A stretch of 64,000 nt of DNA. Source: Collinsella tanakaei. Its GTDB lineage: Bacteria; Actinomycetota; Coriobacteriia; Coriobacteriales; Coriobacteriaceae. The DNA is taken from the NCBI RefSeq assembly GCF_021531055.1, contig NZ_JADYTL010000004.1, positions 124,001 through 188,000 of the forward strand. The letters are read 5' to 3'. A program made the position numbers and the translations under genes. Position 1 is the first letter of the stretch; every line of letters begins with the position of its first letter. This document shows positions 1 through 64,000 of the stretch, piece after piece. The notes beneath the pieces were generated by a model. It saw only the letters and a program-made list of their open reading frames with translations, had not been told where the DNA came from and made no database searches.

Positions 1-1
1 T

Positions 2-913
2 GTCTTCGGACACCAGAATCCCGACAACGACGCCATCATGAGCGCCGTCGTCCTCACCCAGCTGCTGAACCAGGTCAACTACAACGGCGACACCTACGAG
101 GCCCGTCGCCTGGGCCCGCTGCCCGCCGAGTCCGCCAAGCTGCTCGCCGACAACGGCATCGCCGAGCCCGAGCTGCTCGAGTCGGTCGAGGAGGGCCAGC
201 AGGTCGTGCTCACCGACCACAACGAGGCCGGCCAGTCCGTCGCCGGGCTCGAGGGCGCCCAGATCGTCGGCGTCGTCGACCACCATCGTTTCGGCGGCTT
301 CACCACCGCGGCGCCGCTGCACATCATCTCCCTGCCCTGGGGCTCCAGCTGCTGCATCGTGGCGAGGCTGTTCGAGGTCTTCGGACAGCAGCCGACTGAC
401 GCGCAGGCCAAGCTGCTGCTCTCGGCCATGATGACCGACACCCTCATGCTCAAGAGCCCCACCACGACCGATGTCGACCGCGCCGTCGCCGCCCGCCTCG
501 GCGAGCAGCTCGGCGTCGACCCGGTCAAGTTCGGCATGGAGGTCTTCCTCACCCGTCCGTCCGGCTCCTTCACGGCCGAGCAGATGGTCGGCAACGACAT
601 CAAGCAGTTCGAGGTCGGCGCCGACAAGCTGCTCATCGGCCAGTACGAGACCGTCGACAAGACCCGTGCGCTCGGTATGATCCCCGAGATCCGCGAGGCC
701 ATGCGCGCCTACCAGGCCGCCAAGGGCGCCGACGGCATCGTGCTGTGCCTGACCGACATCATGGAGGAGGGCTCCCAGGTGCTCTTCGAGGGCAAGACCG
801 ACGTCGCCCAGAAGGGTCTCGGCATCGACGACGTGCCCGAGGGCGTGTGGATGCCCGGCGTGCTCTCCCGCAAGAAGCAGGTGGCTGCGCCGATCCTCGC
901 CGCCGCCGAGTAG
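2..913 (+). CDS. ppaC: Manganese-dependent inorganic pyrophosphatase, family II (5' end cut by window)
   Basis: Hydrolyses cytosolic pyrophosphate to phosphate. The reading frame is open from base 2, and the residues before the first internal ATG (base 38) already carry the family II signature FGHQNPDNDAI, so the true start lies just outside the window, probably about five residues upstream. Further DHH-family metal ligands are visible as TDHNE and VVDHHRFGG. The C-terminal substrate-binding SRKKQV occurs near the end (PGVLSRKKQV). About 303 residues are visible; the family is usually near 310, so almost the whole protein is here. A strong hairpin follows the stop. Identification is secure. 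Confidence 0.96.
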   Translation, partial: VFGHQNPDNDAIMSAVVLTQLLNQVNYNGDTYEARRLGPLPAESAKLLADNGIAEPELLESVEEGQQVVLTDHNEAGQSVAGLEGAQIVGVVDHHRFGGFTTAAPLHIISLPWGSSCCIVARLFEVFGQQPTDAQAKLLLSAMMTDTLMLKSPTTTDVDRAVAARLGEQLGVDPVKFGMEVFLTRPSGSFTAEQMVGNDIKQFEVGADKLLIGQYETVDKTRALGMIPEIREAMRAYQAAKGADGIVLCLTDIMEEGSQVLFEGKTDVAQKGLGIDDVPEGVWMPGVLSRKKQVAAPILAAAE

Positions 914-935
914 CCTGATCGCAAGCTGTCTCTTC

Positions 936-970
936 AATGCCCGGCGCCGCGTGATGCGGTGCCGGGCATT
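936..970 (+). terminator. Hairpin terminator after ppaC
   Basis: A 13-bp GC-rich stem (ATGCCCGGC on the left, GCCGGGCAT on the right) begins about 23 bases after the ppaC stop and is followed by a short T-containing run. It probably ends the ppaC transcript. Confidence 0.7.
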
Positions 971-1243
971 GTCTTCCGGCTGCGCGCAACGGTGCCGGAA
1001 GACAAGCTGGGCGCCCCTGCGACCGCCGGTGGCGAATCCAGCCTTATTCCCCGGGCCGGCATCAATTCGAGATCTCCGGTGAAGCGCCCGCGCCTGCCGT
1101 CTTCTTCCCAAGGGTCGCGTCACCCTCTTTGAACGGCAATCGGCGAGTCATACCCTGTTTACATTGAGAATAACGATGCGTGCCGATCGCGTATGCCGCG
1201 GCGATAGCTCCGCATGCAGGAGCGGTCTCTTGCATAAGCCTCG
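971..1243. other. Intergenic region between convergent ppaC and thiE
   Basis: No credible gene is present; the frames that are open here are shadows. An AT-richer patch lies around 1155-1180. I could not find a clear terminator for the thi operon in this stretch. Confidence 0.5.
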
Positions 1244-1963
1244 TCAGAGGCGCATGTAGCCCGACATGCGGCAGGCTCCTGCGGCCTTGGTCTGGCGGAC
1301 CTGTTGCTCGGTGGTGTCGGTGACGCCGCCCAGGGCGAGCACCGGAACATGGGCCCGGGCGATAACCGCGTTGAGGAAATCCAGGCCGCGCCCGGGCAGC
1401 GGCTTGCACGACGGGGCGAAGACAGGGCTGGCAATGAGGTAGTCTGCGCCCAGGGCCTCCGCGCCGACGATCTCGTCCAGCTCGTGAACGTTGGTGCCCA
1501 CCAGCTCAAAGCCCGCCGGGTGGCCCGTGCGCGCCAGCACGGGTAGCGGCAGGTGCAGGCTCCGAGCGCCCGCGCGCCGGGCGGGCTCGACAAAGGAGTG
1601 GGCGATGAAGGCGACGTGCGCGCGCTCGCAGGCTGCGCGCACGTCGCGCGCCAAGCGCTCGTAGGCGTCTGGCGCCAGGTCCTTCTCGCGCAGGACCAGC
1701 GCGTCGACCTTGCCGGCCAGCCGCTCCACCTGATCGGGAAGCGGGCGTGTGCAGTTGAGCCGATCCGTTATCGCCACGCGAGCGAATCGTCCGGATGAGA
1801 AGAGCACGGCAAGGCTCGGCGCGCCAGCGGGTGCCGTCCCAGCGCCGGCGGCAGCCGGGGCGGACGTCTGCATGGCGGCAGGACTGGCCGCCCCGGTCGT
1901 CCCCGCGGCACCGACGGCTCTCACCTCCATTGATCGACCGGATACGATATGCTCGTCAACCAT
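1244..1963 (-). CDS. thiE: Thiamine-phosphate synthase-like protein (ThiE/TenI family)
   Basis: Last gene of the thi operon. ThiE couples the thiazole phosphate with HMP-pyrophosphate to give thiamine phosphate; TenI relatives instead aromatise the thiazole. Seen here: AITDR, LREKDL, GTNVHELDE (the GxSxH..E position), ADYLIASPVFAPS and PVLALGGV, in the order of the TIM-barrel family. The protein is 239 residues with an Ala/Gly-rich leader of about 50 residues before the barrel, so a later start is possible. I kept the ATG at 1963 because GAGGGGAG lies just upstream. The start is 57 bases after the thiH stop. ThiE and TenI cannot be separated by eye. Confidence 0.82.
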   Translation of the reverse strand: MVDEHIVSGRSMEVRAVGAAGTTGAASPAAMQTSAPAAAGAGTAPAGAPSLAVLFSSGRFARVAITDRLNCTRPLPDQVERLAGKVDALVLREKDLAPDAYERLARDVRAACERAHVAFIAHSFVEPARRAGARSLHLPLPVLARTGHPAGFELVGTNVHELDEIVGAEALGADYLIASPVFAPSCKPLPGRGLDFLNAVIARAHVPVLALGGVTDTTEQQVRQTKAAGACRMSGYMRL

Positions 1964-2020
1964 GGCGCTCCCCTCTGGGTTTTCGTTGATCGGCGCATCG
2001 CCTGCGGGCGGGCGCGGCGG

Positions 2021-3352
2021 CTACACCAGCACGTGGTCGTTCATCACCGGCTCCAGACCCAGCCGTCGCATGGCGGCGCACATGGTGGGGAGGTCGCGGG
2101 TGTCTGCTATCTCAAACTGATCGTCGCCCTCGTCGGCCTGGTGGGTGTGCTCGCCCACGCCCGTCGACACGCCGGCCGATACCTTGGTGGCCGTGATGAC
2201 GGCCGCGTGGTCGCGGAACCGCGCGCTTTCGCGCGAGGACACCGTGAGCCCCGCAAACGGCATGAAGATGCGGTACGCGCAGATGACCTGCATGAGCTGG
2301 CGCTCGCTCACGTGCGGCGCATGCGGAGCGACGCCGCCCTTGGCCGGGCGCATGCGCGGGCACGAGAAGCTGATCTCGGCCGCGGGGTAGGCGCGCTGGA
2401 TCTCCCATGCGTGCAGGCCGCAGGCCAGGGCATCGCGGCGGAAGTCGGCTAGGCCCAGCAGCGGCGCAAACGCCACGCCGCGCATGCCGCCGCGCAGCGC
2501 GCGCTCCTGCGCCTCGAAGCGGTACGGCATGATGCGCTTGCGGCCGCGCAGGTGGAGCTTGCCGTAGCGCACGGGATCGTAGGTCTCTTGGAACACGGTG
2601 ACGTAGTCGACGCCGGCGGCGCGCAGGCGCGCGTAGTCCGCCACGTTGGCGGGGTAGACCTCCACGCCCACCGTGCGGAAGCGCTCCGCCGCGAGCTCGC
2701 AGGCGCGTGCGATATAGTCCACGCTGCTGCGCTGCGGGTCCTCGCCGGTGAGCAGCAGGATCTCCTCCTGGCCCGTGGCCGCGATGGCGTCGAGCTCCGC
2801 TATGATCTCGGTCTCGTTCAGCTGCGCGCGGCGGATGTCGCTTGCGCAGTTGAAACCGCAGTACACGCAGCGGTTCTCGCAGTAGTTGGCGATGTAGAGG
2901 GGCGTGAAGAACTGCACGTTGGTGCCAAACCACCGCGCGCGCTCGTGCTGGGCGCGTACGGCCATCTGCTCCAGATACGGTTCTGCTGCGGGGGCGAGAA
3001 GCACGCCGAAGTCCTCCGGCCCCACCGTGTCCTCGGCCAGCACGCGGCGTACGTCGGCGGCGGTCACGGCGCTCGGATCGTACGCCTCGGCGGCATCGAG
3101 CACCCGGTCGAACATGCCGCCGCCCAGCACGTCCATGTCCGGCAGGAACGTGAGCGGATCGAGGGCGCGATCCGTGTGAATGGCCGCGTCGAGCGCCTCC
3201 TGGGACAGCGGTGCGAGGCGGTACGCGCGCGTGCCCACCGCTTCGCGCGGAAGGTCGGCCGTGGTGAGGTCGCCGGCGGCCAGGGCCGCGGCGGCGTTTT
3301 CGGGAACGGTGCCCGATGCGTCCTTCTCGCCCTGCTCGGTCTTGTCCGCCAT
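2021..3352 (-). CDS. thiH: 2-iminoacetate synthase ThiH (radical SAM)
   Basis: Cleaves tyrosine to dehydroglycine and p-cresol, supplying the glycine-imine part of the thiazole. The [4Fe-4S] radical-SAM motif Cx3CxxC is C158-C162-C165 in YCENRCVYCGF. Other family landmarks are LLLTGEDPQ, VEVYPANVADY and the C-terminal ISFSCPRMRP. At 443 residues it is longer than the usual 370 or so because of an N-terminal acidic extension of about 50 residues. The start ATG is two bases after the thiG stop and is served by a purine-rich SD inside thiG. Use of ThiH rather than ThiO fits an anaerobe. Confidence 0.95.
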   Translation of the reverse strand: MADKTEQGEKDASGTVPENAAAALAAGDLTTADLPREAVGTRAYRLAPLSQEALDAAIHTDRALDPLTFLPDMDVLGGGMFDRVLDAAEAYDPSAVTAADVRRVLAEDTVGPEDFGVLLAPAAEPYLEQMAVRAQHERARWFGTNVQFFTPLYIANYCENRCVYCGFNCASDIRRAQLNETEIIAELDAIAATGQEEILLLTGEDPQRSSVDYIARACELAAERFRTVGVEVYPANVADYARLRAAGVDYVTVFQETYDPVRYGKLHLRGRKRIMPYRFEAQERALRGGMRGVAFAPLLGLADFRRDALACGLHAWEIQRAYPAAEISFSCPRMRPAKGGVAPHAPHVSERQLMQVICAYRIFMPFAGLTVSSRESARFRDHAAVITATKVSAGVSTGVGEHTHQADEGDDQFEIADTRDLPTMCAAMRRLGLEPVMNDHVLV

Positions 3353-3354
3353 GG

Positions 3355-4164
3355 CTACCGCCCCTCTTCCTCAAGAAAGCCGGTCAGCGGGGACGACGCC
3401 TCGCCTGTGTCCAGCACGCGGCCCAGGCCGGCCCGGTACGCCGCGCGACCGGCATCCACCGCTTGGCCGAAGGCGCGAGCCATAAGGCGGATGTCTCCGG
3501 CGGTGGCCACGGCCGTGTTGGCCATGACCGCCGTGGCGCCCATCTCCATGGCTTCGCACGCCTGCGACGGCCGGCCGATCCCGGCGTCCACGATCACCGG
3601 CAGATCGATCTCCTCGATGAGGATGCGGATGAAATCCCGTGTGACCAGGCCCTTGTTGGACCCGATGGGCGCGCCTAGCGGCATGACCGCGGCGGCGCCG
3701 GCGGAGACCAGATCGCGCGCCACGTTGAGGTCGGGGTACATGTAGGGCAGCACGGTGAAGCCCTCGTCGGCAAGGAGCTCGGTGGCGCGGACGGTCTCGA
3801 CGTTATCCGGCAGCAGGTATTTGGTGTCGCGGATGACCTCCACCTTGACGAGGTCGCCGCAACCCAGCTCGCGCGCCAGGCGGGCGATGCGCACGGCTTC
3901 CTCGGCGGTGCGGGCGCCCGACGTGTTGGGCAGCAGGGTCACGCCGTCCGGGATGGCGTCCAGGATGTTGCCTTCCTGGCCGGTGTTGGCGCGCCGCACG
4001 GCCAAGGTCACGATCTCGGCGCCGGCGTCCTCGACGGCCGCGCGGACCAGGTCCAGCCTGAACTTGCCAGAACCCAGGATGAAGCGCGAGCTGAACTCCT
4101 TGCCGCCCAGTAGCCAGGTATCCGCCTCCGGGGCCTGGCAGGCGGTTTGCGTATGCTCTGACAT
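3355..4164 (-). CDS. thiG: Thiazole synthase ThiG
   Basis: Condenses 1-deoxyxylulose-5-phosphate, ThiS-thiocarboxylate and the glycine imine into the thiazole phosphate. The Schiff-base lysine is K107 in LVKVEVI. The phosphate-binding loops are [11 protein letters not shown] and [11 protein letters not shown]. The start at 4164 (MSEHT) was chosen over the longer open frame because GAGAGGAG sits at the right distance and the upstream residues look non-coding. Length is 269, slightly above the usual 256. It lies 107 bases downstream of thiF and is almost contiguous with thiH. Confidence 0.96.
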
Positions 4165-4271
4165 TGATGATGCTCCTCTCTTTTCTGGGACCCTTGCCGC
4201 GCCTGCTCCATCGCTGGGACGGGGCGCAGAGGGTCGTTGCGTTACGTGCGATAGGGACGAGGGAACGCGCC

Positions 4272-4919
4272 CTAGCCTTCCGGTGCTTCCTCTCCCATGA
4301 TGAGGCGCAGGGCGAGAAGCGCCTGCTGGGCGGCGCACAGCGCCACGCGCGGCGCGTAGAGCACCTGGCCCGCGCCCACGTCCGACCTTCCATCGCCGCA
4401 GAGGTAAAGCCGTCGGCCCATCCGGCGCGTGACGATTTCCGCCGCCGGCCCCAGGCCCGCCATGCCGTTGCCGGCGATGACCACCGGGCCGTCAGGCTGG
4501 GCGAGAAGCTCCTCGACCAGGAGCGCCTTGGCCTCCGGGGCGTCGAACGCCTCGCATACAAGGGGGCAGCCGGCAAAGAGCGCGCGTGCGTTGGCCGCCG
4601 TCACGCGTTCGCACCGGGCGTCCACGACGATCTTCGGGTCGATGGCGCGCAGTTGATCGGCTAGCGCCTCGACCTTGGGCATGCCTACGTGCTGCCGGAA
4701 GTAATGCTGGCGGTTGAGGTTGCTCGCATCGACCGCGTCGAAGTCCACGATGCGCAGGGCGCCGATGCCGCTACGCGCCAGCATGACCGCGATGTTCGAC
4801 CCCAGCCCGCCGGCGCCGGCGATGCCTACGCAGGCCGCGCGCAGGCGCTCGCGCGCCGCCGTTCCGATGCGCGCCGCAAGGGGGTCTGCCGCTCCGGCGC
4901 GCACGCTGCCCTCGTCCAT
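4272..4919 (-). CDS. thiF: ThiS adenylyltransferase ThiF
   Basis: Adenylates the C-terminal glycine of ThiS so that sulfur can be loaded. This is an E1-like Rossmann protein with nucleotide loop GAGGLGSN (residues 35-42), the acidic residues in IVDFDAVD and the NLNRQ motif. At 215 residues it is the short ThiF form and lacks the paired CxxC zinc ligands of E. coli ThiF. Its ATG overlaps the thiS stop (TGATG), which indicates translational coupling. Confidence 0.92.
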
Positions 4920-5116
4920 CAGCCGCCTCCCACAAACCGTACGATCTCCAGCGCATCGTCGGCGCGCAGCGTGCGTTCGGCAAACTGCGCGCGCGGCACG
5001 ATGTCGCCGTTGAGCTCGCACGCCACGCGCGTGCCCTCAAAGTCCATCCGGTCGAGCAGCTGCGCCAGCGTAAGGCCGTCGACCGACGGATCCTCCTTGC
5101 CGTTCACCCGTGCCAT
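4919..5116 (-). CDS. thiS: Sulfur carrier protein ThiS
   Basis: A 65-residue ubiquitin-like sulfur carrier for thiazole synthesis that ends in the required diglycine (IVRFVGGG). The start at 5116 (MARVNGKE) was chosen because GAGAGGAGG precedes it. First gene of the operon. The mRNA leader is about 160 bases, counting from the promoter at 5283-5311, and contains a terminator-like hairpin. Confidence 0.92.
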   Translation of the reverse strand: MARVNGKEDPSVDGLTLAQLLDRMDFEGTRVACELNGDIVPRAQFAERTLRADDALEIVRFVGGG

Positions 5117-5208
5117 GGGACCTCCTCTCGTTACGGAATCGTCGCCAGCCAAGAGCACGCACCCGCGGCCACCGCGCCTCCGCTGCAAGAGTGGGGCGTC
5201 GAGCCAAC

Positions 5209-5265
5209 AAAAAAGCGCGCACGAAGGGACACCGCACCCGAGGTGGTGCGCCCCTTCGTACGCGC
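5209..5265 (-). terminator. Terminator-like hairpin in the thiS leader (candidate attenuator)
   Basis: On the minus strand a 14-bp stem (GCGCGTACGAAGGG paired with the complementary segment at 5215-5228), an internal loop and an upper stem are followed by six T residues at 5214-5209. It begins roughly ten bases after the predicted transcription start and about 90 bases before thiS. A short competing stem (GTACGC-AGC-GCGTAC) overlaps its base. No TPP-aptamer signature (CTGAGA, ATGCC-GCGTAGGG) is present. Confidence 0.65.
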
Positions 5266-5282
5266 TGCGTACTCTGACGTGA

Positions 5283-5311
5283 AGGATACCCCGCCGAAGC
5301 CGGCCCGTCAA
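5283..5311 (-). promoter_or_regulatory. Sigma-70-type promoter of the thi operon
   Basis: The minus strand carries TTGACG (5311-5306) and TATCCT (5288-5283) separated by exactly 17 bp. It is the only near-consensus promoter upstream of thiS and diverges from nhaA. Start of transcription is expected near 5276. Confidence 0.7.
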
Positions 5312-5464
5312 TACGCTGTGGTCGCGCCGTCAGCAAAGCGGAGGGGGGGGCGTGGCGATGGGCCCGCGAGCGCCGGGCCTTGCTGTGAAGCGCCCTGTGC
5401 AGAACCTGCGCACGACCCGTGGATGTTCCATGTTATCGCCTATCGAATCGGTGGGCTTTTATCA

Positions 5465-5525
5465 CGGGCAGGGGATGCTGTATTCGGGGCTTCCCCGGAG
5501 CCTACAGACCGCTTGCCCGCTTTTG
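5465..5525 (+). promoter_or_regulatory. Structured nhaA leader, hairpin 1
   Basis: Three stacked helices can be drawn: CGGGCA/TGCCCG (5465-5470 with 5514-5519), CTGTA/TACAG (5478-5482 with 5503-5507) and CGGGG/CCCCG (5485-5497). Purine-rich internal loops such as GGGGATG lie between them, and CTTTT follows. It may be an ion-sensing aptamer, an intrinsic terminator, or both. I cannot match it to a named riboswitch. Confidence 0.4.
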
Positions 5526-5585
5526 CCGCGCGTTCCCAAAGAACTGCCGCATGAGGGCTTGTGATTCAATAATAACTTATTACGA

Positions 5586-5620
5586 ACCGCGGGACGTCGG
5601 ATACGGCGCCCGCGGTTTTG
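5586..5620 (+). terminator. Structured nhaA leader, hairpin 2 (attenuator-like)
   Basis: ACCGCGGG (5586-5593) pairs with CCCGCGGT (5609-5616) and is followed by TTTTG, 39 bases before the nhaA start. It is preceded by an AT-rich single-stranded stretch (5563-5583). Together with the hairpin upstream it looks like an expression platform, but the T run is short. Confidence 0.45.
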
Positions 5621-5658
5621 TGAGAAGGACGCTTGGAGCAGAAAGGATCGGAGCTGAC

Positions 5659-7080
5659 ATGACAAAGCGTAAGCGCATGCACAACCAGCGGACGGCCAAG
5701 GCGGTCGAGCGCAAGGCGCTTGCCCTGGATGCTCCGAGCATACCGGTGCCGCTCATGAGCGATGAGCAGCGCCTGCGCATCGAGCGCCGTAGCGTGCTCG
5801 ACCGCATCACCTCCAACGGCACCATCTCCGCCTGCGTGATGATCCTCGCCGCCGTCGCCGCGGTGATCTGCGCGAACACCGATGCGTACTATGCGCTGCA
5901 CGAGTGGTTCGCCCTGCCGGTGTCGATCGGCATCGCCGGGTGGGAGTTCTCGTTCAGCTTCGAGCTGTTCGTCAACGACTTCCTCATGGCGATCTTCTTT
6001 TTGCTCGTCGGCACCGAGCTCAAATACGAGATGACCGTCGGAGAGCTCAGGCGCCCGCGCCAGGCCATGCTGCCGATGCTCGCTGCGGTGGGCGGCGTGA
6101 TCGCGCCCGCCTGCATCTACGCGTTCGTGAACCGCGGGGGAGCGGTCTACGGCTGGGCCATCCCCATGGCGACCGATATCGCCTTCGCGCTCGGCGTGCT
6201 CTCGCTTCTGGGCAACCGCGTGCCCCCGGCGATCAAGGTGTTCTTCTCGACGCTCGCCATCGCCGACGACCTGCTGGCCATCGTGGCCATCGCCCTGTTC
6301 TACGGCCATGCCCCGAGCATGATGTGGCTCGGTGCCGCCGCGGTGGTGACCGCGCTGTTGGTCGTCCTCAACATCCGCAGGCACTTCCGCCTGGCGCCGT
6401 ATCTGGCCCTCGGCCTCGTGCTGTGGTTCTGCCTGTACCAGTCCGGCGTCCATGCGACGCTCGCCGGCGTGATCCTGGCCTTCACCATCCCGGCGCGCTC
6501 CGATATCGATGCGGGCGGCCTGGTGGAATGGGTGCGCGCGAAGCTCCCCGAGCTCGACGACCGCTTTGACGACGAGGCGCACATCCTCGGCCAGCACGAC
6601 TTCACGCATGCGGTCAACGGCGTCGAGCGCGTGATGCACCGCGTGACGCCGCCGCTGCAGCGTCTGGAGCACGCCATCTCCACGCCGGTGAACTTCATCA
6701 TCCTGCCGATTTTCGCGTTCGTGAACGCACAGGTCAGGCTGGTCGGCGTCGATCCCGCGACGCTTCTGTTCGACCCCGTCGCGCTCGGCGTGTACTTCGG
6801 CATGCTGCTGGGCAAGCCGATCGGCATCGTGGGCATGACCGCGCTGCTCGTCAAGACGAAGCTCGCCGAGCTCCCGACCGGCGTGCGCTGGCCGCATGTC
6901 GTCGGCGTCGGCATCCTGGGCGGCATCGGTTTCACCATGTCCATCCTGATCGCCGGCCTGGCGTTCACCGAGATCCCCGCGGAGCTGCTCGCCGCCAAGA
7001 CGGCGATCCTGGCGGGATCGATTTCCGCGGCGCTTATCGGCCTGATCTACATGCATTTCGTGTGCCATAAGCGCGCGTAG
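5659..7080 (+). CDS. nhaA: Na+/H+ antiporter NhaA
   Basis: Inner-membrane antiporter that exports sodium (or lithium) in exchange for protons. The essential aspartates are seen as D173 in ATDIAFALG and D203-D204 in LAIADDLLAI. LLGKPIGI carries the conserved lysine region. About eleven or twelve hydrophobic segments span residues 55-470. The cytoplasmic N-terminus is unusually long and basic, about 50 residues (MTKRKRMHNQ...). The start at 5659 is preceded by AAGGATCGGAG; the frame is open further upstream but that part is the structured leader. Length 473, longer than E. coli NhaA (388) because of the N-terminus and an acidic loop around DDRFDDEAH. Confidence 0.95.
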   Translation: MTKRKRMHNQRTAKAVERKALALDAPSIPVPLMSDEQRLRIERRSVLDRITSNGTISACVMILAAVAAVICANTDAYYALHEWFALPVSIGIAGWEFSFSFELFVNDFLMAIFFLLVGTELKYEMTVGELRRPRQAMLPMLAAVGGVIAPACIYAFVNRGGAVYGWAIPMATDIAFALGVLSLLGNRVPPAIKVFFSTLAIADDLLAIVAIALFYGHAPSMMWLGAAAVVTALLVVLNIRRHFRLAPYLALGLVLWFCLYQSGVHATLAGVILAFTIPARSDIDAGGLVEWVRAKLPELDDRFDDEAHILGQHDFTHAVNGVERVMHRVTPPLQRLEHAISTPVNFIILPIFAFVNAQVRLVGVDPATLLFDPVALGVYFGMLLGKPIGIVGMTALLVKTKLAELPTGVRWPHVVGVGILGGIGFTMSILIAGLAFTEIPAELLAAKTAILAGSISAALIGLIYMHFVCHKRA

Positions 7081-7110
7081 GGGCCGTGGCGCGGTATCTA
7101 TCCGCGACCG

Positions 7111-7305
7111 TGGTCAATTCACCCATCGAACCGGGAATGCCGGCTGCGCATAAACGGACAAACCCGCCCAGGGAAGCTCTCCGGGCGGGTTTTTTCGTTT
7201 GCCATGGGCATGAAGCGCCGCTCAGTCTTGCAAGAAGTGAAGGGACGCATCGCAATATATTGTCTCAGCCATGAACCGAACCCGGTTCGATGGGTGAATT
7301 GACCA
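7111..7305. repeat. 195-bp intergenic element bounded by 25-bp perfect inverted repeats
   Basis: Bases 7111-7135 (TGGTCAATTC...) are the exact reverse complement of 7281-7305. The 145-bp interior holds the nhaA terminator and an AT-rich patch near 7250-7262. The element lies between convergent genes, 31 bases from one stop and 52 from the other. No ORF or recombinase accompanies it. Confidence 0.85.
7161..7196 (+). terminator. Terminator of nhaA
   Basis: AACCCGCCC (7161-7169) pairs with GGGCGGGTT, followed by six T residues. A strong intrinsic terminator. Confidence 0.88.
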
Positions 7306-7357
7306 AGATCGCGAAATCATAGCGCGCGACGCGGCCTCGGCATGGGCACGCCCCGCG

Positions 7358-7771
7358 TCAGCCCGCCAGCTGCCGGCGCACCTTTTCGACCTGCTCGATG
7401 GCGCGGTTGACCTGGTAGCGGGCATCGTCGATCTTTCCCTGGACGTACATATCCACAAAGGGGTTGTCCAAAAACAGGTCGGCCGCCAGCACCAGATTGC
7501 CCGTTTGGATGTTCACGCCCTGCGAGCCGTCGATATCGCGCAGCTCGTAGGCGAAGGTCGCGAGCGCGCTGCGGGCCGCGTCGAGCTCGTCTTGGGCGTC
7601 GGACATCTTGCCGCGCTTGATGAGCGATGAGATGAAGCCGCCCGCCAAGATGTCGAACGCGCCCCAGTTGCGCGCCGAGTGCAGCAGGTCGCGCGCGCGG
7701 TACAGGTGCTCGAGCGCGCGGTCCGCGGCCTCGATGGCCTCATCGATCTCTGTGCGCAGGTCTTTGTCCAT
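7358..7771 (-). CDS. Conserved hypothetical helical protein, 137 aa
   Basis: I do not recognise a named family. The protein looks wholly cytoplasmic and largely alpha-helical: an N-terminal amphipathic stretch with regular acidic/Ala/Leu spacing (residues 1-33), a Gly-rich segment NWGAFDILAGGFISSLIKRG (36-55), a second helix (57-79), and a C-terminal part with FLDNPFVDMYVQ (100-111) and a final helix. There is no signal peptide or zinc motif. The ATG at 7771 follows GGAGGCATCGC. It is 44 bases downstream of the gene at 7816 and probably co-transcribed with it. Confidence 0.75.
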   Translation of the reverse strand: MDKDLRTEIDEAIEAADRALEHLYRARDLLHSARNWGAFDILAGGFISSLIKRGKMSDAQDELDAARSALATFAYELRDIDGSQGVNIQTGNLVLAADLFLDNPFVDMYVQGKIDDARYQVNRAIEQVEKVRRQLAG

Positions 7772-7815
7772 GCGATGCCTCCTCCAAGGTGAGCGTTCGG
7801 TCCCGGGCCGCCCGC

Positions 7816-8070
7816 CTACTCCACCGTGCCGTAGGTTCCGCCCCAGCCGTGGGCGGCGAGCGCCGAGTTGAGCTGGTCGCATAGGCGCCGCCGGTCGTAG
7901 ATGCCCGGCGGCAGCAGCGTCACGATCTCCATAAGGTCGTCGGCGAGGTCCAGGACCTCGGCTTGAACCACGAGGTCGAGGCGGTCCACGGTCTCGCGTC
8001 CTATGAACATGCCGTCCACCAGGCGCTGCAGGTCGCCGAATTCCTCCGCCTGAAACGATCCGAGTCTCAT
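7816..8070 (-). CDS. Hypothetical protein, 84 aa
   Basis: Not recognised. A small acidic soluble protein: an N-terminal segment (GSFQAEEFGDLQRLVDGMFI) followed by ETVDRLDLVVQAEVLDLADDLMEIV and a C-terminus LLPPGIYDRRRLCDQLNSAL then GWGGTYGTVE. I chose the ATG at 8070 because AAGGAGG lies ten bases upstream; an ATG at 8106 has no SD. It precedes the 137-residue gene in the same orientation, so the two are likely a small operon. Confidence 0.65.
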   Translation of the reverse strand: MRLGSFQAEEFGDLQRLVDGMFIGRETVDRLDLVVQAEVLDLADDLMEIVTLLPPGIYDRRRLCDQLNSALAAHGWGGTYGTVE

Positions 8071-8327
8071 GCCGGTGCGTCCTCCTTCGCATGCGTTGGC
8101 GTTCACGTGTCCAGTCTAGCGGAATACGCGGACCGCGGGATGCGCGATCAGCCGGCATCGTTTGGCAGGGCCGGGCACCGAGATCCACTGCGAAAAACCA
8201 CGGCCTCGGATACACAGTCGAAACACACACGTGGGTATACTTATGCAGCATGTGGATTCGCGAAGCTTTGGCATACGCCGCTACGCTGCGAAAACGCCGG
8301 GCATCGCTTGAGGGGGAGAGGACCGCT

Positions 8328-9611
8328 ATGCAAACGATCTACCAGCAGATGGGAACCGAGGAACTCGATGCCGCCATCGCCGAGCTCGTATCCGAGGTCG
8401 AGGCCGTCAAGGCGAAGAACCTTGCGCTCGATATGGCGCGCGGTAAGCCGTCGCCGGCGCAGGTCGACATCTCCCGTCCCATGCTCGATCTCCTGAGCAG
8501 CGATGCGGACCTCACCGATGAGGGTGTCGACTGCTCCAACTACGGCTGCTTCGAGGGCATCCCCTCGGCGCGTCGCCTGGCTGGTGAGTTCCTCGGCGTG
8601 CCGGCCGAGCAGACCATCGTGCTCGGCTCGTCGAGCCTGAACATCATGCAGTCCGTGCTCATCCACTACTGGGAGAAGGGCGTGCCCGGCTACACGCCGT
8701 GGAGCAAGCTCGACCACGTCAAGTTCCTGTGCCCCGCGCCGGGCTACGACCGCCACTTCGGCATCACGCAGGATCTGGGCATCGAGAACGTGCCGGTGCG
8801 CATGACCGAGACCGGTCCGGACATGGACGAGGTCGAGCGCCTGTGCGCGGCGGACGACTCCATCAAGGGCATGTTCTGCGTCCCCAAGTACTCGAACCCC
8901 ACCGGCGTCACCTACTCCGACGACACGGTGCGCCGTCTGGCGACCATGAAGGCCGCGCCGGACTTCCGCATCGTGTGGGACAACGCCTATGCGGTCCACG
9001 ATCTCACCGATGAGCCCGACCAGCTCGCCAACGTGTTCGACTACGCGCGCGAGGCGGGCAACGAGGACCGCATCCTGGGCGTCGCCTCCACTTCCAAGAT
9101 CACGTTCCCGGGCGCGGGCATCGCGTTTTTCGGCTCCAGCCCGGCCAACGTCGCCGAGGTCGCCAGTACGCTCAAGGTCGGCCTCATCAGCGCCAACAAG
9201 CTCAACCAGCTCATGCATACGCGCTTTTTGCCGACGCTCGACGCGGTCCACGAGCACATGCGCAAGCATGCCGAGTTCCTGCGCCCGCGCTTCGCCTGCG
9301 TCGAGGAGAAGCTCGAGGCGGGCCTGGTCGGTACGGGTTGCGGCACCTGGTCGCATCCGAACGGCGGCTACTTCGTGTCGTTCGACGGCCCGGAGGGCTC
9401 GGCCAAGCGTGTGGGCGCCCTGTGCGCCGAGATGGGCGTCAAGCTGACGCCGGCGGGTGCCACCTGGCCCGGCGGCCATGACCCGCGCGACACCAACATC
9501 CGCATCGCCCCGACCTATCCGACCGTGGATGAGCTCGCCGCCGCCCTCGACGTGCTCGTGCTCGCCGTCAAGCTGGTATCCGCCCAGCTCGCCCGCGAGG
9601 AGCGCGCGTAG
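8328..9611 (+). CDS. PLP-dependent aminotransferase, MocR-like/type Ic aspartate aminotransferase family
   Basis: Fold-type I aminotransferase resembling the Aminotran_MocR family, whose studied members transfer amino groups from aspartate. Seen: LALDMARGKPSPAQVDIS at the N-terminus typical of this family, YSNPTG (N190), WDNAYAVHDL (D218 and Y221 around the PLP ring) and the Schiff-base lysine K257 in STSKITFPGAG. Length 427 matches the family. No DNA-binding domain is fused, so it is an enzyme, not a MocR regulator. AGGGGGAGAGG precedes the ATG at 8328. A TATACT at 8236-8241 may be its -10. Substrate is inferred from family only. Confidence 0.88.
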   Translation: MQTIYQQMGTEELDAAIAELVSEVEAVKAKNLALDMARGKPSPAQVDISRPMLDLLSSDADLTDEGVDCSNYGCFEGIPSARRLAGEFLGVPAEQTIVLGSSSLNIMQSVLIHYWEKGVPGYTPWSKLDHVKFLCPAPGYDRHFGITQDLGIENVPVRMTETGPDMDEVERLCAADDSIKGMFCVPKYSNPTGVTYSDDTVRRLATMKAAPDFRIVWDNAYAVHDLTDEPDQLANVFDYAREAGNEDRILGVASTSKITFPGAGIAFFGSSPANVAEVASTLKVGLISANKLNQLMHTRFLPTLDAVHEHMRKHAEFLRPRFACVEEKLEAGLVGTGCGTWSHPNGGYFVSFDGPEGSAKRVGALCAEMGVKLTPAGATWPGGHDPRDTNIRIAPTYPTVDELAAALDVLVLAVKLVSAQLAREERA

Positions 9612-9655
9612 GCGACGCGCGCCTCGGCGCTGTTCGCCCGGGTACGCGGGCGTGG

Positions 9656-9685
9656 TTGGGCGCATCGTCGCGTTCGTGCTATCCT
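9656..9685 (+). promoter_or_regulatory. Promoter of the STAS gene
   Basis: TTGGGC (9656-9661), an 18-bp spacer and an extended -10 TGCTATCCT (9677-9685) lie 30 bases before the STAS start codon. Confidence 0.55.
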
Positions 9686-9714
9686 TGGTTGTTCAACGGT
9701 AAGGAGCAACATCT

Positions 9715-10029
9715 ATGGAACTCGGAATCAACACCACGCCCACGCCCGAGCGCTACCTCGTGTCGGTGACGGGCGAGGTCGACATCTCCAACGTCGACGC
9801 CCTGCGCGACATCATCGATCTGGCGCTCGAGCAGCCCACGGCCAAGCTCACGCTGGATTTCGCCAACGTGTCCTATATCGACTCGACGGGCATCGGCGTG
9901 CTCGTCGGGGCAGCGCATCATGCCGCCGAGCATCAAAAGGGCTTTGAGGTCATCAACGCCCAGCCCAACGTCATGCGCGTGGCGCAGCTGCTCGGCGTCG
10001 ACGGCGAGATCGGCATCATCGGCGCGTAG
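9715..10029 (+). CDS. STAS-domain anti-sigma factor antagonist
   Basis: A 104-residue single STAS domain of the SpoIIAA/RsbV type, which binds an anti-sigma kinase and releases a sigma factor when unphosphorylated. The phosphorylatable serine is S57 in YIDSTGIGVLVG, and the N-terminal GEVDISNVDALRD strand-helix is typical. No partner kinase or sigma factor is adjacent, so the circuit partner must be elsewhere. AAGGAG precedes the ATG. Which stress sigma it serves cannot be told. Confidence 0.87.
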   Translation: MELGINTTPTPERYLVSVTGEVDISNVDALRDIIDLALEQPTAKLTLDFANVSYIDSTGIGVLVGAAHHAAEHQKGFEVINAQPNVMRVAQLLGVDGEIGIIGA

Positions 10030-10177
10030 CAGCGCCCGATAACGCGCTCTTTACATGCGCATTTCGCGCAGGGTCGGCGAGCTGCCGCCCTGCGCGGTAT
10101 ACTGCTGCAATTGTGTATGGATAAAACCGGCGGCCGGCTTCGTATCGGCCGCATCCGATGGTTTGTGGAGGTGCCCC

Positions 10178-10774
10178 GTGCCAAGTATCGGCGGAACGGA
10201 GCTGGTGATCATCCTGGTGTTCGCCTTTTTGCTCTTCGGCCCCGACAAGCTTCCCCAGATGGGCCGCACGATCGGCCGCGCCCTGCGCCAGTTCCGCGAG
10301 ACGCAGGAGAAGCTGACCAACGTCGTCCAGACCGAGGTCGTCGACCCCATGGCCGCTGCGGCCAACGCGCCCAAGAAGGGCGCCGCCGCGCAGGATGACG
10401 ACGCGTCGGCGGATATCGACGACGAGGATGCCGACGTCGCGGAGGGCGAGGCCGCGCCCGCGCCGCGCCGCAAGGAGACCTTCGCCGAGCGCCGTGCGCG
10501 CCTGGCGGCCGAGAAGGCGCAGAAGGAGGCCGCCGAGGCCGAGAGCGCAGGCGAGGGCGCACAGGAGCCCTCCGCCGCCGCTGCGGCCGAGCCCGCACCG
10601 GAGGCTGCCGCGGTCGTGGAACCCGCCGCCACCGAGGACGCTGCGTCTCAGGACGAGGAGCCCGCGGAGCTCACCACCGAGGACCTCTACGCCCGCCGCC
10701 CGCGCCGCCGTCGCGCCGCGGATGCCGACGAGCCGGCTGCGACGGACGCCGCCGAGGAAGGCGGTGAGCAGTAA
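10178..10774 (+). CDS. tatA: Sec-independent translocase subunit TatA/TatB
   Basis: Small membrane-anchored component of the twin-arginine export pathway. One N-terminal membrane segment (ELVIILVFAFLLFG, about residues 7-20), the hinge FGPDKLP, then the amphipathic helix GRTIGRALRQFRETQ. The remaining 150 residues are a low-complexity Ala/Glu-rich tail ending in RRPRRRRAADADEPA. The start is GTG at 10178 with GGAGG six bases upstream; the open frame continues further but lacks a signal there. The stop overlaps the tatC start (TAATG). TatA and TatB cannot be told apart from sequence alone here; only one such gene is in the window. Confidence 0.88.
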   Translation: MPSIGGTELVIILVFAFLLFGPDKLPQMGRTIGRALRQFRETQEKLTNVVQTEVVDPMAAAANAPKKGAAAQDDDASADIDDEDADVAEGEAAPAPRRKETFAERRARLAAEKAQKEAAEAESAGEGAQEPSAAAAAEPAPEAAAVVEPAATEDAASQDEEPAELTTEDLYARRPRRRRAADADEPAATDAAEEGGEQ

Positions 10775-11565
10775 TGCCTATCGGACCCGCACGCATGCCG
10801 CTCATGGATCATATCGGCGAGCTGCGCCGTCGCCTGACCATCATCATCGCTTCGGTGCTCATCGCGACGGTGGTCATGTACTTCGCCACCCCGGTGCTCG
10901 TCGACATCCTGAAGGACCCCATCCTGCCGAAGCTTCCCGAGGGTACGGACTTCTACATCTTCACCTCGCTCGGCGGCTTCGCGCTGCGTTTCAACATCGC
11001 CATCAAGGTGGCGATCGTCATGTGCACTCCCATGATCGTCTGGCAGATCCTGGCGTTCTTCCTTCCCGCGCTCAAGCCCAACGAGCGCAAGTGGGTCGTG
11101 CCCACGGTGCTCGCCGCCGTCGGCCTGTTCTTCCTCGGCGCGATCTTCAGCTATTTCGTGATCATCCCGGCGGGCTTCGAGTGGCTCATCGGCGAGTCGC
11201 TGACGATCGGCCAGATCGCCCCGAATCTCGAGGACTACATCAACATCGAGCTGCTGCTCATGATCGGCTTCGGCGTGGCCTTCGAGCTGCCGCTCATCGT
11301 GTTCTACCTGGCCGTGTTCCACATCGTGCCCTACGCGAGCTTCCGTGCCGCCTGGCGCTACATCTACGTGATCATGCTCGTGGTGTCCGCCTCCATCACG
11401 CCGGATGCGAGCCCGGTCACGCTCATCTTCATGTACGCGGCGATGCTGTCGCTCTACGAGATCGCGCTCGCCATCACGCGCGTCGTGATCGTGGCGCGCG
11501 AGGGCAAGAAGGGTCTGACGGAGAGCCGCCTGTCGTTTTTGTCCGACGACGAGGACGATGACTAG
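10774..11565 (+). CDS. tatC: Sec-independent translocase subunit TatC
   Basis: Six-helix membrane receptor for twin-arginine signal peptides. The conserved N-terminal MDHIGELRRRL, the FLPALKPNERKW loop and FGVAFELPLI are visible. Length 263 is normal. It ends in an acidic DDEDDD tail. Translationally coupled to tatA by a one-base overlap; hypA starts five bases after its stop. A lipoprotein with a twin-arginine leader is encoded at 56.5-57.4 kb. Confidence 0.96.
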   Translation: MPIGPARMPLMDHIGELRRRLTIIIASVLIATVVMYFATPVLVDILKDPILPKLPEGTDFYIFTSLGGFALRFNIAIKVAIVMCTPMIVWQILAFFLPALKPNERKWVVPTVLAAVGLFFLGAIFSYFVIIPAGFEWLIGESLTIGQIAPNLEDYINIELLLMIGFGVAFELPLIVFYLAVFHIVPYASFRAAWRYIYVIMLVVSASITPDASPVTLIFMYAAMLSLYEIALAITRVVIVAREGKKGLTESRLSFLSDDEDDD

Positions 11566-11570
11566 CGATC

Positions 11571-11924
11571 ATGCATGAGCTGGGCCTGGTTTCCGGCATA
11601 CTAGAGACGGTAGGCAAGACGGCGCGCGAGGCGGGGGCTTCGCGCGTCGTTTCCGTTTCGCTGCGCATCGGCGACATGGCCGAGGTCAATCCCGAGACGA
11701 TGGCGTTTGCCTGGGAGGTGCTGCGCGAGGACGACCCGCTGTGCACGGAGGCGACGATGGAAGTCGCCTACGTGCATCCGAGCAGCGTGTGCCTCGATTG
11801 CGGCGAGGAGTTCGAGCACGACCGCTTCCATATGCGCTGCCCCGCGTGCGGGAGCGCCGACACGGTGCTCGTCGCGGGACGCGAGATGGATATCGTGTCC
11901 ATGGAGATCGAAGACGGCACCTGA
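11571..11924 (+). CDS. hypA: Hydrogenase nickel-insertion protein HypA
   Basis: Nickel chaperone for NiFe-hydrogenase maturation. The mature N-terminus MHE (nickel ligand His2) and a zinc site made of CLDC (with the flanking helix) and CPAC are seen. Length 117 is standard. It is followed by hypB, its usual partner, but the two are separated by a 60-bp palindrome rather than overlapping. No hydrogenase structural genes are in the window. Confidence 0.95.
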   Translation: MHELGLVSGILETVGKTAREAGASRVVSVSLRIGDMAEVNPETMAFAWEVLREDDPLCTEATMEVAYVHPSSVCLDCGEEFEHDRFHMRCPACGSADTVLVAGREMDIVSMEIEDGT

Positions 11925-11926
11925 GC

Positions 11927-11986
11927 GACAAGTTTGCACCTGGCACCATCTTGTCGCGACAAGATGGTGCCAGGTGCAAACTTGTC
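11927..11986. repeat. 60-bp palindrome of a 29-bp repeat (inverted pair) between hypA and hypB
   Basis: A 29-bp unit (GACAAGTTTGCACC...ATCTTGTC, 11927-11955) is followed after two bases by its exact reverse complement (11958-11986). It starts three bases after the hypA stop and ends 28 bases before the hypB ATG. Related single copies occur at 59954-59982 and 63678-63706. In RNA it would form an almost perfect 29-bp hairpin inside the operon. Confidence 0.9.
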
Positions 11987-12014
11987 GGCAGCGTGTCGTG
12001 TAGTGGAGGATCAT

Positions 12015-12689
12015 ATGGTAGAAAAGACGATTGAGATCGGCAGCTCGATCCTGTCGCGCAACGAGCGCCTGGCCGCCGAGCTGCGCGAGCGGTTCGAGCG
12101 CACGGGGACCTATGTGATCAACGTGCTGTCGAGCCCCGGCTCGGGCAAGAGCTCGACGATCCTCGCCACCAACGAGCTGCTGCGCGAGCGCTACGGCCTG
12201 CGCTGCGCCGTCATCGAGGGCGACATCGCGAGCGACGTGGACGCCGTCAAGATGAAGCAGGCGGGCATGCCGGCCATCCAGATCAACACGGGCGGTCTGT
12301 GCCACCTGGAGGGCAACATGATCTCGCAGGCGATCGACGCGCTCGACGCCGATGTGGGGCTCGACGCGATCGACGTCATCTTCATCGAGAACGTGGGCAA
12401 TCTCGTGTGCCCTGTCGATTTCGACTTGGGCGAGAACCTCGCCGTCATGATCCTCTCGGTTCCCGAGGGCGACGACAAGCCCGTCAAGTACCCGGGCATC
12501 TTCCAGCACGCCGGCGCGCTGCTGCTCAACAAGATCGACGTGGCGTCGGCTTTCGACTTCGACATGGAGGGCTACGCGCGCGTGCTCGACGACCTGAACC
12601 CCACCGCACCCCGCTTCTCCATCAGCGCGACGCGCGGAACCGGCATGGACGAGTGGGTGACCTGGCTCGCCGCGCAGATGGGCGTGTAA
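12015..12689 (+). CDS. hypB: Hydrogenase nickel-incorporation GTPase HypB
   Basis: GTPase that works with HypA to load nickel into hydrogenase. The P-loop SSPGSGKSS is at residues 39-47, the metal-binding GGLCHLEGNM is at C96-H97, and NKID gives guanine specificity. There is no N-terminal His-rich nickel-storage stretch, so it is the non-storing form, 224 residues long. The ATG at 12015 follows GGAGGA. Confidence 0.95.
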   Translation: MVEKTIEIGSSILSRNERLAAELRERFERTGTYVINVLSSPGSGKSSTILATNELLRERYGLRCAVIEGDIASDVDAVKMKQAGMPAIQINTGGLCHLEGNMISQAIDALDADVGLDAIDVIFIENVGNLVCPVDFDLGENLAVMILSVPEGDDKPVKYPGIFQHAGALLLNKIDVASAFDFDMEGYARVLDDLNPTAPRFSISATRGTGMDEWVTWLAAQMGV

Positions 12690-12690
12690 G

Positions 12691-12764
12691 CACATGTAGA
12701 AAAACCCCTGGGGTTTTTCTACATGTGTCAAATAACCCCAGGGGTTTCGACATGTTTCGACATG
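12691..12764. repeat. Palindromic repeat after hypB (CACATGTAG...ACCCC family)
   Basis: Bases 12691-12708 and 12710-12727 are perfect 18-bp inverted arms around one base. A degenerate second copy (ACCCCAGGGGT core, 12733-12744) follows, then two tandem TTTCGACATG units (12745-12764). It begins immediately after the hypB stop and could end its transcript, although the T run is inside the stem. Confidence 0.8.
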
Positions 12765-12877
12765 GTTCGCTTTGAGGATAATTCGCGCTTGCGGCTCACT
12801 TGTGGTACGTTGCGGTACACGACTTGACGCTCGCGGCAATGCTGCCGCGGCACCATATATATGAGTAAGGAGCCGCT

Positions 12878-15457
12878 TTGAAGCTCGTCATCACCGAGAA
12901 GAACGACGCCGCCCAGCAGATCGCACGCCTGCTGTGCAGCGTCGGAAAACCGAAGGCCGACAAGGTCTACAACACGCCCGTCTACCGCTTCACCGTGGAC
13001 GGCGAGGAGTGGGTCACCATCGGTCTGCGCGGTCACATCCTGGCCCCGGACTTTCCCACCGAGCTCAAGTTCGACAAGAAGCTCGGCTGGTATGCCGTGA
13101 GCCAGGAGGGCGAGATGCTCCCCGCCGACGTGCCCGACGGCCTGGCCCGCCCGCCGTACGAGTCCAAGCGCAAGCCCTTCCTCAAGGACGGCATCGACAT
13201 CAAGGGTTGGAAGGTGCCGAGCCTGCCGTACCTCGTGTGGGCGCCCATCGAGAAGCTGCCCGCCGAGAAGGAGATCATCCGCGCACTCAAGAACCTCGCC
13301 AAGAAGGCGGACTCCGTCGTGATCGGCACCGACTTCGACCGCGAGGGTGAGCTCATCGGCTCGGATGCGCTCGCCATGGTGCGCGACGTGGCGCCCGATG
13401 TGCCCGTGTCCCGCGCGCGCTACTCCGCCTTCACCAAGGCCGAGATCGACCATGCCTTCAACAACCTCGTCGAACTCGACCAGAACCTGGCCGACGCCGG
13501 CGAGTCCCGCCAGTACATCGACCTCATCTGGGGTGCGGCGCTCACGCGCTACCTCACCATGGCCAAGTTCGGCGGCTTCGGTAACGTCCGCTCCGCCGGC
13601 CGCGTGCAGACGCCGACCTTGGCGCTCGTGGTGGAGCGCGAGCGCGAACGCCTTGCCTTCGTGCCGGAGGACTACTGGATCATCTCCGGCGAGGCGCGCC
13701 CCGCAGGTGCCGGCGACGAGGACGCCTTCAAGATCTCCCATGCGCAGGGACGCTTCACCGACCAGGCTGCCGCCGCCACGGCGTTCTCCCATGTGGAGAA
13801 CGCGACGACCGGCACGGTCACCGACGTCGTGAAGAAGAGCCGCACCCAGCGTCCGCCCACGCCGTTCAACACCACGTCGCTGCAGGCAGCAGCCGCCGCC
13901 GAGGGCATCAGCCCCGCGCGCACCATGCGCATCGCCGAGTCCCTCTACATGGACGGCCTCATCTCCTATCCGCGCGTGGACAACACCGTCTACCCGCGTT
14001 CGCTCGACCTGCGCGCCACCGTGAAGGCGATCTCGAGCGTCCCGCAGTACGCGCTCGCCTGCCGCGAGCTACTGTCCCGCGAGAAACTCACCGCCACGCG
14101 CGGCAAGACCGAGACAACCGATCACCCGCCCATCTACCCCACGGCGGCGGCCGATCCGACAAAGCTTGAGCCCGCCCAGTGGAAGCTCTACAACCTCATC
14201 GCCCGCCGCTTCCTGGCGACGCTGTCCGACCCCGCCGTCATCGAGGGTACCAAGATCGAGATCGACGTCGCGGGCGAGCCGTTCGTGGCATCCGGTGACG
14301 TACTCAAGGTGCCGGGCTTCCGCGCCGTGTACCCCTTCGGCCTCAAGAAGGACGAGCAGCTGCCGGCGCTCGAGACCGGCGATACCGTCGACGTGCGCGA
14401 CATGCAGCTCGAGGCCAAGCAGACCGAGCCGCCCGCGCGCTATTCCCAGGGCAAGCTCGTCCAGGAGATGGAAAAGCGCGGCCTGGGCACCAAGTCCACG
14501 CGCGCGAGCATCATCGAGCGCCTCTACGCGGTGAAGTACTTCAAGGGCACGCCGAGCGGACCCATCGAGCCGAGCCAGCTGGGCATGGCCATCATCGACG
14601 CGCTGCACGAGTTCGCGCCGCGCATCACCACGCCGGACATGACGAGCGAGCTCGAAGAGGACATGACGCACGTGGCCGAGGGTACCGATACCCAGGACCA
14701 GGTGGTCTACCATTCGCGCGCGCTGCTCGCCGGCATGCTCGACGCGCTGATCGAGCACAAGGACGACCTGGGCGAGGCGATCTCGGACGCCGTGACCGCC
14801 GATGCGCGCGTGGGCGCCTGCCCCAAGTGCGGCAAGGACCTCGTCATGAAGACGAGCGCCAAGACCCGCGGCAGCTTCATCGGCTGCATGGGATGGCCGG
14901 ACTGCGACGTGACCTATCCGGTGCCCTCCGGCGTGCGCGTGAGCCCGCTCGAGGGCGAGGCGGCCGTGTGCCCCGAATGCGGTGCGCCGCGCATCAAGTG
15001 CCAGCCGTTCAGGCAGAAGGCCTACGAGGTGTGCGTCAACCCCAAGTGCCCCACCAACTACGAGCCCGACCTCAAGGTGGGGGAGTGCTCGGTGTGCGCC
15101 GAGGCGGGACGTCACGGCGACCTGATCGCGCATAAGTCGGAAAAGAGCGGCAAGCGCTTCATCCGCTGCAGCAACTACGAGGAATGCGGCGTGTCCTACC
15201 CGCTGCCCGGCCGCGGCAAGCTCGAGGCCACCGGCGAGGTCTGCGAGCACTGCGGCGCGCCCATCGTCGTGGTCCAAACCGCGCGCGGTCCGTGGCGCAT
15301 CTGCGTGAACATGGACTGCCCCGGCAAGGAGAAGAAGGCGTCTCGCGGCCGCGGGAGCGCGCGCAAGGGGGCGGCGGCAAAGAAGTCTGCGGCTAAGAAA
15401 ACGGCCGCCAAGAAGACGACGAAGAAAACGACGGCGAAAAAGTCGACGTCCAAGTGA
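12878..15457 (+). CDS. Type IA DNA topoisomerase, archaeal-type, with four zinc ribbons and a basic tail
   Basis: Relaxes negative supercoils or unlinks DNA through a tyrosyl intermediate. TOPRIM acidic motif TDFDREGE is at about 151-158; the active-site tyrosine is Y364 in LISYPRVDNTVYP. The C-terminal part has four Cys4 ribbons (CPKCGKD, CPECGAP, CSVCAEAG and CEHCGAP with their partners) and ends in a 30-40-residue Lys/Ala/Thr tail like a histone H1 tail. The N-terminus MKLVITEKNDAA and overall order resemble archaeal TopA more than E. coli TopA. The start is TTG at 12878, with TAAGGAG five bases upstream, and a CGCGGCA hairpin (12832-12849) lies in the leader. 859 residues. Confidence 0.93.
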   Translation: MKLVITEKNDAAQQIARLLCSVGKPKADKVYNTPVYRFTVDGEEWVTIGLRGHILAPDFPTELKFDKKLGWYAVSQEGEMLPADVPDGLARPPYESKRKPFLKDGIDIKGWKVPSLPYLVWAPIEKLPAEKEIIRALKNLAKKADSVVIGTDFDREGELIGSDALAMVRDVAPDVPVSRARYSAFTKAEIDHAFNNLVELDQNLADAGESRQYIDLIWGAALTRYLTMAKFGGFGNVRSAGRVQTPTLALVVERERERLAFVPEDYWIISGEARPAGAGDEDAFKISHAQGRFTDQAAAATAFSHVENATTGTVTDVVKKSRTQRPPTPFNTTSLQAAAAAEGISPARTMRIAESLYMDGLISYPRVDNTVYPRSLDLRATVKAISSVPQYALACRELLSREKLTATRGKTETTDHPPIYPTAAADPTKLEPAQWKLYNLIARRFLATLSDPAVIEGTKIEIDVAGEPFVASGDVLKVPGFRAVYPFGLKKDEQLPALETGDTVDVRDMQLEAKQTEPPARYSQGKLVQEMEKRGLGTKSTRASIIERLYAVKYFKGTPSGPIEPSQLGMAIIDALHEFAPRITTPDMTSELEEDMTHVAEGTDTQDQVVYHSRALLAGMLDALIEHKDDLGEAISDAVTADARVGACPKCGKDLVMKTSAKTRGSFIGCMGWPDCDVTYPVPSGVRVSPLEGEAAVCPECGAPRIKCQPFRQKAYEVCVNPKCPTNYEPDLKVGECSVCAEAGRHGDLIAHKSEKSGKRFIRCSNYEECGVSYPLPGRGKLEATGEVCEHCGAPIVVVQTARGPWRICVNMDCPGKEKKASRGRGSARKGAAAKKSAAKKTAAKKTTKKTTAKKSTSK

Positions 15458-15460
15458 TAT

Positions 15461-15483
15461 CAGGCCGCCTTTTGGGCGGCCTG
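15461..15483 (+). terminator. Hairpin after the topoisomerase gene
   Basis: CAGGCCGCC pairs with GGCGGCCTG around a short T-rich loop, three bases after the stop. The T tail is weak, so termination efficiency is uncertain. Confidence 0.6.
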
Positions 15484-15579
15484 TCGCGTTTGCGATGCCC
15501 GCCGTGGTCACGAGAGGACGATTTCCTGCAAGGACGCGCGCCGCGGCGGGCGGTCCGCCCCTGTCCGAAGCGCCTTCGA

Positions 15580-17745
15580 TCAGGCGAGCGACGTTCCGAA
15601 ATCGGTCTCGCTGCCCACGGATACGCCGCCCTCGCCCTGGATGATGATCTCGTGGCTGCCGAATGCGGTTGAGCCGAGCTCGCCTTCGATCGCCACGAAC
15701 GCGATGCCGCCCTCGCAGCGGTAGTAGCGCCAGCTCTCGGCGTTTTGCGTGATGGATGCGATGGCATCCTCGATATCTGCGTCCGTGGTGAGCAGGTCGC
15801 TCGGCGTGTGGGAGAAAAACGTCCGGATGCCGTCGGCGGCAAGGTCCCGAAGCTGGGCATCGTCGATGCCCAGGGCCTCAGAGGCCGAGAGCTCCTCGCC
15901 GGTTTCCAGATCATAGAAGATGCCCTCGATGAACTCCGTGCCGTGCGCGCCGCCGGCGAATCCGTAGGTGTCCGTGCGCACGGACACGATACCGTCTGCG
16001 ATCGACACGATGTCGGCGGTGTACCCCTGGTCCTGTATGTCGCCGGACTCGATCGTCCAAGCCTCTGCCGAAGCGCGCGCGTCGGCGACCATCGCACGAA
16101 GGCTGTCGTTGATCTTGGCGACGCCCGCCGGGGCTTCGCCGCCGCTGACGACGATCTCGGAATAGCGCCAGATGACGTCCGTGGTGAACCCGGCATCCAC
16201 TCCCTGCGAGCTGGTAAGCGGCGCCGTCTCCTCATGGGATTCGATCGAATAGGACGGCTCGGCAGCGGTCTCGACGTCCTCTCCCGAGGCGGCCCGCTCA
16301 AGGGAGTCGAGTGTCGCCTGCGTGGCGGCGCTCGTCGCATCGAAGTCTCCGTCGAGCGAGTCGGCACCCATGGAAAGCGAGTAGAGCACCTGCTGGACGA
16401 TGCGCGTGCTGTACGCCTCGGCGGCGGTTGCGTCATCGGGCGACGACGGCTTTCCGTCGATGTAGGTCTGCACGCCCCCTTCGGCTATGAGGTAGTCGAG
16501 CGTGAGCACAGGGTCGAAGGTAGAGCCGTCGTACTCGTAGTACGTGGTGGTCTCGGTGTCCATATCCGACGCCCACTCGATGGTCGAGTCGTTGAAGACG
16601 TCGGTGCGCATAGCAGGAACTTCGCCATCCTTGCCGTATACGGTGAACCAGGCGGTGCCGCCGTTGGCGATCTCCAGGCTGTCCGCCTCGTCGTAGACGA
16701 GCTCGACCTGGCCGTCGCGGTACGCCCAGATTTCGACGGTAAACCCGTCTATCTGCTGATCGAGATAGCCGTTGACGGTATTGGGCACGAAGTCGTCGAG
16801 CGTGTTGTAGACGAGCGCGAGCTCCTCGGTGCCGTCGCCGTCGAAATCGATGAGATGCGCGACGCACAGGCCGGTCATCATATACGACCCGTCCTCCGCG
16901 CGGATCCAGCTCGGATCGCCATAGGCGTCGAGGTATTCACGGCACGTATCCCAGTACAGCTCGTAGGCGCTCGGGGGCTGCTGATCGTTGGTGCTCGAAG
17001 GCTGCTCGTCGGGGGCATCGTCGGCGGGCGGTGCGACGACGATTTCGTCGGCGGCGTCGGGGTTGTCCTCGCCGTAGTCGACGGGAAGCTCGCGCGGGAT
17101 GTCGTCGCCGTCATCGCTCTCGTCGACGATGACGAGCGTATAGCCGTTGTCGGGCACGTCGCCGAAGTCGGCCATGCGGAAGCCGCCTTCGCCGTCGACG
17201 CGGATCTTGTAGGGCGTGGTGGCGGCAGACGAGAGATCCGTCTCGTCGCCGGTGGCATCGGGCTCGACGAGGGTAACGGTATAGGTGGTAAGCGGCGTGC
17301 CGTCGACGCCCTGCGGGCGGATGCGCGTGATCAACGAGACGGACACGGGGTCGTCCTGGCCGTATACCACGGTGGTCGGCTGTTTGAGGAAGAACGATGC
17401 GCCGATCACCGCGGCGACGATGATGGCGACGATGCCCACGACGATGCCGACGACCAGGCCGCGACGGCTTTTGGGCTGCGCCGCGGCGGTGTCGACGGCG
17501 GGGCACGCATCGGCGCCGGCGGGGCACGCCTCGGCCGAAGGGGCGGCGTCGGCAGCGGCGGGCGCCGGCGCGGTGGTGGCAGGGGCGCTGGTGTCAACGG
17601 CTGCCTGAGCCGCGGTGTCCACCGGCGTGGTGGGCGCCTGCGCGGCACTTGGGACGTCTGAGGGCGTCGAGGCGATGGGCGTTCCGCAACGCGGGCAGAA
17701 GCGCGCGCCTTCCTTCAGCTCGTTTCCGCAGTTCGTGCAAAACAT
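15580..17745 (-). CDS. Zinc-ribbon, membrane-anchored protein with C-terminal DUF3298-like domain
   Basis: Function unknown. The N-terminus is a zinc ribbon (C3, C6, C17, C20), followed by an Ala/Pro linker (25-105), one transmembrane helix (GLVVGIVVGIVAIIVAAVIG), a strand-rich acidic region, and a C-terminal domain with AGGAHGTEF and TFFSHTP-type landmarks of DUF3298/RsiV-like extracellular domains. Topology would put the ribbon inside and the rest outside the cell. The ATG at 17745 is preceded by GGAAAGG; the upstream open frame has no comparable SD. 721 residues. It is convergent with the topoisomerase and divergent from tmk. The central section (DLDGDGTEELALVYN type) suggests a calcium-binding-like turn. 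Confidence 0.78.
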   Translation of the reverse strand: MFCTNCGNELKEGARFCPRCGTPIASTPSDVPSAAQAPTTPVDTAAQAAVDTSAPATTAPAPAAADAAPSAEACPAGADACPAVDTAAAQPKSRRGLVVGIVVGIVAIIVAAVIGASFFLKQPTTVVYGQDDPVSVSLITRIRPQGVDGTPLTTYTVTLVEPDATGDETDLSSAATTPYKIRVDGEGGFRMADFGDVPDNGYTLVIVDESDDGDDIPRELPVDYGEDNPDAADEIVVAPPADDAPDEQPSSTNDQQPPSAYELYWDTCREYLDAYGDPSWIRAEDGSYMMTGLCVAHLIDFDGDGTEELALVYNTLDDFVPNTVNGYLDQQIDGFTVEIWAYRDGQVELVYDEADSLEIANGGTAWFTVYGKDGEVPAMRTDVFNDSTIEWASDMDTETTTYYEYDGSTFDPVLTLDYLIAEGGVQTYIDGKPSSPDDATAAEAYSTRIVQQVLYSLSMGADSLDGDFDATSAATQATLDSLERAASGEDVETAAEPSYSIESHEETAPLTSSQGVDAGFTTDVIWRYSEIVVSGGEAPAGVAKINDSLRAMVADARASAEAWTIESGDIQDQGYTADIVSIADGIVSVRTDTYGFAGGAHGTEFIEGIFYDLETGEELSASEALGIDDAQLRDLAADGIRTFFSHTPSDLLTTDADIEDAIASITQNAESWRYYRCEGGIAFVAIEGELGSTAFGSHEIIIQGEGGVSVGSETDFGTSLA

Positions 17746-17942
17746 GTGGTGCCTTTCCATCCGATGGCGTCCTACGCATCGCCTCAGGGAGGGTGCGTAC
17801 CCGTCTTCATCCATGATACGACCACCGCCGTGCGCGGTCGGGCTTGTGTTGGAGATCGGCCGCAAGCGTCCGCGGCGGCGTCGAGGCGCGAACGTGGGGT
17901 ATCATGACGAGGTGCTCAACTGAGAGGAAAGGGGAGAGGTCC

Positions 17943-18617
17943 ATGCCGTTCATCACGCTCGAGGGAATCGATGGCTGCGGCAAGTCGACACAGGCGCGCC
18001 TGATCGCGGCGGCGCTCGCGCATGCCGGCCACGATGTGCTGAGCCTGCGCGAGCCGGGCGGCGTGGCCATCTCGGAGAAGATCCGCGCGCTGCTGCTCGA
18101 CCCCGAGAACGACGCCATGTGCGACGCATGCGAGCTTCTACTCTACGAAGCGGCACGCGCCCAGCTCGTCCACGAGGTGATCCGTCCGGCGCTCAACGCG
18201 GGGCGCGTGGTCGTGTGCGACCGGTTCTTCGATTCCACGACCGCCTATCAGGGATTCGCCGGGACGTCGAGCCGCGAGGCGGCCGAGACGGCCAACGCGC
18301 TCGCCGTGAGCGACTGCGTGCCCGCGCTGACCCTCGTCTTCGACATCGACCCCGAGCTCGCCGCCGAGCGTGCCGATACGCGCGCGGGGGCGCCCGATCG
18401 CATGGAGGCCAAAGGTCTCGACTACCAGCGCCGCGTGGCGGAGGGCTTCCGTGCCATCGCGCGCGAGCAGCCCGGCCGCGTGCGGCTCATCGACGCGAGC
18501 CAGACCGTCGACGCCGTGTTCGCCTGCGCGTTGGCGGAGCTCGCGAGTGCGGGTCTCGCCGTCAGCGCCGACGACGCGCGCTCGGCGCTCGCCGCGCTCA
18601 TGGCGCCGACGGAGTGA
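17943..18617 (+). CDS. tmk: Thymidylate kinase
   Basis: Phosphorylates dTMP to dTDP. P-loop EGIDGCGKST (7-16), REPGG and the catalytic DR(F/Y) in VVCDRFFDST are all present. 224 residues. A purine-rich SD precedes the ATG at 17943. First of a tmk-holB-ricT cluster, an order also known from Bacillus (tmk ... holB-yaaT). Confidence 0.95.
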   Translation: MPFITLEGIDGCGKSTQARLIAAALAHAGHDVLSLREPGGVAISEKIRALLLDPENDAMCDACELLLYEAARAQLVHEVIRPALNAGRVVVCDRFFDSTTAYQGFAGTSSREAAETANALAVSDCVPALTLVFDIDPELAAERADTRAGAPDRMEAKGLDYQRRVAEGFRAIAREQPGRVRLIDASQTVDAVFACALAELASAGLAVSADDARSALAALMAPTE

Positions 18618-18622
18618 TCGAG

Positions 18623-19762
18623 ATGACCGCCGCCGCCCCGCAAGGCCTGCTCGCAAAACTCGATACGCAACCCCGTGTGCGCGACTTCCTCATGCGCGCC
18701 GTGACGTCCGATCGCGCGAGCCATGCCTACCTGTTCGTGGGCGCGCCCGGGTCGGGCAAGCTCGACGCCGCCTGGGCGCTCGCCCAGGCATTGCTGTGCG
18801 AGCGCGACGGCGAGCACGGCTGCGGCGCATGCGACGGGTGCATCCGCGTGGCGCGCCACACGCATCCCGACGTCCACTACTTCGCGCCCGAGAGCGCGAC
18901 GGGCTATCTGATCGCGCAGGTGCGCGACCTGCTCGACGACGTGGCGCTCGCGCCCATCCGCGCGCGCCATAAGGTCTATATCGTCGACCGTGCCGAGCAG
19001 CTGCGCGCAAACACCGCGAACGCCCTGCTCAAGACGCTCGAGGAGCCGCCGGCGAACGTGACGTTCGTGCTGCTGGGAACCTCGACCGACGTCATGCTGC
19101 CGACGATCGTCTCACGTTGCCAGTGCGTTCCGTTCCGCATGCTGTCGGCGCGCGAATCGGCGGCCGCGGTCGTCCGAGCGACCGGGCTCGACGAGCCGCG
19201 CTGCCGTATGGCGGTCGCGGTGGCGGGAAGCCCGGTGCGTGCGGTCGAGTTCCTCAAGAGCGCCGAGCGCCAGGAGGCACGCCGCGCGATGCTGCGCCTC
19301 ATCGACTCGCTTCCACGTGCGGATGAGGCGGATATCCTGCTCGCCGTCCGCGACCTCATGGGCACCATCAAGGCGCCGTTGGCGGACGTCAAATCCACGC
19401 AGCAGGCGATTCTCGACCAGAACGCCGACTACCTCTCCCGTGGAGCATTGAAGCAGCTTGAGGAGAGAAACAAGCGCGAACTGTCCGCGCGGGAGCGTTC
19501 GGGTATCATGGAAGCGCTGGCGAGCGCACGCACCCTGCTGCGCGACGTGCTGATGGTCGTGCAGGGCGCCCCCGACGAGACCGTGAACGCCGACGCGTCC
19601 GATATCGTCGAGCGGTTGAGCCGGACGTGCACGGTATCCGGTGCCGTCGCCGCGCTCGACGCCGTGGCGCACGCCGAGCGGCGCATCGCCCGCAACATTA
19701 CCCCCCAGCTGACCATCGAGGTCATGCTCTTCGATATCAGAAAGGCGCTTACATGCCTGTAG
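18623..19762 (+). CDS. holB: DNA polymerase III subunit delta'
   Basis: Clamp-loader subunit of the replicative polymerase. P-loop-like GAPGSGK at 40-46, a zinc site C59-C67-C70-C73, and the SRC motif in TIVSRCQC. Sensor-like LLKTLEEPPANVTFVL is conserved. Starts five bases after the tmk stop with GGAG overlapping that stop, and overlaps ricT by ten bases. 379 residues. Confidence 0.93.
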   Translation: MTAAAPQGLLAKLDTQPRVRDFLMRAVTSDRASHAYLFVGAPGSGKLDAAWALAQALLCERDGEHGCGACDGCIRVARHTHPDVHYFAPESATGYLIAQVRDLLDDVALAPIRARHKVYIVDRAEQLRANTANALLKTLEEPPANVTFVLLGTSTDVMLPTIVSRCQCVPFRMLSARESAAAVVRATGLDEPRCRMAVAVAGSPVRAVEFLKSAERQEARRAMLRLIDSLPRADEADILLAVRDLMGTIKAPLADVKSTQQAILDQNADYLSRGALKQLEERNKRELSARERSGIMEALASARTLLRDVLMVVQGAPDETVNADASDIVERLSRTCTVSGAVAALDAVAHAERRIARNITPQLTIEVMLFDIRKALTCL

Positions 19763-21363
19763 TCGTTTCCGTGAAGTTCCCCTTCGCCTCGCGCGACCTG
19801 TGGTTCGACCCGCAGGGGCTCGATATCGTCAAAGGGGACTACGCGATCTGCTCCACCGAGCGCGGCACCGAGCTCGGCCTGGTGACGGCCGATCCGCACG
19901 AGGTGGCCGAGTCCGATCTTTCCGCCCCGCTCAAGCCCGTCCTCGGCATCGCGTCGGACGCCGATCTGGACCGCGCCGACGAGCTCGCGCGCAAGGGCGA
20001 GGCCGCCATGGCCGACTTCCGTGAGCTCGTTGCCAAAAACGGGCTCGACATGAAGCCGGTGGGCGTCGAGTTCCTGTTCGGTGGCGAGAAGGCCGTGTTC
20101 TACTTCGCCGCCGAGGACCGCGTCGACTTCCGCCAGCTCGTCAAGGACCTGTCGAGCAGGTTCCGCACGCGTGTCGACATGCGCCAGATCGGCGTGCGCG
20201 ACGAGACCCGCCTGGTGGGCGGGTACGCCCACTGCGGTCAGGAGCTGTGCTGCACCCGATTCGGCGGGCAGTTCGAGCCGGTGTCCATCCGCATGGCCAA
20301 AGAGCAGGACCTGCCGCTCAACTCGTCCAAGATCTCGGGCGTGTGCGGACGCCTCATGTGCTGTTTGCGCTACGAGTTCGAGGCCTACAAGGACTTCAAG
20401 AGCCGTGCTCCCAAAAAGAAGACGCTCATCGACACGCCGCTCGGCCGCGCGCGCATCCAGGAGTACGACACGCCCAAGGAGCAGCTCGTGTTGCGCCTTG
20501 AGAGCGGCAAGGTGTTCCGCGTGAGCCTGTCGGATATGACGTGCTCGGACGAGTGCATCAAGCGCTCCCAGGAGCAGAACTGCACCTGTCGGCCCGATAC
20601 GGTGACGCGCGAGGTGCTCGATCGGATCGAATCGCCCGAGATGCGCATGGCGCTCATGGAGCTCGACCGCGAGATGGGCGTCGACGTGGGCGACGGGCTC
20701 GATCGCGCCGACCGCATCGTGACCTCCGGTCCCACGCCCCGTCGCAAGAAGCAGCGCGGCGAGTCCGCGGCAGGCGAGCAGGGCGGCAAGGCGTCCGGTC
20801 GCACGCGCGGCAAGGGCCGGTCCGGCGAGGAGGCCGCTTCCGAGGCGCCGTCGTCGCGCCGCCGTCGCCGTCGCGCCGAGGAAGCCACGCCGGCAGATGC
20901 AGCCGCCGCCTCGCAGGGTCAGCCGTCGCGCCGCCGCCGCCGTCACCTGAGTCCCGAGGAGCGCGACGAGGCGTTCCGCGCCGCCGCCGGCCGCGAGCAG
21001 GAGCGCCCGCAGGCTTCCGAGGGCAAGCGCCGCCAGCAGCCCTCCGACGAGCAGGCAGCCGGTCAGGGACGCCAGCGTCGTCGTCATAAGCAGGCCTCCG
21101 ATGCTCCGCGCGGCAAGTCGGTCAAGCCCGACGTGCCCTCCGTGGCCGAGCAGGTCGCGACCGGCGAGGTCCGTGTCGCCCGCCGTCGTCCGGGTGATGG
21201 TGGGGGCGCCGCACGCGCGAACGGCAACGCCGCCGCTCCCGCGGATGCCGCCCGCGCCGATACGACCGAGGGCTCGGAGAAGAAGCGCCGCCGTCGCCGT
21301 CGTTCGCGCAAGCCGCGCTCCGGTGGCGAGAATCCCGGCGCCGCACCCTCGTCCGAGGCGTAA
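19753..21363 (+). CDS. ricT: PSP1-domain protein RicT/YaaT family
   Basis: In Bacillus, RicT (YaaT) is part of an Fe-S-containing Ric complex that affects RNase Y activity and sporulation. The PSP1 domain fills residues 1-270. Its cysteine pattern is CGQELCC (C161, C166, C167) and CGRLMCC (C198, C203, C204), with further cysteines in CSDEC and CTC. The last 220 residues are a basic, low-complexity Arg/Ala/Glu tail (repeated RRRRR clusters) not found in the Bacillus protein, which may bind RNA. 536 residues. The RicA and RicF partners are not in the window. Overlaps holB, so the pair is coupled. Confidence 0.88.
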   Translation: MPVVVSVKFPFASRDLWFDPQGLDIVKGDYAICSTERGTELGLVTADPHEVAESDLSAPLKPVLGIASDADLDRADELARKGEAAMADFRELVAKNGLDMKPVGVEFLFGGEKAVFYFAAEDRVDFRQLVKDLSSRFRTRVDMRQIGVRDETRLVGGYAHCGQELCCTRFGGQFEPVSIRMAKEQDLPLNSSKISGVCGRLMCCLRYEFEAYKDFKSRAPKKKTLIDTPLGRARIQEYDTPKEQLVLRLESGKVFRVSLSDMTCSDECIKRSQEQNCTCRPDTVTREVLDRIESPEMRMALMELDREMGVDVGDGLDRADRIVTSGPTPRRKKQRGESAAGEQGGKASGRTRGKGRSGEEAASEAPSSRRRRRRAEEATPADAAAASQGQPSRRRRRHLSPEERDEAFRAAAGREQERPQASEGKRRQQPSDEQAAGQGRQRRRHKQASDAPRGKSVKPDVPSVAEQVATGEVRVARRRPGDGGGAARANGNAAAPADAARADTTEGSEKKRRRRRRSRKPRSGGENPGAAPSSEA

Positions 21364-21405
21364 CGTCCGCGCGGCTCGCCCCCGCGTTATACTGATCGCA
21401 ACCCA

Positions 21406-21438
21406 GGCCCTCCTCCGAGACACGTTCGGAGGAGGGCC
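21406..21438 (+). promoter_or_regulatory. 13-bp hairpin covering the SD of the ComF-family gene
   Basis: 21406-21418 pairs perfectly with 21426-21438 (loop GACACGT). The right arm contains GGAGGAGGG, the ribosome-binding site for the ATG at 21443. It could block initiation or act as a terminator for ricT, but there is no T run. TATACT at 21388-21393 may start a separate transcript just upstream. Confidence 0.65.
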
Positions 21439-21442
21439 GTTC

Positions 21443-22267
21443 ATGTCGTGTCGGAATCCTGTCGGATGCGAATCGGGTGCTTCTTCGGCCGCCCACGACG
21501 TCGGTGGTGTCGAGGCGTCGTGGTATCGTCGTGCGGCAAGGCGCCTGCATGTCGCTGCGCTCGAGGCGCTGTCCCCGACGCGCTGCGCGGGATGCGAGCG
21601 GCCGGGGGCGCTCATCTGCGAGCGCTGCCTTGCGCGTCTGCCGCTCATCGACCCACGTCGCGCCTGCGTGCGGTGCGGAGCCCCGTTCGGGGAGATCGTG
21701 TGCACCGAATGCGACCGGGATGGCGCGGGTGCGGATGCGTCACCCATCGCCCGATGCCTCGCCATGGCGACCTATGAGGATCCCTTGGACCGCATCATCC
21801 GCGTCTACAAGGATGCCGGCGAGCTCAGGCTCGCACCTTTGCTGGCCGAGATGCTCGCCGACACGGCGGCCCATGCCGAACGCGTGTCGCCGGCACGCTA
21901 CGGCGGCGTGATGAGCGGCGCGGATGCGCTGGTCTTCGTGCCCGCGACGGCCGACGCGTACGCGCGGCGCGGCTACGACCACATGGAGCAGATCGCCGTC
22001 GAGCTCTCCCGGCGAAGCGGCGCGCCCATGCTCGACGCGTTGGCCAAGCTCGGCGGCGCCGACCAGCGCGCGCTCGATCGTGAGGAGCGGCGGGCGGGCA
22101 TACGTGGCGCCTTCGAGGTGGTGGAGCGGGTGCGCGACATGCACCTGCTGCTCGTGGACGACGTCCGCACGACGGGTGCCACGCTCGACGCCGCCGCCGA
22201 GGCGTTGCGGCAGGCGGGGGCGTGCCACGTGGATGCCCTCGTGCTCGCCCGCGTATGGGGACGCTGA
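21443..22267 (+). CDS. ComF-family phosphoribosyltransferase-like protein
   Basis: Relative of ComF/GntX proteins, which are linked to uptake or processing of DNA in competent cells. Two N-terminal zinc-binding pairs (CAGCERPG..CERC and CVRCGAPFG..CTEC) are followed by a PRTase fold with the PRPP loop LLLVDDVRTTGAT near residue 240. 274 residues. The start at 21443 is set by GGAGG. Other competence genes are not nearby; the actual substrate is unknown. Confidence 0.86.
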   Translation: MSCRNPVGCESGASSAAHDVGGVEASWYRRAARRLHVAALEALSPTRCAGCERPGALICERCLARLPLIDPRRACVRCGAPFGEIVCTECDRDGAGADASPIARCLAMATYEDPLDRIIRVYKDAGELRLAPLLAEMLADTAAHAERVSPARYGGVMSGADALVFVPATADAYARRGYDHMEQIAVELSRRSGAPMLDALAKLGGADQRALDREERRAGIRGAFEVVERVRDMHLLLVDDVRTTGATLDAAAEALRQAGACHVDALVLARVWGR

Positions 22268-22292
22268 CCGGGTTGCGTCCGCCATGCGGAAT

Positions 22293-22342
22293 CGTGGGAA
22301 AATGGGGACTGGGAAAAAGGGGACTGTCCCTATTTTCCCACG
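22293..22342. repeat. 50-bp imperfect palindrome (GTGGGAAAA...TTTTCCCAC)
   Basis: Outer arms CGTGGGAAAAT and ATTTTCCCACG are exact; the inner portion has GGGGACT copies on one side and GTCCC on the other. It is 25 bases after the ComF stop. A short direct repeat, GGACGCTGACCG, occurs before (22259-22270) and after (22386-22397) it, which could be a trace of insertion or duplication. Confidence 0.7.
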
Positions 22343-22530
22343 GGCTGCCGCGTGCCGGATTCGAGCCGATGACCTTCGCCTTGAGGGGACGCTGACCGAT
22401 CCGTGCCGAGCTGCGCGCGTCCCGTGTCGGCAAGGACCCCCATTTCGGGCCGGTCGCCGCCCATATTCCGCATTGCGTGTGGTGATGGAACCGACACCCT
22501 GCCGATCGTCGAACACGTTCGACTGCGAGC

Positions 22531-22539
22531 TGCTATAAT
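22531..22539 (+). promoter_or_regulatory. Extended -10 promoter TGCTATAAT
   Basis: Perfect extended -10 (TG at 22531, TATAAT at 22534-22539) with no good -35. Transcription would begin near 22546, about 370 bases before the lipoprotein gene. Confidence 0.6.
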
Positions 22540-22545
22540 GCCGTC

Positions 22546-22913
22546 GTTCCCGCCAGGCTGTGGTTGCGGAGGGCCGCAGGACGCGATAGCGCGTCCGCGA
22601 CGGAGGCCCTCTCAGTCCAAGGCAGACGCGGCCAAAGGGATCCACGTAAGCGAGTCGCGTGCGCGCGGCCGCGATCATGGCGCGTCCTAGAGGTAAGCCG
22701 CACCGTCCGTTCTACTTGAGGGGCGACACGCGCCCCGCGGGCGAGCGGGTTAGTCGTGAGGACGGTTGCGGCCGTCCGAGCAAACACCCCGGTGCGCAGG
22801 TGTGGGGTCAAAGACCAGGTCAGCTGGAGGGAACGTAAGATCGCATGGGACGCCGGCGTATGCCGGCGCGATCGTGTATACGCGTCGTGTCGGGGGGATT
22901 GGAGACGGTCGAT
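22546..22913 (+). ncRNA. Candidate structured RNA or long leader upstream of the binding lipoprotein
   Basis: About 370 bases of GC-rich sequence with no convincing gene. Visible folds: GAGGGCC with GGCCCTC enclosing a GGACGCG/CGCGTCC hairpin (22569-22612), and a terminal stem GATCGC/GCGATC enclosing GCCGGC-GTAT-GCCGGC (22839-22873). I tested it by eye against RNase P, tmRNA, SRP RNA, glycine, cobalamin, T-box and c-di-AMP signatures and found none. It could be a stand-alone RNA, a riboswitch leader, or an unusually long untranslated region. A 53-codon frame from ATG 22678 exists but has no SD. Confidence 0.35.
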
Positions 22914-23873
22914 ATGATTCAGGGCGGGAACGCGCATCCGGCGAGGTTCGTCGCGGCCGCGGCGGCGCTGCTCGTCGCGCTGTTGGCATGCGGATGCTCG
23001 CTGATGACGCCATCGCGGGACGAGGTCGAGCAGCCCGCGACGAGCGCCACGGTCGATGCGAGCGCGCTCGTCCAGGAGGGCGTGCTGACCGTCGCCCTCG
23101 ACACGACCGATGCCCCGCAGTGCATGGTCGACGCCGAGGGTGCGATGACCGGCTACTACGCCGACGTCGCCCGCGCGCTCGCGTCCGAGCTGGGACTGCA
23201 CGTCGCCTTCGTCGACGCCGCTTCGGCCGGCTCGTCGGTGGGCGAGGGCGCCGCGGATGTCTTCATCGGCGCGAAGGCCGCCGACGCCGACGATGAGCTG
23301 ACGGTGTTCGGCAGCTGCTTGGAGGATGCGCCCTCCCTGTTCATGCTCGATGCCGATGCGCAGACCGCATCGGTGGCGGCCCTTTCCGGCAAGACGGTCG
23401 CCGTGCAGACGGCATCCGCCGCGCAAGACGCGCTCAACAAGGCCGGTGTCGCCGCCGAGCAGCTTCCGTGCTCCAACGTGAACGAGTGCTTCGAGGCGGT
23501 CGCCTCCGGTCAGGCCGACTGCGTGGCGTGCGACGCGACCGCGGGCGCGTATCTCGCGAGCATCTACGGCGATATCGCCTTCGCGGGCACGCTCGATACG
23601 ACGACGGTGTCGGGCATCGCGGTGAGCGCGGGCAACAGTGTGCTCACAGAGCAGGTGTCCTCGGCGTTCGACAGCCTGTCGGCCGACGGTTCGCTCGGCG
23701 CGATCCACGCCTCGTGGTACGGCTCGCTGCCCCTGTCGCTGTCCGATGCCCTGCTGCCCGGCGTCGAGCTGACCGAGAAGGAGGCCGACGAACCCGAGAG
23801 CGCGACCTCGGCGGCGGACGATGCCGCCGAGCAGGGTATGGACCTCTCCGATATCAACGAGTTCGACGGCTAG
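22914..23873 (+). CDS. Solute-binding lipoprotein, family 3 (amino-acid type)
   Basis: Extracellular ligand-binding protein tethered by lipid. Signal and lipobox: a hydrophobic run ending LLACGC, with the first cysteine the likely lipidation site. The mature part follows the type 3 binding fold (LTVALDTTDAPQCMVDAEGA, then GYYADVARALASELGL and a later LSGKTVAVQTASAAQDAL). The C-terminus is an acidic tail. No permease or ATPase is adjacent, so it may act as an orphan receptor or serve a transporter elsewhere. GGAG nine bases before the ATG at 22914 sets the start. 319 residues. Confidence 0.85.
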   Translation: MIQGGNAHPARFVAAAAALLVALLACGCSLMTPSRDEVEQPATSATVDASALVQEGVLTVALDTTDAPQCMVDAEGAMTGYYADVARALASELGLHVAFVDAASAGSSVGEGAADVFIGAKAADADDELTVFGSCLEDAPSLFMLDADAQTASVAALSGKTVAVQTASAAQDALNKAGVAAEQLPCSNVNECFEAVASGQADCVACDATAGAYLASIYGDIAFAGTLDTTTVSGIAVSAGNSVLTEQVSSAFDSLSADGSLGAIHASWYGSLPLSLSDALLPGVELTEKEADEPESATSAADDAAEQGMDLSDINEFDG

Positions 23874-23903
23874 TCATCGCGCCCGAACAGCCGTGGCGTT
23901 CCG

Positions 23904-23945
23904 AGTGCCGCCCTTACCCGAAACGGTCGGGTGAGAGCGGCACTC
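23904..23945 (+). terminator. Terminator after the binding lipoprotein
   Basis: AGTGCCGC pairs with GCGGCACT and an inner ACCCGA pairs with TCGGGT; a short T-containing run follows. Located 30 bases after the stop. Confidence 0.65.
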
Positions 23946-24062
23946 TTCGGTATCCGGTGGTGTCCGTTTCGTCAACGGACGGGTTCGAATTGCCGTAAAC
24001 CTCTCAACATTTGTGGGTACAAAACAGATACGTCCTGTTCCCGGATAGAAAAGGAGCCACGT

Positions 24063-24647
24063 ATGGATATCAAGGTTTCTGGGCGTAAGACCACAGTTAC
24101 CGATGCTCTGCGTGCGCGCGTGGAAGAGAAGGTCGGCGATGCCTGCAAGGTGTTCGACATAGAACCCATGACCGTCGACGTCGTATTGCGTTACGAGAAG
24201 AACCCCTCCAACCCCAATCCCGCGATCGTCGAGGTCACCGTCCGCGCCCGCGGTTCGGTCATCCGCGTCGCCGAGCACGGCGCCGATATGTACTCCGCCA
24301 TCGACGCTTCGTCCGATAAGGTGACGCGTCAGCTGCGTAAGTTCAAGACCAAGGTCGTCGACAACCGTCAGCAGGGACCGTCCGCAGCGGAGGTCACGCC
24401 GTTCGAGCCCGTCGAGGATCTCGCCGACCTGCTCATCCCCGAGGAGGAGGACGATCAGCTCGTACGCGAGAAGGTCATCGAGATCACGCCGATGACCGAG
24501 GAGCAGGCGCTCGTGCAGACCGACCTGCTCGGTCACGACTTCTACGTCTTCGAGAACGCGACCACCGGCCTCATCAATGTGGTGTATCACCGTAAGAATG
24601 GTGGATACGGCATCATCAAGCCCAAGATCGAGGAACTTGACGGGTAG
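24063..24647 (+). CDS. hpf: Ribosome hibernation promoting factor, long form
   Basis: Binds 30S subunits and drives formation of inactive 100S ribosome dimers in starved cells. The N-terminal S30AE domain (MDIKVSGRKTTVTDALR... ) is followed by a linker and the C-terminal dimerisation domain with LLGHDFYVFENATTG and NVVYHRKNGGYGII. The length of 194 marks the long form, which dimerises ribosomes without RMF. AAAGGAG precedes the ATG. A terminator follows at once, so it is monocistronic. Confidence 0.95.
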   Translation: MDIKVSGRKTTVTDALRARVEEKVGDACKVFDIEPMTVDVVLRYEKNPSNPNPAIVEVTVRARGSVIRVAEHGADMYSAIDASSDKVTRQLRKFKTKVVDNRQQGPSAAEVTPFEPVEDLADLLIPEEEDDQLVREKVIEITPMTEEQALVQTDLLGHDFYVFENATTGLINVVYHRKNGGYGIIKPKIEELDG

Positions 24648-24675
24648 AATACATACCCGAGCATGAGGTCACAGC

Positions 24676-24709
24676 GGCGGCCGTCCCATGCGGGATGGCC
24701 GCCTCTTTG
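24676..24709 (+). terminator. Terminator of hpf
   Basis: GGCGGCC (24676-24682) pairs with GGCCGCC (24697-24703), with an inner GTCCC/GGGAT stem, followed by TCTTTG. Confidence 0.75.
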
Positions 24710-24765
24710 TTGTGGACGCGATGCTCGCACGATACGAGAACGACCGTTTCGCGAAAGGGCGTACA

Positions 24766-25719
24766 TTGAACAGCACCACATCGGGCTCCGGCCATGCGCA
24801 GCGCTGCAGGATCGTCGTCGACACCTGCGCCGACCTGACCCCCGAGATCGCCGCGTCGCTCGACGTCGACATCCTGGGCTTCCCGTATATCTTGGACGGG
24901 GTCGAGCACACCGACGACATCTGGACGTCCATCACCCCGCAGGAGTTCTACGATCAGATCCGCGCGGGCGTGAAGGCGTCGACTTCGGCGATCTCGATCG
25001 GTCGCTACCTCGAGTACTTCACGCAGTGCGCCGAGGAGGGCACGCCGACGGTGTACCTGTGCTTCACCTCCGCGCTCTCGAGCAGCTACGACTCGGCGGT
25101 CACGGCTGCCGAGCAGGTGCGCGCCCAGTATCCCGATTTCGAGCTGTACGTGGTCGACAACGCCCTGCCGTGCGCGTGCGGCGAGCTGTTGGCGCTCGAG
25201 GCGGTGCGGCAGCGCGCCGCGGGGCTCAACGCCCAGCAGCTCGCGGCGTGGGCCGACGAGGCCAAGACCTACGTCCACGGCTATTTCACCCTCGACAGCC
25301 TGGATTCGCTGGCGGCGGGCGGGCGCATCCCGCCTGCGGCGGCCCAGCTCTCCTCCAAACTCGACATCAAGCCCGAGCTGTCGTTCGACCTGTCCGGTTC
25401 GCTGTCGCTGATCGGTGTGAACCGCGGCCGCAAGAAGGCGCTCAAGTCGCTCATCAAATCCTTCAAGGAGAACTACGTGCCCGATCCGGCACTGCCCATC
25501 ACGGTCGTGTCGGCCGACGCCGAGAAGGACGCCGATTGGGTGGAGGCCGCCCTGCGCCGCGAGGAGGGGTGCGCCAACGCGACCATCATCCGCGGCTCGG
25601 TGGGCCCCACGATCGGCGCCCACGTGGGTCCCGGCATGGTGGCGGTCATCTTCTGGGGCCGCAACCGCGCCGACAAGATCTCGCTGACCGACCGCATCGC
25701 GAAGCGAGTGCGCGGGTAG
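24766..25719 (+). CDS. DegV-family fatty-acid-binding protein
   Basis: DegV/FakB proteins bind a fatty acid for phosphorylation by FakA or for lipid metabolism. The N-terminal CRIVVDTCADLTPEIAASL, the TSAISIGRY loop with serines that bind the carboxylate, CFTSALSSSYDSA and the C-terminal GPTIGAHVGPGMVAVIFWG are all diagnostic. I placed the start at TTG 24766 because AAAGGG lies six bases upstream; ATG 24721 has no SD and 24688 lies inside the hpf terminator. 317 residues. The partner kinase is not in the window. Confidence 0.88.
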   Translation: MNSTTSGSGHAQRCRIVVDTCADLTPEIAASLDVDILGFPYILDGVEHTDDIWTSITPQEFYDQIRAGVKASTSAISIGRYLEYFTQCAEEGTPTVYLCFTSALSSSYDSAVTAAEQVRAQYPDFELYVVDNALPCACGELLALEAVRQRAAGLNAQQLAAWADEAKTYVHGYFTLDSLDSLAAGGRIPPAAAQLSSKLDIKPELSFDLSGSLSLIGVNRGRKKALKSLIKSFKENYVPDPALPITVVSADAEKDADWVEAALRREEGCANATIIRGSVGPTIGAHVGPGMVAVIFWGRNRADKISLTDRIAKRVRG

Positions 25720-25817
25720 CTTATCGCTCGCGCTTCCCCGCCCCTCGCTGCGTCGGGCGGGAAAGCGCCGCATGATCGATCGCCATTTGTTTCCAACGAC
25801 CAAAAGGAGTAGAGGTT

Positions 25818-26909
25818 ATGGCGGATAGCAAGCAGAAAGTCGCATTCATCGGCACCGGTATCATGGGCGCGCCCATCGCGGGCCACATCATGGACGCCGG
25901 CTGCGATGTGACGGTCTACAACCGCACCAAGTCCAAGACCGACGCCCTCGTCGCGCGCGGCGCGCATTGGGCGGCGAGCCCCCAGGAGGCGGCTGCCGAC
26001 GCCGACGTGGTGTTCACCATGGTCGGGTTCCCGACGGACGTCGAGGAGATCTACCTGTCCGGCGACGGCCTGCTGTCCACGGCCAAGTCCGGCGCCTACC
26101 TCATCGACCTCACCACGAGCTCGCCCGAGCTTGCCCGCGATATCTCCGAGGCGGCCGAGACCATGGACAAGCATGCGTTCGACTGCCCGGTCACCGGCGG
26201 CGAGGCCGGTGCCGTCAACGGCACGCTCACGCTGATCGTGGGCGCCACCGAGGCCGACATCGCCCCGGTCCGTCCGATCCTCGAGTCCTTCTCGTCCAAG
26301 ATCTTCTGCTTCGGCGGCGCGGGCAAGGGTCAGGCCGCCAAGCTCGCCAACCAGGTGGCGCTTGCCGCCTCCATGGTGGGCATGGCCGACGCGCTGTCGT
26401 TTGCCCAGCAGTCCGACCTGGACCTCGCGCTCACCCGCGAGATGATCCTCGGCGGCACCGGCGCCTCGGGCGCCATGGAGCAGCTCGCGCCCAAGTCGCT
26501 CGACGGCGACTGGAAGCCCGGCTTCATGGTCAAGCACTTCCTCAAGGACATCGGCCTGGCGCTGCAGGTCGCCGAGGACAAGGAGATCGCCCTGCCCGGC
26601 GCCGACACCGCCTTCACGCTCTACGACATGCTCGAGGCCATCGGCGGCGGTAACCTGGGTACCCAGGCCATCACGCTGCTGTACCAGGAGGAGGCCGAGG
26701 CGGTCGCCGCCGGGCTCGACTGGTCGCTGTACACCTCCGCGCACGAGCACGACGAGGAGTGCGGCTGCGGTCACGATCACGGCCACGACCACGAGTGCGG
26801 CTGCGGCCACGACCACGAGCACGGCGATCACGAATGCTGCGGCGGCCATGGTCACGAGCATGACCATGATCACGAGTGCGGCTGCGGACACCACGGGCAC
26901 GCGGAGTAG
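25818..26909 (+). CDS. Beta-hydroxyacid dehydrogenase family protein with a His/Cys-rich metal-binding tail
   Basis: NAD(P)-dependent dehydrogenase of the 3-hydroxyisobutyrate/tartronate-semialdehyde group. Nucleotide loop GTGIMG (12-17), substrate loop DCPVTGGEAGA (122-132) and catalytic K175 with N178 in AAKLANQV are intact, so it should be active. The core ends near residue 308 and is followed by 55 residues made almost only of H, D, E, C and G: 18 histidines and 8 cysteines, including several CGCGH units. Such tails are known from nickel and zinc chaperones, not from this enzyme family. AAAAGGAG precedes the ATG. First gene of a tight five-gene run. Natural substrate unknown. Confidence 0.88.
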   Translation: MADSKQKVAFIGTGIMGAPIAGHIMDAGCDVTVYNRTKSKTDALVARGAHWAASPQEAAADADVVFTMVGFPTDVEEIYLSGDGLLSTAKSGAYLIDLTTSSPELARDISEAAETMDKHAFDCPVTGGEAGAVNGTLTLIVGATEADIAPVRPILESFSSKIFCFGGAGKGQAAKLANQVALAASMVGMADALSFAQQSDLDLALTREMILGGTGASGAMEQLAPKSLDGDWKPGFMVKHFLKDIGLALQVAEDKEIALPGADTAFTLYDMLEAIGGGNLGTQAITLLYQEEAEAVAAGLDWSLYTSAHEHDEECGCGHDHGHDHECGCGHDHEHGDHECCGGHGHEHDHDHECGCGHHGHAE

Positions 26910-26912
26910 TCG

Positions 26913-27344
26913 ATGGGAGCCGCCTTCTTCATCTGCGCCCTGCTGTTGTTGCTGTTCGGCCTGTACGTGGGGTTCTCCATCGGCAGCCATCTGGGCGAGC
27001 GGGCCTGCACCACGGCGGACTACTGGAAGCTCAACGCCGGAGCGATCGTCGTGACGGTGCTTTTGAGCTGCATCCTGGCGGGTCTGCCCCTGCTCTACGG
27101 CGCGATCATCGGGCTGCTGGCGGGTTGCATCGCGGGTCTCAAGATGGGGTTCGGCGAGTCGAGCGGTCCGTGGCGCGCGCTCGACCGGTTCTATAACATC
27201 AACAAGGCGCACCGCGATGCCGCCGAGAGCGGTTCGGGTGCCGCCCGCCGTCGCCGCAAGCGTACCGGTGCGTCCGCGCCCGACGTGATCTCGGTGGCCG
27301 ACGATGCCGCACACGGTGACGATAACGCGAGGAATGCGAGGTAA
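26913..27344 (+). CDS. Small membrane protein, 143 aa
   Basis: Not recognised. Two or three membrane segments: AAFFICALLLLLFGLYVGF (3-21), then about 44-60 and 61-77 (AIIGLLAGCIAGLKMGF). The cytoplasmic C-terminus is basic (ARRRRKRTG) and then acidic and disordered. It starts three bases after the dehydrogenase stop and ends six bases before the next gene, so it is part of the same operon. Confidence 0.75.
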   Translation: MGAAFFICALLLLLFGLYVGFSIGSHLGERACTTADYWKLNAGAIVVTVLLSCILAGLPLLYGAIIGLLAGCIAGLKMGFGESSGPWRALDRFYNINKAHRDAAESGSGAARRRRKRTGASAPDVISVADDAAHGDDNARNAR

Positions 27345-27350
27345 TACAAC

Positions 27351-28046
27351 ATGGCAGATCAGGCAATCGAGGAGATCTCCAGCGAGGAGGCCGCACAGCT
27401 CGCGACGATCGAGCACGACCGCGCCGCCCTCGCCGCGCTGGTGGAGGACCTTTCAGGCAACAGCCGTCGCAAGCGCCAGCTCGCCGCCCGCGTGGTGCAT
27501 CTCGTCGCGCAGCGCGAGCCGGAACTGCTCGCGCCTTACACCTCCGATCTCATCGACGCGCTGTACCGCCCCGAGGCCCAGACCCGCTGGGAGGTGCTCG
27601 ACGCGTTGACGATCCTCGTGCCCGATTACGCCAAGGAGATCGGCGCGGCGTTCGAGGGCGCCGAGACCGCCCTGTTCGACGAGCTCTCGTCCACGCTGCG
27701 CCTGTCGGCGTTCCGCTTGCTGTGCTGCTGGGGCGCGACCGAGCGCGGCCGCTCCAAGAAGGTCTGGCCGATTCTTGACGAGGCGATCCAGTGCTACCAC
27801 GGCGACCTCGAGTATCGCGACATGCTCGGCTACCTGCTCGAGTTCGCGAACGGCAAGATCGAGGGAGGGGTTGCCGGCGAGCTCGCCGGACGCTTGCAGT
27901 TCGACGCCGAGAACGGCAAGGGCAGCTATCTCAAGGCCCGTTCCGCCGAGATCTACAACATGCTCGTCAAGCGTTTCAAACTCGACCATCCGCAGAAGCG
28001 CGCCCGCGTCGTCGCGAAAAACGACGACTTGGACGACGAGGAGTAG
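27351..28046 (+). CDS. Conserved hypothetical helical-repeat protein, 231 aa
   Basis: No named family recognised. The sequence is all-helical with HEAT-like spacing: RKRQLAARVVHLVAQREPELLAPY, then a second helical pair around LIDALYRPEAQTRWEVLDAL and later FDELSSTLRLSAFRLLCCWG. There is no signal peptide. The C-terminus is basic then acidic (KNDDLDDEE). It may be a scaffold. Six bases after the membrane-protein gene and 48 before the next. Confidence 0.72.
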   Translation: MADQAIEEISSEEAAQLATIEHDRAALAALVEDLSGNSRRKRQLAARVVHLVAQREPELLAPYTSDLIDALYRPEAQTRWEVLDALTILVPDYAKEIGAAFEGAETALFDELSSTLRLSAFRLLCCWGATERGRSKKVWPILDEAIQCYHGDLEYRDMLGYLLEFANGKIEGGVAGELAGRLQFDAENGKGSYLKARSAEIYNMLVKRFKLDHPQKRARVVAKNDDLDDEE

Positions 28047-28094
28047 CGAGCACGCTTCCGTTGCGGATTTCCGGACATCAAGGAGTTGATCTAC

Positions 28095-29174
28095 ATGGGA
28101 CTGATCCAGAAAAAGGACGAGGAGCGCGAGGTGATCGAGGGGATCGAGGTCATCGAGAGCGGGGATACGCCCGACGATCTCCCCACGACCGACTACGACC
28201 TGGTCGGCGGCAAGAGCGCTGAGGATATCGCCGCTGACGGCAAGGATGCCGATGAGTCGGCTGACGAGGTCAACGACGGTGCGCCCGTTTCCGATGACGA
28301 AGATGCCGTCGTTCACGGCGATCGTGATGACGACGGCGCCGGTCGTCGCGGGCCGGGTGCCGTGGTCATCGCGATCGCGGTCATCGCCGTGATCGTCGCG
28401 GGTATCGCCGGCTACTTCGTGGGCTCCGGCGGATTCGCCGGCAGCGGCGGCACCGGGTCCGCCACGCTGACCGAGGACCAGCTCGACACCGTCGTTGCGC
28501 ACTACACCTACGACGGCGCATCGCACGACATCACCGCGCGCGAGGTCATGGAGTCCCAGTACAGCCTCGACGCCTACAAACAGGAGGACGGCACCTATCC
28601 CACGCCGTCCGCCGACGGGATCTTGAACTACGTCCGCACCCAGATCGTGCTCGGCGAGGCCGAGGCACGCGGCATCGAGGTGACCGATGACGAGATGGCC
28701 GAGTACGCCGAGGCCTCGATCGGCACGTCCGATTACGCCGCGATGGCCGAGCAGTACCAGCTGACCGAGGACCAGGCCCGTGCCGTCGTGCGCCAAAACG
28801 CCACGATCCAGAAGCTCTACGAGCAGGTCATGCCCGAAAACGAGCTGGTCGAGCCCGAGGTTCCCACCGAGCCCGAGGACGGTGACACGTCCGCCCGCTC
28901 CAAGGATTACGCCGACTACATCATCGCGCTCGCCGGCGACGATTGGGATGCCGAGAAGGGCGATTGGGCGTCCGAGGACAGCGTGTACGCCCAGGCGCTC
29001 GCCGATACGGACTTCTCCGCCGATTCCGCGAGCTACGAGGAGGCGCTGCTGGCGTACTACGCCGCCTACCAGGCGTATACCGATGACAGCAGCGAGTACA
29101 GCTCCGCGTGGACCGATTTTCAGAACACCCTGTTCGCGAACGCGACCATCGATCTGTACGGCCTGTACGCGTAA
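28095..29174 (+). CDS. Membrane-anchored SurA-N-like protein
   Basis: Single-pass membrane protein with an acidic cytoplasmic N-terminus (1-85), a transmembrane helix (GAVVIAIAVIAVIVAGIAGYFV) and an extracellular helical domain. The extracellular part resembles the N-terminal chaperone region of SurA/PrsA proteins (LNYVRTQIVLGEAEARGIEVTDDEM), but I see no parvulin isomerase domain. It may be a chaperone-like fold without enzyme activity. The start at ATG 28095 is preceded by AAGGAG; a TTG at 28086 abuts the SD and is unlikely. 359 residues. Confidence 0.75.
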   Translation: MGLIQKKDEEREVIEGIEVIESGDTPDDLPTTDYDLVGGKSAEDIAADGKDADESADEVNDGAPVSDDEDAVVHGDRDDDGAGRRGPGAVVIAIAVIAVIVAGIAGYFVGSGGFAGSGGTGSATLTEDQLDTVVAHYTYDGASHDITAREVMESQYSLDAYKQEDGTYPTPSADGILNYVRTQIVLGEAEARGIEVTDDEMAEYAEASIGTSDYAAMAEQYQLTEDQARAVVRQNATIQKLYEQVMPENELVEPEVPTEPEDGDTSARSKDYADYIIALAGDDWDAEKGDWASEDSVYAQALADTDFSADSASYEEALLAYYAAYQAYTDDSSEYSSAWTDFQNTLFANATIDLYGLYA

Positions 29175-29183
29175 ACGCCGTCG

Positions 29184-30416
29184 ATGCCGCTTCGCGCCGT
29201 CATAAGTTCGTGCCTGCTTGGGGCCCCTTGTCGCTACGACGGGGGCTCCAAGCCGTATGCGGCCTGTTCGCGCTTGGCACGCCGCCTTCGCGAGCACGGT
29301 GGTGTCGATGCGGTGGCGAAGATCTGCCCCGAGATGCTCGGCGGCCTGCCCTGTCCCCGTCCCGCGGCGGAGCGCTCGGGCGACCGGGTCGTGACACGCG
29401 CGAGCGACGATGTGACGCGCGCGTATACGGACGGAGCCGCCCGCTCGGTCGATATCGCGCGGCGCACGCGCGCCACGCTTGCTATCCTGAAATCACGAAG
29501 TCCGGCATGTGGCGTCGGTGCGATATACGACGGGAGATTTTCCGGTCGGCTCATCGCGGGCGACGGCGTGGCGGCGGCAGCTTTGAGACGAGGAGGATGC
29601 ATCGTGGTGGATGAGCAGCTGGTCGGGTTCTGTGAGCCGAGTTTCGAGCATCCGGTGGCCATCGTGCTGGGCAGCGGACTGGGTGTGCTCGCCGATCGCG
29701 TCCGCGTGGTTCGGCGCATCCCCTACGAGGATATCGACGGGTTCCCGCATGAGGCGATCCCGGTCGAGGGCCATCGCTTCGAGGTGATCGTGGGGACGAT
29801 CGACGACGTGCCGGTCGTGGTGTACCCGGGCCGCGTTCACCTGTACCAGGGCTATTCGGCGCTGCAGGTGACCTCGCTCGTGCGCCATGCGCATCGTCTG
29901 GGGTGTCATGACATCATATTGACCTGCGCCTCGGGTGCGGTGGGCGATATCGAGCCGGGGACCGTCGGCATCATCGACGACCAGATGAACCTGACGGGTG
30001 TGAACCCGCTGGCGAGCGCCGAGTGCGTCGCCGCGGCAGAGATCGACCAACCGTTCGTCGCCATGGCGGGCGCCTATTCCGCATATCTGTCCGCGTGCGC
30101 GCAAGCTGCGGCCGACGACGCCGACGTGGCGCTCGCGCGCGGAGTGTATGCGGGCCTGCTCGGGCCGACGTACGAGACGGTCGCCGAGGTACGTGCACTC
30201 GGCGTGCTCGGCGCCGATTTCGTCGGCATGTCGACGGTGTGCGAGGCGATCATGGCCCATGCCCTCGGTATGCAGGCACTCGGCCTCACGATCGTGACCA
30301 ACAAGGCCGGGCTTGCCGGCAACGCCCACGAGGAGGTGCTGTGCTGCGCGGATGCCGCCGCGCACGATGCGGGCAAGGTGATCTTGGGCGTGCTGCACAC
30401 GCTGGGAGGCCGCTAG
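29184..30416 (+). CDS. DUF523 - purine nucleoside phosphorylase fusion
   Basis: One uninterrupted frame joins two families. Residues 1 to about 140 are a whole DUF523 domain: SSCLLGAPCRYDG (C10, C16), CPEMLGGLPCPRPAAE, ILKSRSPACG, YDGRFSGRLIAGDGV. Residues 143-410 are a trimeric-type purine nucleoside phosphorylase: GSGLG (163-167), GRVHLYQGY (H219), GPTYET (E331), GMSTVCEA and VTNKAGL (N373), all catalytic positions intact. PNP splits inosine or guanosine to base and ribose-1-phosphate. An AGGAGG at 29591 and in-frame GTG at 29604 could also give free PNP of about 270 residues. No clear SD precedes the ATG at 29184. Confidence 0.9.
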   Translation: MPLRAVISSCLLGAPCRYDGGSKPYAACSRLARRLREHGGVDAVAKICPEMLGGLPCPRPAAERSGDRVVTRASDDVTRAYTDGAARSVDIARRTRATLAILKSRSPACGVGAIYDGRFSGRLIAGDGVAAAALRRGGCIVVDEQLVGFCEPSFEHPVAIVLGSGLGVLADRVRVVRRIPYEDIDGFPHEAIPVEGHRFEVIVGTIDDVPVVVYPGRVHLYQGYSALQVTSLVRHAHRLGCHDIILTCASGAVGDIEPGTVGIIDDQMNLTGVNPLASAECVAAAEIDQPFVAMAGAYSAYLSACAQAAADDADVALARGVYAGLLGPTYETVAEVRALGVLGADFVGMSTVCEAIMAHALGMQALGLTIVTNKAGLAGNAHEEVLCCADAAAHDAGKVILGVLHTLGGR

Positions 30417-30457
30417 GGGAGGGCGGGCAGCGTGCTCGTGAAGATACAAAAATCCGC

Positions 30458-30486
30458 TTGCACTTCCCGGCGTTTGCCCGTACTAT
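30458..30486 (+). promoter_or_regulatory. Promoter of tRNA-Thr
   Basis: TTGCAC (30458-30463), 17-bp spacer, TACTAT (30481-30486; TATAAA overlaps three bases on). A CCGCAGCG/CGCTGCGG hairpin (30493-30519) lies in the short leader before the tRNA. Confidence 0.6.
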
Positions 30487-30527
30487 AAATAACCGCAGCG
30501 ACACCCATGTGCGCTGCGGATAGGTAC

Positions 30528-30603
30528 GCCAACGTGGCTCAGCTGGTAGAGCAACGCACTCGTAATGCGTGGGTCAGCGGTTCGAATCCGCTCGTTGGCT
30601 CCA
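30528..30603 (+). tRNA. tRNA-Thr (anticodon CGU)
   Basis: 76 bases with encoded CCA. Acceptor GCCAACG/CGTTGGC, D arm GCTC...GAGC, anticodon stem ACGCA/TGCGT with loop CTCGTAA (anticodon CGT, reading ACG), and T arm AGCGG-TTCGAAT-CCGCT. All four arms pair perfectly. Confidence 0.97.
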
Positions 30604-30674
30604 TCGAATCCAAAAGGGCTCCTGCAAAGGGGCCCTTTTCGTTTACGGGGGAGACGGGCGGATTCGAACCGCGA
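30586..30674 (+). repeat. 89-bp direct repeat, copy 1 (includes the tRNA-Thr 3' end)
   Basis: Covers the last 18 bases of tRNA-Thr, its terminator and a T-arm-like GCGGATTCGAACCGCG segment (antisense). Copy 2 is 188 bases downstream with about three differences. Confidence 0.9.
30612..30639 (+). terminator. Terminator of tRNA-Thr
   Basis: AAAAGGGC pairs with GCCCTTTT, followed by CGTTT. Nine bases after the CCA. Confidence 0.85.
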
Positions 30675-30773
30675 TGGCGGCGCGGAGCTCGGCGAACGCG
30701 TCGAGCGTTTGCCAGCGCAGCGGGCAAGGGCGCGTGAGCGCCCGCAGCCGCCCCATGCCGAAGGCATGGGGAC

Positions 30774-30862
30774 ATCCGCTCGTTGGCTCCATCGAATCCA
30801 AAAGGGCTCCTGCAAAGGGGTCCTTTTCGTTTACGTGAGAGACGGGCGGATTCGAACCGCGA
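30774..30862 (+). repeat. 89-bp direct repeat, copy 2 (orphan tRNA 3' end plus terminator)
   Basis: Same sequence as 30586-30674 at about 97 percent identity, but with no tRNA body upstream. The preceding 99 bases hold a CCCCATGCC/GGCATGGGG hairpin and no gene. Confidence 0.9.
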
Positions 30863-31148
30863 CCATGCGAGCTCAGGTCGGACGTGGCTCCGCTTGGGGC
30901 GCGACCATGGGACCGATTTCATACCAGTGGCGATTTCTCCACAATGGTGGAGGAAGTATGGATGGATGAACATACCACTGGTATTTCCTATATCGACTGT
31001 CCGATTTGTCAAAATCGGACATCTCTTTGTCAAGTTGTCAACAAAATCGCAGGAAAATTCGCCATCTCACGATGAACGGTAGGGAACGGCCTGCGAACGG
31101 CACAAAACAGCCGCTGAGGCGAAAACACATGAAGAACACTAGCGAGCC
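30863..31148. other. AT-richer intergenic region before the PTS operon
   Basis: No gene. It contains ATACCA-C-TGGTAT (30972-30984), a 24-base inverted repeat at 30998-31021, and a further ATACCAGTGG near 30921. The base composition is clearly lower in GC than its neighbours, as expected of a regulatory region. Confidence 0.5.
30998..31021. promoter_or_regulatory. Perfect inverted repeat upstream of the PTS operon (candidate operator)
   Basis: TGTCCGATTT and AAATCGGACA flank GTCA. It lies 128 bases upstream of the -10 element. It could be a regulator site or the end of an upstream transcript; there is no adequate T run. Confidence 0.45.
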
Positions 31149-31157
31149 TGCTATGAT
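31149..31157 (+). promoter_or_regulatory. Extended -10 promoter of the PTS operon
   Basis: TGCTATGAT at 31149-31157, without a clear -35, 74 bases before the EIIA start. Just downstream, ACTACCA-GTT-TGGTGGT (31176-31192) is a near-palindrome that a GntR-type repressor could use. Confidence 0.5.
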
Positions 31158-31230
31158 AGGGGCACACGTTACATGGTTACTACCAGTTTGGTGGTCCGGG
31201 GCGCAGGGATGCGCAGGAGAGGTGGCTTAG

Positions 31231-31668
31231 ATGATCGGATTCATCCTTACGGGACATGCGGAGTTCTCGAATGGTCTCGCCAGCGCGGTCGACATGGTCG
31301 CGGGCGATCAGCCTGCGTTCAAGATCGTGCCCTTCGACGGCGCCCAGGCTGCTTCCTACGGCGACGACCTCCGCGCCGCCATCACCGCCATGCGCGGCGA
31401 GTGCGAGGGCGTGCTCGTCTTCGTCGACCTGCTCGGCGGCACCCCGTTCAACCAGGCCATGATGATCTCCCAGGACATCGACAACGTCGAGGTCGTCACC
31501 GGCACCAACCTCCCCATGCTCATCGAGTTGCTGCTCACCCGCGGCGCCGGTTCCACGCTCGACGAGCTCGCCGACCAGGCGGTCGCGGTGGGCCAGGCCG
31601 GCATCGTCCACAAGAAGCTCGAGCCCGTCGCCGCCGAGGCCGACGACTTCGATGAGGACGGCATCTAA
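31231..31668 (+). CDS. PTS mannose-family EIIA component
   Basis: Cytoplasmic phosphocarrier that receives phosphate from HPr and passes it to EIIB. The phosphorylated histidine is H9 in ILTGHAEF; LVFVDLLGGTPFNQA is the conserved central loop. 145 residues. AGGAGAGG precedes the ATG. The stop overlaps the yajC-like start (TAATG). With EIIB/C/D downstream and AgaS/NagA beyond, N-acetylgalactosamine or galactosamine is the likeliest substrate. Confidence 0.93.
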   Translation: MIGFILTGHAEFSNGLASAVDMVAGDQPAFKIVPFDGAQAASYGDDLRAAITAMRGECEGVLVFVDLLGGTPFNQAMMISQDIDNVEVVTGTNLPMLIELLLTRGAGSTLDELADQAVAVGQAGIVHKKLEPVAAEADDFDEDGI

Positions 31669-31955
31669 TGGGTGCCGATTTCTGGCAGAACGTGCTGGCA
31701 TCCTCGGTGGCGCTGCTGATACTTTTCGCCATCATGGGTGTCGTCTACATCATCTGGACGCAGGTGGGCGTGCGCAAGAAGCGCAACTACTTCAAGGAGC
31801 TCCACACCGAGCTCGCCCCCGGCCAGGAGATCATGTTCGCGGGCGGCATCTTCGGAACGGTCAAGAGCATCGACGGCGACCGTATCGAGGTCAAGGTCCG
31901 CTCCGGTGCCGTGTTGGATGTGTCCCGCTACGCCATCCAGCAGATCTCGAAGTAG
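31668..31955 (+). CDS. YajC-like membrane protein inside the PTS operon
   Basis: 95 residues: one membrane helix (LASSVALLILFAIMGVVYIIW, about 10-30) and a small cytoplasmic domain with PGQEIMFAGGIFGTVKSIDGD, which is the YajC pattern. YajC is normally an accessory of SecDF, but the gene is translationally coupled to EIIA and lies before EIIB. A YajC-like gene is also found in the pneumococcal hyaluronan PTS locus, so the link with mannose-family PTS is recurrent. Its role there is unknown. Confidence 0.85.
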   Translation: MGADFWQNVLASSVALLILFAIMGVVYIIWTQVGVRKKRNYFKELHTELAPGQEIMFAGGIFGTVKSIDGDRIEVKVRSGAVLDVSRYAIQQISK

Positions 31956-32062
31956 CGTTTACCGTTCGGTTCCCACGGGTCCTGGTCGGATAGACCGAGG
32001 ACTTCGCGATAGGACATTGTACGTACAGGCCCGTAAGGCATAGGAAAGGATGCGTACCAACC

Positions 32063-32545
32063 ATGGCTGAGCCCAACATTCTCCTTACCCGCATCGACAA
32101 CCGTCTGATCCATGGCCAGGTCGCCACGCAGTGGAACTCCACGCTGGGCGCCAACCTCATCCTCGTCGCCAACGACGAGGTGTCCACCAACACCATGCGT
32201 CAGAACCTCATGAAGATGGCGGCCCCGGCCGGCGTCGCCACCCGTTTCTTCTCGCTGCAGCACACCATCGACATCATCTCGAAGGCGTCGCCCAAGCAGA
32301 AGATCTTCATCGTGGCCGAGAACCCGCATGACGTGCTCAAGCTCGTCAAGGGCGGGGTGCCTATAAAGAAGGTCAACATCGGCAACATGCACATGTCGGA
32401 AGGAAAGCGGCAGGTTGCAACGACGGTCGCCGTTGACGACGCCGACGTCGCCGCTTTCAAGGAGCTTCAGGATTTGGGGGTGGAACTGGAGATCAGGCGT
32501 GTTCCGAGCACGCCGGTTGAGGATGTCAACAAGCTCTTCGCGTAA
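32063..32545 (+). CDS. PTS mannose-family EIIB component
   Basis: Takes phosphate from EIIA and donates it to the incoming sugar. The active histidine is H17 in RIDNRLIHGQV. 160 residues, as usual. About 107 bases separate it from the YajC-like gene, a stretch holding GGTC-GGATA-GACC, and GGAAAGGA lies upstream of the ATG. Confidence 0.94.
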   Translation: MAEPNILLTRIDNRLIHGQVATQWNSTLGANLILVANDEVSTNTMRQNLMKMAAPAGVATRFFSLQHTIDIISKASPKQKIFIVAENPHDVLKLVKGGVPIKKVNIGNMHMSEGKRQVATTVAVDDADVAAFKELQDLGVELEIRRVPSTPVEDVNKLFA

Positions 32546-32558
32546 GGGCTCATCCTCT

Positions 32559-32584
32559 GCGCACGGTTGCATGTGCCCGTGCGC
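32559..32584 (+). promoter_or_regulatory. Intercistronic hairpin between EIIB and EIIC
   Basis: GCGCACGG pairs with CCGTGCGC; no T run follows. It may set relative expression by mRNA processing or stability. Confidence 0.5.
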
Positions 32585-32633
32585 GCGTACGTGACGGTTC
32601 GTTTTCAGAACATCTTTGAAAGGAGGAGCATAG

Positions 32634-33431
32634 ATGGACGTAAATGCTGTTCAGATCGTGTTGGTCTTCTTGGTCACCTTCGTCGCGGCTATCGACCAGT
32701 TCGACTTCCTTGAGTCGCTGTACCAGCCTATCGTCACCGGTGCCGTCATCGGCGCTATCCTGGGCGATATCAACACCGGCCTCATCGTCGGCGGTACCTA
32801 CCAGCTCATGACCATCGGTAACATGCCGATCGGAGGTGCCCAGCCCCCCAACGCGGTCATCGGCGGCATTATGGCTGCTGTGTTCGCTTGCACGCTGGAC
32901 ATGGATCCCGACATGGCCGTCGCCACCGCGATCCCGTTCGCGCTCCTCGGCCAGTACGGCGTGACCCTGTTCTTCACGCTCCGTGCTCCGCTGCTCGAGT
33001 TCTTCCGCGGCGCTGCCGAGAACGCTGACACCAAGGCCATCACCAAGTGGACGATCATCTCCGAGTGCATTCTCGGCGTGATCTTCGCCGTGATCGTGAC
33101 CCTGTTCTTCATCGGCGGCCTCGCCGTCGGCCAGCAGATCGTCGACGCCATCCCCGCATGGCTCAACACCGGTCTGTCCCAGGCGGGCAACATGATGAAG
33201 TTCGTCGGCTTCGCCATCCTGCTCAAGATCATGATGAATCGCGATATGTGGGGCTTCTTCTTCATGGGCTTCGGCCTTGCCCTGATCGCGAGCAACATCG
33301 AGGCCATCGCCGGCCCCGCGCTGCTCATCCTCACCCTCATCGGCTTCGGCATCGCTTTCTGGGACTTCCAGCAGCAGACCGAGCTGAAGGGTGCTGTTGC
33401 TGACGGAGGTGACTTCACCGATGGCATCTAA
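32634..33431 (+). CDS. PTS mannose-family EIIC component
   Basis: Membrane channel subunit with several hydrophobic helices. Family landmarks include GGTYQLMTIGNMPIGGAQPPN and IPFALLGQYGVTLFF. 265 residues. A strong AAAGGAGG precedes the ATG. Overlaps EIID by 11 bases. Confidence 0.93.
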   Translation: MDVNAVQIVLVFLVTFVAAIDQFDFLESLYQPIVTGAVIGAILGDINTGLIVGGTYQLMTIGNMPIGGAQPPNAVIGGIMAAVFACTLDMDPDMAVATAIPFALLGQYGVTLFFTLRAPLLEFFRGAAENADTKAITKWTIISECILGVIFAVIVTLFFIGGLAVGQQIVDAIPAWLNTGLSQAGNMMKFVGFAILLKIMMNRDMWGFFFMGFGLALIASNIEAIAGPALLILTLIGFGIAFWDFQQQTELKGAVADGGDFTDGI

Positions 33432-34494
33432 TGAGTTCGTTGTCCCCGAGCGCTATGAGGATCTGACCCCTGCTCCGCAGGTCGACCAGAAGACCCTGAA
33501 CCGTATGGCCCTGCGCTCTTGCTGGCTCCAGTCTTCGTTCAACTACGAGACCATGCAGTCCGGCGGCTGGCTCTTCGCCATGATCCCCGGTCTCGAGAAG
33601 GTCCACACCAACAAGAAGGACCTCGCTGCGTCGATGTACCACAACCTGGACTTCATCAACACGCACCCGTTCCTCGTGACCTTCGTTATGGGTATCGTTC
33701 TGTCCCTCGAGCAGAACAAGGTCGATACCCAGACCATCCGCGCCGTCCGCATCTCCGCGGCTTCGCCGCTGGGCGGCATCGGCGACGCCCTGTTCTGGCT
33801 GACGCTCGTGCCCATCACGGCCGGCATCACCTCCAACATGGCCATCGCCGGTAACATCGCGGCCCCGATCATCTTCCTGGTGATCTTCAACATCGCGCAG
33901 TTCGCGTGCCGCTTCGGCCTGATGAACTGGTCCTACCGTGTCGGCACCGGCGCCATCGACGCGCTGACCGCCAACATGCAGGCCTTCACCCGCGCCGCTT
34001 CCATCCTGGGCGTCTTCGTCGTCGGCTGCCTGACCGTCACCATGGGTGCCACTCAGATCAACCTGACGATCCCCAACGGCACCACCCGTGGCCTCGTGGC
34101 CCACACGGTCGTCGTCTCCAACGAGGATGCCGAGAACTTCGCCGACCTCGCCGTCGACACCGACACCGCCGAGGCCGGTACCCTCGCCATCTCCGACATG
34201 GAGGGCAATGGCCTGGCTGCTGCCGACGCTGATGGCAACGCCGTCACCACCGGCATCACCGACCTGGGCAACGGCATGAGCTCCGTGACCTACGCTGAGG
34301 TCACCGAGACCCCGGTTTCCTACTCCGTGGCCTCCACGCTCGACTCCGTGCTGCCCAAGCTCGTTCCGCTCGCGCTCGTTCTTCTGCTGTACTTCCTGTT
34401 CGCCAAGAAGAACTTCACCCCGATCAAGGGCATCATCCTGCTGCTCTTCATCGGTATCGTGGGCGCTCTCCCCATGATCAACCTCTGGGGCTAG
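33421..34494 (+). CDS. PTS mannose-family EIID component with a large extracytoplasmic insert
   Basis: Partner of EIIC in the sugar channel. The N-terminal SSFNYETMQSGGWLFAMIPG and SPLGGIGDALFWLTLVPI are diagnostic. 357 residues against a usual 270-300. The excess sits at about 218-305 as an Asp/Thr/Ala-rich, non-hydrophobic stretch between membrane segments, ending in TLDSVLPKLVPLALVLLLYF. The start at 33421 has GGAGG upstream within EIIC. The operon ends here. Confidence 0.92.
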   Translation: MASNEFVVPERYEDLTPAPQVDQKTLNRMALRSCWLQSSFNYETMQSGGWLFAMIPGLEKVHTNKKDLAASMYHNLDFINTHPFLVTFVMGIVLSLEQNKVDTQTIRAVRISAASPLGGIGDALFWLTLVPITAGITSNMAIAGNIAAPIIFLVIFNIAQFACRFGLMNWSYRVGTGAIDALTANMQAFTRAASILGVFVVGCLTVTMGATQINLTIPNGTTRGLVAHTVVVSNEDAENFADLAVDTDTAEAGTLAISDMEGNGLAAADADGNAVTTGITDLGNGMSSVTYAEVTETPVSYSVASTLDSVLPKLVPLALVLLLYFLFAKKNFTPIKGIILLLFIGIVGALPMINLWG

Positions 34495-34507
34495 GAACGG
34501 TTCTTTA

Positions 34508-34536
34508 GGGACGCGCACCGCGCGGTCGCGCGTCCC
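34508..34536 (+). terminator. Hairpin after EIID
   Basis: GGGACGCGC pairs with GCGCGTCCC, 13 bases after the stop; no T run. Confidence 0.55.
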
Positions 34537-34559
34537 TCCAATCAGCCGTGTCTGATGTG

Positions 34560-34602
34560 AACGGCCGCGCCCCGCACGCGTTGAGGGACGCGGCCGTTTT
34601 TC
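34560..34602 (+). terminator. Intrinsic terminator of the PTS operon
   Basis: AACGGCCGC pairs with GCGGCCGTT, with an inner CCC/GGG pairing, followed by TTTTTC. Probably the real end of the PTS transcript. Confidence 0.8.
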
Positions 34603-34689
34603 TCACCACGGCTCGCTTCGGTGCCGGCGCACGGCACCATCGCAGATATGCAGGCCATATGACACGATCGGATAAGGAGGGCGACCGCT

Positions 34690-35424
34690 ATGGCAATCGG
34701 AGCTCGCAAGCAGCCGCTCTACGATCAGCTCGTCGATATCCTCGCCGAGAAGATCGAGCATGAGTACCGCCCCGGCGACCTCATCCCCTCCGAGCGCGAT
34801 CTGTCCCGTCACTACGGCCTGTCCCGCACGACGGTCCGCTTGGCCCTGCAGGAGCTGGAGCGCTTGGGGCTCGTGGTCCGCCAGCACGGACGCGGCACGT
34901 TCGTCGCCGACCGCTCCGTCCAGACGACCAACCTCTCCCAGACGTACAGCTTCACCGACCAAATGCGCGAGATGGGTCGCGAACCCAAGACGACGATACT
35001 GGAGTTCTGCGAGATCGAAGCTGACAAGAATCTTGCCGAGAACCTGCGCGTCCGCATCGGCGACAAGCTGTTCAAGCTCAAGCGCCTGCGCAGCGCCGAC
35101 GGTATGCCGATGATGGTCGAGCGCACGTACCTGCCGGTGCGCAAGTTCATGTCGCTCAAGCGGCCGATGCTCGAGCGCGCCTCGCTCTACCACGTGATCG
35201 AGCATGACTTCCACGAGAAGATCCGCGTGGCGGAGGAGGAGTTCTTCGCGAGCATCGCGCGTCCGGCCGACGCCCACCTGCTCGATATCGGCGAGGGGGC
35301 GCCCGTGCTCGACCTCGTCCGCACGACGTACGATACCGGCAACGAGATCATCGAGTACACCCTGTCGGTCGCCCGCGCCGACCAGTTCAAGTACAAGATC
35401 TTCCACTATCGCACCGAGGGGTGA
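34690..35424 (+). CDS. GntR-family regulator with UTRA domain
   Basis: HutC-type repressor. Winged-helix 1-75 (PGDLIPSERDLSRHYGLSRTTVRLALQELERLGLV... GRGTFV) and UTRA ligand domain from about 85 (RLRSADGMPMMVERTYLP; C-terminal DLVRTTYDTGNEIIEYTLSVARAD). The same class includes NagR/DasR/AgaR, which sense amino-sugar phosphates. Placed between the PTS genes and agaS-nagA, so it likely controls both. AAGGAGGGCGACC precedes the ATG. 244 residues. Confidence 0.93.
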   Translation: MAIGARKQPLYDQLVDILAEKIEHEYRPGDLIPSERDLSRHYGLSRTTVRLALQELERLGLVVRQHGRGTFVADRSVQTTNLSQTYSFTDQMREMGREPKTTILEFCEIEADKNLAENLRVRIGDKLFKLKRLRSADGMPMMVERTYLPVRKFMSLKRPMLERASLYHVIEHDFHEKIRVAEEEFFASIARPADAHLLDIGEGAPVLDLVRTTYDTGNEIIEYTLSVARADQFKYKIFHYRTEG

Positions 35425-35569
35425 TGTGCCGTTCAGAGCAGATTTCGTGACTGTCGATTCGTCGCGTGATGATCGCACGCAGAGGGGAAACCTGTTCTCA
35501 ACGTCATATCCCATAGGGATTGGCAGCGCCCGGGAAGGGGCCGGGCGGCTATAGAGCAAAGGAGTTGCA

Positions 35570-36727
35570 ATGTTCGAGAAGGATATCGAGGAGCTCAAGT
35601 CCCTCGGCGCCGACATCACCACGCTCGAGATCAAGCAGCAGCCTGATCTGTGGCGCGATGCCTATACCATCTACCAGCAGAACAAGGATGCCGTCGAGGC
35701 GTTTCTGGCCGACCTCAAGGAGCTCGGCCGCGTTACCGTCGTGTTCGCCGGTGCCGGCACGTCCGACTACGTCGGCGACACCGTGGCGCCCTACCTGCGT
35801 CACGCGGGCGATACGGACGCCTACAACTTCATGCCCGTCGCCACGACCGACATCGTGTCCGCGCCCCTCGATTTCCTACGTCCTGAGGACCCGACACTCG
35901 TCGTGTCCTTCGCCCGCTCCGGCAACAGCCCCGAGAGCCTCGCTGCCGTCGAGGTCGCCCGCAAGGTGGTCAAGAACGTCAAGTTCCTGAACATCACCTG
36001 CGCGCCCGAGGGCAAGCTCGCCGTCGAGAGCGCCGACGACCCCAACGCCTACACCATCCTCATCCCGCGCGCCAACGACAAGGGCTTCGCGATGACCGGC
36101 AGCTACTCCTGCATGTCGCTCATCTCGATGCTGCTGTTCGACTGCTCCGACGAGGGGCAGAAGGCCGCGTGGGTCGAGACCGCTGCCAAGATGGGCGAGG
36201 AGGTCGTCGCCCGCGAGGCGGAGATCGCCGACTTCCTGGCGTGCGACTTCAACCGCGTGACCTATCTGGGTTCCGGCTCCTTCGGCGGCCTGGCTCAGGA
36301 GGCTCAGCTCAAGATCCTCGAGCTCGCGCACGGTCTCGTGGCCACGTCGTGGGACACCTCCATGGGCTATCGCCACGGACCCAAGTCCTTCGTCGACGAT
36401 AGGACCCTCGTGTTCGTGTTCGTGAACAACGATGCCTACACGCGTCAGTACGACCTGGACATCCTCGAGGAGATCAACGGCGACGGCATCGCCATGAAGA
36501 CGATCGCCGTCCAGCAGGCCGGCGAGACCGCGTTCGGCCACGCCTCGTTCACCTTCGAGGGCTATGACGCGCTGCCCGAGGGCTACCTCGCGCTGCCCTT
36601 CATCATGGTCGGCCAGACCGTGAGCCTGCTCAACTCGGTGCGCGTGGGCAACACTCCCGACACGCCGAGCCCCACCGGTACCGTGAACCGTGTCGTCAAG
36701 GGTGTGACGATCCATCCTTGGGGCTAA
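35570..36727 (+). CDS. agaS: AgaS-type SIS-domain sugar isomerase/deaminase
   Basis: Converts galactosamine-6-phosphate to tagatose-6-phosphate and ammonia. Two SIS domains: the first with FAGAGTSDYVGD and SFARSGNSPES, the second with YLGSGSFGGLAQEAQLKILEL and the conserved SWDTSMGYRHGPKS. 385 residues, typical of AgaS. AAAGGAG precedes the ATG. A GC hairpin (CGCCCGG/CCGGGCG) lies in the 145 bases after gntR. Followed by nagA after 116 bases. Confidence 0.93.
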   Translation: MFEKDIEELKSLGADITTLEIKQQPDLWRDAYTIYQQNKDAVEAFLADLKELGRVTVVFAGAGTSDYVGDTVAPYLRHAGDTDAYNFMPVATTDIVSAPLDFLRPEDPTLVVSFARSGNSPESLAAVEVARKVVKNVKFLNITCAPEGKLAVESADDPNAYTILIPRANDKGFAMTGSYSCMSLISMLLFDCSDEGQKAAWVETAAKMGEEVVAREAEIADFLACDFNRVTYLGSGSFGGLAQEAQLKILELAHGLVATSWDTSMGYRHGPKSFVDDRTLVFVFVNNDAYTRQYDLDILEEINGDGIAMKTIAVQQAGETAFGHASFTFEGYDALPEGYLALPFIMVGQTVSLLNSVRVGNTPDTPSPTGTVNRVVKGVTIHPWG

Positions 36728-36843
36728 CATACGCGTTCCGTGATGTTTCCGGCGCCCGCCACGTCGATTCCGGCGGGCGGGCGCTTTGCGATGACGGCCC
36801 CGCGATGGGGACGCCGTCGCATCGAATGTGAGAGGAGAGCTCA

Positions 36844-38004
36844 ATGAGCACCTATGCCATCAAGGCCGATACGTTCTATCTGCCCACCCGTGTCGCCCGC
36901 GGCGGATACCTGCTGGTCGAGGACGGCGTGTTCGGCGCCTACACGACCGAGGAGCCCGACTGCGAGATCGTCGACTACACCGGTTACCAGATCGCACCGG
37001 GTTTCGTCGATACGCATATCCACGGTTTCGATAACTGCGACGTCATGGACTGCAAGGCCGACAGCGTCCGCACCATCTCGCGCGGCATCCTGCGCAACGG
37101 CGTGACCTCGTGGCTGCCGACGACGCTCACCGCCACCACCGAGCAGCTTTCCGATGCGTGCGCCTGCACCTACGAGGCCGCCGAGAACCCGGGCGACGAG
37201 CCCATGGCGCGCATCCAGGGTATCTTCCTCGAGGGCCCCTTCTTCACCGAGAAGCACAAGGGCGCCCAGAACCCCGCCTACCTTTCGGCTCCCGATATCG
37301 ACACGCTGCGCGCGTGGCAGGAGTCGGCGCATGGTCTGATTAAGAAGATCGCCATCGCCGCGGAGTATCCCGAGAGCCCCGCGTTCATCCGCGAGGCGCG
37401 CGAGATGGGCGTCGTCGTGGCGCTCGGCCATTCCGATGCCGGCGCGAACGATGCCCTGGCCTGCCTCGATGCCGGCGCGAGCGTGTTCGTGCACACCTAT
37501 AACGGCATGAGCCCGCTGCACCATCGCGAGCCGGGCATGGTGGGTGCCGCCCTGTTCTCGGGCGACAAGTCCTTCTCCGAGCTCATCTGCGACGGGCATC
37601 ATGTGAACCCGATCGCCGCGGCGATCGTCATGCGCGCCAAGGGCCATGAGCACACCTGTCTGATCACCGACTGCATGTGCGCCGGCGGCATGCCCGACGG
37701 CGATTACTTCCTGGGTGAGCTGCCCGTCATCGTGCAGAACGGCACCGCGCGCCTCAAGGACGGCGGCTCGCTGGCCGGTTCCATCCTGCGCATGAACCAA
37801 GCGGTCAAGAACGTGGTCGATTGGGGTATCGCGTCTCCCGCCGAGGCCATCTACATGGCGACGCAGGCTCCCGCCGAGGCGAACGAGATCGACGATGTTT
37901 GCGGCTCGATCCGTCCCGGCCGCGATGCCGATTTCGTCGTGCTGGGGCACGACATGACGCTCGCCGAGACCTATCTGGGCGGCACCTCGGTGTACAAGGC
38001 GTAA
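36844..38004 (+). CDS. nagA: N-acetylglucosamine/galactosamine-6-phosphate deacetylase
   Basis: Removes acetate from GalNAc-6-P or GlcNAc-6-P. Metal and catalytic residues: HIHG in FVDTHIHGFDN, EGPFF, ALGHSDAG, HTYNGMSPLHHR and ITDCMCAGG (catalytic Asp). 386 residues. AGAGGAGAG precedes the ATG. With AgaS next to it, GalNAc-6-P is the likelier substrate; by sequence alone NagA and AgaA cannot be split. Confidence 0.93.
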   Translation: MSTYAIKADTFYLPTRVARGGYLLVEDGVFGAYTTEEPDCEIVDYTGYQIAPGFVDTHIHGFDNCDVMDCKADSVRTISRGILRNGVTSWLPTTLTATTEQLSDACACTYEAAENPGDEPMARIQGIFLEGPFFTEKHKGAQNPAYLSAPDIDTLRAWQESAHGLIKKIAIAAEYPESPAFIREAREMGVVVALGHSDAGANDALACLDAGASVFVHTYNGMSPLHHREPGMVGAALFSGDKSFSELICDGHHVNPIAAAIVMRAKGHEHTCLITDCMCAGGMPDGDYFLGELPVIVQNGTARLKDGGSLAGSILRMNQAVKNVVDWGIASPAEAIYMATQAPAEANEIDDVCGSIRPGRDADFVVLGHDMTLAETYLGGTSVYKA

Positions 38005-38059
38005 CGGCCGCGCGCGTTCCCGAGGGGGCTGACTTCCCCTTGGAATCTATCGACGCTCA

Positions 38060-38095
38060 CGAGGGCGATCTCCATACGGAGGTCGCCCTCGTTTC
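38060..38095 (+). terminator. Terminator after nagA
   Basis: GAGGGCGA pairs with TCGCCCTC, inner CTCC/GGAG pairing, followed by GTTTCGTT. Confidence 0.8.
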
Positions 38096-38453
38096 GTTGC
38101 GAGGGTGGCCGAATCGGCCATTTGGGCGGCGCAGAATCGGACGGAATATGTTCATCCGGAATACGAGTGACAAAAACGCACGCGTTCTAGCTGAATGGAC
38201 GCCAAGGCCTCGTGTTCTACACCGCTTTGGGGCTGCGGGGATCTTTATACATCGACAGGCAGACGGGTCCATGGCATGAATTCGGGGGATTTCGGTGTCC
38301 GAGGTGCGTGGAAGGTTCATTTGATTTGCTGGTCGGGCGCTGCGACTCGAATAATCAACTAGAAAGTACGCGTTTTTGTAACTGCTGGGCGGTATGAACG
38401 AATGCGACCGATGCGGGAAGATCAAAATGTCAGGTATGTCCGTTTATGAAACG
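38096..38453. other. Lower-GC intergenic stretch with zinc-ribbon-like remnants
   Basis: Clearly lower in GC than the flanks. In one plus frame (from about 38212) a stretch reads FRCPRCVEGSFDLLVGRCDS, and in another (ATG 38395) MNECDRCGK; both are short, lack good SDs and end in or near the galM terminator. I read them as decayed or chance sequence, not genes. No promoter or repeat stands out. Confidence 0.4.
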
Positions 38454-38482
38454 AGGGAGCGTCGCCCGCGAGGGCGACGCTC
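38454..38482 (-). terminator. Terminator of galM (minus strand)
   Basis: GGGAGCGTCGCC pairs with GGCGACGCTCCC around CTCGC; on the minus strand CTCGTTTC follows. About 75 bases after the galM stop. Confidence 0.65.
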
Positions 38483-38556
38483 CCAAAAAACATGCATATA
38501 ACCGCCTCAGATGTGCATACACGCGCATCCTGCCGAGACGAGGGCCTCCGCGTAGA

Positions 38557-39612
38557 TCAGATCGTGCCGAAGCGGTACTCGATGGTGCTCTCGTAGGGGA
38601 AACCCGGCCCGCAGAAGCACTGCGGGAAGCTCGGGATGTTGGGGCAGTCGGGATAATACTCGGGCTCGAAGGCGAAGCCGTCGTTGGCGCTGTAGGTGGC
38701 GTCATCCTTCGCATGCTCGTCGCCGAGGAAGTTGCCGCTATAGAGATGCGCGCCGGGCGCGGTGATCGAGATGTCGAGGGTGCGGCCGCTTGCGGGGTCC
38801 TCGGCGTGGAGGGCGTGACGGAGACGCCCGCAGGCCCAGAAACCGTCCACGCACATGCAGTGATCGTAGCCGTGTGCGAGCTGGATCTGCTCGTAGTCGG
38901 CATCGATCTCGGCGCCCAGGGGCTTGGGTGTGCGGAAGTCGAGCGGGGTGCCGGCGACATCTCGCAGCTCGCCGGTGGAGACCGAACCGGCGTCGATGAC
39001 GGCGAAACGCGAGGCGTCGATGGACACCACATGGTCGCGGATCGTGCCGGAATCATGACCGCCGAGGTTGAAGTACACGTGGTTCGTCATGTTCGCGAAG
39101 GTGCGGCGGTCGGACTCGCAGCGATAGTACAGACGGAAGACCCCGGCCGGGCTCACGGAGAACTCGGCGGTAAAGGTGCGCTCACCGGGAAGATCGAGCT
39201 CTCCGTGGGCGAGTGCGGTGGTCATGCGGACGGTGTCGGCATCCTCGTCGACTTCGACGTCCCACACGCGCTTGTGCAGGCCGCGATCGAAGTCGGTATG
39301 CAGGTTGTTGTCGCCCTCGTTTTTGACGAGCTGCCATTCGGTACCGTCGATGACGAGATGGCCACCGCGGATACGGTTGGCCGACGGTGCGATTGTGGCG
39401 CCGTAGCACGAGGGATTGGCGGCGGCGTAGCCGTCGAGCGAGCCATAGCCCAGCACGACGTCGGCGACGTTGCCGGCGGCGTCGGGAGCATCGATGCCGA
39501 GGATGGTGGCTCCGAAGTCCATGACGCGAACGGTGATGCCGCCTGCCGAGATGCTGTAGCAGGTGACGGGGGAGCCGTCGGGGGCGGTTCCGAAAGGTGC
39601 GGTGGTGATCAT
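38557..39612 (-). CDS. galM: Aldose 1-epimerase
   Basis: Interconverts alpha and beta anomers of galactose or glucose. Substrate-binding PSANRIRGGHLVIDG, NNLHTDFDRGLH, catalytic His in TNHVYFNLGG and catalytic Glu within FAFEPEYYPDCPN. 351 residues. AAGGATC precedes the ATG at 39612. It is alone on the minus strand amid the amino-sugar genes, which fits hexose use in general. Confidence 0.93.
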   Translation of the reverse strand: MITTAPFGTAPDGSPVTCYSISAGGITVRVMDFGATILGIDAPDAAGNVADVVLGYGSLDGYAAANPSCYGATIAPSANRIRGGHLVIDGTEWQLVKNEGDNNLHTDFDRGLHKRVWDVEVDEDADTVRMTTALAHGELDLPGERTFTAEFSVSPAGVFRLYYRCESDRRTFANMTNHVYFNLGGHDSGTIRDHVVSIDASRFAVIDAGSVSTGELRDVAGTPLDFRTPKPLGAEIDADYEQIQLAHGYDHCMCVDGFWACGRLRHALHAEDPASGRTLDISITAPGAHLYSGNFLGDEHAKDDATYSANDGFAFEPEYYPDCPNIPSFPQCFCGPGFPYESTIEYRFGTI

Positions 39613-39841
39613 GGGCGATCCTTACGACGGAATAACAGCGACGCGCCTATTATACGTCTGGGCAGGGGATTCGTTGTCGTCGATGCGGCGTTTGCCACAT
39701 GTCCGCCGTGCTGTCGGAGGACGGGGGCGCTTGCGTTTGCTTGCGGACCGATAGGCGCTGCACGGCGCGGGCGGTGTGGGCGCGCCGTCCGCCCGCGCTA
39801 CAATGGCATCATCGTCAACCTGTCCGAAGAAAGGGACGGCT

Positions 39842-40777
39842 ATGATCCTCACCGTGACCATGAACCCCTCCATCGATACCCGCTATACCATCGACCATCT
39901 GGTCGTCGACGATGTGAACCGCGTGGTGCCCGCCAAGACGGCGGGCGGCAAGGGGCTGAACGTCAGCCGCGTGCTCGTGCAGCTGGGCGACGAGGTGGTC
40001 GCGACCGGTCTGCTCGGCGGCCATTCGGGCGCCTACCTCGGCGATCTGATGGATGCCGACGGCATCCCCCATCGTTTCACGCCCATCGCCGGCGAGTCAC
40101 GCACGTGCATCGCGTTGCTGCACGACGGCAACCAGACCGAGCTGCTGGAAAGCGGTCCCGTGGTAAGCGCTGAGGAGCTCGAGGCGTTCGTCGCGAACTT
40201 CTCCGATCTTGTCGGTCAGGCATCCTGCGTGACCCTGTCCGGCTCGCTGCCCAAGGGCGTTCCCGCCGATACCTACGCGCGCCTGATCGCGATCGCGGCC
40301 GCCGCGGGCGTGCCGGTGCTGTTGGACACATCGGGCGCCGCGCTGGATGCCGCACTGGAAGCCGAAGTCAAGCCGACGCTCGTCAAGCCCAACCTCACCG
40401 AGATCAACGATCTGTTGGGCACGTCGTTTACCTCCGATGATCTGCTCGACCTGCAGCGCACGCTTGCCGCCGATCCGCGTTTCGCGGGCATCGACTGGGT
40501 CGTGGTGAGCATGGGCGCCGCCGGATCGGTCGCCTTCCACGGCGGTCGCGTGCTGCGCGCCCGCGCACCGCGCATCGAGGCCGTGAACGCCACCGGTTCG
40601 GGCGATTCCACCATCGCGGGCTTCGCGCACGCCATCGCCGCCGGTGCCGATGACGAGGAGGTGCTGCGCTGCGGTAACGCGTGCGGCACGCTCAACGCGA
40701 TGGACCCGCAGACCGGCCATCTGGTCATGGACAAGTGGGACGAGATCCACGGCGGTGTGGAGATCTTCGAGCTGTAG
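39842..40777 (+). CDS. PfkB-family sugar-phosphate kinase (tagatose-6-P or fructose-1-P kinase type)
   Basis: Ribokinase-fold kinase. N-terminal MNPSIDTRYTID and AGGKGLNVSRVL are typical of LacC/FruK; the anion hole and catalytic base are in NATGSGDSTIAGF. 311 residues. GAAGAAAGGG precedes the ATG at 39842, and TACAAT (39799-39804) may be the -10. Given agaS, nagA and a class II aldolase nearby, tagatose-6-phosphate kinase is the likeliest job, completing the route to tagatose-1,6-bisphosphate. FruK activity is the alternative; no fructose PTS is adjacent. Confidence 0.88.
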   Translation: MILTVTMNPSIDTRYTIDHLVVDDVNRVVPAKTAGGKGLNVSRVLVQLGDEVVATGLLGGHSGAYLGDLMDADGIPHRFTPIAGESRTCIALLHDGNQTELLESGPVVSAEELEAFVANFSDLVGQASCVTLSGSLPKGVPADTYARLIAIAAAAGVPVLLDTSGAALDAALEAEVKPTLVKPNLTEINDLLGTSFTSDDLLDLQRTLAADPRFAGIDWVVVSMGAAGSVAFHGGRVLRARAPRIEAVNATGSGDSTIAGFAHAIAAGADDEEVLRCGNACGTLNAMDPQTGHLVMDKWDEIHGGVEIFEL

Positions 40778-40802
40778 CGGCGGTCCCGCGCATAGCATGG
40801 AA

Positions 40803-40839
40803 AAGGCGCCTGCCGGCGATCGCCGCCGGCAGGCGCCTT
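40803..40839 (+). terminator. Strong hairpin between the kinase gene and pspA
   Basis: A perfect 16-bp stem, AAGGCGCCTGCCGGCG with its complement, between convergent genes. T and A runs flank it on both sides weakly, so it may work in both directions. Confidence 0.75.
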
Positions 40840-40891
40840 GCGTTTGCGCGAATCCGCATCGCGGCCTCCCGCCGGCCGCGGTCCCGTGGCG

Positions 40892-41572
40892 TTACAGCCC
40901 CAGCTCGGCCTTCAGGCGGGCGAGGTCGTCCTCCACGGCGGCATCGTCGGTCGCCGAGGCGTACTTCTCCTCGAGCGACGCAACCTCGTCGACAGTCTCC
41001 TCGTTGAGCTCGGCCATGGCGTCGGCGGTGTCGAGCATGCGATCGGCCTTGGCCTCCATGCGGTCGAACGCGGCGATGGCGCTCTCGGCGCGGTCGGCGC
41101 TCGACGTGAAGCCGGCGACCTTCTCCTGCGTCTTGGCGACGGCGACCTTGGCCTTGATGGTCTCGCGACGGCTCTTGAGGTTCTCGATGTCGCTCACGAG
41201 CTTGTCGTGCATCTGACGCATCTTGTCGGCGTTGGCATGCGCGGCCTCGTAGGCCTTGACGAGTTCGGCGCCTGCGGTCGCGAGCTGCTGCTTCTTGCCG
41301 AGGAAGGCGCGGGCGTCGCCCTCGTTGCCCGCCGTGAGCGCCTTCTTGGCGAGCTCCTCCATGCGTGCGACCTCGGAGGCGTTCTCGTCGACCATGCGCT
41401 TGGCGCGCTTCTCCTCCGCCATGACGCAGGCGGTCTCCTTCTTGACCTCGGTGAGCGAGTCGGTGAGGTCGACGAGGTACTGGTCGATCATCTTCGCCGG
41501 ATCCTCTGCGTGGTCGAGCAGCTCGTTGATGTTGGCCTTCACGATGGTTGCGAAGCGGTCGAGGATTCCCAT
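40892..41572 (-). CDS. pspA: PspA/IM30 family protein
   Basis: Peripheral membrane protein that protects or remodels stressed membranes. It starts MGILDRFATIVKANINELLD, the amphipathic membrane-binding helix, followed by uninterrupted coiled coil to residue 226. It is 72 bases downstream of a TPM-domain gene in the same direction; such pairs are seen in other bacteria and suggest joint membrane maintenance. Confidence 0.92.
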   Translation of the reverse strand: MGILDRFATIVKANINELLDHAEDPAKMIDQYLVDLTDSLTEVKKETACVMAEEKRAKRMVDENASEVARMEELAKKALTAGNEGDARAFLGKKQQLATAGAELVKAYEAAHANADKMRQMHDKLVSDIENLKSRRETIKAKVAVAKTQEKVAGFTSSADRAESAIAAFDRMEAKADRMLDTADAMAELNEETVDEVASLEEKYASATDDAAVEDDLARLKAELGL

Positions 41573-41644
41573 GGTCGTATCCTTTCTCGTGGGCTCCCGA
41601 TTACCTGGTTGCGTGCGACGGCGGCCGCACTGTCGGAGCGCCGG

Positions 41645-42745
41645 TCACCTGTCGGCGTCGTCCTCATATTTGTCGGCGAGGTCCTCGATGTCGTCGTCGT
41701 TGAACTTCTCGAGCGGCGTGTTGAGGATCTCCTCTGCTTGCCTGCGGCGCGCCTCCTCGGCATCGCGGCGGCGCTTGATCACGACGTAGGCGATGCCACC
41801 GATCACGACGACGGCGACGACGGCGAGGCCGACCTTGGCCATGGTGTCCGAGGTCTGCTGGCGCTCGGCGGCCCCCATGATCAGGTCCGCGGTCCGTGAG
41901 AACGCTTCCGAGAAGATCTCCTCCTCGGACAGCGAGTAATCGTTATACGCCCGCTCGATCTGCTCGGAAAGGATGCCGATCGCCTCGCTGTCCATGACCT
42001 GCGCGGCGAGCGATCCTGAGGTGTATCCGCAGTTGTAGGAGGCGTTCCCGTCGTCGCAGAACACGAGCAGGAAGTGCCCCTCGTCGTCGAACAGCTGGTC
42101 ATAGGCGCGCTCGGCGGCGCTTGTGAGCTGCGAGACCGAGGCGGTCGTGCCGTTGGGCAGGATGTACACGTAGGGCTGGACGCCCGTCTTGTCGTAGAAC
42201 GCTCGCAGGCCAGATTCGAGCTCGGAGGCGTCGTGGATCCAGTCGCCGTCCTCGTCGGTGTAATAGGCGGTCTTATGGACCGAGCCCGCCGGTAGCGGCT
42301 CGCGCACGACCGTCGAGGCACCCTGCTCGGCGTAATCGGTCGAGCAGGAGGGGATCAGGGTCGTGGCCAGGGCGCTGATGAGGCCGAGGATGATGAACGC
42401 CACGACGATGCCCAGGCACCCGCCGGCGCATCCGGTCGCCTGCACGGCGGGGGAGGCGGGTGGGTTGTCGCCTCCACCGTTGTTGACGATGACGGTACGG
42501 TTGCGGTTCATGAGGCTGCCGAGCATCATGCCGGTGAGAAAACCGCCGCCCGACGAACGCCGCGGAGGTCCGCCCATCGGGCCGCCGGGCCGCGGGCCGC
42601 CGAAGCCCCCGCCGAAGCCGCCGCCAAACGGGCTGCGACCTCCGCCGAAGCCACGCCGACCTCCGGAGAATCCACCTGATGAGCGGCCGCCACCGCCGCG
42701 GAATCCGCCGCCACGGCCTCCTCCGCCGAAACCAGATCTGCCCAC
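41645..42745 (-). CDS. Gly-rich membrane protein with TPM domain
   Basis: N-terminus of about 70 residues is almost only Gly, Arg, Ser, Phe and Pro (RSGFGGGGRGGGF...). A membrane helix follows (GIVVAFIILGLISALATTL), then a TPM/YgcG-type domain (AFYDKTGVQPYVYILPNG; FLLVFCDDG), a second helix (VGLAVVAVVVIGGIAYVVI) and a basic then acidic tail. I place the start at GTG 42745, preceded by GAAAGGG; the longer open frame upstream has no SD and looks non-coding. 366 residues. Function is inferred only from its pairing with pspA. Confidence 0.82.
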   Translation of the reverse strand: MGRSGFGGGGRGGGFRGGGGRSSGGFSGGRRGFGGGRSPFGGGFGGGFGGPRPGGPMGGPPRRSSGGGFLTGMMLGSLMNRNRTVIVNNGGGDNPPASPAVQATGCAGGCLGIVVAFIILGLISALATTLIPSCSTDYAEQGASTVVREPLPAGSVHKTAYYTDEDGDWIHDASELESGLRAFYDKTGVQPYVYILPNGTTASVSQLTSAAERAYDQLFDDEGHFLLVFCDDGNASYNCGYTSGSLAAQVMDSEAIGILSEQIERAYNDYSLSEEEIFSEAFSRTADLIMGAAERQQTSDTMAKVGLAVVAVVVIGGIAYVVIKRRRDAEEARRRQAEEILNTPLEKFNDDDIEDLADKYEDDADR

Positions 42746-42950
42746 CGTGCACCCTTTCGCGCTTGCGCGGACATCCGCGCGATCTTTTCCATAGAACAGA
42801 TTATGCCCACTTGTCCGGATGTGCCTGCCCGTCAACCGGAGTTTTATATGATGCCCCCTCGAATCCCTCGAGAGCGGCGTGTTCGACAAAGGGGATGAGG
42901 GGGCTCCGGTCGATGCCGACTGCGGTCGATGCGCTTTCTCGATGAGGCGC

Positions 42951-43748
42951 TCAGTCGAAGATGAGGCGCGGCCGCGGCGTCCCTTCCGGCAGCTGCTCGA
43001 GTTCGGCGGCGACGACCCCGTCGGGATCATCGTCCATCACCGCGATATCGATCTCGTCGAGACCGGAGAAGCGGAACAGCCCGCGCCCGTTGATCTTGCT
43101 GGCGTCGGCGAGCATGATGCGCTGGCGCGCCGCGCGCATCATGCCGGCCTTGACCTCGGCCATCTGCTCGTAGTTCGTCATGAGGCCGCATCCCGGCACG
43201 ATCGCGGTGGGGCACAGGAAGGCTTTGTCGGCATGGATGATGTCGAGCGAGCGCATGGCGAGCGGCCCTTGCAGGTACCGGTGGCCCTTGCGCAGAGACC
43301 CGCCGAGCAGGATGGCGTCCACCCCCGGCAGGCTCTCATCGATAAAGTTGGCGATCGTCAGGTCGGCGGTGATGACGGTGATATCCGAGCGCTGGCCGAG
43401 CATGCGCACGAACTCGAGGGCGGTGGTGCCGGAGTCGACGAGCAGCGCGTCGCCGTTGTCGACAAGACGCAGCGCCGTGCGCGCGATCGCCTGCTTGGCC
43501 GCCACGTTGACGTTCACGCGTCGGTCCTGGATGGAGACGGTGAGCGTCTTGTGCAGCGAGACGGCCCCGCCGTGCGTGCGGCGCAGCTTGCCGTCGGCTT
43601 CGAGTGCGTCGAGGTCGCCGCGGATGGTGACCGCCGACACGCCGAACGTGCGCGACAGCTCGGATACCTGCACCGATGCCGTTCGATCGAGCATGTCCAT
43701 GATGGCGGCACGGCGCTCCTCGGCAAACGAATGGGTGGTTTCCGCCAT
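42951..43748 (-). CDS. DeoR-family transcriptional regulator
   Basis: Helix-turn-helix at 20-45 (VSELSRTFGVSAVTIRGDLD) and a C-terminal sugar-phosphate sensor with LVDSGTTALEFVRML, TADLTIA and LGGSLRKGHRYLQGP. Members answer to phosphorylated sugars such as fructose-1-P or tagatose-6-P. Transcribed away from the class II aldolase across a 384-base gap with repeated TTTGCTTT motifs. 265 residues; GAGGAG precedes the ATG. Likely controls the aldolase and itself. Confidence 0.92.
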   Translation of the reverse strand: MAETTHSFAEERRAAIMDMLDRTASVQVSELSRTFGVSAVTIRGDLDALEADGKLRRTHGGAVSLHKTLTVSIQDRRVNVNVAAKQAIARTALRLVDNGDALLVDSGTTALEFVRMLGQRSDITVITADLTIANFIDESLPGVDAILLGGSLRKGHRYLQGPLAMRSLDIIHADKAFLCPTAIVPGCGLMTNYEQMAEVKAGMMRAARQRIMLADASKINGRGLFRFSGLDEIDIAVMDDDPDGVVAAELEQLPEGTPRPRLIFD

Positions 43749-43799
43749 CGGTGGCTCCTCTGCTGTCGGGGAAATGTGTGCTGATTGTGCTGATGCTAT

Positions 43800-43829
43800 T
43801 TTGCTTTACTTTTCTTTTTGGAAAGCAAA
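43800..43829. promoter_or_regulatory. Candidate DeoR operator (inverted pair)
   Basis: TTTGCTTT (43800-43807) and AAAGCAAA (43822-43829) form an inverted repeat 52 bases upstream of deoR, within its likely promoter. Confidence 0.5.
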
Positions 43830-43975
43830 CGACGTGCGTTTCCTTTGTTTTAACGCAAATCGGGTACGGTGGGCGGCCCAGTCGGAGCGGCGCGAACGAC
43901 CGGGCCGGCACCAGCCGCACCGTTTCGCGGCCGTCCGCGTTGCGCGCGATCGCGCGTCGCGCGCGGGGGCTTACC

Positions 43976-43983
43976 TTTGCTTT
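43976..43983 (+). promoter_or_regulatory. Candidate DeoR half-site near fba
   Basis: A further TTTGCTTT, embedded in ACCTTTGCTTTCCGG, 150 bases upstream of fba. Same motif as the pair by deoR, spaced so that looping is possible. Confidence 0.4.
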
Positions 43984-44132
43984 CCGGTTGTACGGTTGCC
44001 GCTCGCCTATGCGATGAACAGGCGGTTTCGCGTTTTCGTACAATAGGGGCAACGGGAGCGCCGCGCTGAGGGATGCGGCGCCAAGTGTGCCGGTCCGCGC
44101 GGTGCGCGGCGGCAGGAGGGAGCGAATCGCCC

Positions 44133-44981
44133 ATGCTCGTGACCACCAAGGAGATGCTGCTCGACGCGCAGAAGAACCACTACGCCGTCGGCGCCTTCAA
44201 CGTCGAGAACCTCGAGTTCGTCATGGCGGTGCTCGCCGCCGCGGAGGAGACCAAGTCCCCCGTCATCATGCAGACCACGTCCGGCACCATCAAGATGACC
44301 GGCCTCGATTACTTCTACGGCATGGTCAAGGCCGCCGCCGAGCGCACCTCGGTGCCCGTGGCCCTGCACCTCGATCACGGCGACGGCTACGATCGCTGCA
44401 TGAAGGCCCTGCGCTGCGGCTACACCTCCGTCATGATCGACGGCAGCCACGAGACCTTCGAGGACAACATCGCGCTGACCAAGCTCGTGGCCGACGCCGG
44501 CGCCGCCATGGGCGTGCCCGTCGAGGCCGAGCTCGGCAAGGTCGGCGGCAAGGAGGACGACGTCGAGGTCGAGGGCGAGAGCCCCTACACCGATCCGGAT
44601 GAGGCCCGCGAGTTCGTCGAGCGCACCGGCTGCACCTCGCTCGCCATCGGCGTCGGCACCTCGCACGGCGTCTACACCGCCGAGCCCCACATCGAGCAGG
44701 ACGTCGTCAAGGCGATCCGCGCCGCCGTGGACGTGCCGCTCGTCCTGCACGGCACCTCCGGTGTGCCCGATGAGCAGGTCGCCGAGGCCGTGAAGAACGG
44801 CATCTGCAAGGTCAACTACGCCACCGAGCTGCGCCAGGCCTTCACGAAGGGCTTCATGGCCTACATGGCCGAGAACCCTACCTGCTTCGATCCCAAGAAG
44901 CCGGGCCAGGCGGGCATGGCCGAGATCACCAAGATCGTCAAGATCCGCATGGAGAACCTCGGTTCGGTCGGTCGCGCGTAA
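44133..44981 (+). CDS. fba: Class II fructose/tagatose-bisphosphate aldolase
   Basis: Zinc-dependent aldolase giving dihydroxyacetone phosphate and glyceraldehyde-3-phosphate. Catalytic D81 and zinc H82 in LHLDHGDGYD, further zinc ligands H178 (GTSHGVY) and H206 (LHGTSGV). The 282-residue length fits the GatY/KbaY/FbaA group, which includes tagatose enzymes. AGGAGGG precedes the ATG at 44133. It may serve both glycolysis and the tagatose route; only one such gene is in the window. Confidence 0.93.
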   Translation: MLVTTKEMLLDAQKNHYAVGAFNVENLEFVMAVLAAAEETKSPVIMQTTSGTIKMTGLDYFYGMVKAAAERTSVPVALHLDHGDGYDRCMKALRCGYTSVMIDGSHETFEDNIALTKLVADAGAAMGVPVEAELGKVGGKEDDVEVEGESPYTDPDEAREFVERTGCTSLAIGVGTSHGVYTAEPHIEQDVVKAIRAAVDVPLVLHGTSGVPDEQVAEAVKNGICKVNYATELRQAFTKGFMAYMAENPTCFDPKKPGQAGMAEITKIVKIRMENLGSVGRA

Positions 44982-45006
44982 GACGCCGATCCCCCCTGTC
45001 GCATCG

Positions 45007-45037
45007 AGCCCCGAAGCCTCGCGCTTCGGGGCTTTTT
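45007..45037 (+). terminator. Terminator of fba
   Basis: AGCCCCGAAG pairs with CTTCGGGGCT, followed by six T residues. Very strong. Confidence 0.9.
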
Positions 45038-45300
45038 TCATGAGGGGCGGTGCTCTGCCGCCGCGCCCTGTTGAACACCCCCGGCTGTGCCGTCTCCGCC
45101 CATCCGGTTGGCGCGATTGGGAGATATAACATTCGGGAATGCCTGATATCGCTGAGCTGGTGGTACGCTCACCAAACATTACCGTCCGTCGCCGATATCG
45201 TCGTCTCCGAGGACAGATTTGCAGTAAGCTGAATCTGTCTGTGACCGACTACGTTTAACCCCTGCAAACTGGTTCGGACAACGGAAGACGGAGGTTCTGT
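45038..45300. other. Leader and promoter region of pyk
   Basis: No gene. Moderately AT-rich patches at 45118-45135 and 45215-45260 are likely promoter sites but no pair of hexamers is convincing. GACGGAGG near 45288 is the ribosome-binding site. Confidence 0.45.
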
Positions 45301-46758
45301 ATGAACAAGCGCACCAAGATCGTATGCACGATGGGACCGGCCTGCGATGACGACGACATCCTGCGCGAGATGATCAAGGCGGGCATGAACGTCGCCCGCT
45401 TCAACTTCTCGCACGGCAGCCACGAGGAACAGCACATCCGCATGGAGCGCGTCAAGCGCATCTCCCGCGAGCTGGGCATCCCCGTCGGTATCCTGCTCGA
45501 CACCAAGGGCCCCGAGATCCGCACGGGCTTCCTCAAGGACCATGCCAAGGTCACGCTCGCGGCGGGCTCCACGGTCACGGTCACCGCGGCGGAGACCTCC
45601 GAGGACCTTCAGGGCACCGCTGAACACTTCTACCTCGACCACCTCGAGCTTCCGCGCGAAGTGCACCCCGGTGGCACGATCCTGATCGACGACGGCCTGA
45701 TCGGCCTCACCGTCAAGAGCATCTCCGGCCAGGACATCATCTGCCATGTGGACAACGGCGGCGAGCTGGGCGAGAAGAAGGGCGTCAACGTCCCCAACGC
45801 CAAGCTGTCGCTGCCCACGATCACCGAGCAGGATCGCAAGGACATCCTGTTCGGCATCGAGGAGGGCATCGACTTCATCGCCGCGTCCTTCATCCGCGAC
45901 GCCGCCGGCGTGCGCGAGATCCGCAAGCTGTGCCAGGAGAACGGCGGCGGGAACATCGACATCTTCCCCAAGATCGAGTGCGCCGTTGCCGTCTACCACT
46001 TCGACGAGATCCTGAAGGAGTCCGACGGCATCATGGTCGCCCGCGGCGACTTGGGCGTCGAGGTCGCGCCGGAGGTGTGCCCGACCATCCAGAAGGAGAT
46101 CATCCAGAAGTGCAACAAGGCGTATAAGCCGGTCATCACCGCCACGCAGATGCTCGATTCCATGATCCGCAACCCGCGTCCGACGCGCGCCGAGGTCACC
46201 GACGTCGCCAACGCCATCAACGACGGCACCGACGCCACGATGCTGTCCGGCGAGACCGCCGCCGGCAAGTACCCGCTCGAGGCCGTCAAGATGATGGCCA
46301 ACATCGCGCTGATCGCCGAGGCCACCATGCCCGAGCACAACCGCCTGGACATCCACACCGACGAGACGGGCATCCGCGCCATCAACAGCGCCATCGGTCT
46401 TGCGGCGGTGAGCACGGCCTTCAACGTCAAGGCCCGCGCGATCATCATTCCGACCGAGTCCGGCCGCTCCGCGCGCCTGGTGTCCAACTTCCGTCCCATG
46501 CTGCCGATCCTGGCCGTGACGCCGCACGACGCCGCCACGCGCAAGATGACGATCTACTGGGGCGTCGACCCGGTCACCGAGGGCGAGATCGGCGACAAGC
46601 GCTACATCGTCCGCACGGCGCTCGAGTGCGCCAAGAAGCGCGGCGTGGTGCGCGTGGGCGACGTCGCCGTCCTCACGGTGGGCGACCCCGACACCTCGAT
46701 CACCTTCACCGACGGCGTGACCTCCACCAACGTGGTGCACGTGGCGCAGGTGCGCTAA
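45301..46758 (+). CDS. pyk: Pyruvate kinase
   Basis: Converts phosphoenolpyruvate and ADP to pyruvate and ATP. Signature regions: FNFSHGSHEE, LLDTKGPEIRTG, the catalytic lysine in FPKIECAVAV with the MVARGDLGVE metal site, and ATQMLDSMIRNPRPTRAEV. The C-terminal domain ends at residue 485 without the extra PEP-utiliser domain of Bacillus enzymes. Monocistronic between two terminators. Confidence 0.97.
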   Translation: MNKRTKIVCTMGPACDDDDILREMIKAGMNVARFNFSHGSHEEQHIRMERVKRISRELGIPVGILLDTKGPEIRTGFLKDHAKVTLAAGSTVTVTAAETSEDLQGTAEHFYLDHLELPREVHPGGTILIDDGLIGLTVKSISGQDIICHVDNGGELGEKKGVNVPNAKLSLPTITEQDRKDILFGIEEGIDFIAASFIRDAAGVREIRKLCQENGGGNIDIFPKIECAVAVYHFDEILKESDGIMVARGDLGVEVAPEVCPTIQKEIIQKCNKAYKPVITATQMLDSMIRNPRPTRAEVTDVANAINDGTDATMLSGETAAGKYPLEAVKMMANIALIAEATMPEHNRLDIHTDETGIRAINSAIGLAAVSTAFNVKARAIIIPTESGRSARLVSNFRPMLPILAVTPHDAATRKMTIYWGVDPVTEGEIGDKRYIVRTALECAKKRGVVRVGDVAVLTVGDPDTSITFTDGVTSTNVVHVAQVR

Positions 46759-46783
46759 TCGGACACCCGATAGCCGAACGACG

Positions 46784-46818
46784 AAGGGGATCGCTGCGGG
46801 TTGCGGCGATCCCCTTTT
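46784..46818 (+). terminator. Terminator of pyk
   Basis: AAGGGGATCGC pairs with GCGATCCCCTT, followed by TTCG. Confidence 0.85.
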
Positions 46819-46914
46819 CGCTGCGCGGCCTCCGACGTGCGGGTTTTCGCATGCGTTTTGCCCCATCGGATGCCTCTTGGTCGAGCGGAATCCACCATCC
46901 GACGTACTGATCGG

Positions 46915-47040
46915 CTTTATGGTTCGGTTTGATGGGGACATGCCGAGTAGAACGCCGATGGCAACGCAAAGAACTGCAGGTAGATTGAGGGTGCACTGAG
47001 CCGTATACTCGGCTTGCCCCGGATAAACCGAACCATAAAG
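46915..47040. repeat. 126-bp intergenic element with terminal inverted repeats
   Basis: 46915-46930 (CTTTATGGTTCGGTTT) is the exact reverse complement of 47025-47040, and pairing continues imperfectly inward (GGGG...CCGAGTA with TACTCGG...CCCC). A TTTTGTTTTTTC run follows on the plus strand. No ORF lies inside. The remaining gap (46819-47235) holds no gene. Confidence 0.8.
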
Positions 47041-47235
47041 CGGGTTTTGTTTTTTCGGGGGCCCACATGGTCCCATATACGGCCGCATGCGCGGTCCGAC
47101 GCGGGCGACATCTCGCGGAAGAGCCCCACATGTCTCCGCAGGCTCCGCGAAATCCGCCGCGGGCGCCGTGTTAATTCTCGACGCCGTTTTCGTCCTGCGT
47201 TGAGCGGACATGCGCATCCTGATACATTGGTCCGC

Positions 47236-48216
47236 ATGGAAACCATCAAGAAGCACATATGGGGCAGCGACGCGCCGGTCGCGCCGGAGGACCGCGGCGC
47301 GGGGCACCTGCGCGGTGCCGGCGCGCGCTCGCCGCTCTTTTGGAAACTGCTGCTCGTATCCATGGCCTGTATCTGGGGCTTCTCGTTTTACGTGGTGAAG
47401 GATGCCCTCGATGTGCTGCCGAGCTTCTATCTGCTCGCGTGGCGCTTCGGCTCCTCGGCGATCATTATGCTCGTTTTGTTCCGGCGCCGCGTTCGGGCGC
47501 ACTTCAACGCTCGCTACCTGGCCGTGGGGCTCGGTATGGGCGTCCTCGAATGGGCGGCCTACAGCCTGCAGACCATCGGCCTCACGGATACCACGGCGGG
47601 CAAGAGCGCGTTTCTGACCGGGACCTACTGCATCCTCGTGCCTTTCATCAGCTACCTGATCAGTCGCGAGAAGCTGACGCGCTACAACCTGGGAGCGGCG
47701 CTGCTGTGCCTGACGGGAATCGGTCTGGTGGCGCTCGACAGCCTTACCGTCGGGCTGGGCGACGCGCTCACGCTCGGCGGCGCGATCTTCTTCGCCTTCC
47801 AGATCGCGATGGCGGCGAAGTACGGCCAGGACATGGATATCAACGTGCTCACGTTTTGGATGTTCGCCGCGGTGGGCGTGCTGAGCCTTGTAAGCTCGCT
47901 GGCATGCGAGCCCGCTGTGCCGGCGAGCGCCTGGACGCCGCAGCTCGTGGGCGTGATCGCGTTCCTCTCGATCATCTGCACCTGCGTGGGCCTGCTCATC
48001 CAGAACATCGGTCTGGCGCACGTGCCCTCCTCCACCGGCTCGCTGTTGCTGTCGATGGAGTCGCCCTCGGGTGTGTTCTTCTCGGTCGTGTTGGCCGGCG
48101 AGATGCTCACCGGCCGTCTCCTTGCGGGCTTCGCGCTGATTTTCTGCTCGATCGTGCTGTCGGAGACCCACTTCTCGTTCCTGCGGCGCGGGCGTCGCGC
48201 ACGCGCTCGGGTCTAG
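47236..48216 (+). CDS. EamA/DMT-family transporter
   Basis: Ten-helix drug/metabolite exporter family. Two EamA halves: the first opens with SPLFWKLLLVSMACIWGFSFYVVK, the second with LGDALTLGGAIFFAFQIAMA. 326 residues. No SD precedes the ATG at 47236, and a GATACA lies ten bases upstream, so the message may be leaderless. The stop shares a CTAG with the opposing threonine aldolase. Substrate unknown. Confidence 0.87.
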   Translation: METIKKHIWGSDAPVAPEDRGAGHLRGAGARSPLFWKLLLVSMACIWGFSFYVVKDALDVLPSFYLLAWRFGSSAIIMLVLFRRRVRAHFNARYLAVGLGMGVLEWAAYSLQTIGLTDTTAGKSAFLTGTYCILVPFISYLISREKLTRYNLGAALLCLTGIGLVALDSLTVGLGDALTLGGAIFFAFQIAMAAKYGQDMDINVLTFWMFAAVGVLSLVSSLACEPAVPASAWTPQLVGVIAFLSIICTCVGLLIQNIGLAHVPSSTGSLLLSMESPSGVFFSVVLAGEMLTGRLLAGFALIFCSIVLSETHFSFLRRGRRARARV

Positions 48217-49286
48217 GCGAGCAGCTCGGCGGCGCAGGCGACGGCCTTATCCACGGCGTCCGCGGGCGTCGCCCAGCTGGTGACGAAGCGCGCCACGACG
48301 CGCCCGGCGCCCGTGGGGTCGTCCACCAGCGAGACCTCGGCGCCGAGCGCGTGGCCCAGCCGCTCGCCGATCTCGGGTGCGACCCAGAAGAACTGCTGGT
48401 TGCCTGTGGCTTCCAGATACGGCTCGTACCCGGCCTCCACCATGCCGCGCGCCAGGCGCGTCGCGCATGCGTTGGCGTGGCGGGCGTAGGTCCAGTAGGG
48501 GAGCTCGCCGTTCTCGGCGGCGGTGAACGCAGCCTCGAACATCACGCCCATCAAGCGTCCTTTCGCCGTCATGGCGCCCGCGCGCTTGGTGAGGTAGGGG
48601 AGACGTTCGATGGCGCGTCGCCCGCGTTCGGACCGCGGGTTCACCACGAGCGCCTCGCCGAACAGCATGCCGTTTTTGGTGCCGCCGAGCGTGAAGGCGT
48701 CGGCGTGCGCCGCGATGTGGGAGATATCCAGGTCGGCGCCGTCTGCGGTCATGGCGCTCGCCATGCGCGCACCGTCGACGTAGATCGCGAGCCCGCGTGC
48801 ATCGGCCCAGTCGCAGATCGCGTCGAACTCCGCGCGCGTCCACACGTGGCCGAGCTCGGTCGTGTCGGAGAGGTAGACCATGCCGGGACGCGTGGTGTGG
48901 CAGCCGTTGGCCGCGCACACGCGGTAGACGCCCTCCGCGCCCTCGGGCGTGAGCACGCCCAGGCTGTCCCGCGTGGCGAGCAGACGGCGGCCGCAGCCCT
49001 CGATGGCACCCGTCTCGTGGATGGTGGGGTGCGCGTCGGCGGCGCAGATCGGCCCCTCGAACTCGTCGGTGAGCGCCGAGATGGCGAGGATGTTCGCCAC
49101 GGTGCCGCCGGGGGCGAACGTCACGAACGCATCCGGCTGGCCCACGGCGGCGCGGATGAGCTCGGCGGCGCGGGCGCAGTGCGCGTCGGTGCCGTATCCG
49201 GGCGTCTGCTCGGCGTTGGTGCGGATGAGCGCGTCGAGGACCTCGGGCGCTGCGCCCTCGCTGTAATCGTTGCGGAACTGGTACAT
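48213..49286 (-). CDS. ltaE: Low-specificity L-threonine aldolase family protein
   Basis: PLP enzyme that splits threonine or related beta-hydroxy amino acids to glycine and an aldehyde. N-terminal FRNDYSEGAAPEVLDAL, cofactor region YVDGARMASA, and the Schiff-base lysine in TLGGTKNGMLFGEA. 357 residues. AAAGGAG precedes the ATG. Convergent four-base overlap with the DMT gene. Confidence 0.92.
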   Translation of the reverse strand: MYQFRNDYSEGAAPEVLDALIRTNAEQTPGYGTDAHCARAAELIRAAVGQPDAFVTFAPGGTVANILAISALTDEFEGPICAADAHPTIHETGAIEGCGRRLLATRDSLGVLTPEGAEGVYRVCAANGCHTTRPGMVYLSDTTELGHVWTRAEFDAICDWADARGLAIYVDGARMASAMTADGADLDISHIAAHADAFTLGGTKNGMLFGEALVVNPRSERGRRAIERLPYLTKRAGAMTAKGRLMGVMFEAAFTAAENGELPYWTYARHANACATRLARGMVEAGYEPYLEATGNQQFFWVAPEIGERLGHALGAEVSLVDDPTGAGRVVARFVTSWATPADAVDKAVACAAELLA

Positions 49287-49431
49287 GGTGTGCTCCTTTG
49301 TCGAGCGGCGCGCGGCGGCAGGGCGTCAACGTGCGGGGAGGTACATGGATTTCGCAGTGAATGATACCGCGTGTGCCGCCACCATGGATATAATGGGTGG
49401 TCGACGAATCGAGGCGACGGGGAGGATCTCC

Positions 49432-50748
49432 ATGCAAGCACAGAGGGCCGAGGGCACCAAGGATCTGATCGGGCGCGACATGCGCGCATGGCAGCGCATG
49501 CAGCGCGTCGCGGCGGAGGTGTTCGAGCCGTACGGCTTCGACGCGGTCGAGACCCCCGCGATCGAGCAGCTCGACGTGTTCGTGCACGGCATCGGCCAGT
49601 CGACCGACGTGGTGCGCAAGGAGATGTTCCGCGTCTTTTCCGGCGCGAACTTCGCGCGCGTGCTCGAGGAGGGCACCGACGCCAAGCTCAAGGCCAAGCA
49701 GCGCTTGGCGTTACGTCCCGAGGGCACGGCGGGCGTGGTGCGCGCCGTGGTGGAAAACAACCTGGTCCCGCAGGGCGCCACGCCGTTCAAGGGCTACTAC
49801 GCCGAGGCGATGTTCCGCGGCGAGCGTCCGCAGAAGGGCCGTTTGCGCCAGTTCCACCAGGTGGGCATCGAGTGGCTGGGCGCGCCCGACCCGGCGGCCG
49901 ACGCCGAGTGCATCATCATGCTGATGGAGTTCTACAAGCGCCTGGGCTTCGACCTGTCGCGCCTGCGCCTGCTCATCAACTCCATGGGCGACCCCGCGTG
50001 CCGTCCGGCCTACCGCGACGCCGTGCGCTCGTTCATCCTCGACCATGTCGACGAGATGTGCGACGAGTGCCGCGAGCGCGCCGAGGTCAACCCGCTGCGC
50101 GCCTTCGACTGCAAGAACGACCATTGCCGCGAGGTTATGGCTGGTGCGCCCCTTATGCGCGACAACCTGTGCGACGAGTGCCGTGAGCACTACGAGCAGG
50201 TCAAGCGCTACCTCGACGCCGCGGGCATCGAGTACGTGGAGGATCCCACGCTCGTGCGCGGTCTGGACTACTACACTCGCACCGTCTTCGAGGTCGAGGC
50301 CCCGGGTGCCGGCGTGGGCTCCATCGGCGGCGGCGGTCGCTACGACGGCCTGGTGGAGCTCGAGGGCGGCAAGCCGACGCCGGGTGTGGGCTTTGCCGTG
50401 GGCTTCGAGCGCGCCATGCTCGCCCTCGAGGCGTTCGGTGTCGACATGGCCACCGACGCCCCGTCGTGCATCTACGTTGCCAACGCGGGCTCCGAGCTGC
50501 GCGGCGAGGTGTTCGCGCTCGCGCACGAGCTGCGCGCCGCCGGCATCCGTACCGAGGCCGACTACCAGGGGCGTTCGCTCAAGAGCCAGTTCAAGCAGGC
50601 CGACAAGCTCGGTGCGCGCCTGATCCTGGTCATCGGCGGCGACGAGCTCGCCGCGGGCAAGGTGAAGGTCCGCGACATGGTGAGCCACGACGAGCAGCTG
50701 GTCGATCGTGCCGCGGTCGTCGAAGCGGTGCGCGAGCTGCTGGCATAA
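49432..50748 (+). CDS. hisS: Histidyl-tRNA synthetase
   Basis: Class II synthetase. Motif 2 region (FRGERPQKGRLRQFHQVGIE), the histidine-specific LVRGLDYYTRTVFE, motif GGGGRYDGLVE and motif 3 GFAVGFERAML are present, then an anticodon-binding domain. A cysteine-bearing insert (CDECRERAEV... CDEC) occurs in the middle, as in some bacterial HisRS. The start ATG 49432 follows GGGGAGG; TATAAT at 49389-49394 is a likely -10. 438 residues. It is not followed by aspS, which is 7 kb away. Confidence 0.96.
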   Translation: MQAQRAEGTKDLIGRDMRAWQRMQRVAAEVFEPYGFDAVETPAIEQLDVFVHGIGQSTDVVRKEMFRVFSGANFARVLEEGTDAKLKAKQRLALRPEGTAGVVRAVVENNLVPQGATPFKGYYAEAMFRGERPQKGRLRQFHQVGIEWLGAPDPAADAECIIMLMEFYKRLGFDLSRLRLLINSMGDPACRPAYRDAVRSFILDHVDEMCDECRERAEVNPLRAFDCKNDHCREVMAGAPLMRDNLCDECREHYEQVKRYLDAAGIEYVEDPTLVRGLDYYTRTVFEVEAPGAGVGSIGGGGRYDGLVELEGGKPTPGVGFAVGFERAMLALEAFGVDMATDAPSCIYVANAGSELRGEVFALAHELRAAGIRTEADYQGRSLKSQFKQADKLGARLILVIGGDELAAGKVKVRDMVSHDEQLVDRAAVVEAVRELLA

Positions 50749-50785
50749 CGCCCTCCCGCCACGGCGGCGGTATAAGGAGGTGTTT

Positions 50786-50827
50786 CCGCCCCTTTCGGAC
50801 GTGTGTTTCGGAAGGGGCGGTTTTTTT
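50786..50827 (+). terminator. Terminator of hisS
   Basis: CCGCCCCTT pairs with AAGGGGCGG, followed by seven T residues. Confidence 0.9.
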
Positions 50828-50951
50828 GTTGCGGGGTCCTTCTGCTGCGGTGCGCGGATCGCGGGTCCCATATGCCCTGCGTCCGCTGCCGTTTCGTGCG
50901 CGTGGATCGGCTCCGATGCAGTTTGCTAAAGTGTGAACTCGTCGTTTTCCG

Positions 50952-50979
50952 TTGCATCGGGTGCGGTCTCTCGTATACT
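50952..50979 (+). promoter_or_regulatory. Promoter of ppc
   Basis: TTGCAT (50952-50957), 16-bp spacer, TATACT (50974-50979). Transcript start near 50986, about 85 bases before ppc. Confidence 0.65.
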
Positions 50980-51070
50980 ATCCGAGTGTTTTTGAAGTGT
51001 TCTTTTATTCGAACGGTAGGAATCACCTGGCAGATGGCGTTTACCTACCGGAAAACGGGAGGTCACGGGG

Positions 51071-53860
51071 ATGATGGAGACCCAAGATCACACGGAGCTG
51101 CGCGAACGCCTTAAGGCGGAGTTGCAGACGACCGGCGAGGCGCTCGCCGCCGGACCGCTCGCGGAGATCGAGATTCCCGAGAGCCTGCGTGCGAACCTCG
51201 AACTGTTCTCGCGACTGGAGCGTCGGGTGCTCAAGGAGTACGACCCCGTCGTGTGCGAGCTGTTCGACGCGCTGCTGCGCCACGCGATCCACGCCAACGA
51301 GGGGAACCCCGGCACCGCGGCGGCGCGGGAGCGGACCGATGCGCAGGGCGTGCCGCATGCCGACGATACCGCCAGCTCGGCGTTCCGTGCGGCGGTGGAG
51401 CTCATCGACGAGCTGCCGCTGCCGACGATGGAGGCGCTCGTGCGTGCGTTCACCTCGTTTTTCCATCTGGCGAACCTCTGCGAGGAGAACTACCGCGTGG
51501 AGACACTACACGACCGTGAACGGCTCGTGTCCATGGAGGCCGACGTCGACCCTTCCAATGAGTTGACCGTTGCGTTTCGCCAGCTGGTCGACGAGGTCGG
51601 TGCGGACCGGGCGACCGAGCTGCTCGGCAAGCTCGAGTTCCATCCCGTGTTTACCGCGCATCCCACTGAGGCGCGCCGTCGCGCCGTCGAGGGCAAGATC
51701 CGCCGGATCGGCAAGCTGCTGGCGGACCGTCCCCATTTGGGCGGATCCGACCTGGTGGAAAACGAGCGACATATGCTCCAGGAGATCGACGCGCTCGTGC
51801 GCACCTCGCCGGTGGCCATCAAGAAGCCGACGCCCGTCGAGGAAGCCGACACGATTATCGACATCTTCGACCACACGCTGTTCGACACGGTGCCGCGCAT
51901 CTACCGGCGCTTCGACGATTGGGCGCTCGGCGAGGGCGCGGGCGTCGTGCCGCCGGTGTGTCCGGCGTTTTTCCATCCGGGAAGCTGGATCGGATCGGAT
52001 CGCGACGGCAACCCCAACGTTACCGCCAAGGTGAGCCGCCAGGTTGCCGCGAAGTTCTACAAGCACATGGTTGCCAAGCTTGCTGACAAGTGCCGGCGCG
52101 TCGGGCGCAACCTCACGCTCGAGGCGGGGTACGCCAAGCCGTCCGATGAGCTGCTCAACCTTTGGAACCATCAGGTCGAGATGAGCGAGATCATCACGAG
52201 CCGTGCGAAGGACATATCGGAGTCCGAACCGCACCGCGCCGTCATGCTCGTCATGGCGGACCGCCTGGATGGAACGGTCGCGCGCGACGCGGACGTGCTG
52301 TACGCCTCGGCCGACGAGCTGCTGGACGACCTGCGCGTCGTGCAGCGCTCGCTCGCGGCGGCGGGCGCCGAGCGCGCGGCGTACGGGCCGGTCCAGACGC
52401 TGATCTGGCAGGTCGAGTCGTTCGGCTTCCATATGGTCGAGATGGAGTTCCGCCAGCATTCGGTCGTGCACACCCGCGCGCTTGCGGATATCCGCGAGCA
52501 CGGCATCCACGGCGACCTGGCGCCCATGACGCGCGAGGTGCTCGACACGTTCCGTGCGATCAGCTCCATCCAGAAGCGCTATGCGCCCAAGATGGCGCAC
52601 CGCTACATCATCTCGTTTACCAAGTCCGCGCAGAACGTCGCCGACGTCTACGAGCTTGCGAATCTGGCGTTCGCGCACGCGTCGGACGTGCCGGCGCTCG
52701 ATGTCATCCCGCTGTTCGAGCAGCTGGAGGACCTTGAGCACTGCGTCGATGTGCTCGATGACATGCTCGAGCTGCCGGCGGTCCAGGCTCGCTTGGCGCA
52801 GACGGGGCGCAGGATGGAGGTCATGCTCGGCTACTCCGATTCGGCCAAGGACGCCGGTCCCACGACCGCTACGCTCGCCTTGCACTTCGCGCAGAAGCGC
52901 ATCGCCGCGTGGGCGGAGAAGCACGATATCGACCTCGTGCTGATGCATGGTCGCGGTGGTGCGGTGGGGCGCGGCGGCGGACCGGCCAACCGCGCGGTGC
53001 TCGCCCAGCCGGCGGGTTCGGTGCGCTGCTTCTTTAAGGTGACCGAGCAGGGCGAGGTCATCTTCGCGCGCTACGGCAATCCGGTGCTCGCCCAGCGCCA
53101 CGTGGAGAACGTTGCAGCGGCGACGCTGCTCAACTCCGCGCCGTCGGTGGAGCGGGCCAACACCGAGATGACCGAGCGCTACCTCGACATGGCGCGCGAG
53201 CTCGACCGCGTGTCGCACGAGCGCTACCTTGCGCTGCTGGGTACACCCGACTTTGCCCCGTGGTTCTCGGTGGTGACGCCCCTAGCCGAAGTGGGCCTTC
53301 TGCCCATCGGTTCGCGTCCGGCCAAGCGCGGCCTCGGCGCGCAGTCGCTTGACGACCTGCGCACCATTCCCTGGGTGTTCAGTTGGAGCCAGGCGCGCAT
53401 CAACCTGGCTGCATGGTACGGCTTGGGCAGCGCCTGCGAGGCGTTTGGCGACGCGGAGACGCTGCGGCGCGCCTACCGCGAGTGGCCGCTGTTCTCGACG
53501 TTCATCGACAACGTGGAGATGTCCATCGCCAAGACCGATACGCGTATCGCCAAGATGTACCTGGCGCTCGGGGACCGCGCCGACCTCGCGCACGCGGTGT
53601 ATGACGAGATGCAGCTCACGCGCCGCTGGGTGCTTGCCATCGTTGGCGACGAATGGCCGCTCGAGCACCGTCGCGTGCTCGGTCGGGCAGTGCGCGTGCG
53701 CGATCCGTACGTGGATGTGCTGTCGCTGGCGCAGGTACGCGCCCTGCGCATCGTGCGCGACGAGGGCGATACGCTGTCCGAGGAAGCGCGCGCCAAGTAT
53801 CTGAGCCTGATCCTCGCGACCGTCACGGGTGTCTCCGCCGGCCTTCAAAACACCGGCTGA
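51071..53860 (+). CDS. ppc: Phosphoenolpyruvate carboxylase
   Basis: Carboxylates PEP to oxaloacetate, feeding the reductive branch to succinate in fermenters. Catalytic His in VFTAHPTEARR, SDRDGNPNVT, LGYSDSAKDAG, the mobile loop HGRGGAVGRGGGP, IPWVFSWSQAR, and the C-terminal QNTG that completes the active site. 929 residues, full length. GGGAGG precedes tandem ATG codons at 51071 and 51074. Monocistronic. Together with pyk it makes a PEP branch point within 8 kb. Confidence 0.97.
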   Translation: MMETQDHTELRERLKAELQTTGEALAAGPLAEIEIPESLRANLELFSRLERRVLKEYDPVVCELFDALLRHAIHANEGNPGTAAARERTDAQGVPHADDTASSAFRAAVELIDELPLPTMEALVRAFTSFFHLANLCEENYRVETLHDRERLVSMEADVDPSNELTVAFRQLVDEVGADRATELLGKLEFHPVFTAHPTEARRRAVEGKIRRIGKLLADRPHLGGSDLVENERHMLQEIDALVRTSPVAIKKPTPVEEADTIIDIFDHTLFDTVPRIYRRFDDWALGEGAGVVPPVCPAFFHPGSWIGSDRDGNPNVTAKVSRQVAAKFYKHMVAKLADKCRRVGRNLTLEAGYAKPSDELLNLWNHQVEMSEIITSRAKDISESEPHRAVMLVMADRLDGTVARDADVLYASADELLDDLRVVQRSLAAAGAERAAYGPVQTLIWQVESFGFHMVEMEFRQHSVVHTRALADIREHGIHGDLAPMTREVLDTFRAISSIQKRYAPKMAHRYIISFTKSAQNVADVYELANLAFAHASDVPALDVIPLFEQLEDLEHCVDVLDDMLELPAVQARLAQTGRRMEVMLGYSDSAKDAGPTTATLALHFAQKRIAAWAEKHDIDLVLMHGRGGAVGRGGGPANRAVLAQPAGSVRCFFKVTEQGEVIFARYGNPVLAQRHVENVAAATLLNSAPSVERANTEMTERYLDMARELDRVSHERYLALLGTPDFAPWFSVVTPLAEVGLLPIGSRPAKRGLGAQSLDDLRTIPWVFSWSQARINLAAWYGLGSACEAFGDAETLRRAYREWPLFSTFIDNVEMSIAKTDTRIAKMYLALGDRADLAHAVYDEMQLTRRWVLAIVGDEWPLEHRRVLGRAVRVRDPYVDVLSLAQVRALRIVRDEGDTLSEEARAKYLSLILATVTGVSAGLQNTG

Positions 53861-53994
53861 TTGGGGTCTGAAGCGGGCGTGTATATTATCGTCGGTCACT
53901 CGGGGTGCGAATGAATCAAAACGCGCTCGAGGAAATGCTGTAATGCGAATAGTATTTTCTGGGGTGCAGTTTTTCGGTGCCATCTCGTAGCTAG

Positions 53995-54053
53995 GGAAAC
54001 ACCCGTCGATAAAGCCGCAGGATTCAACTGGGGCTTTATCGGCGGGTATTTCC
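53995..54053. repeat. Long imperfect inverted repeat
   Basis: GGAAACACCCGTCGATAAAG (53995-54014) pairs, with few mismatches, with the segment CTTTATCGGCGGGTATTTCC (54034-54053). Loop about 19 bases, no T run. About 135 bases after ppc; similar in style to the other intergenic palindromes here. Confidence 0.65.
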
Positions 54054-54270
54054 TCATACACGGAAGGGCACCCAAAAATCGCGCCCTAGGGCTATACATG
54101 TAGTTTGGAGCCCGGCAGTCCAAGATGCCGTGCAGGGCGTGCTTCGCGCATGAGCGGAGTATCGAATGAGGGGCACGCGCGCGCTCGAGGGCAGCGGGGG
54201 TACCTCGTGCATGAGCGAGCACATCTCGCTGCGCCTTCCAGCCGTCCGCTCTTGCGTCCCGGCATAACAC

Positions 54271-54304
54271 GAGGGCCGGGCGGTTTACCTGCCGCCCGGC
54301 CCTC
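54271..54304 (-). terminator. Terminator-like hairpin after the ABC transporter operon
   Basis: GAGGGCCGGGCGG pairs perfectly with CCGCCCGGCCCTC over 13 bp, 28 bases after the ATPase stop on the minus strand. T run is absent. Confidence 0.65.
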
Positions 54305-54331
54305 AGTGCGTTCAGGATCGCAGGGCCTTGG

Positions 54332-55123
54332 CTACTTGAGCGAGACCTCGCCCAAAAAGGCGCGGGTGCGCTCGCTCTTGGGGTGGTTGAACACCTCGTC
54401 GGGCGTGCCCTGCTCCACGATGACGCCGCCGTCCATAAAGATGACGCGGTCTGCCACGTCGCGCGCGAAACCCATCTCGTGCGTGACCACGACCATGGTC
54501 ATGCCGCCGCGTGCGAGCTCGCGCATGACGTCGAGGACACCGCGCACCAGCTCGGGGTCGAGCGCGCTCGTCGCCTCGTCGAACAGCATGACGTGCGGGT
54601 CCATGGCCAGGGCGCGCGCGATGGCGACGCGCTGCTGCTGGCCGCCGGACAGCTCGTCGGGATAGTAATCGGCACGTTCGGCGAGGCCCACACGCGCGAG
54701 CTGCTCGGCCGCGATGCGCTTCGCCTCGTCGTCGGAGCGGTTGAGCACCTTGGTCTGGGCAAGCATGACGTTGTGCAGGGCGTCGAGGTGCGGGAACAGG
54801 TTGAACTGCTGGAACACCATGCCCATGCGCTCGCGCACCTTGTTGACATTCACCTTGGGCGCGGTGATGTCCTCGCCCTCAAAGATGATCTGGCCGCTCG
54901 TGGGCTCTTCGAGGCGGTTCAGGCAGCGCAGCATGGTCGACTTGCCCGAGCCGGACGGGCCGAGCACGACGACCACCTCGCCGCGGCGAATGTCGAGCGA
55001 GATGCCGCGCAGGACATCGACATCGCTAAAGCTCTTGTGCAGGTCGACGATGCGAATGATGGAATCGTTATCGGACGGCTTGGCGCCGGCGGCCGCCGCG
55101 GCCGCGTTTTCCATATCAGGCAT
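54332..55123 (-). CDS. Polar amino-acid ABC transporter, ATP-binding protein
   Basis: GlnQ-like ATPase. Walker [10 protein letters not shown] (55-63), signature [15 protein letters not shown], Walker [13 protein letters not shown] and switch His in [10 protein letters not shown]. The first 20 residues are an Ala-rich addition. 263 residues. Its start overlaps the permease stop by eight bases. Last gene of a binding protein-permease-ATPase operon. Confidence 0.95.
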
Positions 55124-56441
55124 GCTGCGCCTCCTTGGTCGGCTCGGGTTCCGGGGCGCTCTTGCGCTTGTGCGCGTGGCCGCGGCGCGTGCGCTCCTCC
55201 AGATAGCGGGTGACGCGGGAGAGCGGCAGGGTGATCACGAGGTAGAACACGGCCGCCACGATGTAGGGGGTGATGGAGCCGGTGGATGCCACGATGGTGC
55301 GCGCGTACATGACGAGCTCCATGATGCCCACAGCGGCGAGCAGCGACGTGTCCTTGTACAGCGTGATGAACTCGTTGGTGAGGTTGGGGATCACGATGCG
55401 GAACATCTGCGGGAGCACGACGTAGAGCATCGTCTGCAGGCGGTTCATGCCCAGCGAGCGCGCCGCCTCGGACTGGCCCTTGTTGATGGACAGGATACCC
55501 GCGCGGAAGATCTCGCACATGTAGGCGCTCGAGTTGAGCATCATGACGATGACGCCGAGCGGGAAGTTGGGGATGTTGATACCCGCCATGGGCAGACCGA
55601 AAAACGCGACGTAGATCTGCAGGAACAGCGGCGTTCCGCGCACGAGGTTCACGTAGACCGTGGCGATGCCGCGCCACACCGGGAACTTGGAGAGGCGCAT
55701 GAACGCCAAGACGAGCGCGACGGGGATGGCGAGCGGGAACGACACGGCGACGATCGCGATGGACATGAAGAAGCCCGACAGAACCACCGGGAAGCTCGTC
55801 ACGAGCAGCGTAGGGTCAAAGAACAGGCGCAGGAAGCGGTTGGAGTTCCACGCTTGGACCCATGCTTGTCCCTCAAGCCATTGCGAGATCGCCTCGGTGG
55901 TCGAGATGCCCTGGACCGGGATGACGGGGATGTCGGCGATGGCGGCGATGGCGGCGTCCTTCGCGCCGTCCGCGGTGGAGTAGGTGGCCTCGACCTGCAT
56001 GTCGCCGCCGGCGGTGGGGAAGTACACGTCGTAGACGATGACATTTAAGTGTCCAGCCTGCACGATCGGCTCGTCGAAGGTGAGCGTGAGGTTCTGGCCG
56101 TCGACCGTCTCGGTGTAGGCGACCTCGTTGCGCGTCATGAGGTCGTCGCCGGTGAGCAGCGTGACCGCCAGATCCTCGGTGTTGAACTCGGTTCCATCCG
56201 GGATGTGCAGGGTGAGCTGCGTCACGCCCTCGCCCTCGGCGATGGACGCCTCGAAGGTGATGCGCGACTGCGTGGCGCCCATGATGACGGTGGGGTCGTC
56301 CTCGGAGTTGGGTCGGCCGGTGCAGTGCACCGCCTCCATAGCGGATGCCGGCGTGGCGATGGCCAGCGCGCAGATGCAGACGAGCAGGCACGCCGTGAGC
56401 GTGCCGAGCAGGCGCTGGAGGGATAGTCGCGGAGTGTCCAC
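55116..56441 (-). CDS. Polar amino-acid ABC transporter permease with N-terminal extracytoplasmic domain
   Basis: The C-terminal half is a HisM/GlnP-type permease with the EAA loop [18 protein letters not shown] and [19 protein letters not shown]. The N-terminal half is unusual: a signal-like segment ([24 protein letters not shown]) and then about 165 residues of extracytoplasmic strand-rich sequence ([20 protein letters not shown]... ) before the first permease helix. It does not read as a binding-protein fold. I chose GTG 56441 because GCGAGG lies upstream; TTG 56462 has no SD nearby. 441 residues from the GTG. Confidence 0.88.
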
Positions 56442-56541
56442 GGTTTTTGCCTCGCTTTTCAAACGGGAATCGCGGCCCCTCCAGCGAGCGGAGGGGTCGC
56501 GAATACATACAGTCGGTTATGAGACGGGTTCGGCGAGATGC

Positions 56542-57393
56542 TTAGCCCATGTTGGCAGCGATAAGCTCATCGATGGTGCCGTCCTCCTGGAGTGCCGCGA
56601 TCGCCTCGTTGATGGCGGCGAGCAGGTCGGGGTTGTCCTTGGAGACCGCGATGGCGTACTCCTCGCCGGTGGCGGAGGAGTAGACGACGTGCTCGTCCGA
56701 GTAGGCGCCGGCGAGCATCTGCTCGACGACGGCGCTGTTGCCGCACACCGCGTCGGCTTGGCCGGCCTGGACGGCGGCGAAGGCGTCGGTGAAGTTGGGG
56801 AACGGCAGCTGCTCGGCGTTGGGGAAGAACTCGGCGGCGTGGTCGGCGCCGGTGGAGCCGCTCTGGACGGCGATGGTCACGTTCTCGGAGTTCAAGGCCT
56901 CGGTGGCGTTGTCCTCGGTGATGGCGGTGTTGTCGCTCATGACGGCGACGGCCTGGTTGTCGATATAGTAGGGCTCGGAGAAATCGACCTGGTCCTCGCG
57001 CTCCGGGGTGATGGAGATGCCCGACAGGCCGGCGTCAGCCTGGCCGCCCGCGACGATGGCGGGGACGATGCCGTCGAAGTCGATGTTGGTGTACTCGCAC
57101 TCGAGGCCGAGGTAGTCGGCGATCGCGCGGCCAAGATCCATGTCGAGACCGACGTACTCGCCATCGACGAGGTTCTCGAACGGCGGGTAGTCGGGCGAAG
57201 TGGCAAACGTGAGCGTGCCGGCGGTCAGCAGGGTGAGCTCGCCGTCGGATGCGGGCTCGTCGGAGGCGGAACCGGCGCTACCGGCAGGGGCGCTGCCCGT
57301 GGTCGCGGACTCGTTGCCGCAGCCGGCAAGGCCGAACATGGCAGCGGCGGCACCGGCCGCCAGGGGGACGAACTGCCTACGGGTGATATTCAT
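56542..57393 (-). CDS. Amino-acid-binding lipoprotein of the ABC transporter
   Basis: Solute-binding protein family 3. The leader has a twin arginine (MNITRRQFVPLAAGAAAA) and a lipobox LAGC, so it may leave the cell by Tat. The tatA/tatC genes are elsewhere in this window. The mature domain shows LTFATSPDYPPFENLVDGEYVGLDMDLGRAI and ISITPEREDQVDFSEPYY. 283 residues. AAGGAG precedes the ATG at 57393. The first gene of the operon; the ligand is probably a polar amino acid. Confidence 0.92.
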   Translation of the reverse strand: MNITRRQFVPLAAGAAAAMFGLAGCGNESATTGSAPAGSAGSASDEPASDGELTLLTAGTLTFATSPDYPPFENLVDGEYVGLDMDLGRAIADYLGLECEYTNIDFDGIVPAIVAGGQADAGLSGISITPEREDQVDFSEPYYIDNQAVAVMSDNTAITEDNATEALNSENVTIAVQSGSTGADHAAEFFPNAEQLPFPNFTDAFAAVQAGQADAVCGNSAVVEQMLAGAYSDEHVVYSSATGEEYAIAVSKDNPDLLAAINEAIAALQEDGTIDELIAANMG

Positions 57394-57439
57394 AAAAGAG
57401 CTCCTTCCACAGGGTGCTTCGTTGCGAATGTGGCACATC

Positions 57440-57466
57440 CTAATACTTGCTGATGTGCATGTGCAA
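57440..57466 (-). promoter_or_regulatory. Possible promoter of the ABC transporter operon
   Basis: On the minus strand TTGCAC (57466-57461), a 15-bp spacer and TATTAG (57445-57440). The spacing is short. Confidence 0.4.
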
Positions 57467-58001
57467 GCGTAAATATGCACGCAACAGGATAGAAATATAC
57501 ATTCTGATACGGTAATGGGCGGATATGATTCAGTTTTTGAAAGGCGTTTGTTTGGGCGAGAGCGTCATCCAGGGTGTTCTTTTGACGGGATGCGCGCCGA
57601 AACTCGCAGGTCAGAGCTTACGCATGCGCACGATTTGGCGCGCCGGTGCCCGCGCCTGCGCCCGTACGCGGGGTGATTCATTTTTGATTATCTGTGGTTT
57701 TGTAACCAGAAATAATGCCGGGCCTCGTGTGTGCATATCTGTATACAGGCTGGGAGGAGGGGAGACTTGCCTGCGCCACGGTCCCGTCGCCGGTACGGGC
57801 CAATGCTTCCCCTTTGTTAAGAGTCGCAAGAACCCGTGCTTTTTGGTGGCGCTGCGCGGCATTTCCGGTATGCTAATGCAGCCGCGTTCCCTGGAGGGGC
57901 ATTGCGGCCAAGCCCGAGATGCGCTGTCTACGCACGCTCGGGAATCTGTACGACGTCGCCCGTACCGGCACGGGGCGGCACAGATCAAAAGGAGGATTTC
58001 C
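57467..58001. other. Divergent gap between the ABC operon and aspS
   Basis: No gene, although the aspS frame stays open upstream. AT-rich near 57480-57530. A 13-bp imperfect inverted repeat (ATTATCTGTGGTT with AACCAGAAATAAT, 57687-57716) could be an operator. TATGCT at 57869-57874 may be a -10 for aspS. I looked for a T-box (AGGGTGGNACCGCG) and did not see one. Confidence 0.45.
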
Positions 58002-59798
58002 GTGGCACACGACCACACGCAAAACCCCGCCGACATCCATTCCATGCATACCCGCACCTGCGGAGAGCTGCGCGCCGCCAACATCGGCGAGGAGGTTACG
58101 CTCACCGGTTGGGTCTCGCGTCGCCGCGATCACGGCGGCCTGATCTTCTGCGACCTGCGCGATCGCGAGGGTATCACCCAGTGCACGTTCGATCCCGAGC
58201 ACGCCGCCGGCGAGGCCTTCCACATCGCCGAGACCATGCGCCCCGAGTGGCCGATCCTCGTGCACGGCACGGTTATCGCCCGCGATGACGACACGATCAA
58301 CCCCAAGCTCCCGACCGGTGAGATCGAGGTTCTGACCGACCGCGTCGAGGTGCTCAACCGCTCCAAGACCCCGCCGTTCCAGATCGAGGACGGCATCGAG
58401 ACGTCCGAGGACACCCGTCTGCGCTATCGCTACCTCGACCTGCGCCGTCCCGAGATGATGGCCAACATGAAGCTGCGCTCCGACTTCACGTTCGCGATCC
58501 GCACGGCGCTGCACGACCGCGCGTTCATGGAGGTCGAGACGCCGTCGCTGTTCAAGTCCACGCCGGAGGGCGCGCGCGACTTCATCGTTCCCTCCCGCCT
58601 GCAGCCCGGCAGCTTCTACGCCCTGCCGCAGTCCCCGCAGCTGCTGAAGCAGCTGCTCATGGTCGGCGGCGTGGAGCGCTACTACCAGGTCGCCAAGTGC
58701 TTCCGCGACGAGGACCTGCGCGCCGACCGCCAGCCCGAGTTCACGCAGGTGGACATCGAGATGAGCTTCGTGGAGCAGGACGACGTCATGGGCGCGCTCG
58801 AGGACGTGCTCGCCGACGCCTTCGCCCGTGTGGGCGTGGACATGCCCACGCCGCTGCGCCGCCTGTCCTACTGGGACGCCATGGATACCTACGGCTCCGA
58901 CAAGCCCGATACGCGCTACGGCATGACGCTCGTCGACCTGACCGACGTGTTTAAGAACTCCAAGTTCAAGGTGTTCGCCGGCGCTGCCAACATGGAGGGC
59001 CAGGTCGTCAAGGCCATCAACGCCAAGGGTGCGGGCGCTTGGCCGCGCGCGCAGATCGACAAGCTCGCCAAGGTCGCCGAGACCTTCGGCGCCAAGGGCC
59101 TGGCGTGGATCGCCTTCCGCGAGGACGGCTCCATCAACAGCCCCATCGTCAAGTTCTTCGCCGACGAGGAGATGGACGAGCTGCGTCGTCGCTGCGATGT
59201 GGAGCCCGGCGACCTCGTGATGTTCGCCGCCGGCCCGCGTCTGGCCTCCGACGAAATCTTGGGCGGCATGCGCTCTCACATGGCCGACGCCCTGGGCATC
59301 GAGCGCACGGGCCACGACTTCCTGTGGGTCGTCGACTTCCCGCTGTTCCACTGGGACGACGAGGCCAAGCGCTACGAGGCCGAGCACCAGCCGTTCACCC
59401 TGCCGCACGTCGACCAGCTCGACCTGCTCGAGACCGACCCGCTTGCCATGGGTAGCTGCACCTACGACTTCGTCATGGACGGCTTCGAGGCCGGCGGTGG
59501 CGGCATGCGTATCCACAACTCCGAGCTGCAACTGCGCATGCTCGAGTTCATGGGCTTTTCCGAGGAGCGCGCCCGCGAGCAGTTTGGCTTCCTCATGGAC
59601 GCCCTCGAGTTCGGCGCGCCCCCGATGGGCGGCTTCGCGCTCGGACTCGACCGCGTGTGCATGCTGCTCGCCGGTTCGGACTCCATCCGCGACGTCATGG
59701 CGTTCCCCAAGACCTCGAGCGGCTCCGATCTCATGTCCGCCGCGCCGAGCGAGGTCTCGATGGCCCAGCTCAAAGAGGTCGGTCTGCGCCTGATGTAG
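58002..59798 (+). CDS. aspS: Aspartyl-tRNA synthetase
   Basis: Class II synthetase, bacterial type with GAD insertion domain, 598 residues. N-terminal OB-fold (VTLTGWVSRRRDHGGLIFCDLRD), QSPQLLKQLLM, motif 2 FRDEDLRADRQPEFTQVDIE and motif 3 GFALGLDRVCMLLAG. The start is GTG 58002, set by AAAAGGAGG; the longer frame upstream is non-coding. Whether it also charges tRNA-Asn depends on whether asnS or gatCAB is elsewhere. Confidence 0.96.
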   Translation: MAHDHTQNPADIHSMHTRTCGELRAANIGEEVTLTGWVSRRRDHGGLIFCDLRDREGITQCTFDPEHAAGEAFHIAETMRPEWPILVHGTVIARDDDTINPKLPTGEIEVLTDRVEVLNRSKTPPFQIEDGIETSEDTRLRYRYLDLRRPEMMANMKLRSDFTFAIRTALHDRAFMEVETPSLFKSTPEGARDFIVPSRLQPGSFYALPQSPQLLKQLLMVGGVERYYQVAKCFRDEDLRADRQPEFTQVDIEMSFVEQDDVMGALEDVLADAFARVGVDMPTPLRRLSYWDAMDTYGSDKPDTRYGMTLVDLTDVFKNSKFKVFAGAANMEGQVVKAINAKGAGAWPRAQIDKLAKVAETFGAKGLAWIAFREDGSINSPIVKFFADEEMDELRRRCDVEPGDLVMFAAGPRLASDEILGGMRSHMADALGIERTGHDFLWVVDFPLFHWDDEAKRYEAEHQPFTLPHVDQLDLLETDPLAMGSCTYDFVMDGFEAGGGGMRIHNSELQLRMLEFMGFSEERAREQFGFLMDALEFGAPPMGGFALGLDRVCMLLAGSDSIRDVMAFPKTSSGSDLMSAAPSEVSMAQLKEVGLRLM

Positions 59799-59953
59799 AC
59801 TCCCCTCGACCTGATCGGCTTTCCCAGGCACCCGATCTTCGTCCTCAATCGTCGGTCGCCGCCCTTAAGGCGTGCTCCCTCCTCTTTCGGGCGAATCTCG
59901 GGCACCTGGAAAAGCCGCAAACGGCCGACTGGGGTGCCGTACCTTGCCGTTCA

Positions 59954-59982
59954 GACAAGAAGGTGCCAGGAACAAACTTGTC
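59954..59982 (-). repeat. 29-bp repeat, single copy after aspS
   Basis: Same unit as the palindrome at 11927-11986 with about three changes, ending ACAAACTTGTC. It lies just before the aspS terminator and is itself an imperfect inverted repeat (GACAAG...CTTGTC). Confidence 0.85.
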
Positions 59983-59990
59983 GCACCGTG

Positions 59991-60026
59991 AAGCCTCCGG
60001 GCCCCTTCGGGTCCGGAGGCTTATTC
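59991..60026 (+). terminator. Terminator of aspS
   Basis: AAGCCTCCGG pairs with CCGGAGGCTT, inner GCCC/GGGT pairing, followed by ATTCTTT. Confidence 0.8.
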
Positions 60027-60299
60027 TTTGCGCTGCGTGCGCATGAAATCTCGTCAGACCTCATTACGCGCGCGCTGATGCTGTGACGTTGAGAGTGCGT
60101 TTCCCACGTGCGACTGAATGCTTTCAGTCCGATTACGAGGGCGTTACGGTATTACAAGCCGGTTCCGACCGCGTAAAACGACGCCCGCCCGCTCTCTTTC
60201 GCGCTTTTCGTTTCCTACCATTGCCATGTCCTGTTCCGTCGTCGGCGCCGCAGGTGGAACGGACATCTCGATATGCAAGTGCTTTAGGAGGCGATATAT
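60027..60299. other. Leader and promoter region of amt
   Basis: No gene. A GCATGAAATCTCGTCAGAC segment (60041-60059) recurs after glnK at 62073-62091. No convincing promoter hexamers; AGGAGGCG just before the amt start is the SD. Confidence 0.45.
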
Positions 60300-61574
60300 A
60301 TGTTGGATTCCGGTTCGACCGCGTTCATGATGGTGAGCGCCATGCTCGTCCTGTTCATGACGCCGGGCCTCGCGTTTTTCTACGGTGGTCTGTCGCGGCG
60401 CAAGAACGTGGTCAACACCATGCTTATGAGCTTCGCCGTGATCGGCATCGTCGGCATTACGTGGGTGATTGCGGGATGGTCGATCGCCTATGGTGGCGAC
60501 GGCTCCAATCCCGTGATCGGCGGACTCGATCAACTCGGCCTGTCGGGCACGGTGGCGGACATGCTCGCCGAGGCGGCGTCCACCGATGAAATCGCGTACC
60601 CTGCCGTGGTGGATATCGTGTTCCAGATGGCCTTCGCTCTCATCACCTGTGCGATCGTCACGGGATCCGTCGCGGGGCGCATGCGTTTCGGCGCGTTGGC
60701 CGCCTTCATCGCCGCTTGGTCGCTCGTGGTCTATGCGCCGCTCGCGCATATGGTATGGGGCGGCGACGGATCGCTGATCGGCGGTATCATCGGCGCGCTC
60801 GACTTCGCCGGCGGCGACGTGGTGCACATCAGCTCCGGACTCACCGGTCTTGTCTTGTGTATCGCACTCGGTGCGCGCAAGGGGTTTGGAATCAAGGCGT
60901 ATCGTCCGCATAACGTTCCGTTCGTCGCGCTCGGTGCAGGACTGCTGTGGCTTGGCTGGTTCGGCTTCAACGGCGGCTCGGCGTTCGCCGCGGACGGCAT
61001 CGCCGCCCTTGCGATTTTGAACACCGTCGTATCGAGTTCGGCGGGGCTTGCGTCCTGGATGATCGTGGAGCGCATCGCCACGGGCAAACCGACCCTCGTG
61101 GGAGCATGCACCGGTCTTGTGGCAGGCCTCGTCGTGGTGACGCCCTCGGCGGGTTTTGTCGAGCCATGGGCCGCCGTCGTCATGGGTCTTGTCGTCTCGC
61201 CCGCCTGTTATCTGGCGATTTCGCACCTGAAGGGCCGGTTTGGATACGATGACGCGCTCGATGCGTTTGGCTGCCATGGCATCGGCGGTATCTTGGGCGG
61301 CATTCTCACGGGCGTCTTCTGCGTGCCCGAGCTTTCGTGGACCGAATACGGCGGGTTGCTTTATACGGGCGATGCTTCGTTGCTGGTGAGCCAGCTGCTC
61401 GGTATCCTCGTGACCGCTGTACTGGTCCTTGCGGCGGATGCGGTGCTTGTCGTCATCGTCCGAGCGATGTTCGGCGGACGGCTTCGCGTCACGGACGCCG
61501 AGGAGGCGCTCGGTTTGGACGTCGCCGCTCACGGAGAGAGCGCGTACCCCGCCTACACCGGTCTGGACATCTGA
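60300..61574 (+). CDS. amt: Ammonium transporter
   Basis: Trimeric membrane channel for ammonium. About eleven hydrophobic helices; twin pore histidines in DVVHISSGLTG and FGCHGIGGI, and LWLGWFGFNGGSAF is diagnostic. 424 residues. AGGAGG precedes the ATG. Followed 48 bases later by a PII gene, which normally blocks the channel when nitrogen is plentiful. Confidence 0.96.
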   Translation: MLDSGSTAFMMVSAMLVLFMTPGLAFFYGGLSRRKNVVNTMLMSFAVIGIVGITWVIAGWSIAYGGDGSNPVIGGLDQLGLSGTVADMLAEAASTDEIAYPAVVDIVFQMAFALITCAIVTGSVAGRMRFGALAAFIAAWSLVVYAPLAHMVWGGDGSLIGGIIGALDFAGGDVVHISSGLTGLVLCIALGARKGFGIKAYRPHNVPFVALGAGLLWLGWFGFNGGSAFAADGIAALAILNTVVSSSAGLASWMIVERIATGKPTLVGACTGLVAGLVVVTPSAGFVEPWAAVVMGLVVSPACYLAISHLKGRFGYDDALDAFGCHGIGGILGGILTGVFCVPELSWTEYGGLLYTGDASLLVSQLLGILVTAVLVLAADAVLVVIVRAMFGGRLRVTDAEEALGLDVAAHGESAYPAYTGLDI

Positions 61575-61622
61575 TGTCCGGTTCGATCTATCGAGTGGTG
61601 TAGTTGAACAGGAGGGATTTCA

Positions 61623-61961
61623 ATGAAACAGGTTACCGCTATCGTGCGACCGGAGGTGCTTGAGCCCCTGAAGGACGCGCTCACCGAGGCCGGCGTATCC
61701 GGTATGACGATCTTCGAGGTGCAGGGTTGCGGCCACCAGCACGGATGGAAGGAATACGTGCGCGGCTCCGAGGTACTGCTCACGATGGTGCCCAAGGTCG
61801 AGGTGATGCTCGTGGTGGATGATGACGAGGTCGATCCGCTCATCGACTGCATCTGCACGGTCGCGCGCACCGGAGAGGTGGGCGACGGCAAGATCTTCAT
61901 CACTCCCGTCGACAGCGTGGTGCGCATCCGTACCGGCGAGCGCGGTCGCGCGGCGCTGTAA
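61623..61961 (+). CDS. glnK: Nitrogen regulatory protein PII
   Basis: Trimeric sensor of ATP/ADP and 2-oxoglutarate that gates the ammonium channel. 112 residues, in register with E. coli GlnB. VRPEVLEPLKDAL at the start, T-loop 37-55 (GHQHGWKEYVRGSEVLLTM) and EVGDGKIFI. Position 51, the tyrosine modified by uridylylation or adenylylation, is Val here, while Ser49 in RGSE is kept. AGGAGGG precedes the ATG. No glnD-like gene is in the window. Confidence 0.95.
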   Translation: MKQVTAIVRPEVLEPLKDALTEAGVSGMTIFEVQGCGHQHGWKEYVRGSEVLLTMVPKVEVMLVVDDDEVDPLIDCICTVARTGEVGDGKIFITPVDSVVRIRTGERGRAAL

Positions 61962-62030
61962 GCGGATCGTTGCCGCATGGGCCAGCGTTTCCCGCGGGAA
62001 ATAAGGCCAGACGATATTTCACGCCTTACA

Positions 62031-62064
62031 GCCTCCGGGTTCCTCTGGACCCGGGGGCTTTTTC
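62031..62064 (+). terminator. Terminator of amt-glnK
   Basis: GCCTCCGGGT pairs with ACCCGGGGGC, followed by five T residues. Resembles the aspS terminator in sequence. Confidence 0.85.
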
Positions 62065-62249
62065 CGTGCGGCGCGTGAAATCACGTCAGACGCGGTTCCA
62101 CACGCAGGACGGGGGCGGGCGATTTGTTCAGCTATGAAGGTTTGGACAGCGGTCGTCGGGATGTCGGACGCGGCGCGCAGCGCTGTTCGCGCGTTTCTTT
62201 TTGCCGGGCTGAGGGGCGAGTGCGTTTGTCGGATGTTCGCGCTCTCCCG

Positions 62250-63467
62250 CTACACGAGCTTTTGCCCGGCGTAGATGGACCGATTCCCATTGACGAGATA
62301 GCCTGCGGCGCACACGACGAAAAACGCCGGCAGGTTGGCGAATCCGAACACCTCGCCACCGATGAGGATGGGGGCGAGCAGCGTGTTGGTGGCGCTGCCG
62401 AACACCGCGGCATACCCCAGTGCGGCGACGAGCTCGACCGGCAAGCCGAGCACCCCGGCGAGCACGACGCCCAGGCTCGCGCCGATGGAAAACAGGGGCG
62501 TCACCTCGCCGCCCTGGAATCCGGCGGCGAGCGTCACCACGGTGAGGGCGAACTTGCAGGCCCAGTCCCAGACGAAGATGCCGGCGCCACCGTCGCCAGC
62601 AAGGGCGGCGGAGATGAGGCTGGTGCCCAGGCCCGCGTAGCGCCCTTGCCACAGGGCAAGCAGGACGATCGAGAGCATGACGCCGATGATGGCGATGCGG
62701 ACAAGCGGGTTCTCGATACGTGAAGCCTGGCGCTTGGCGGCGGCAAGGCACCAGGCGAACGCGCCGCCCACCAGCCCGAAGATGACGCCGGCGACAGCGA
62801 GCTGCGCCAGTGAAGTGGGCGTGATGGCGAGCACGTCGGCAATCGGCACCTCGAACTTCTCGAGTCCGAGGGCGCCCGAGGTCATACTCGCGGCGAACGA
62901 TGCGGTGAGCGAGCAGGCGAGCGCGCGGTATTCGAGCCTCCCGGCGACAAGCACTTCGAGCGCGAAGACGCAGGCGGCAAGCGGCGTGCGGAATAGTCCG
63001 GCGAATCCCGCCGCCATGCCGCAGACCAAAAACGCGTTGCCCGCGTCGCGGATGGACAGCTTGCGGCCGACCCAATGCGACAACGTCGCGCCGATCTGCA
63101 CCGCCACGCCCTCGCGTCCCGCACTGCCGCCGAACAGGTGGGTGAGCCAGGTGCCGCCCATGATGAGGGGGACAAGGCGCAAGGGGATCTCAGGCTCCGC
63201 GCCATGGCCGACGTCGAACACAAGGCCCATGCCGCGTCCCGTGTTCTTGCCAAATCGTCGGTACGCCCATGCGATAACGATGCCCGCCAGTGCCAAAAAG
63301 GGGATGAGCTGCCACGGATGCGTATCGCGGAAATCGGTGATGGCGAGCAGCACACGGCCGAACAGCGCGCAGATGGCGCCCACGGCGATACCGATGGGGA
63401 TACCGCAGATAGCCAGCACTGCGATGGCTTGATATTCGGATGCGGCACGGGTGGTGCGTTCGTTCAC
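62250..63467 (-). CDS. CLC-family antiporter, probably fluoride/proton (CLC-F type)
   Basis: About ten to twelve membrane helices. The gating glutamate is in GGSAGREGVAVQIG and the second anion loop is GFQGGEVTPLFSIGA; both differ from the chloride-type GREGP and GAPGGLFAP patterns, as CLC-F proteins do. The fluoride riboswitch directly upstream makes fluoride export the best reading. The start is GTG 63467, five bases after GGAGG; the TTG at 63479 includes that SD and is not a start. 405 residues. Ion choice is inferred, not measured. Confidence 0.9.
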   Translation of the reverse strand: MNERTTRAASEYQAIAVLAICGIPIGIAVGAICALFGRVLLAITDFRDTHPWQLIPFLALAGIVIAWAYRRFGKNTGRGMGLVFDVGHGAEPEIPLRLVPLIMGGTWLTHLFGGSAGREGVAVQIGATLSHWVGRKLSIRDAGNAFLVCGMAAGFAGLFRTPLAACVFALEVLVAGRLEYRALACSLTASFAASMTSGALGLEKFEVPIADVLAITPTSLAQLAVAGVIFGLVGGAFAWCLAAAKRQASRIENPLVRIAIIGVMLSIVLLALWQGRYAGLGTSLISAALAGDGGAGIFVWDWACKFALTVVTLAAGFQGGEVTPLFSIGASLGVVLAGVLGLPVELVAALGYAAVFGSATNTLLAPILIGGEVFGFANLPAFFVVCAAGYLVNGNRSIYAGQKLV

Positions 63468-63477
63468 GGTGACCTCC

Positions 63478-63522
63478 AAAAAAAGAGACTCCTACCCCAG
63501 GTCCGGCGGCTGCCGGGGGTAG
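63478..63522 (-). terminator. Terminator of the fluoride riboswitch
   Basis: On the minus strand CTACCCC (63522-63516) pairs with GGGGTAG (63498-63492), with inner GC pairs, then GAGTCTC and seven T residues (63484-63478). Its 5' arm overlaps the last bases of the aptamer, so fluoride binding should prevent it. Confidence 0.85.
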
Positions 63523-63596
63523 AAGTCATCAGCCTAAGGGCGGTTTAGGTGCTCGGGCGCCTGTTTTGGCGCCGGCCCAACGGAGAACATCATTCC
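63519..63596 (-). promoter_or_regulatory. Fluoride riboswitch (crcB motif)
   Basis: Minus strand: GGAATGATGTTCTCC at the 5' end, AAACCGCCC in the middle and GGCTGATGACTTCTAC at the 3' end. These match the crcB consensus (GG-GATG-...-CC, then GCTGATGACTCCTAC-like end), and the last segment feeds into a terminator. Sits about 50 bases before the CLC-F gene. Confidence 0.88.
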
Positions 63597-63677
63597 GCGG
63601 GTCCATGATAGCAGATGGGCAGTTGGGGCACGGTGCCATGTTCGTTTCGCTTGCATAGGACCGAGCGTCCCGCACCT

Positions 63678-63706
63678 GACAAGTTTGTACCTGGCACCTT
63701 CTTGTC
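63678..63706 (+). repeat. 29-bp repeat with partial second copy
   Basis: Same family as 11927-11955 (GACAAGTTTGTACC...CTTCTTGTC), followed by a shortened GCACCGTCTTGTC. Located between the divergent fluoride and thiamine riboswitch regions. Confidence 0.85.
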
Positions 63707-63771
63707 GGGCACCGTCTTGTCGCAAACCCGTCCGGCGCGGGACGCACCTTGGTATTACTTGCTCACGACAT

Positions 63772-63870
63772 ACGGGGAGCTGGAGGAGTCCGGCTGAGAG
63801 GAAGCCCGCGGGCCCGCGCTCGCACCGCTTCGACCCTGAACCTGATCCGGGTAATGCCGGCGTAGGGACG
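63772..63870 (+). promoter_or_regulatory. TPP riboswitch
   Basis: Conserved blocks in order: GGCTGAGAGG, ACCCTGAACCTGATC and GGGTAATGCCGGCGTAGGGA. The variable P3 stem (GCCCGCGGGC) lies between. Placed directly before a terminator and a thiamine-binding protein gene. Confidence 0.96.
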
Positions 63871-63888
63871 CGCGCATGCGCCAGATCG

Positions 63889-63915
63889 AGCCCCTACGAT
63901 GACGAGGGGCTTTTT
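63889..63915 (+). terminator. Expression-platform terminator of the TPP riboswitch
   Basis: AGCCCC (63889-63894) pairs with GGGGCT (63906-63911), followed by a T run. CCCTACG (63892-63898) can instead pair with CGTAGGG (63861-63867) of the aptamer, giving an antiterminator when TPP is absent. Confidence 0.85.
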
Positions 63916-63937
63916 CGTGCCCCGGAAGGGATGTGCC

Positions 63938-64000
63938 ATGGAGGCAAGCGTAGCGATCCAGGTGCTGCCGCAGAACACCGCGAGCGACGAGGAGACCTGC
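63938..64000 (+). CDS. Thiamine-binding protein, MTH1187/YkoF family (3' end cut by window)
   Basis: Only the first 21 codons are visible: MEASVAIQVLPQNTASDEE plus two residues. This start is characteristic of the YkoF/MTH1187 thiamine-binding family, often the first gene of a thiamine or HMP transporter operon. The TPP riboswitch upstream supports it. The short length keeps this tentative. Confidence 0.7.
   Translation, partial: MEASVAIQVLPQNTASDEETC

Follow-up and report, generated by a model that had tools for sequence, protein, structure and literature searches.

The gene at 25818-26909 (forward strand) of the window, i.e., the whole stretch of 64,000 nucleotides from Collinsella tanakaei analyzed here, encodes a 363-residue beta-hydroxyacid dehydrogenase whose last 56 residues contain 18 His and 8 Cys, the rest being almost entirely Asp, Glu, and Gly. 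This raises the question of what such a tail does on a dehydrogenase and, in particular, whether it stores nickel, as the initial annotation proposed alongside zinc storage and metal tuning of the enzyme.

Both its domains and its motifs place the core (25818..26738, forward strand, residues 1-307) in the beta-hydroxyacid dehydrogenase superfamily. The core consists of a Rossmann domain and an all-alpha NAD_binding_11 domain, with matches to NAD_binding_2 (E 1.2e-49) and NAD_binding_11 (E 1.1e-25) that both exceeded the Pfam gathering scores, and the GxGxxG, DxPVxGG, catalytic GxGxxxKxxN, and KD motifs were all present. Residues G12/G14/G17, D122-P124-V125-G127-G128, K175, N178, K243, and D244 were invariant across 57 aligned homologues, and the catalytic Lys175 is the alignment counterpart of the Lys mutated in 3w6z. 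The closest solved structures were those of the Pyrobaculum L-serine 3-dehydrogenase (3w6z/3w6u/3ws7), with Geobacter gamma-hydroxybutyrate dehydrogenases and tartronate semialdehyde reductase among the other top matches, and AlphaFold2 gave block means of at least 92 for residues 11 to 300. The product is an intact NAD(P)-dependent beta-hydroxyacid dehydrogenase, predicted to be functional. No substrate was assigned because none of the substrate-specific NCBIfam models passed its curated cut-off: the GarR/tartronate semialdehyde reductase model TIGR01505 scored 212 bits against an equivalog cut-off of 340.75, and the 3-hydroxyisobutyrate dehydrogenase model TIGR01692 scored 178 bits against 291.6.

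The tail itself (26739..26909, forward strand, residues 308-363 plus the stop codon; AHEHDEECGCGHDHGHDHECGCGHDHEHGDHECCGGHGHEHDHDHECGCGHHGHAE) is built of about three to four degenerate repeats of 12-14 residues with the pattern [DH]HEC-x-CGH[DE]H, and its DNA is a degenerate tandem repeat with a period of 36-42 nt and 3.2-3.8 copies. AlphaFold2 pLDDT was below 50 across residues 310-363 with the exception of one residue, so the tail is predicted to be disordered. Its composition resembles the metal-binding tails of the SlyD/HypB kind, and the description of it as a metal-storage-type tail appears sound at the level of sequence. Outside the dehydrogenase locus, no copy of the exact tail motif was found in the organism's own genome. 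A DNA match on another contig (C14) was rejected as a second copy because it belongs to LarC, which inserts nickel into lactate racemase; this LarC (L003:1187-2632) carries a long (His-Glu)n insertion. A search of open-licence papers turned up no relevant account of a His-rich tail, either for this enzyme or for Collinsella.

Relatives were surveyed in the organism's own family (f1), a sister, Atopobiaceae-like family (f2), and a third family (f3, which we take to be Eggerthellaceae), including 43 genomes of the genus Collinsella. The dehydrogenase gene was found at the same locus in all 65 f1 genomes, and a His/Cys tail, defined as at least eight His plus Cys after residue 291, was present in 60 of the 61 whose C-terminus was read, with at least 9 His and at least 4 Cys in 59 of these 61. 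The f1 tails had medians of 14.5 His and 9 Cys, and they varied in repeat number while remaining in frame and constant in chemistry; the two exceptions were G029, which had no tail, and G056, in whose tail only 3 His and 5 Cys are left. A tail confined to this strain, or one produced by an assembly error or a frameshift, is ruled out by its in-frame presence in 60 of 61 genomes, and the view of the tail as an addition to an intact enzyme rather than a product of decay holds, given the complete set of catalytic motifs and the conservation of the tail. In f2, related but variable tails were found, including that of an Olsenella phocaeensis record (L058), which was the same as the tail of G371. 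Several losses had occurred in this family with the enzyme intact and without an obvious replacement. Some f2 tails contained only His or only Cys as ligands, and it is therefore improbable that all tails prefer one and the same metal. Acidic or His-rich C-termini were observed in other families of the order, and the orthologues in deeper families of the class ended directly after the core without any tail. Mapped onto the tree of the core, the tail state requires about nine changes among 83 f1 and f2 rows.

Selection on the tail was assessed in a cluster of 18 distinct coding sequences with tails of equal length, which we call C. aerofaciens-like because of how many near-identical genomes it comprises, by comparing the last 57 codons with the rest. 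The pN/pS ratio was 0.053 for the tail and 0.047 for the core (sequence pairs not independent), and synonymous divergence was higher in the tail (0.30) than in the rest (0.19). Moreover, 13 of the 14 His columns and all nine Cys columns were invariant, such that only 1 of 23 His/Cys columns varied compared with 11 of 34 other columns. Judged from these coding sequences, purifying selection in this cluster constrains the tail as strongly as the catalytic core. A neutral expansion of repeats without function, as the tandem structure and variable copy number might suggest, is extremely improbable given the in-frame retention of the tail across f1, and chance or a neutral repeat was rejected on the basis of the pN/pS ratio and the invariant ligands. 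Dozens of species have also retained the reading frame, composition, and amino acids of the tail, which speaks against chance. Metal binding is the best explanation for a tail that is disordered, under selection, and dense in His and Cys.

As to which metal, the first candidate was nickel, with the tail handing Ni(II) to HypA/HypB or the Lar system and thereby replacing the His tail missing on HypB. As the initial annotation stated, the HypB of the window (11934-12689) has no His-rich stretch, which is in keeping with such a role. So are the presence of hypB and larC in most f1 genomes and the Ni binding of SlyD tails of a similar kind (PMC7055735). In the window, about 14 kb separate hypB from the dehydrogenase gene, and a similar spacing was seen in many f1 genomes (e.g., G003, G018, G026, and G034). 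Against nickel stands the distribution of the three marker genes that the test covered (HypB, LarC, and urease). Within f1, HypB was absent or below its curated cut-off in five genomes and LarC was absent in five, and none of the three markers was detected in the Collinsella genomes G017, G025, and G027 (97-99% complete), whose tails are rich in ligands (25/12, 19/8, and 17/9 His/Cys, respectively). Conversely, the tail-less Collinsella G029 possessed HypB, LarC, and urease. Among the 45 f2 genomes scored, a tail (at least eight His plus Cys) was carried by 15 of the 17 genomes lacking both HypB and LarC, and HypB and/or LarC occurred in 12 of the 14 tail-poor genomes (fewer than eight). The association was thus negative (Fisher p 0.046, with kinship ignored; 0.15 without genus g21, whose homologue is only 38-39% identical and may be a different gene), and phylogenetically independent pairs, which were few and of low power, gave no positive association between the tail and the nickel genes.

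Measured against nickel-storage tails of the SlyD/HypB type, the protein has the His/Cys-rich terminal extension but neither a nickel metallochaperone as host, the host domain being a dehydrogenase, nor a co-occurrence with nickel-enzyme maturation genes. The idea of a nickel store was therefore not borne out by the survey, in which rich tails occurred without detected HypB, LarC, or urease and most tail-poor genomes had HypB/LarC. A tight nickel link for the tail is not supported by these gene distributions, and with tail loss concentrated in HypB/LarC-bearing genomes, nickel storage or donation by the tail is quite unlikely. Separately, G029 was the only one of 22 genomes searched to have urease, and its urease region (L196) also holds a CadC/SmtB-like ArsR regulator (L196:3973-4368).

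A different metal class was suggested by a search for the EC-x-CGH-x-H pattern in 20 f3 genomes, ten tail-poor genomes, and the organism's own genome, which matched three genomes: the own genome (in the dehydrogenase gene), G196, and G179. In G196, repeats of the ECGCGHDH motif make up the N-terminal ~115 residues of a heavy-metal P-type (P1B) ATPase (L188:1261-3021, forward strand). A partial sequence of this ATPase scored highest against zinc/cadmium/mercury/lead-transporting ATPase and ZntA, without reaching the equivalog cut-offs. This ATPase gene is adjoined by a regulator of the ArsR/SmtB family, and the dehydrogenase of G196 itself lacks the tail. Since co-occurrence contradicts nickel and a relative carries the same motif on its ZntA-like pump, a zinc-class buffer is favored, and on the sequence comparisons zinc or another soft metal fits the tail better than nickel.

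The third match, in the f3 genome G179, bears on the relation between tail and catalysis. Its dehydrogenase homologue (L190:1450-2436, reverse strand) lies directly downstream of a DegV gene and shares 25% core identity; the GxGxxG, DxPVxGG, Asn178, and Lys-Asp features are broken, and an acidic DDDDDGECDCGHHHHHH Cys/His tail remains (ECDCGHHHHHH). AlphaFold2 predicted a confident core and a disordered end, and the protein is a candidate pseudoenzyme by its sequence. The ATPase parallel and this degenerate homologue come from one genome each. If the tail instead tuned the enzyme, its metal or redox state would switch the dehydrogenase through ligation or disulfides over the active site or through a change of oligomer, as could be suggested by the constant linkage of tail and enzyme and by the intact catalytic motifs in every aligned homologue of the two main families that bears a tail. 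Such tuning is nevertheless unlikely, considering the several tail losses with the enzyme intact, the degenerate active site of the G179 homologue in which a short tail persists, and the predicted disorder of the tail in the single-chain model. In f2, the enzyme has outlasted repeated losses of the tail, and in G179 a tail has outlasted the decay of the enzyme, which suggests that the function of the tail can be separated from catalysis.

The neighborhood of the gene offers a further reading. Across the order, the dehydrogenase is syntenic with an upstream DegV-type protein, identified by sequence reading (24688..25719, forward strand), the order being HPF, DegV, dehydrogenase, a small membrane protein, and a 231-residue protein. 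The DegV and dehydrogenase genes probably form one operon in many relatives, as judged from their arrangement, and the intergenic region between them is short and unconserved in many of these. No conserved metal-responsive operator was visible upstream of the dehydrogenase, where the sequence is not conserved among relatives, and constitutive buffering is thus likelier than induced storage. The gene for the small membrane protein (26913..27344, forward strand; no Pfam/NCBIfam match) starts 3 bases past the dehydrogenase stop codon, and in G137, a single-contig genome, the tail runs in frame into this protein without a stop codon, yielding a 489-residue frame (L157:601-2067) that is possibly a natural enzyme-membrane fusion. 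This adjacency and fusion would accord with the tail as a recruitment handle, whereby metal-bridged tails cross-link the enzyme or tether it to a partner, either the membrane protein encoded downstream or some other metal protein. However, the neighbor had no match in several tail-bearing genomes (L055, L057, L071, and L072) and was present in the tail-less G029, making such recruitment very doubtful; an obligatory partnership with the membrane protein is not supported, the two occurring apart. Further along the window, a frame at 29184-30416 seems, by eye, to combine a DUF523-like N-terminal part with a C-terminal part resembling purine nucleoside/MTA phosphorylase.

Taken together, our preferred reading, to which we give about an even chance, is that the dehydrogenase doubles as a clade-specific cytosolic buffer of zinc-class metal; from the comparisons above we infer metal binding, the identity of the metal, and its use in buffering alike. 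With 26 His/Cys ligands, the ECGCGHDH repeats of one chain could in principle coordinate as many as about six Zn(II)-class ions at four ligands each. For comparison, each H. pylori SlyD protein binds 3.3 Zn or 2.4 Ni through its tail (PMC7055735), and the di-Cys/His C-terminus of HMA4 binds at least 10 Zn (PMC10654040). Carried by a housekeeping enzyme at a fixed chromosomal place, the tail would give the cell a steady supply of exchangeable chelating sites, which might dampen free zinc (or cadmium/copper) rather than act as a nickel store for hydrogenase or lactate racemase. A broader and more speculative proposal, which we consider unlikely, is that an undescribed metal-buffering module has spread with this dehydrogenase through the Coriobacteriales and that in at least one lineage a dead enzyme with a surviving tail has become a metallothionein-like metal-storage pseudoenzyme. 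If zinc-class buffering by the dehydrogenase is correct, Collinsella and its sister families, which are common gut bacteria, would buffer the metal in an unusual way, through a chelating tail, constant and shared across the clade, that is attached to an ordinary enzyme. The comparative test, arguing as it does against nickel, also cautions that not every His-rich tail is a nickel store.

Among known systems, the Pyrobaculum L-serine 3-dehydrogenase, GarR/tartronate semialdehyde reductase, and 3-hydroxyisobutyrate dehydrogenase (HIBADH) have the fold, cofactor, and catalytic motifs in common with the core, whereas none of the beta-hydroxyacid dehydrogenases listed among the PDB matches is long enough for such a tail beyond the core. 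Metallothioneins are likewise flexible and rich in metal ligands; unlike these small, free-standing, Cys-rich proteins, however, the tail is fused to a folded enzyme of 363 residues and contains more His than Cys. The C-terminal tail of SlyD and the His stretches at the N-terminus of HypB and the C-terminus of UreE are also terminal His/Cys-rich extensions on cytosolic proteins, but the host here is a dehydrogenase instead of a nickel chaperone, the tail is made of repeated EC-x-CGH units, and its retention does not track nickel maturation genes. Cys pairs or CxC motifs with His runs are likewise found in the terminal domains of P1B-type ATPases, such as the C-terminus of plant HMA4, a high-capacity Zn chelator (PMC10654040), and the N-terminus of the ZntA-like ATPase of G196 (L188), whose motif is near-identical to that of the dehydrogenase tail, although there the motif is part of a pump and here it is part of a soluble enzyme.
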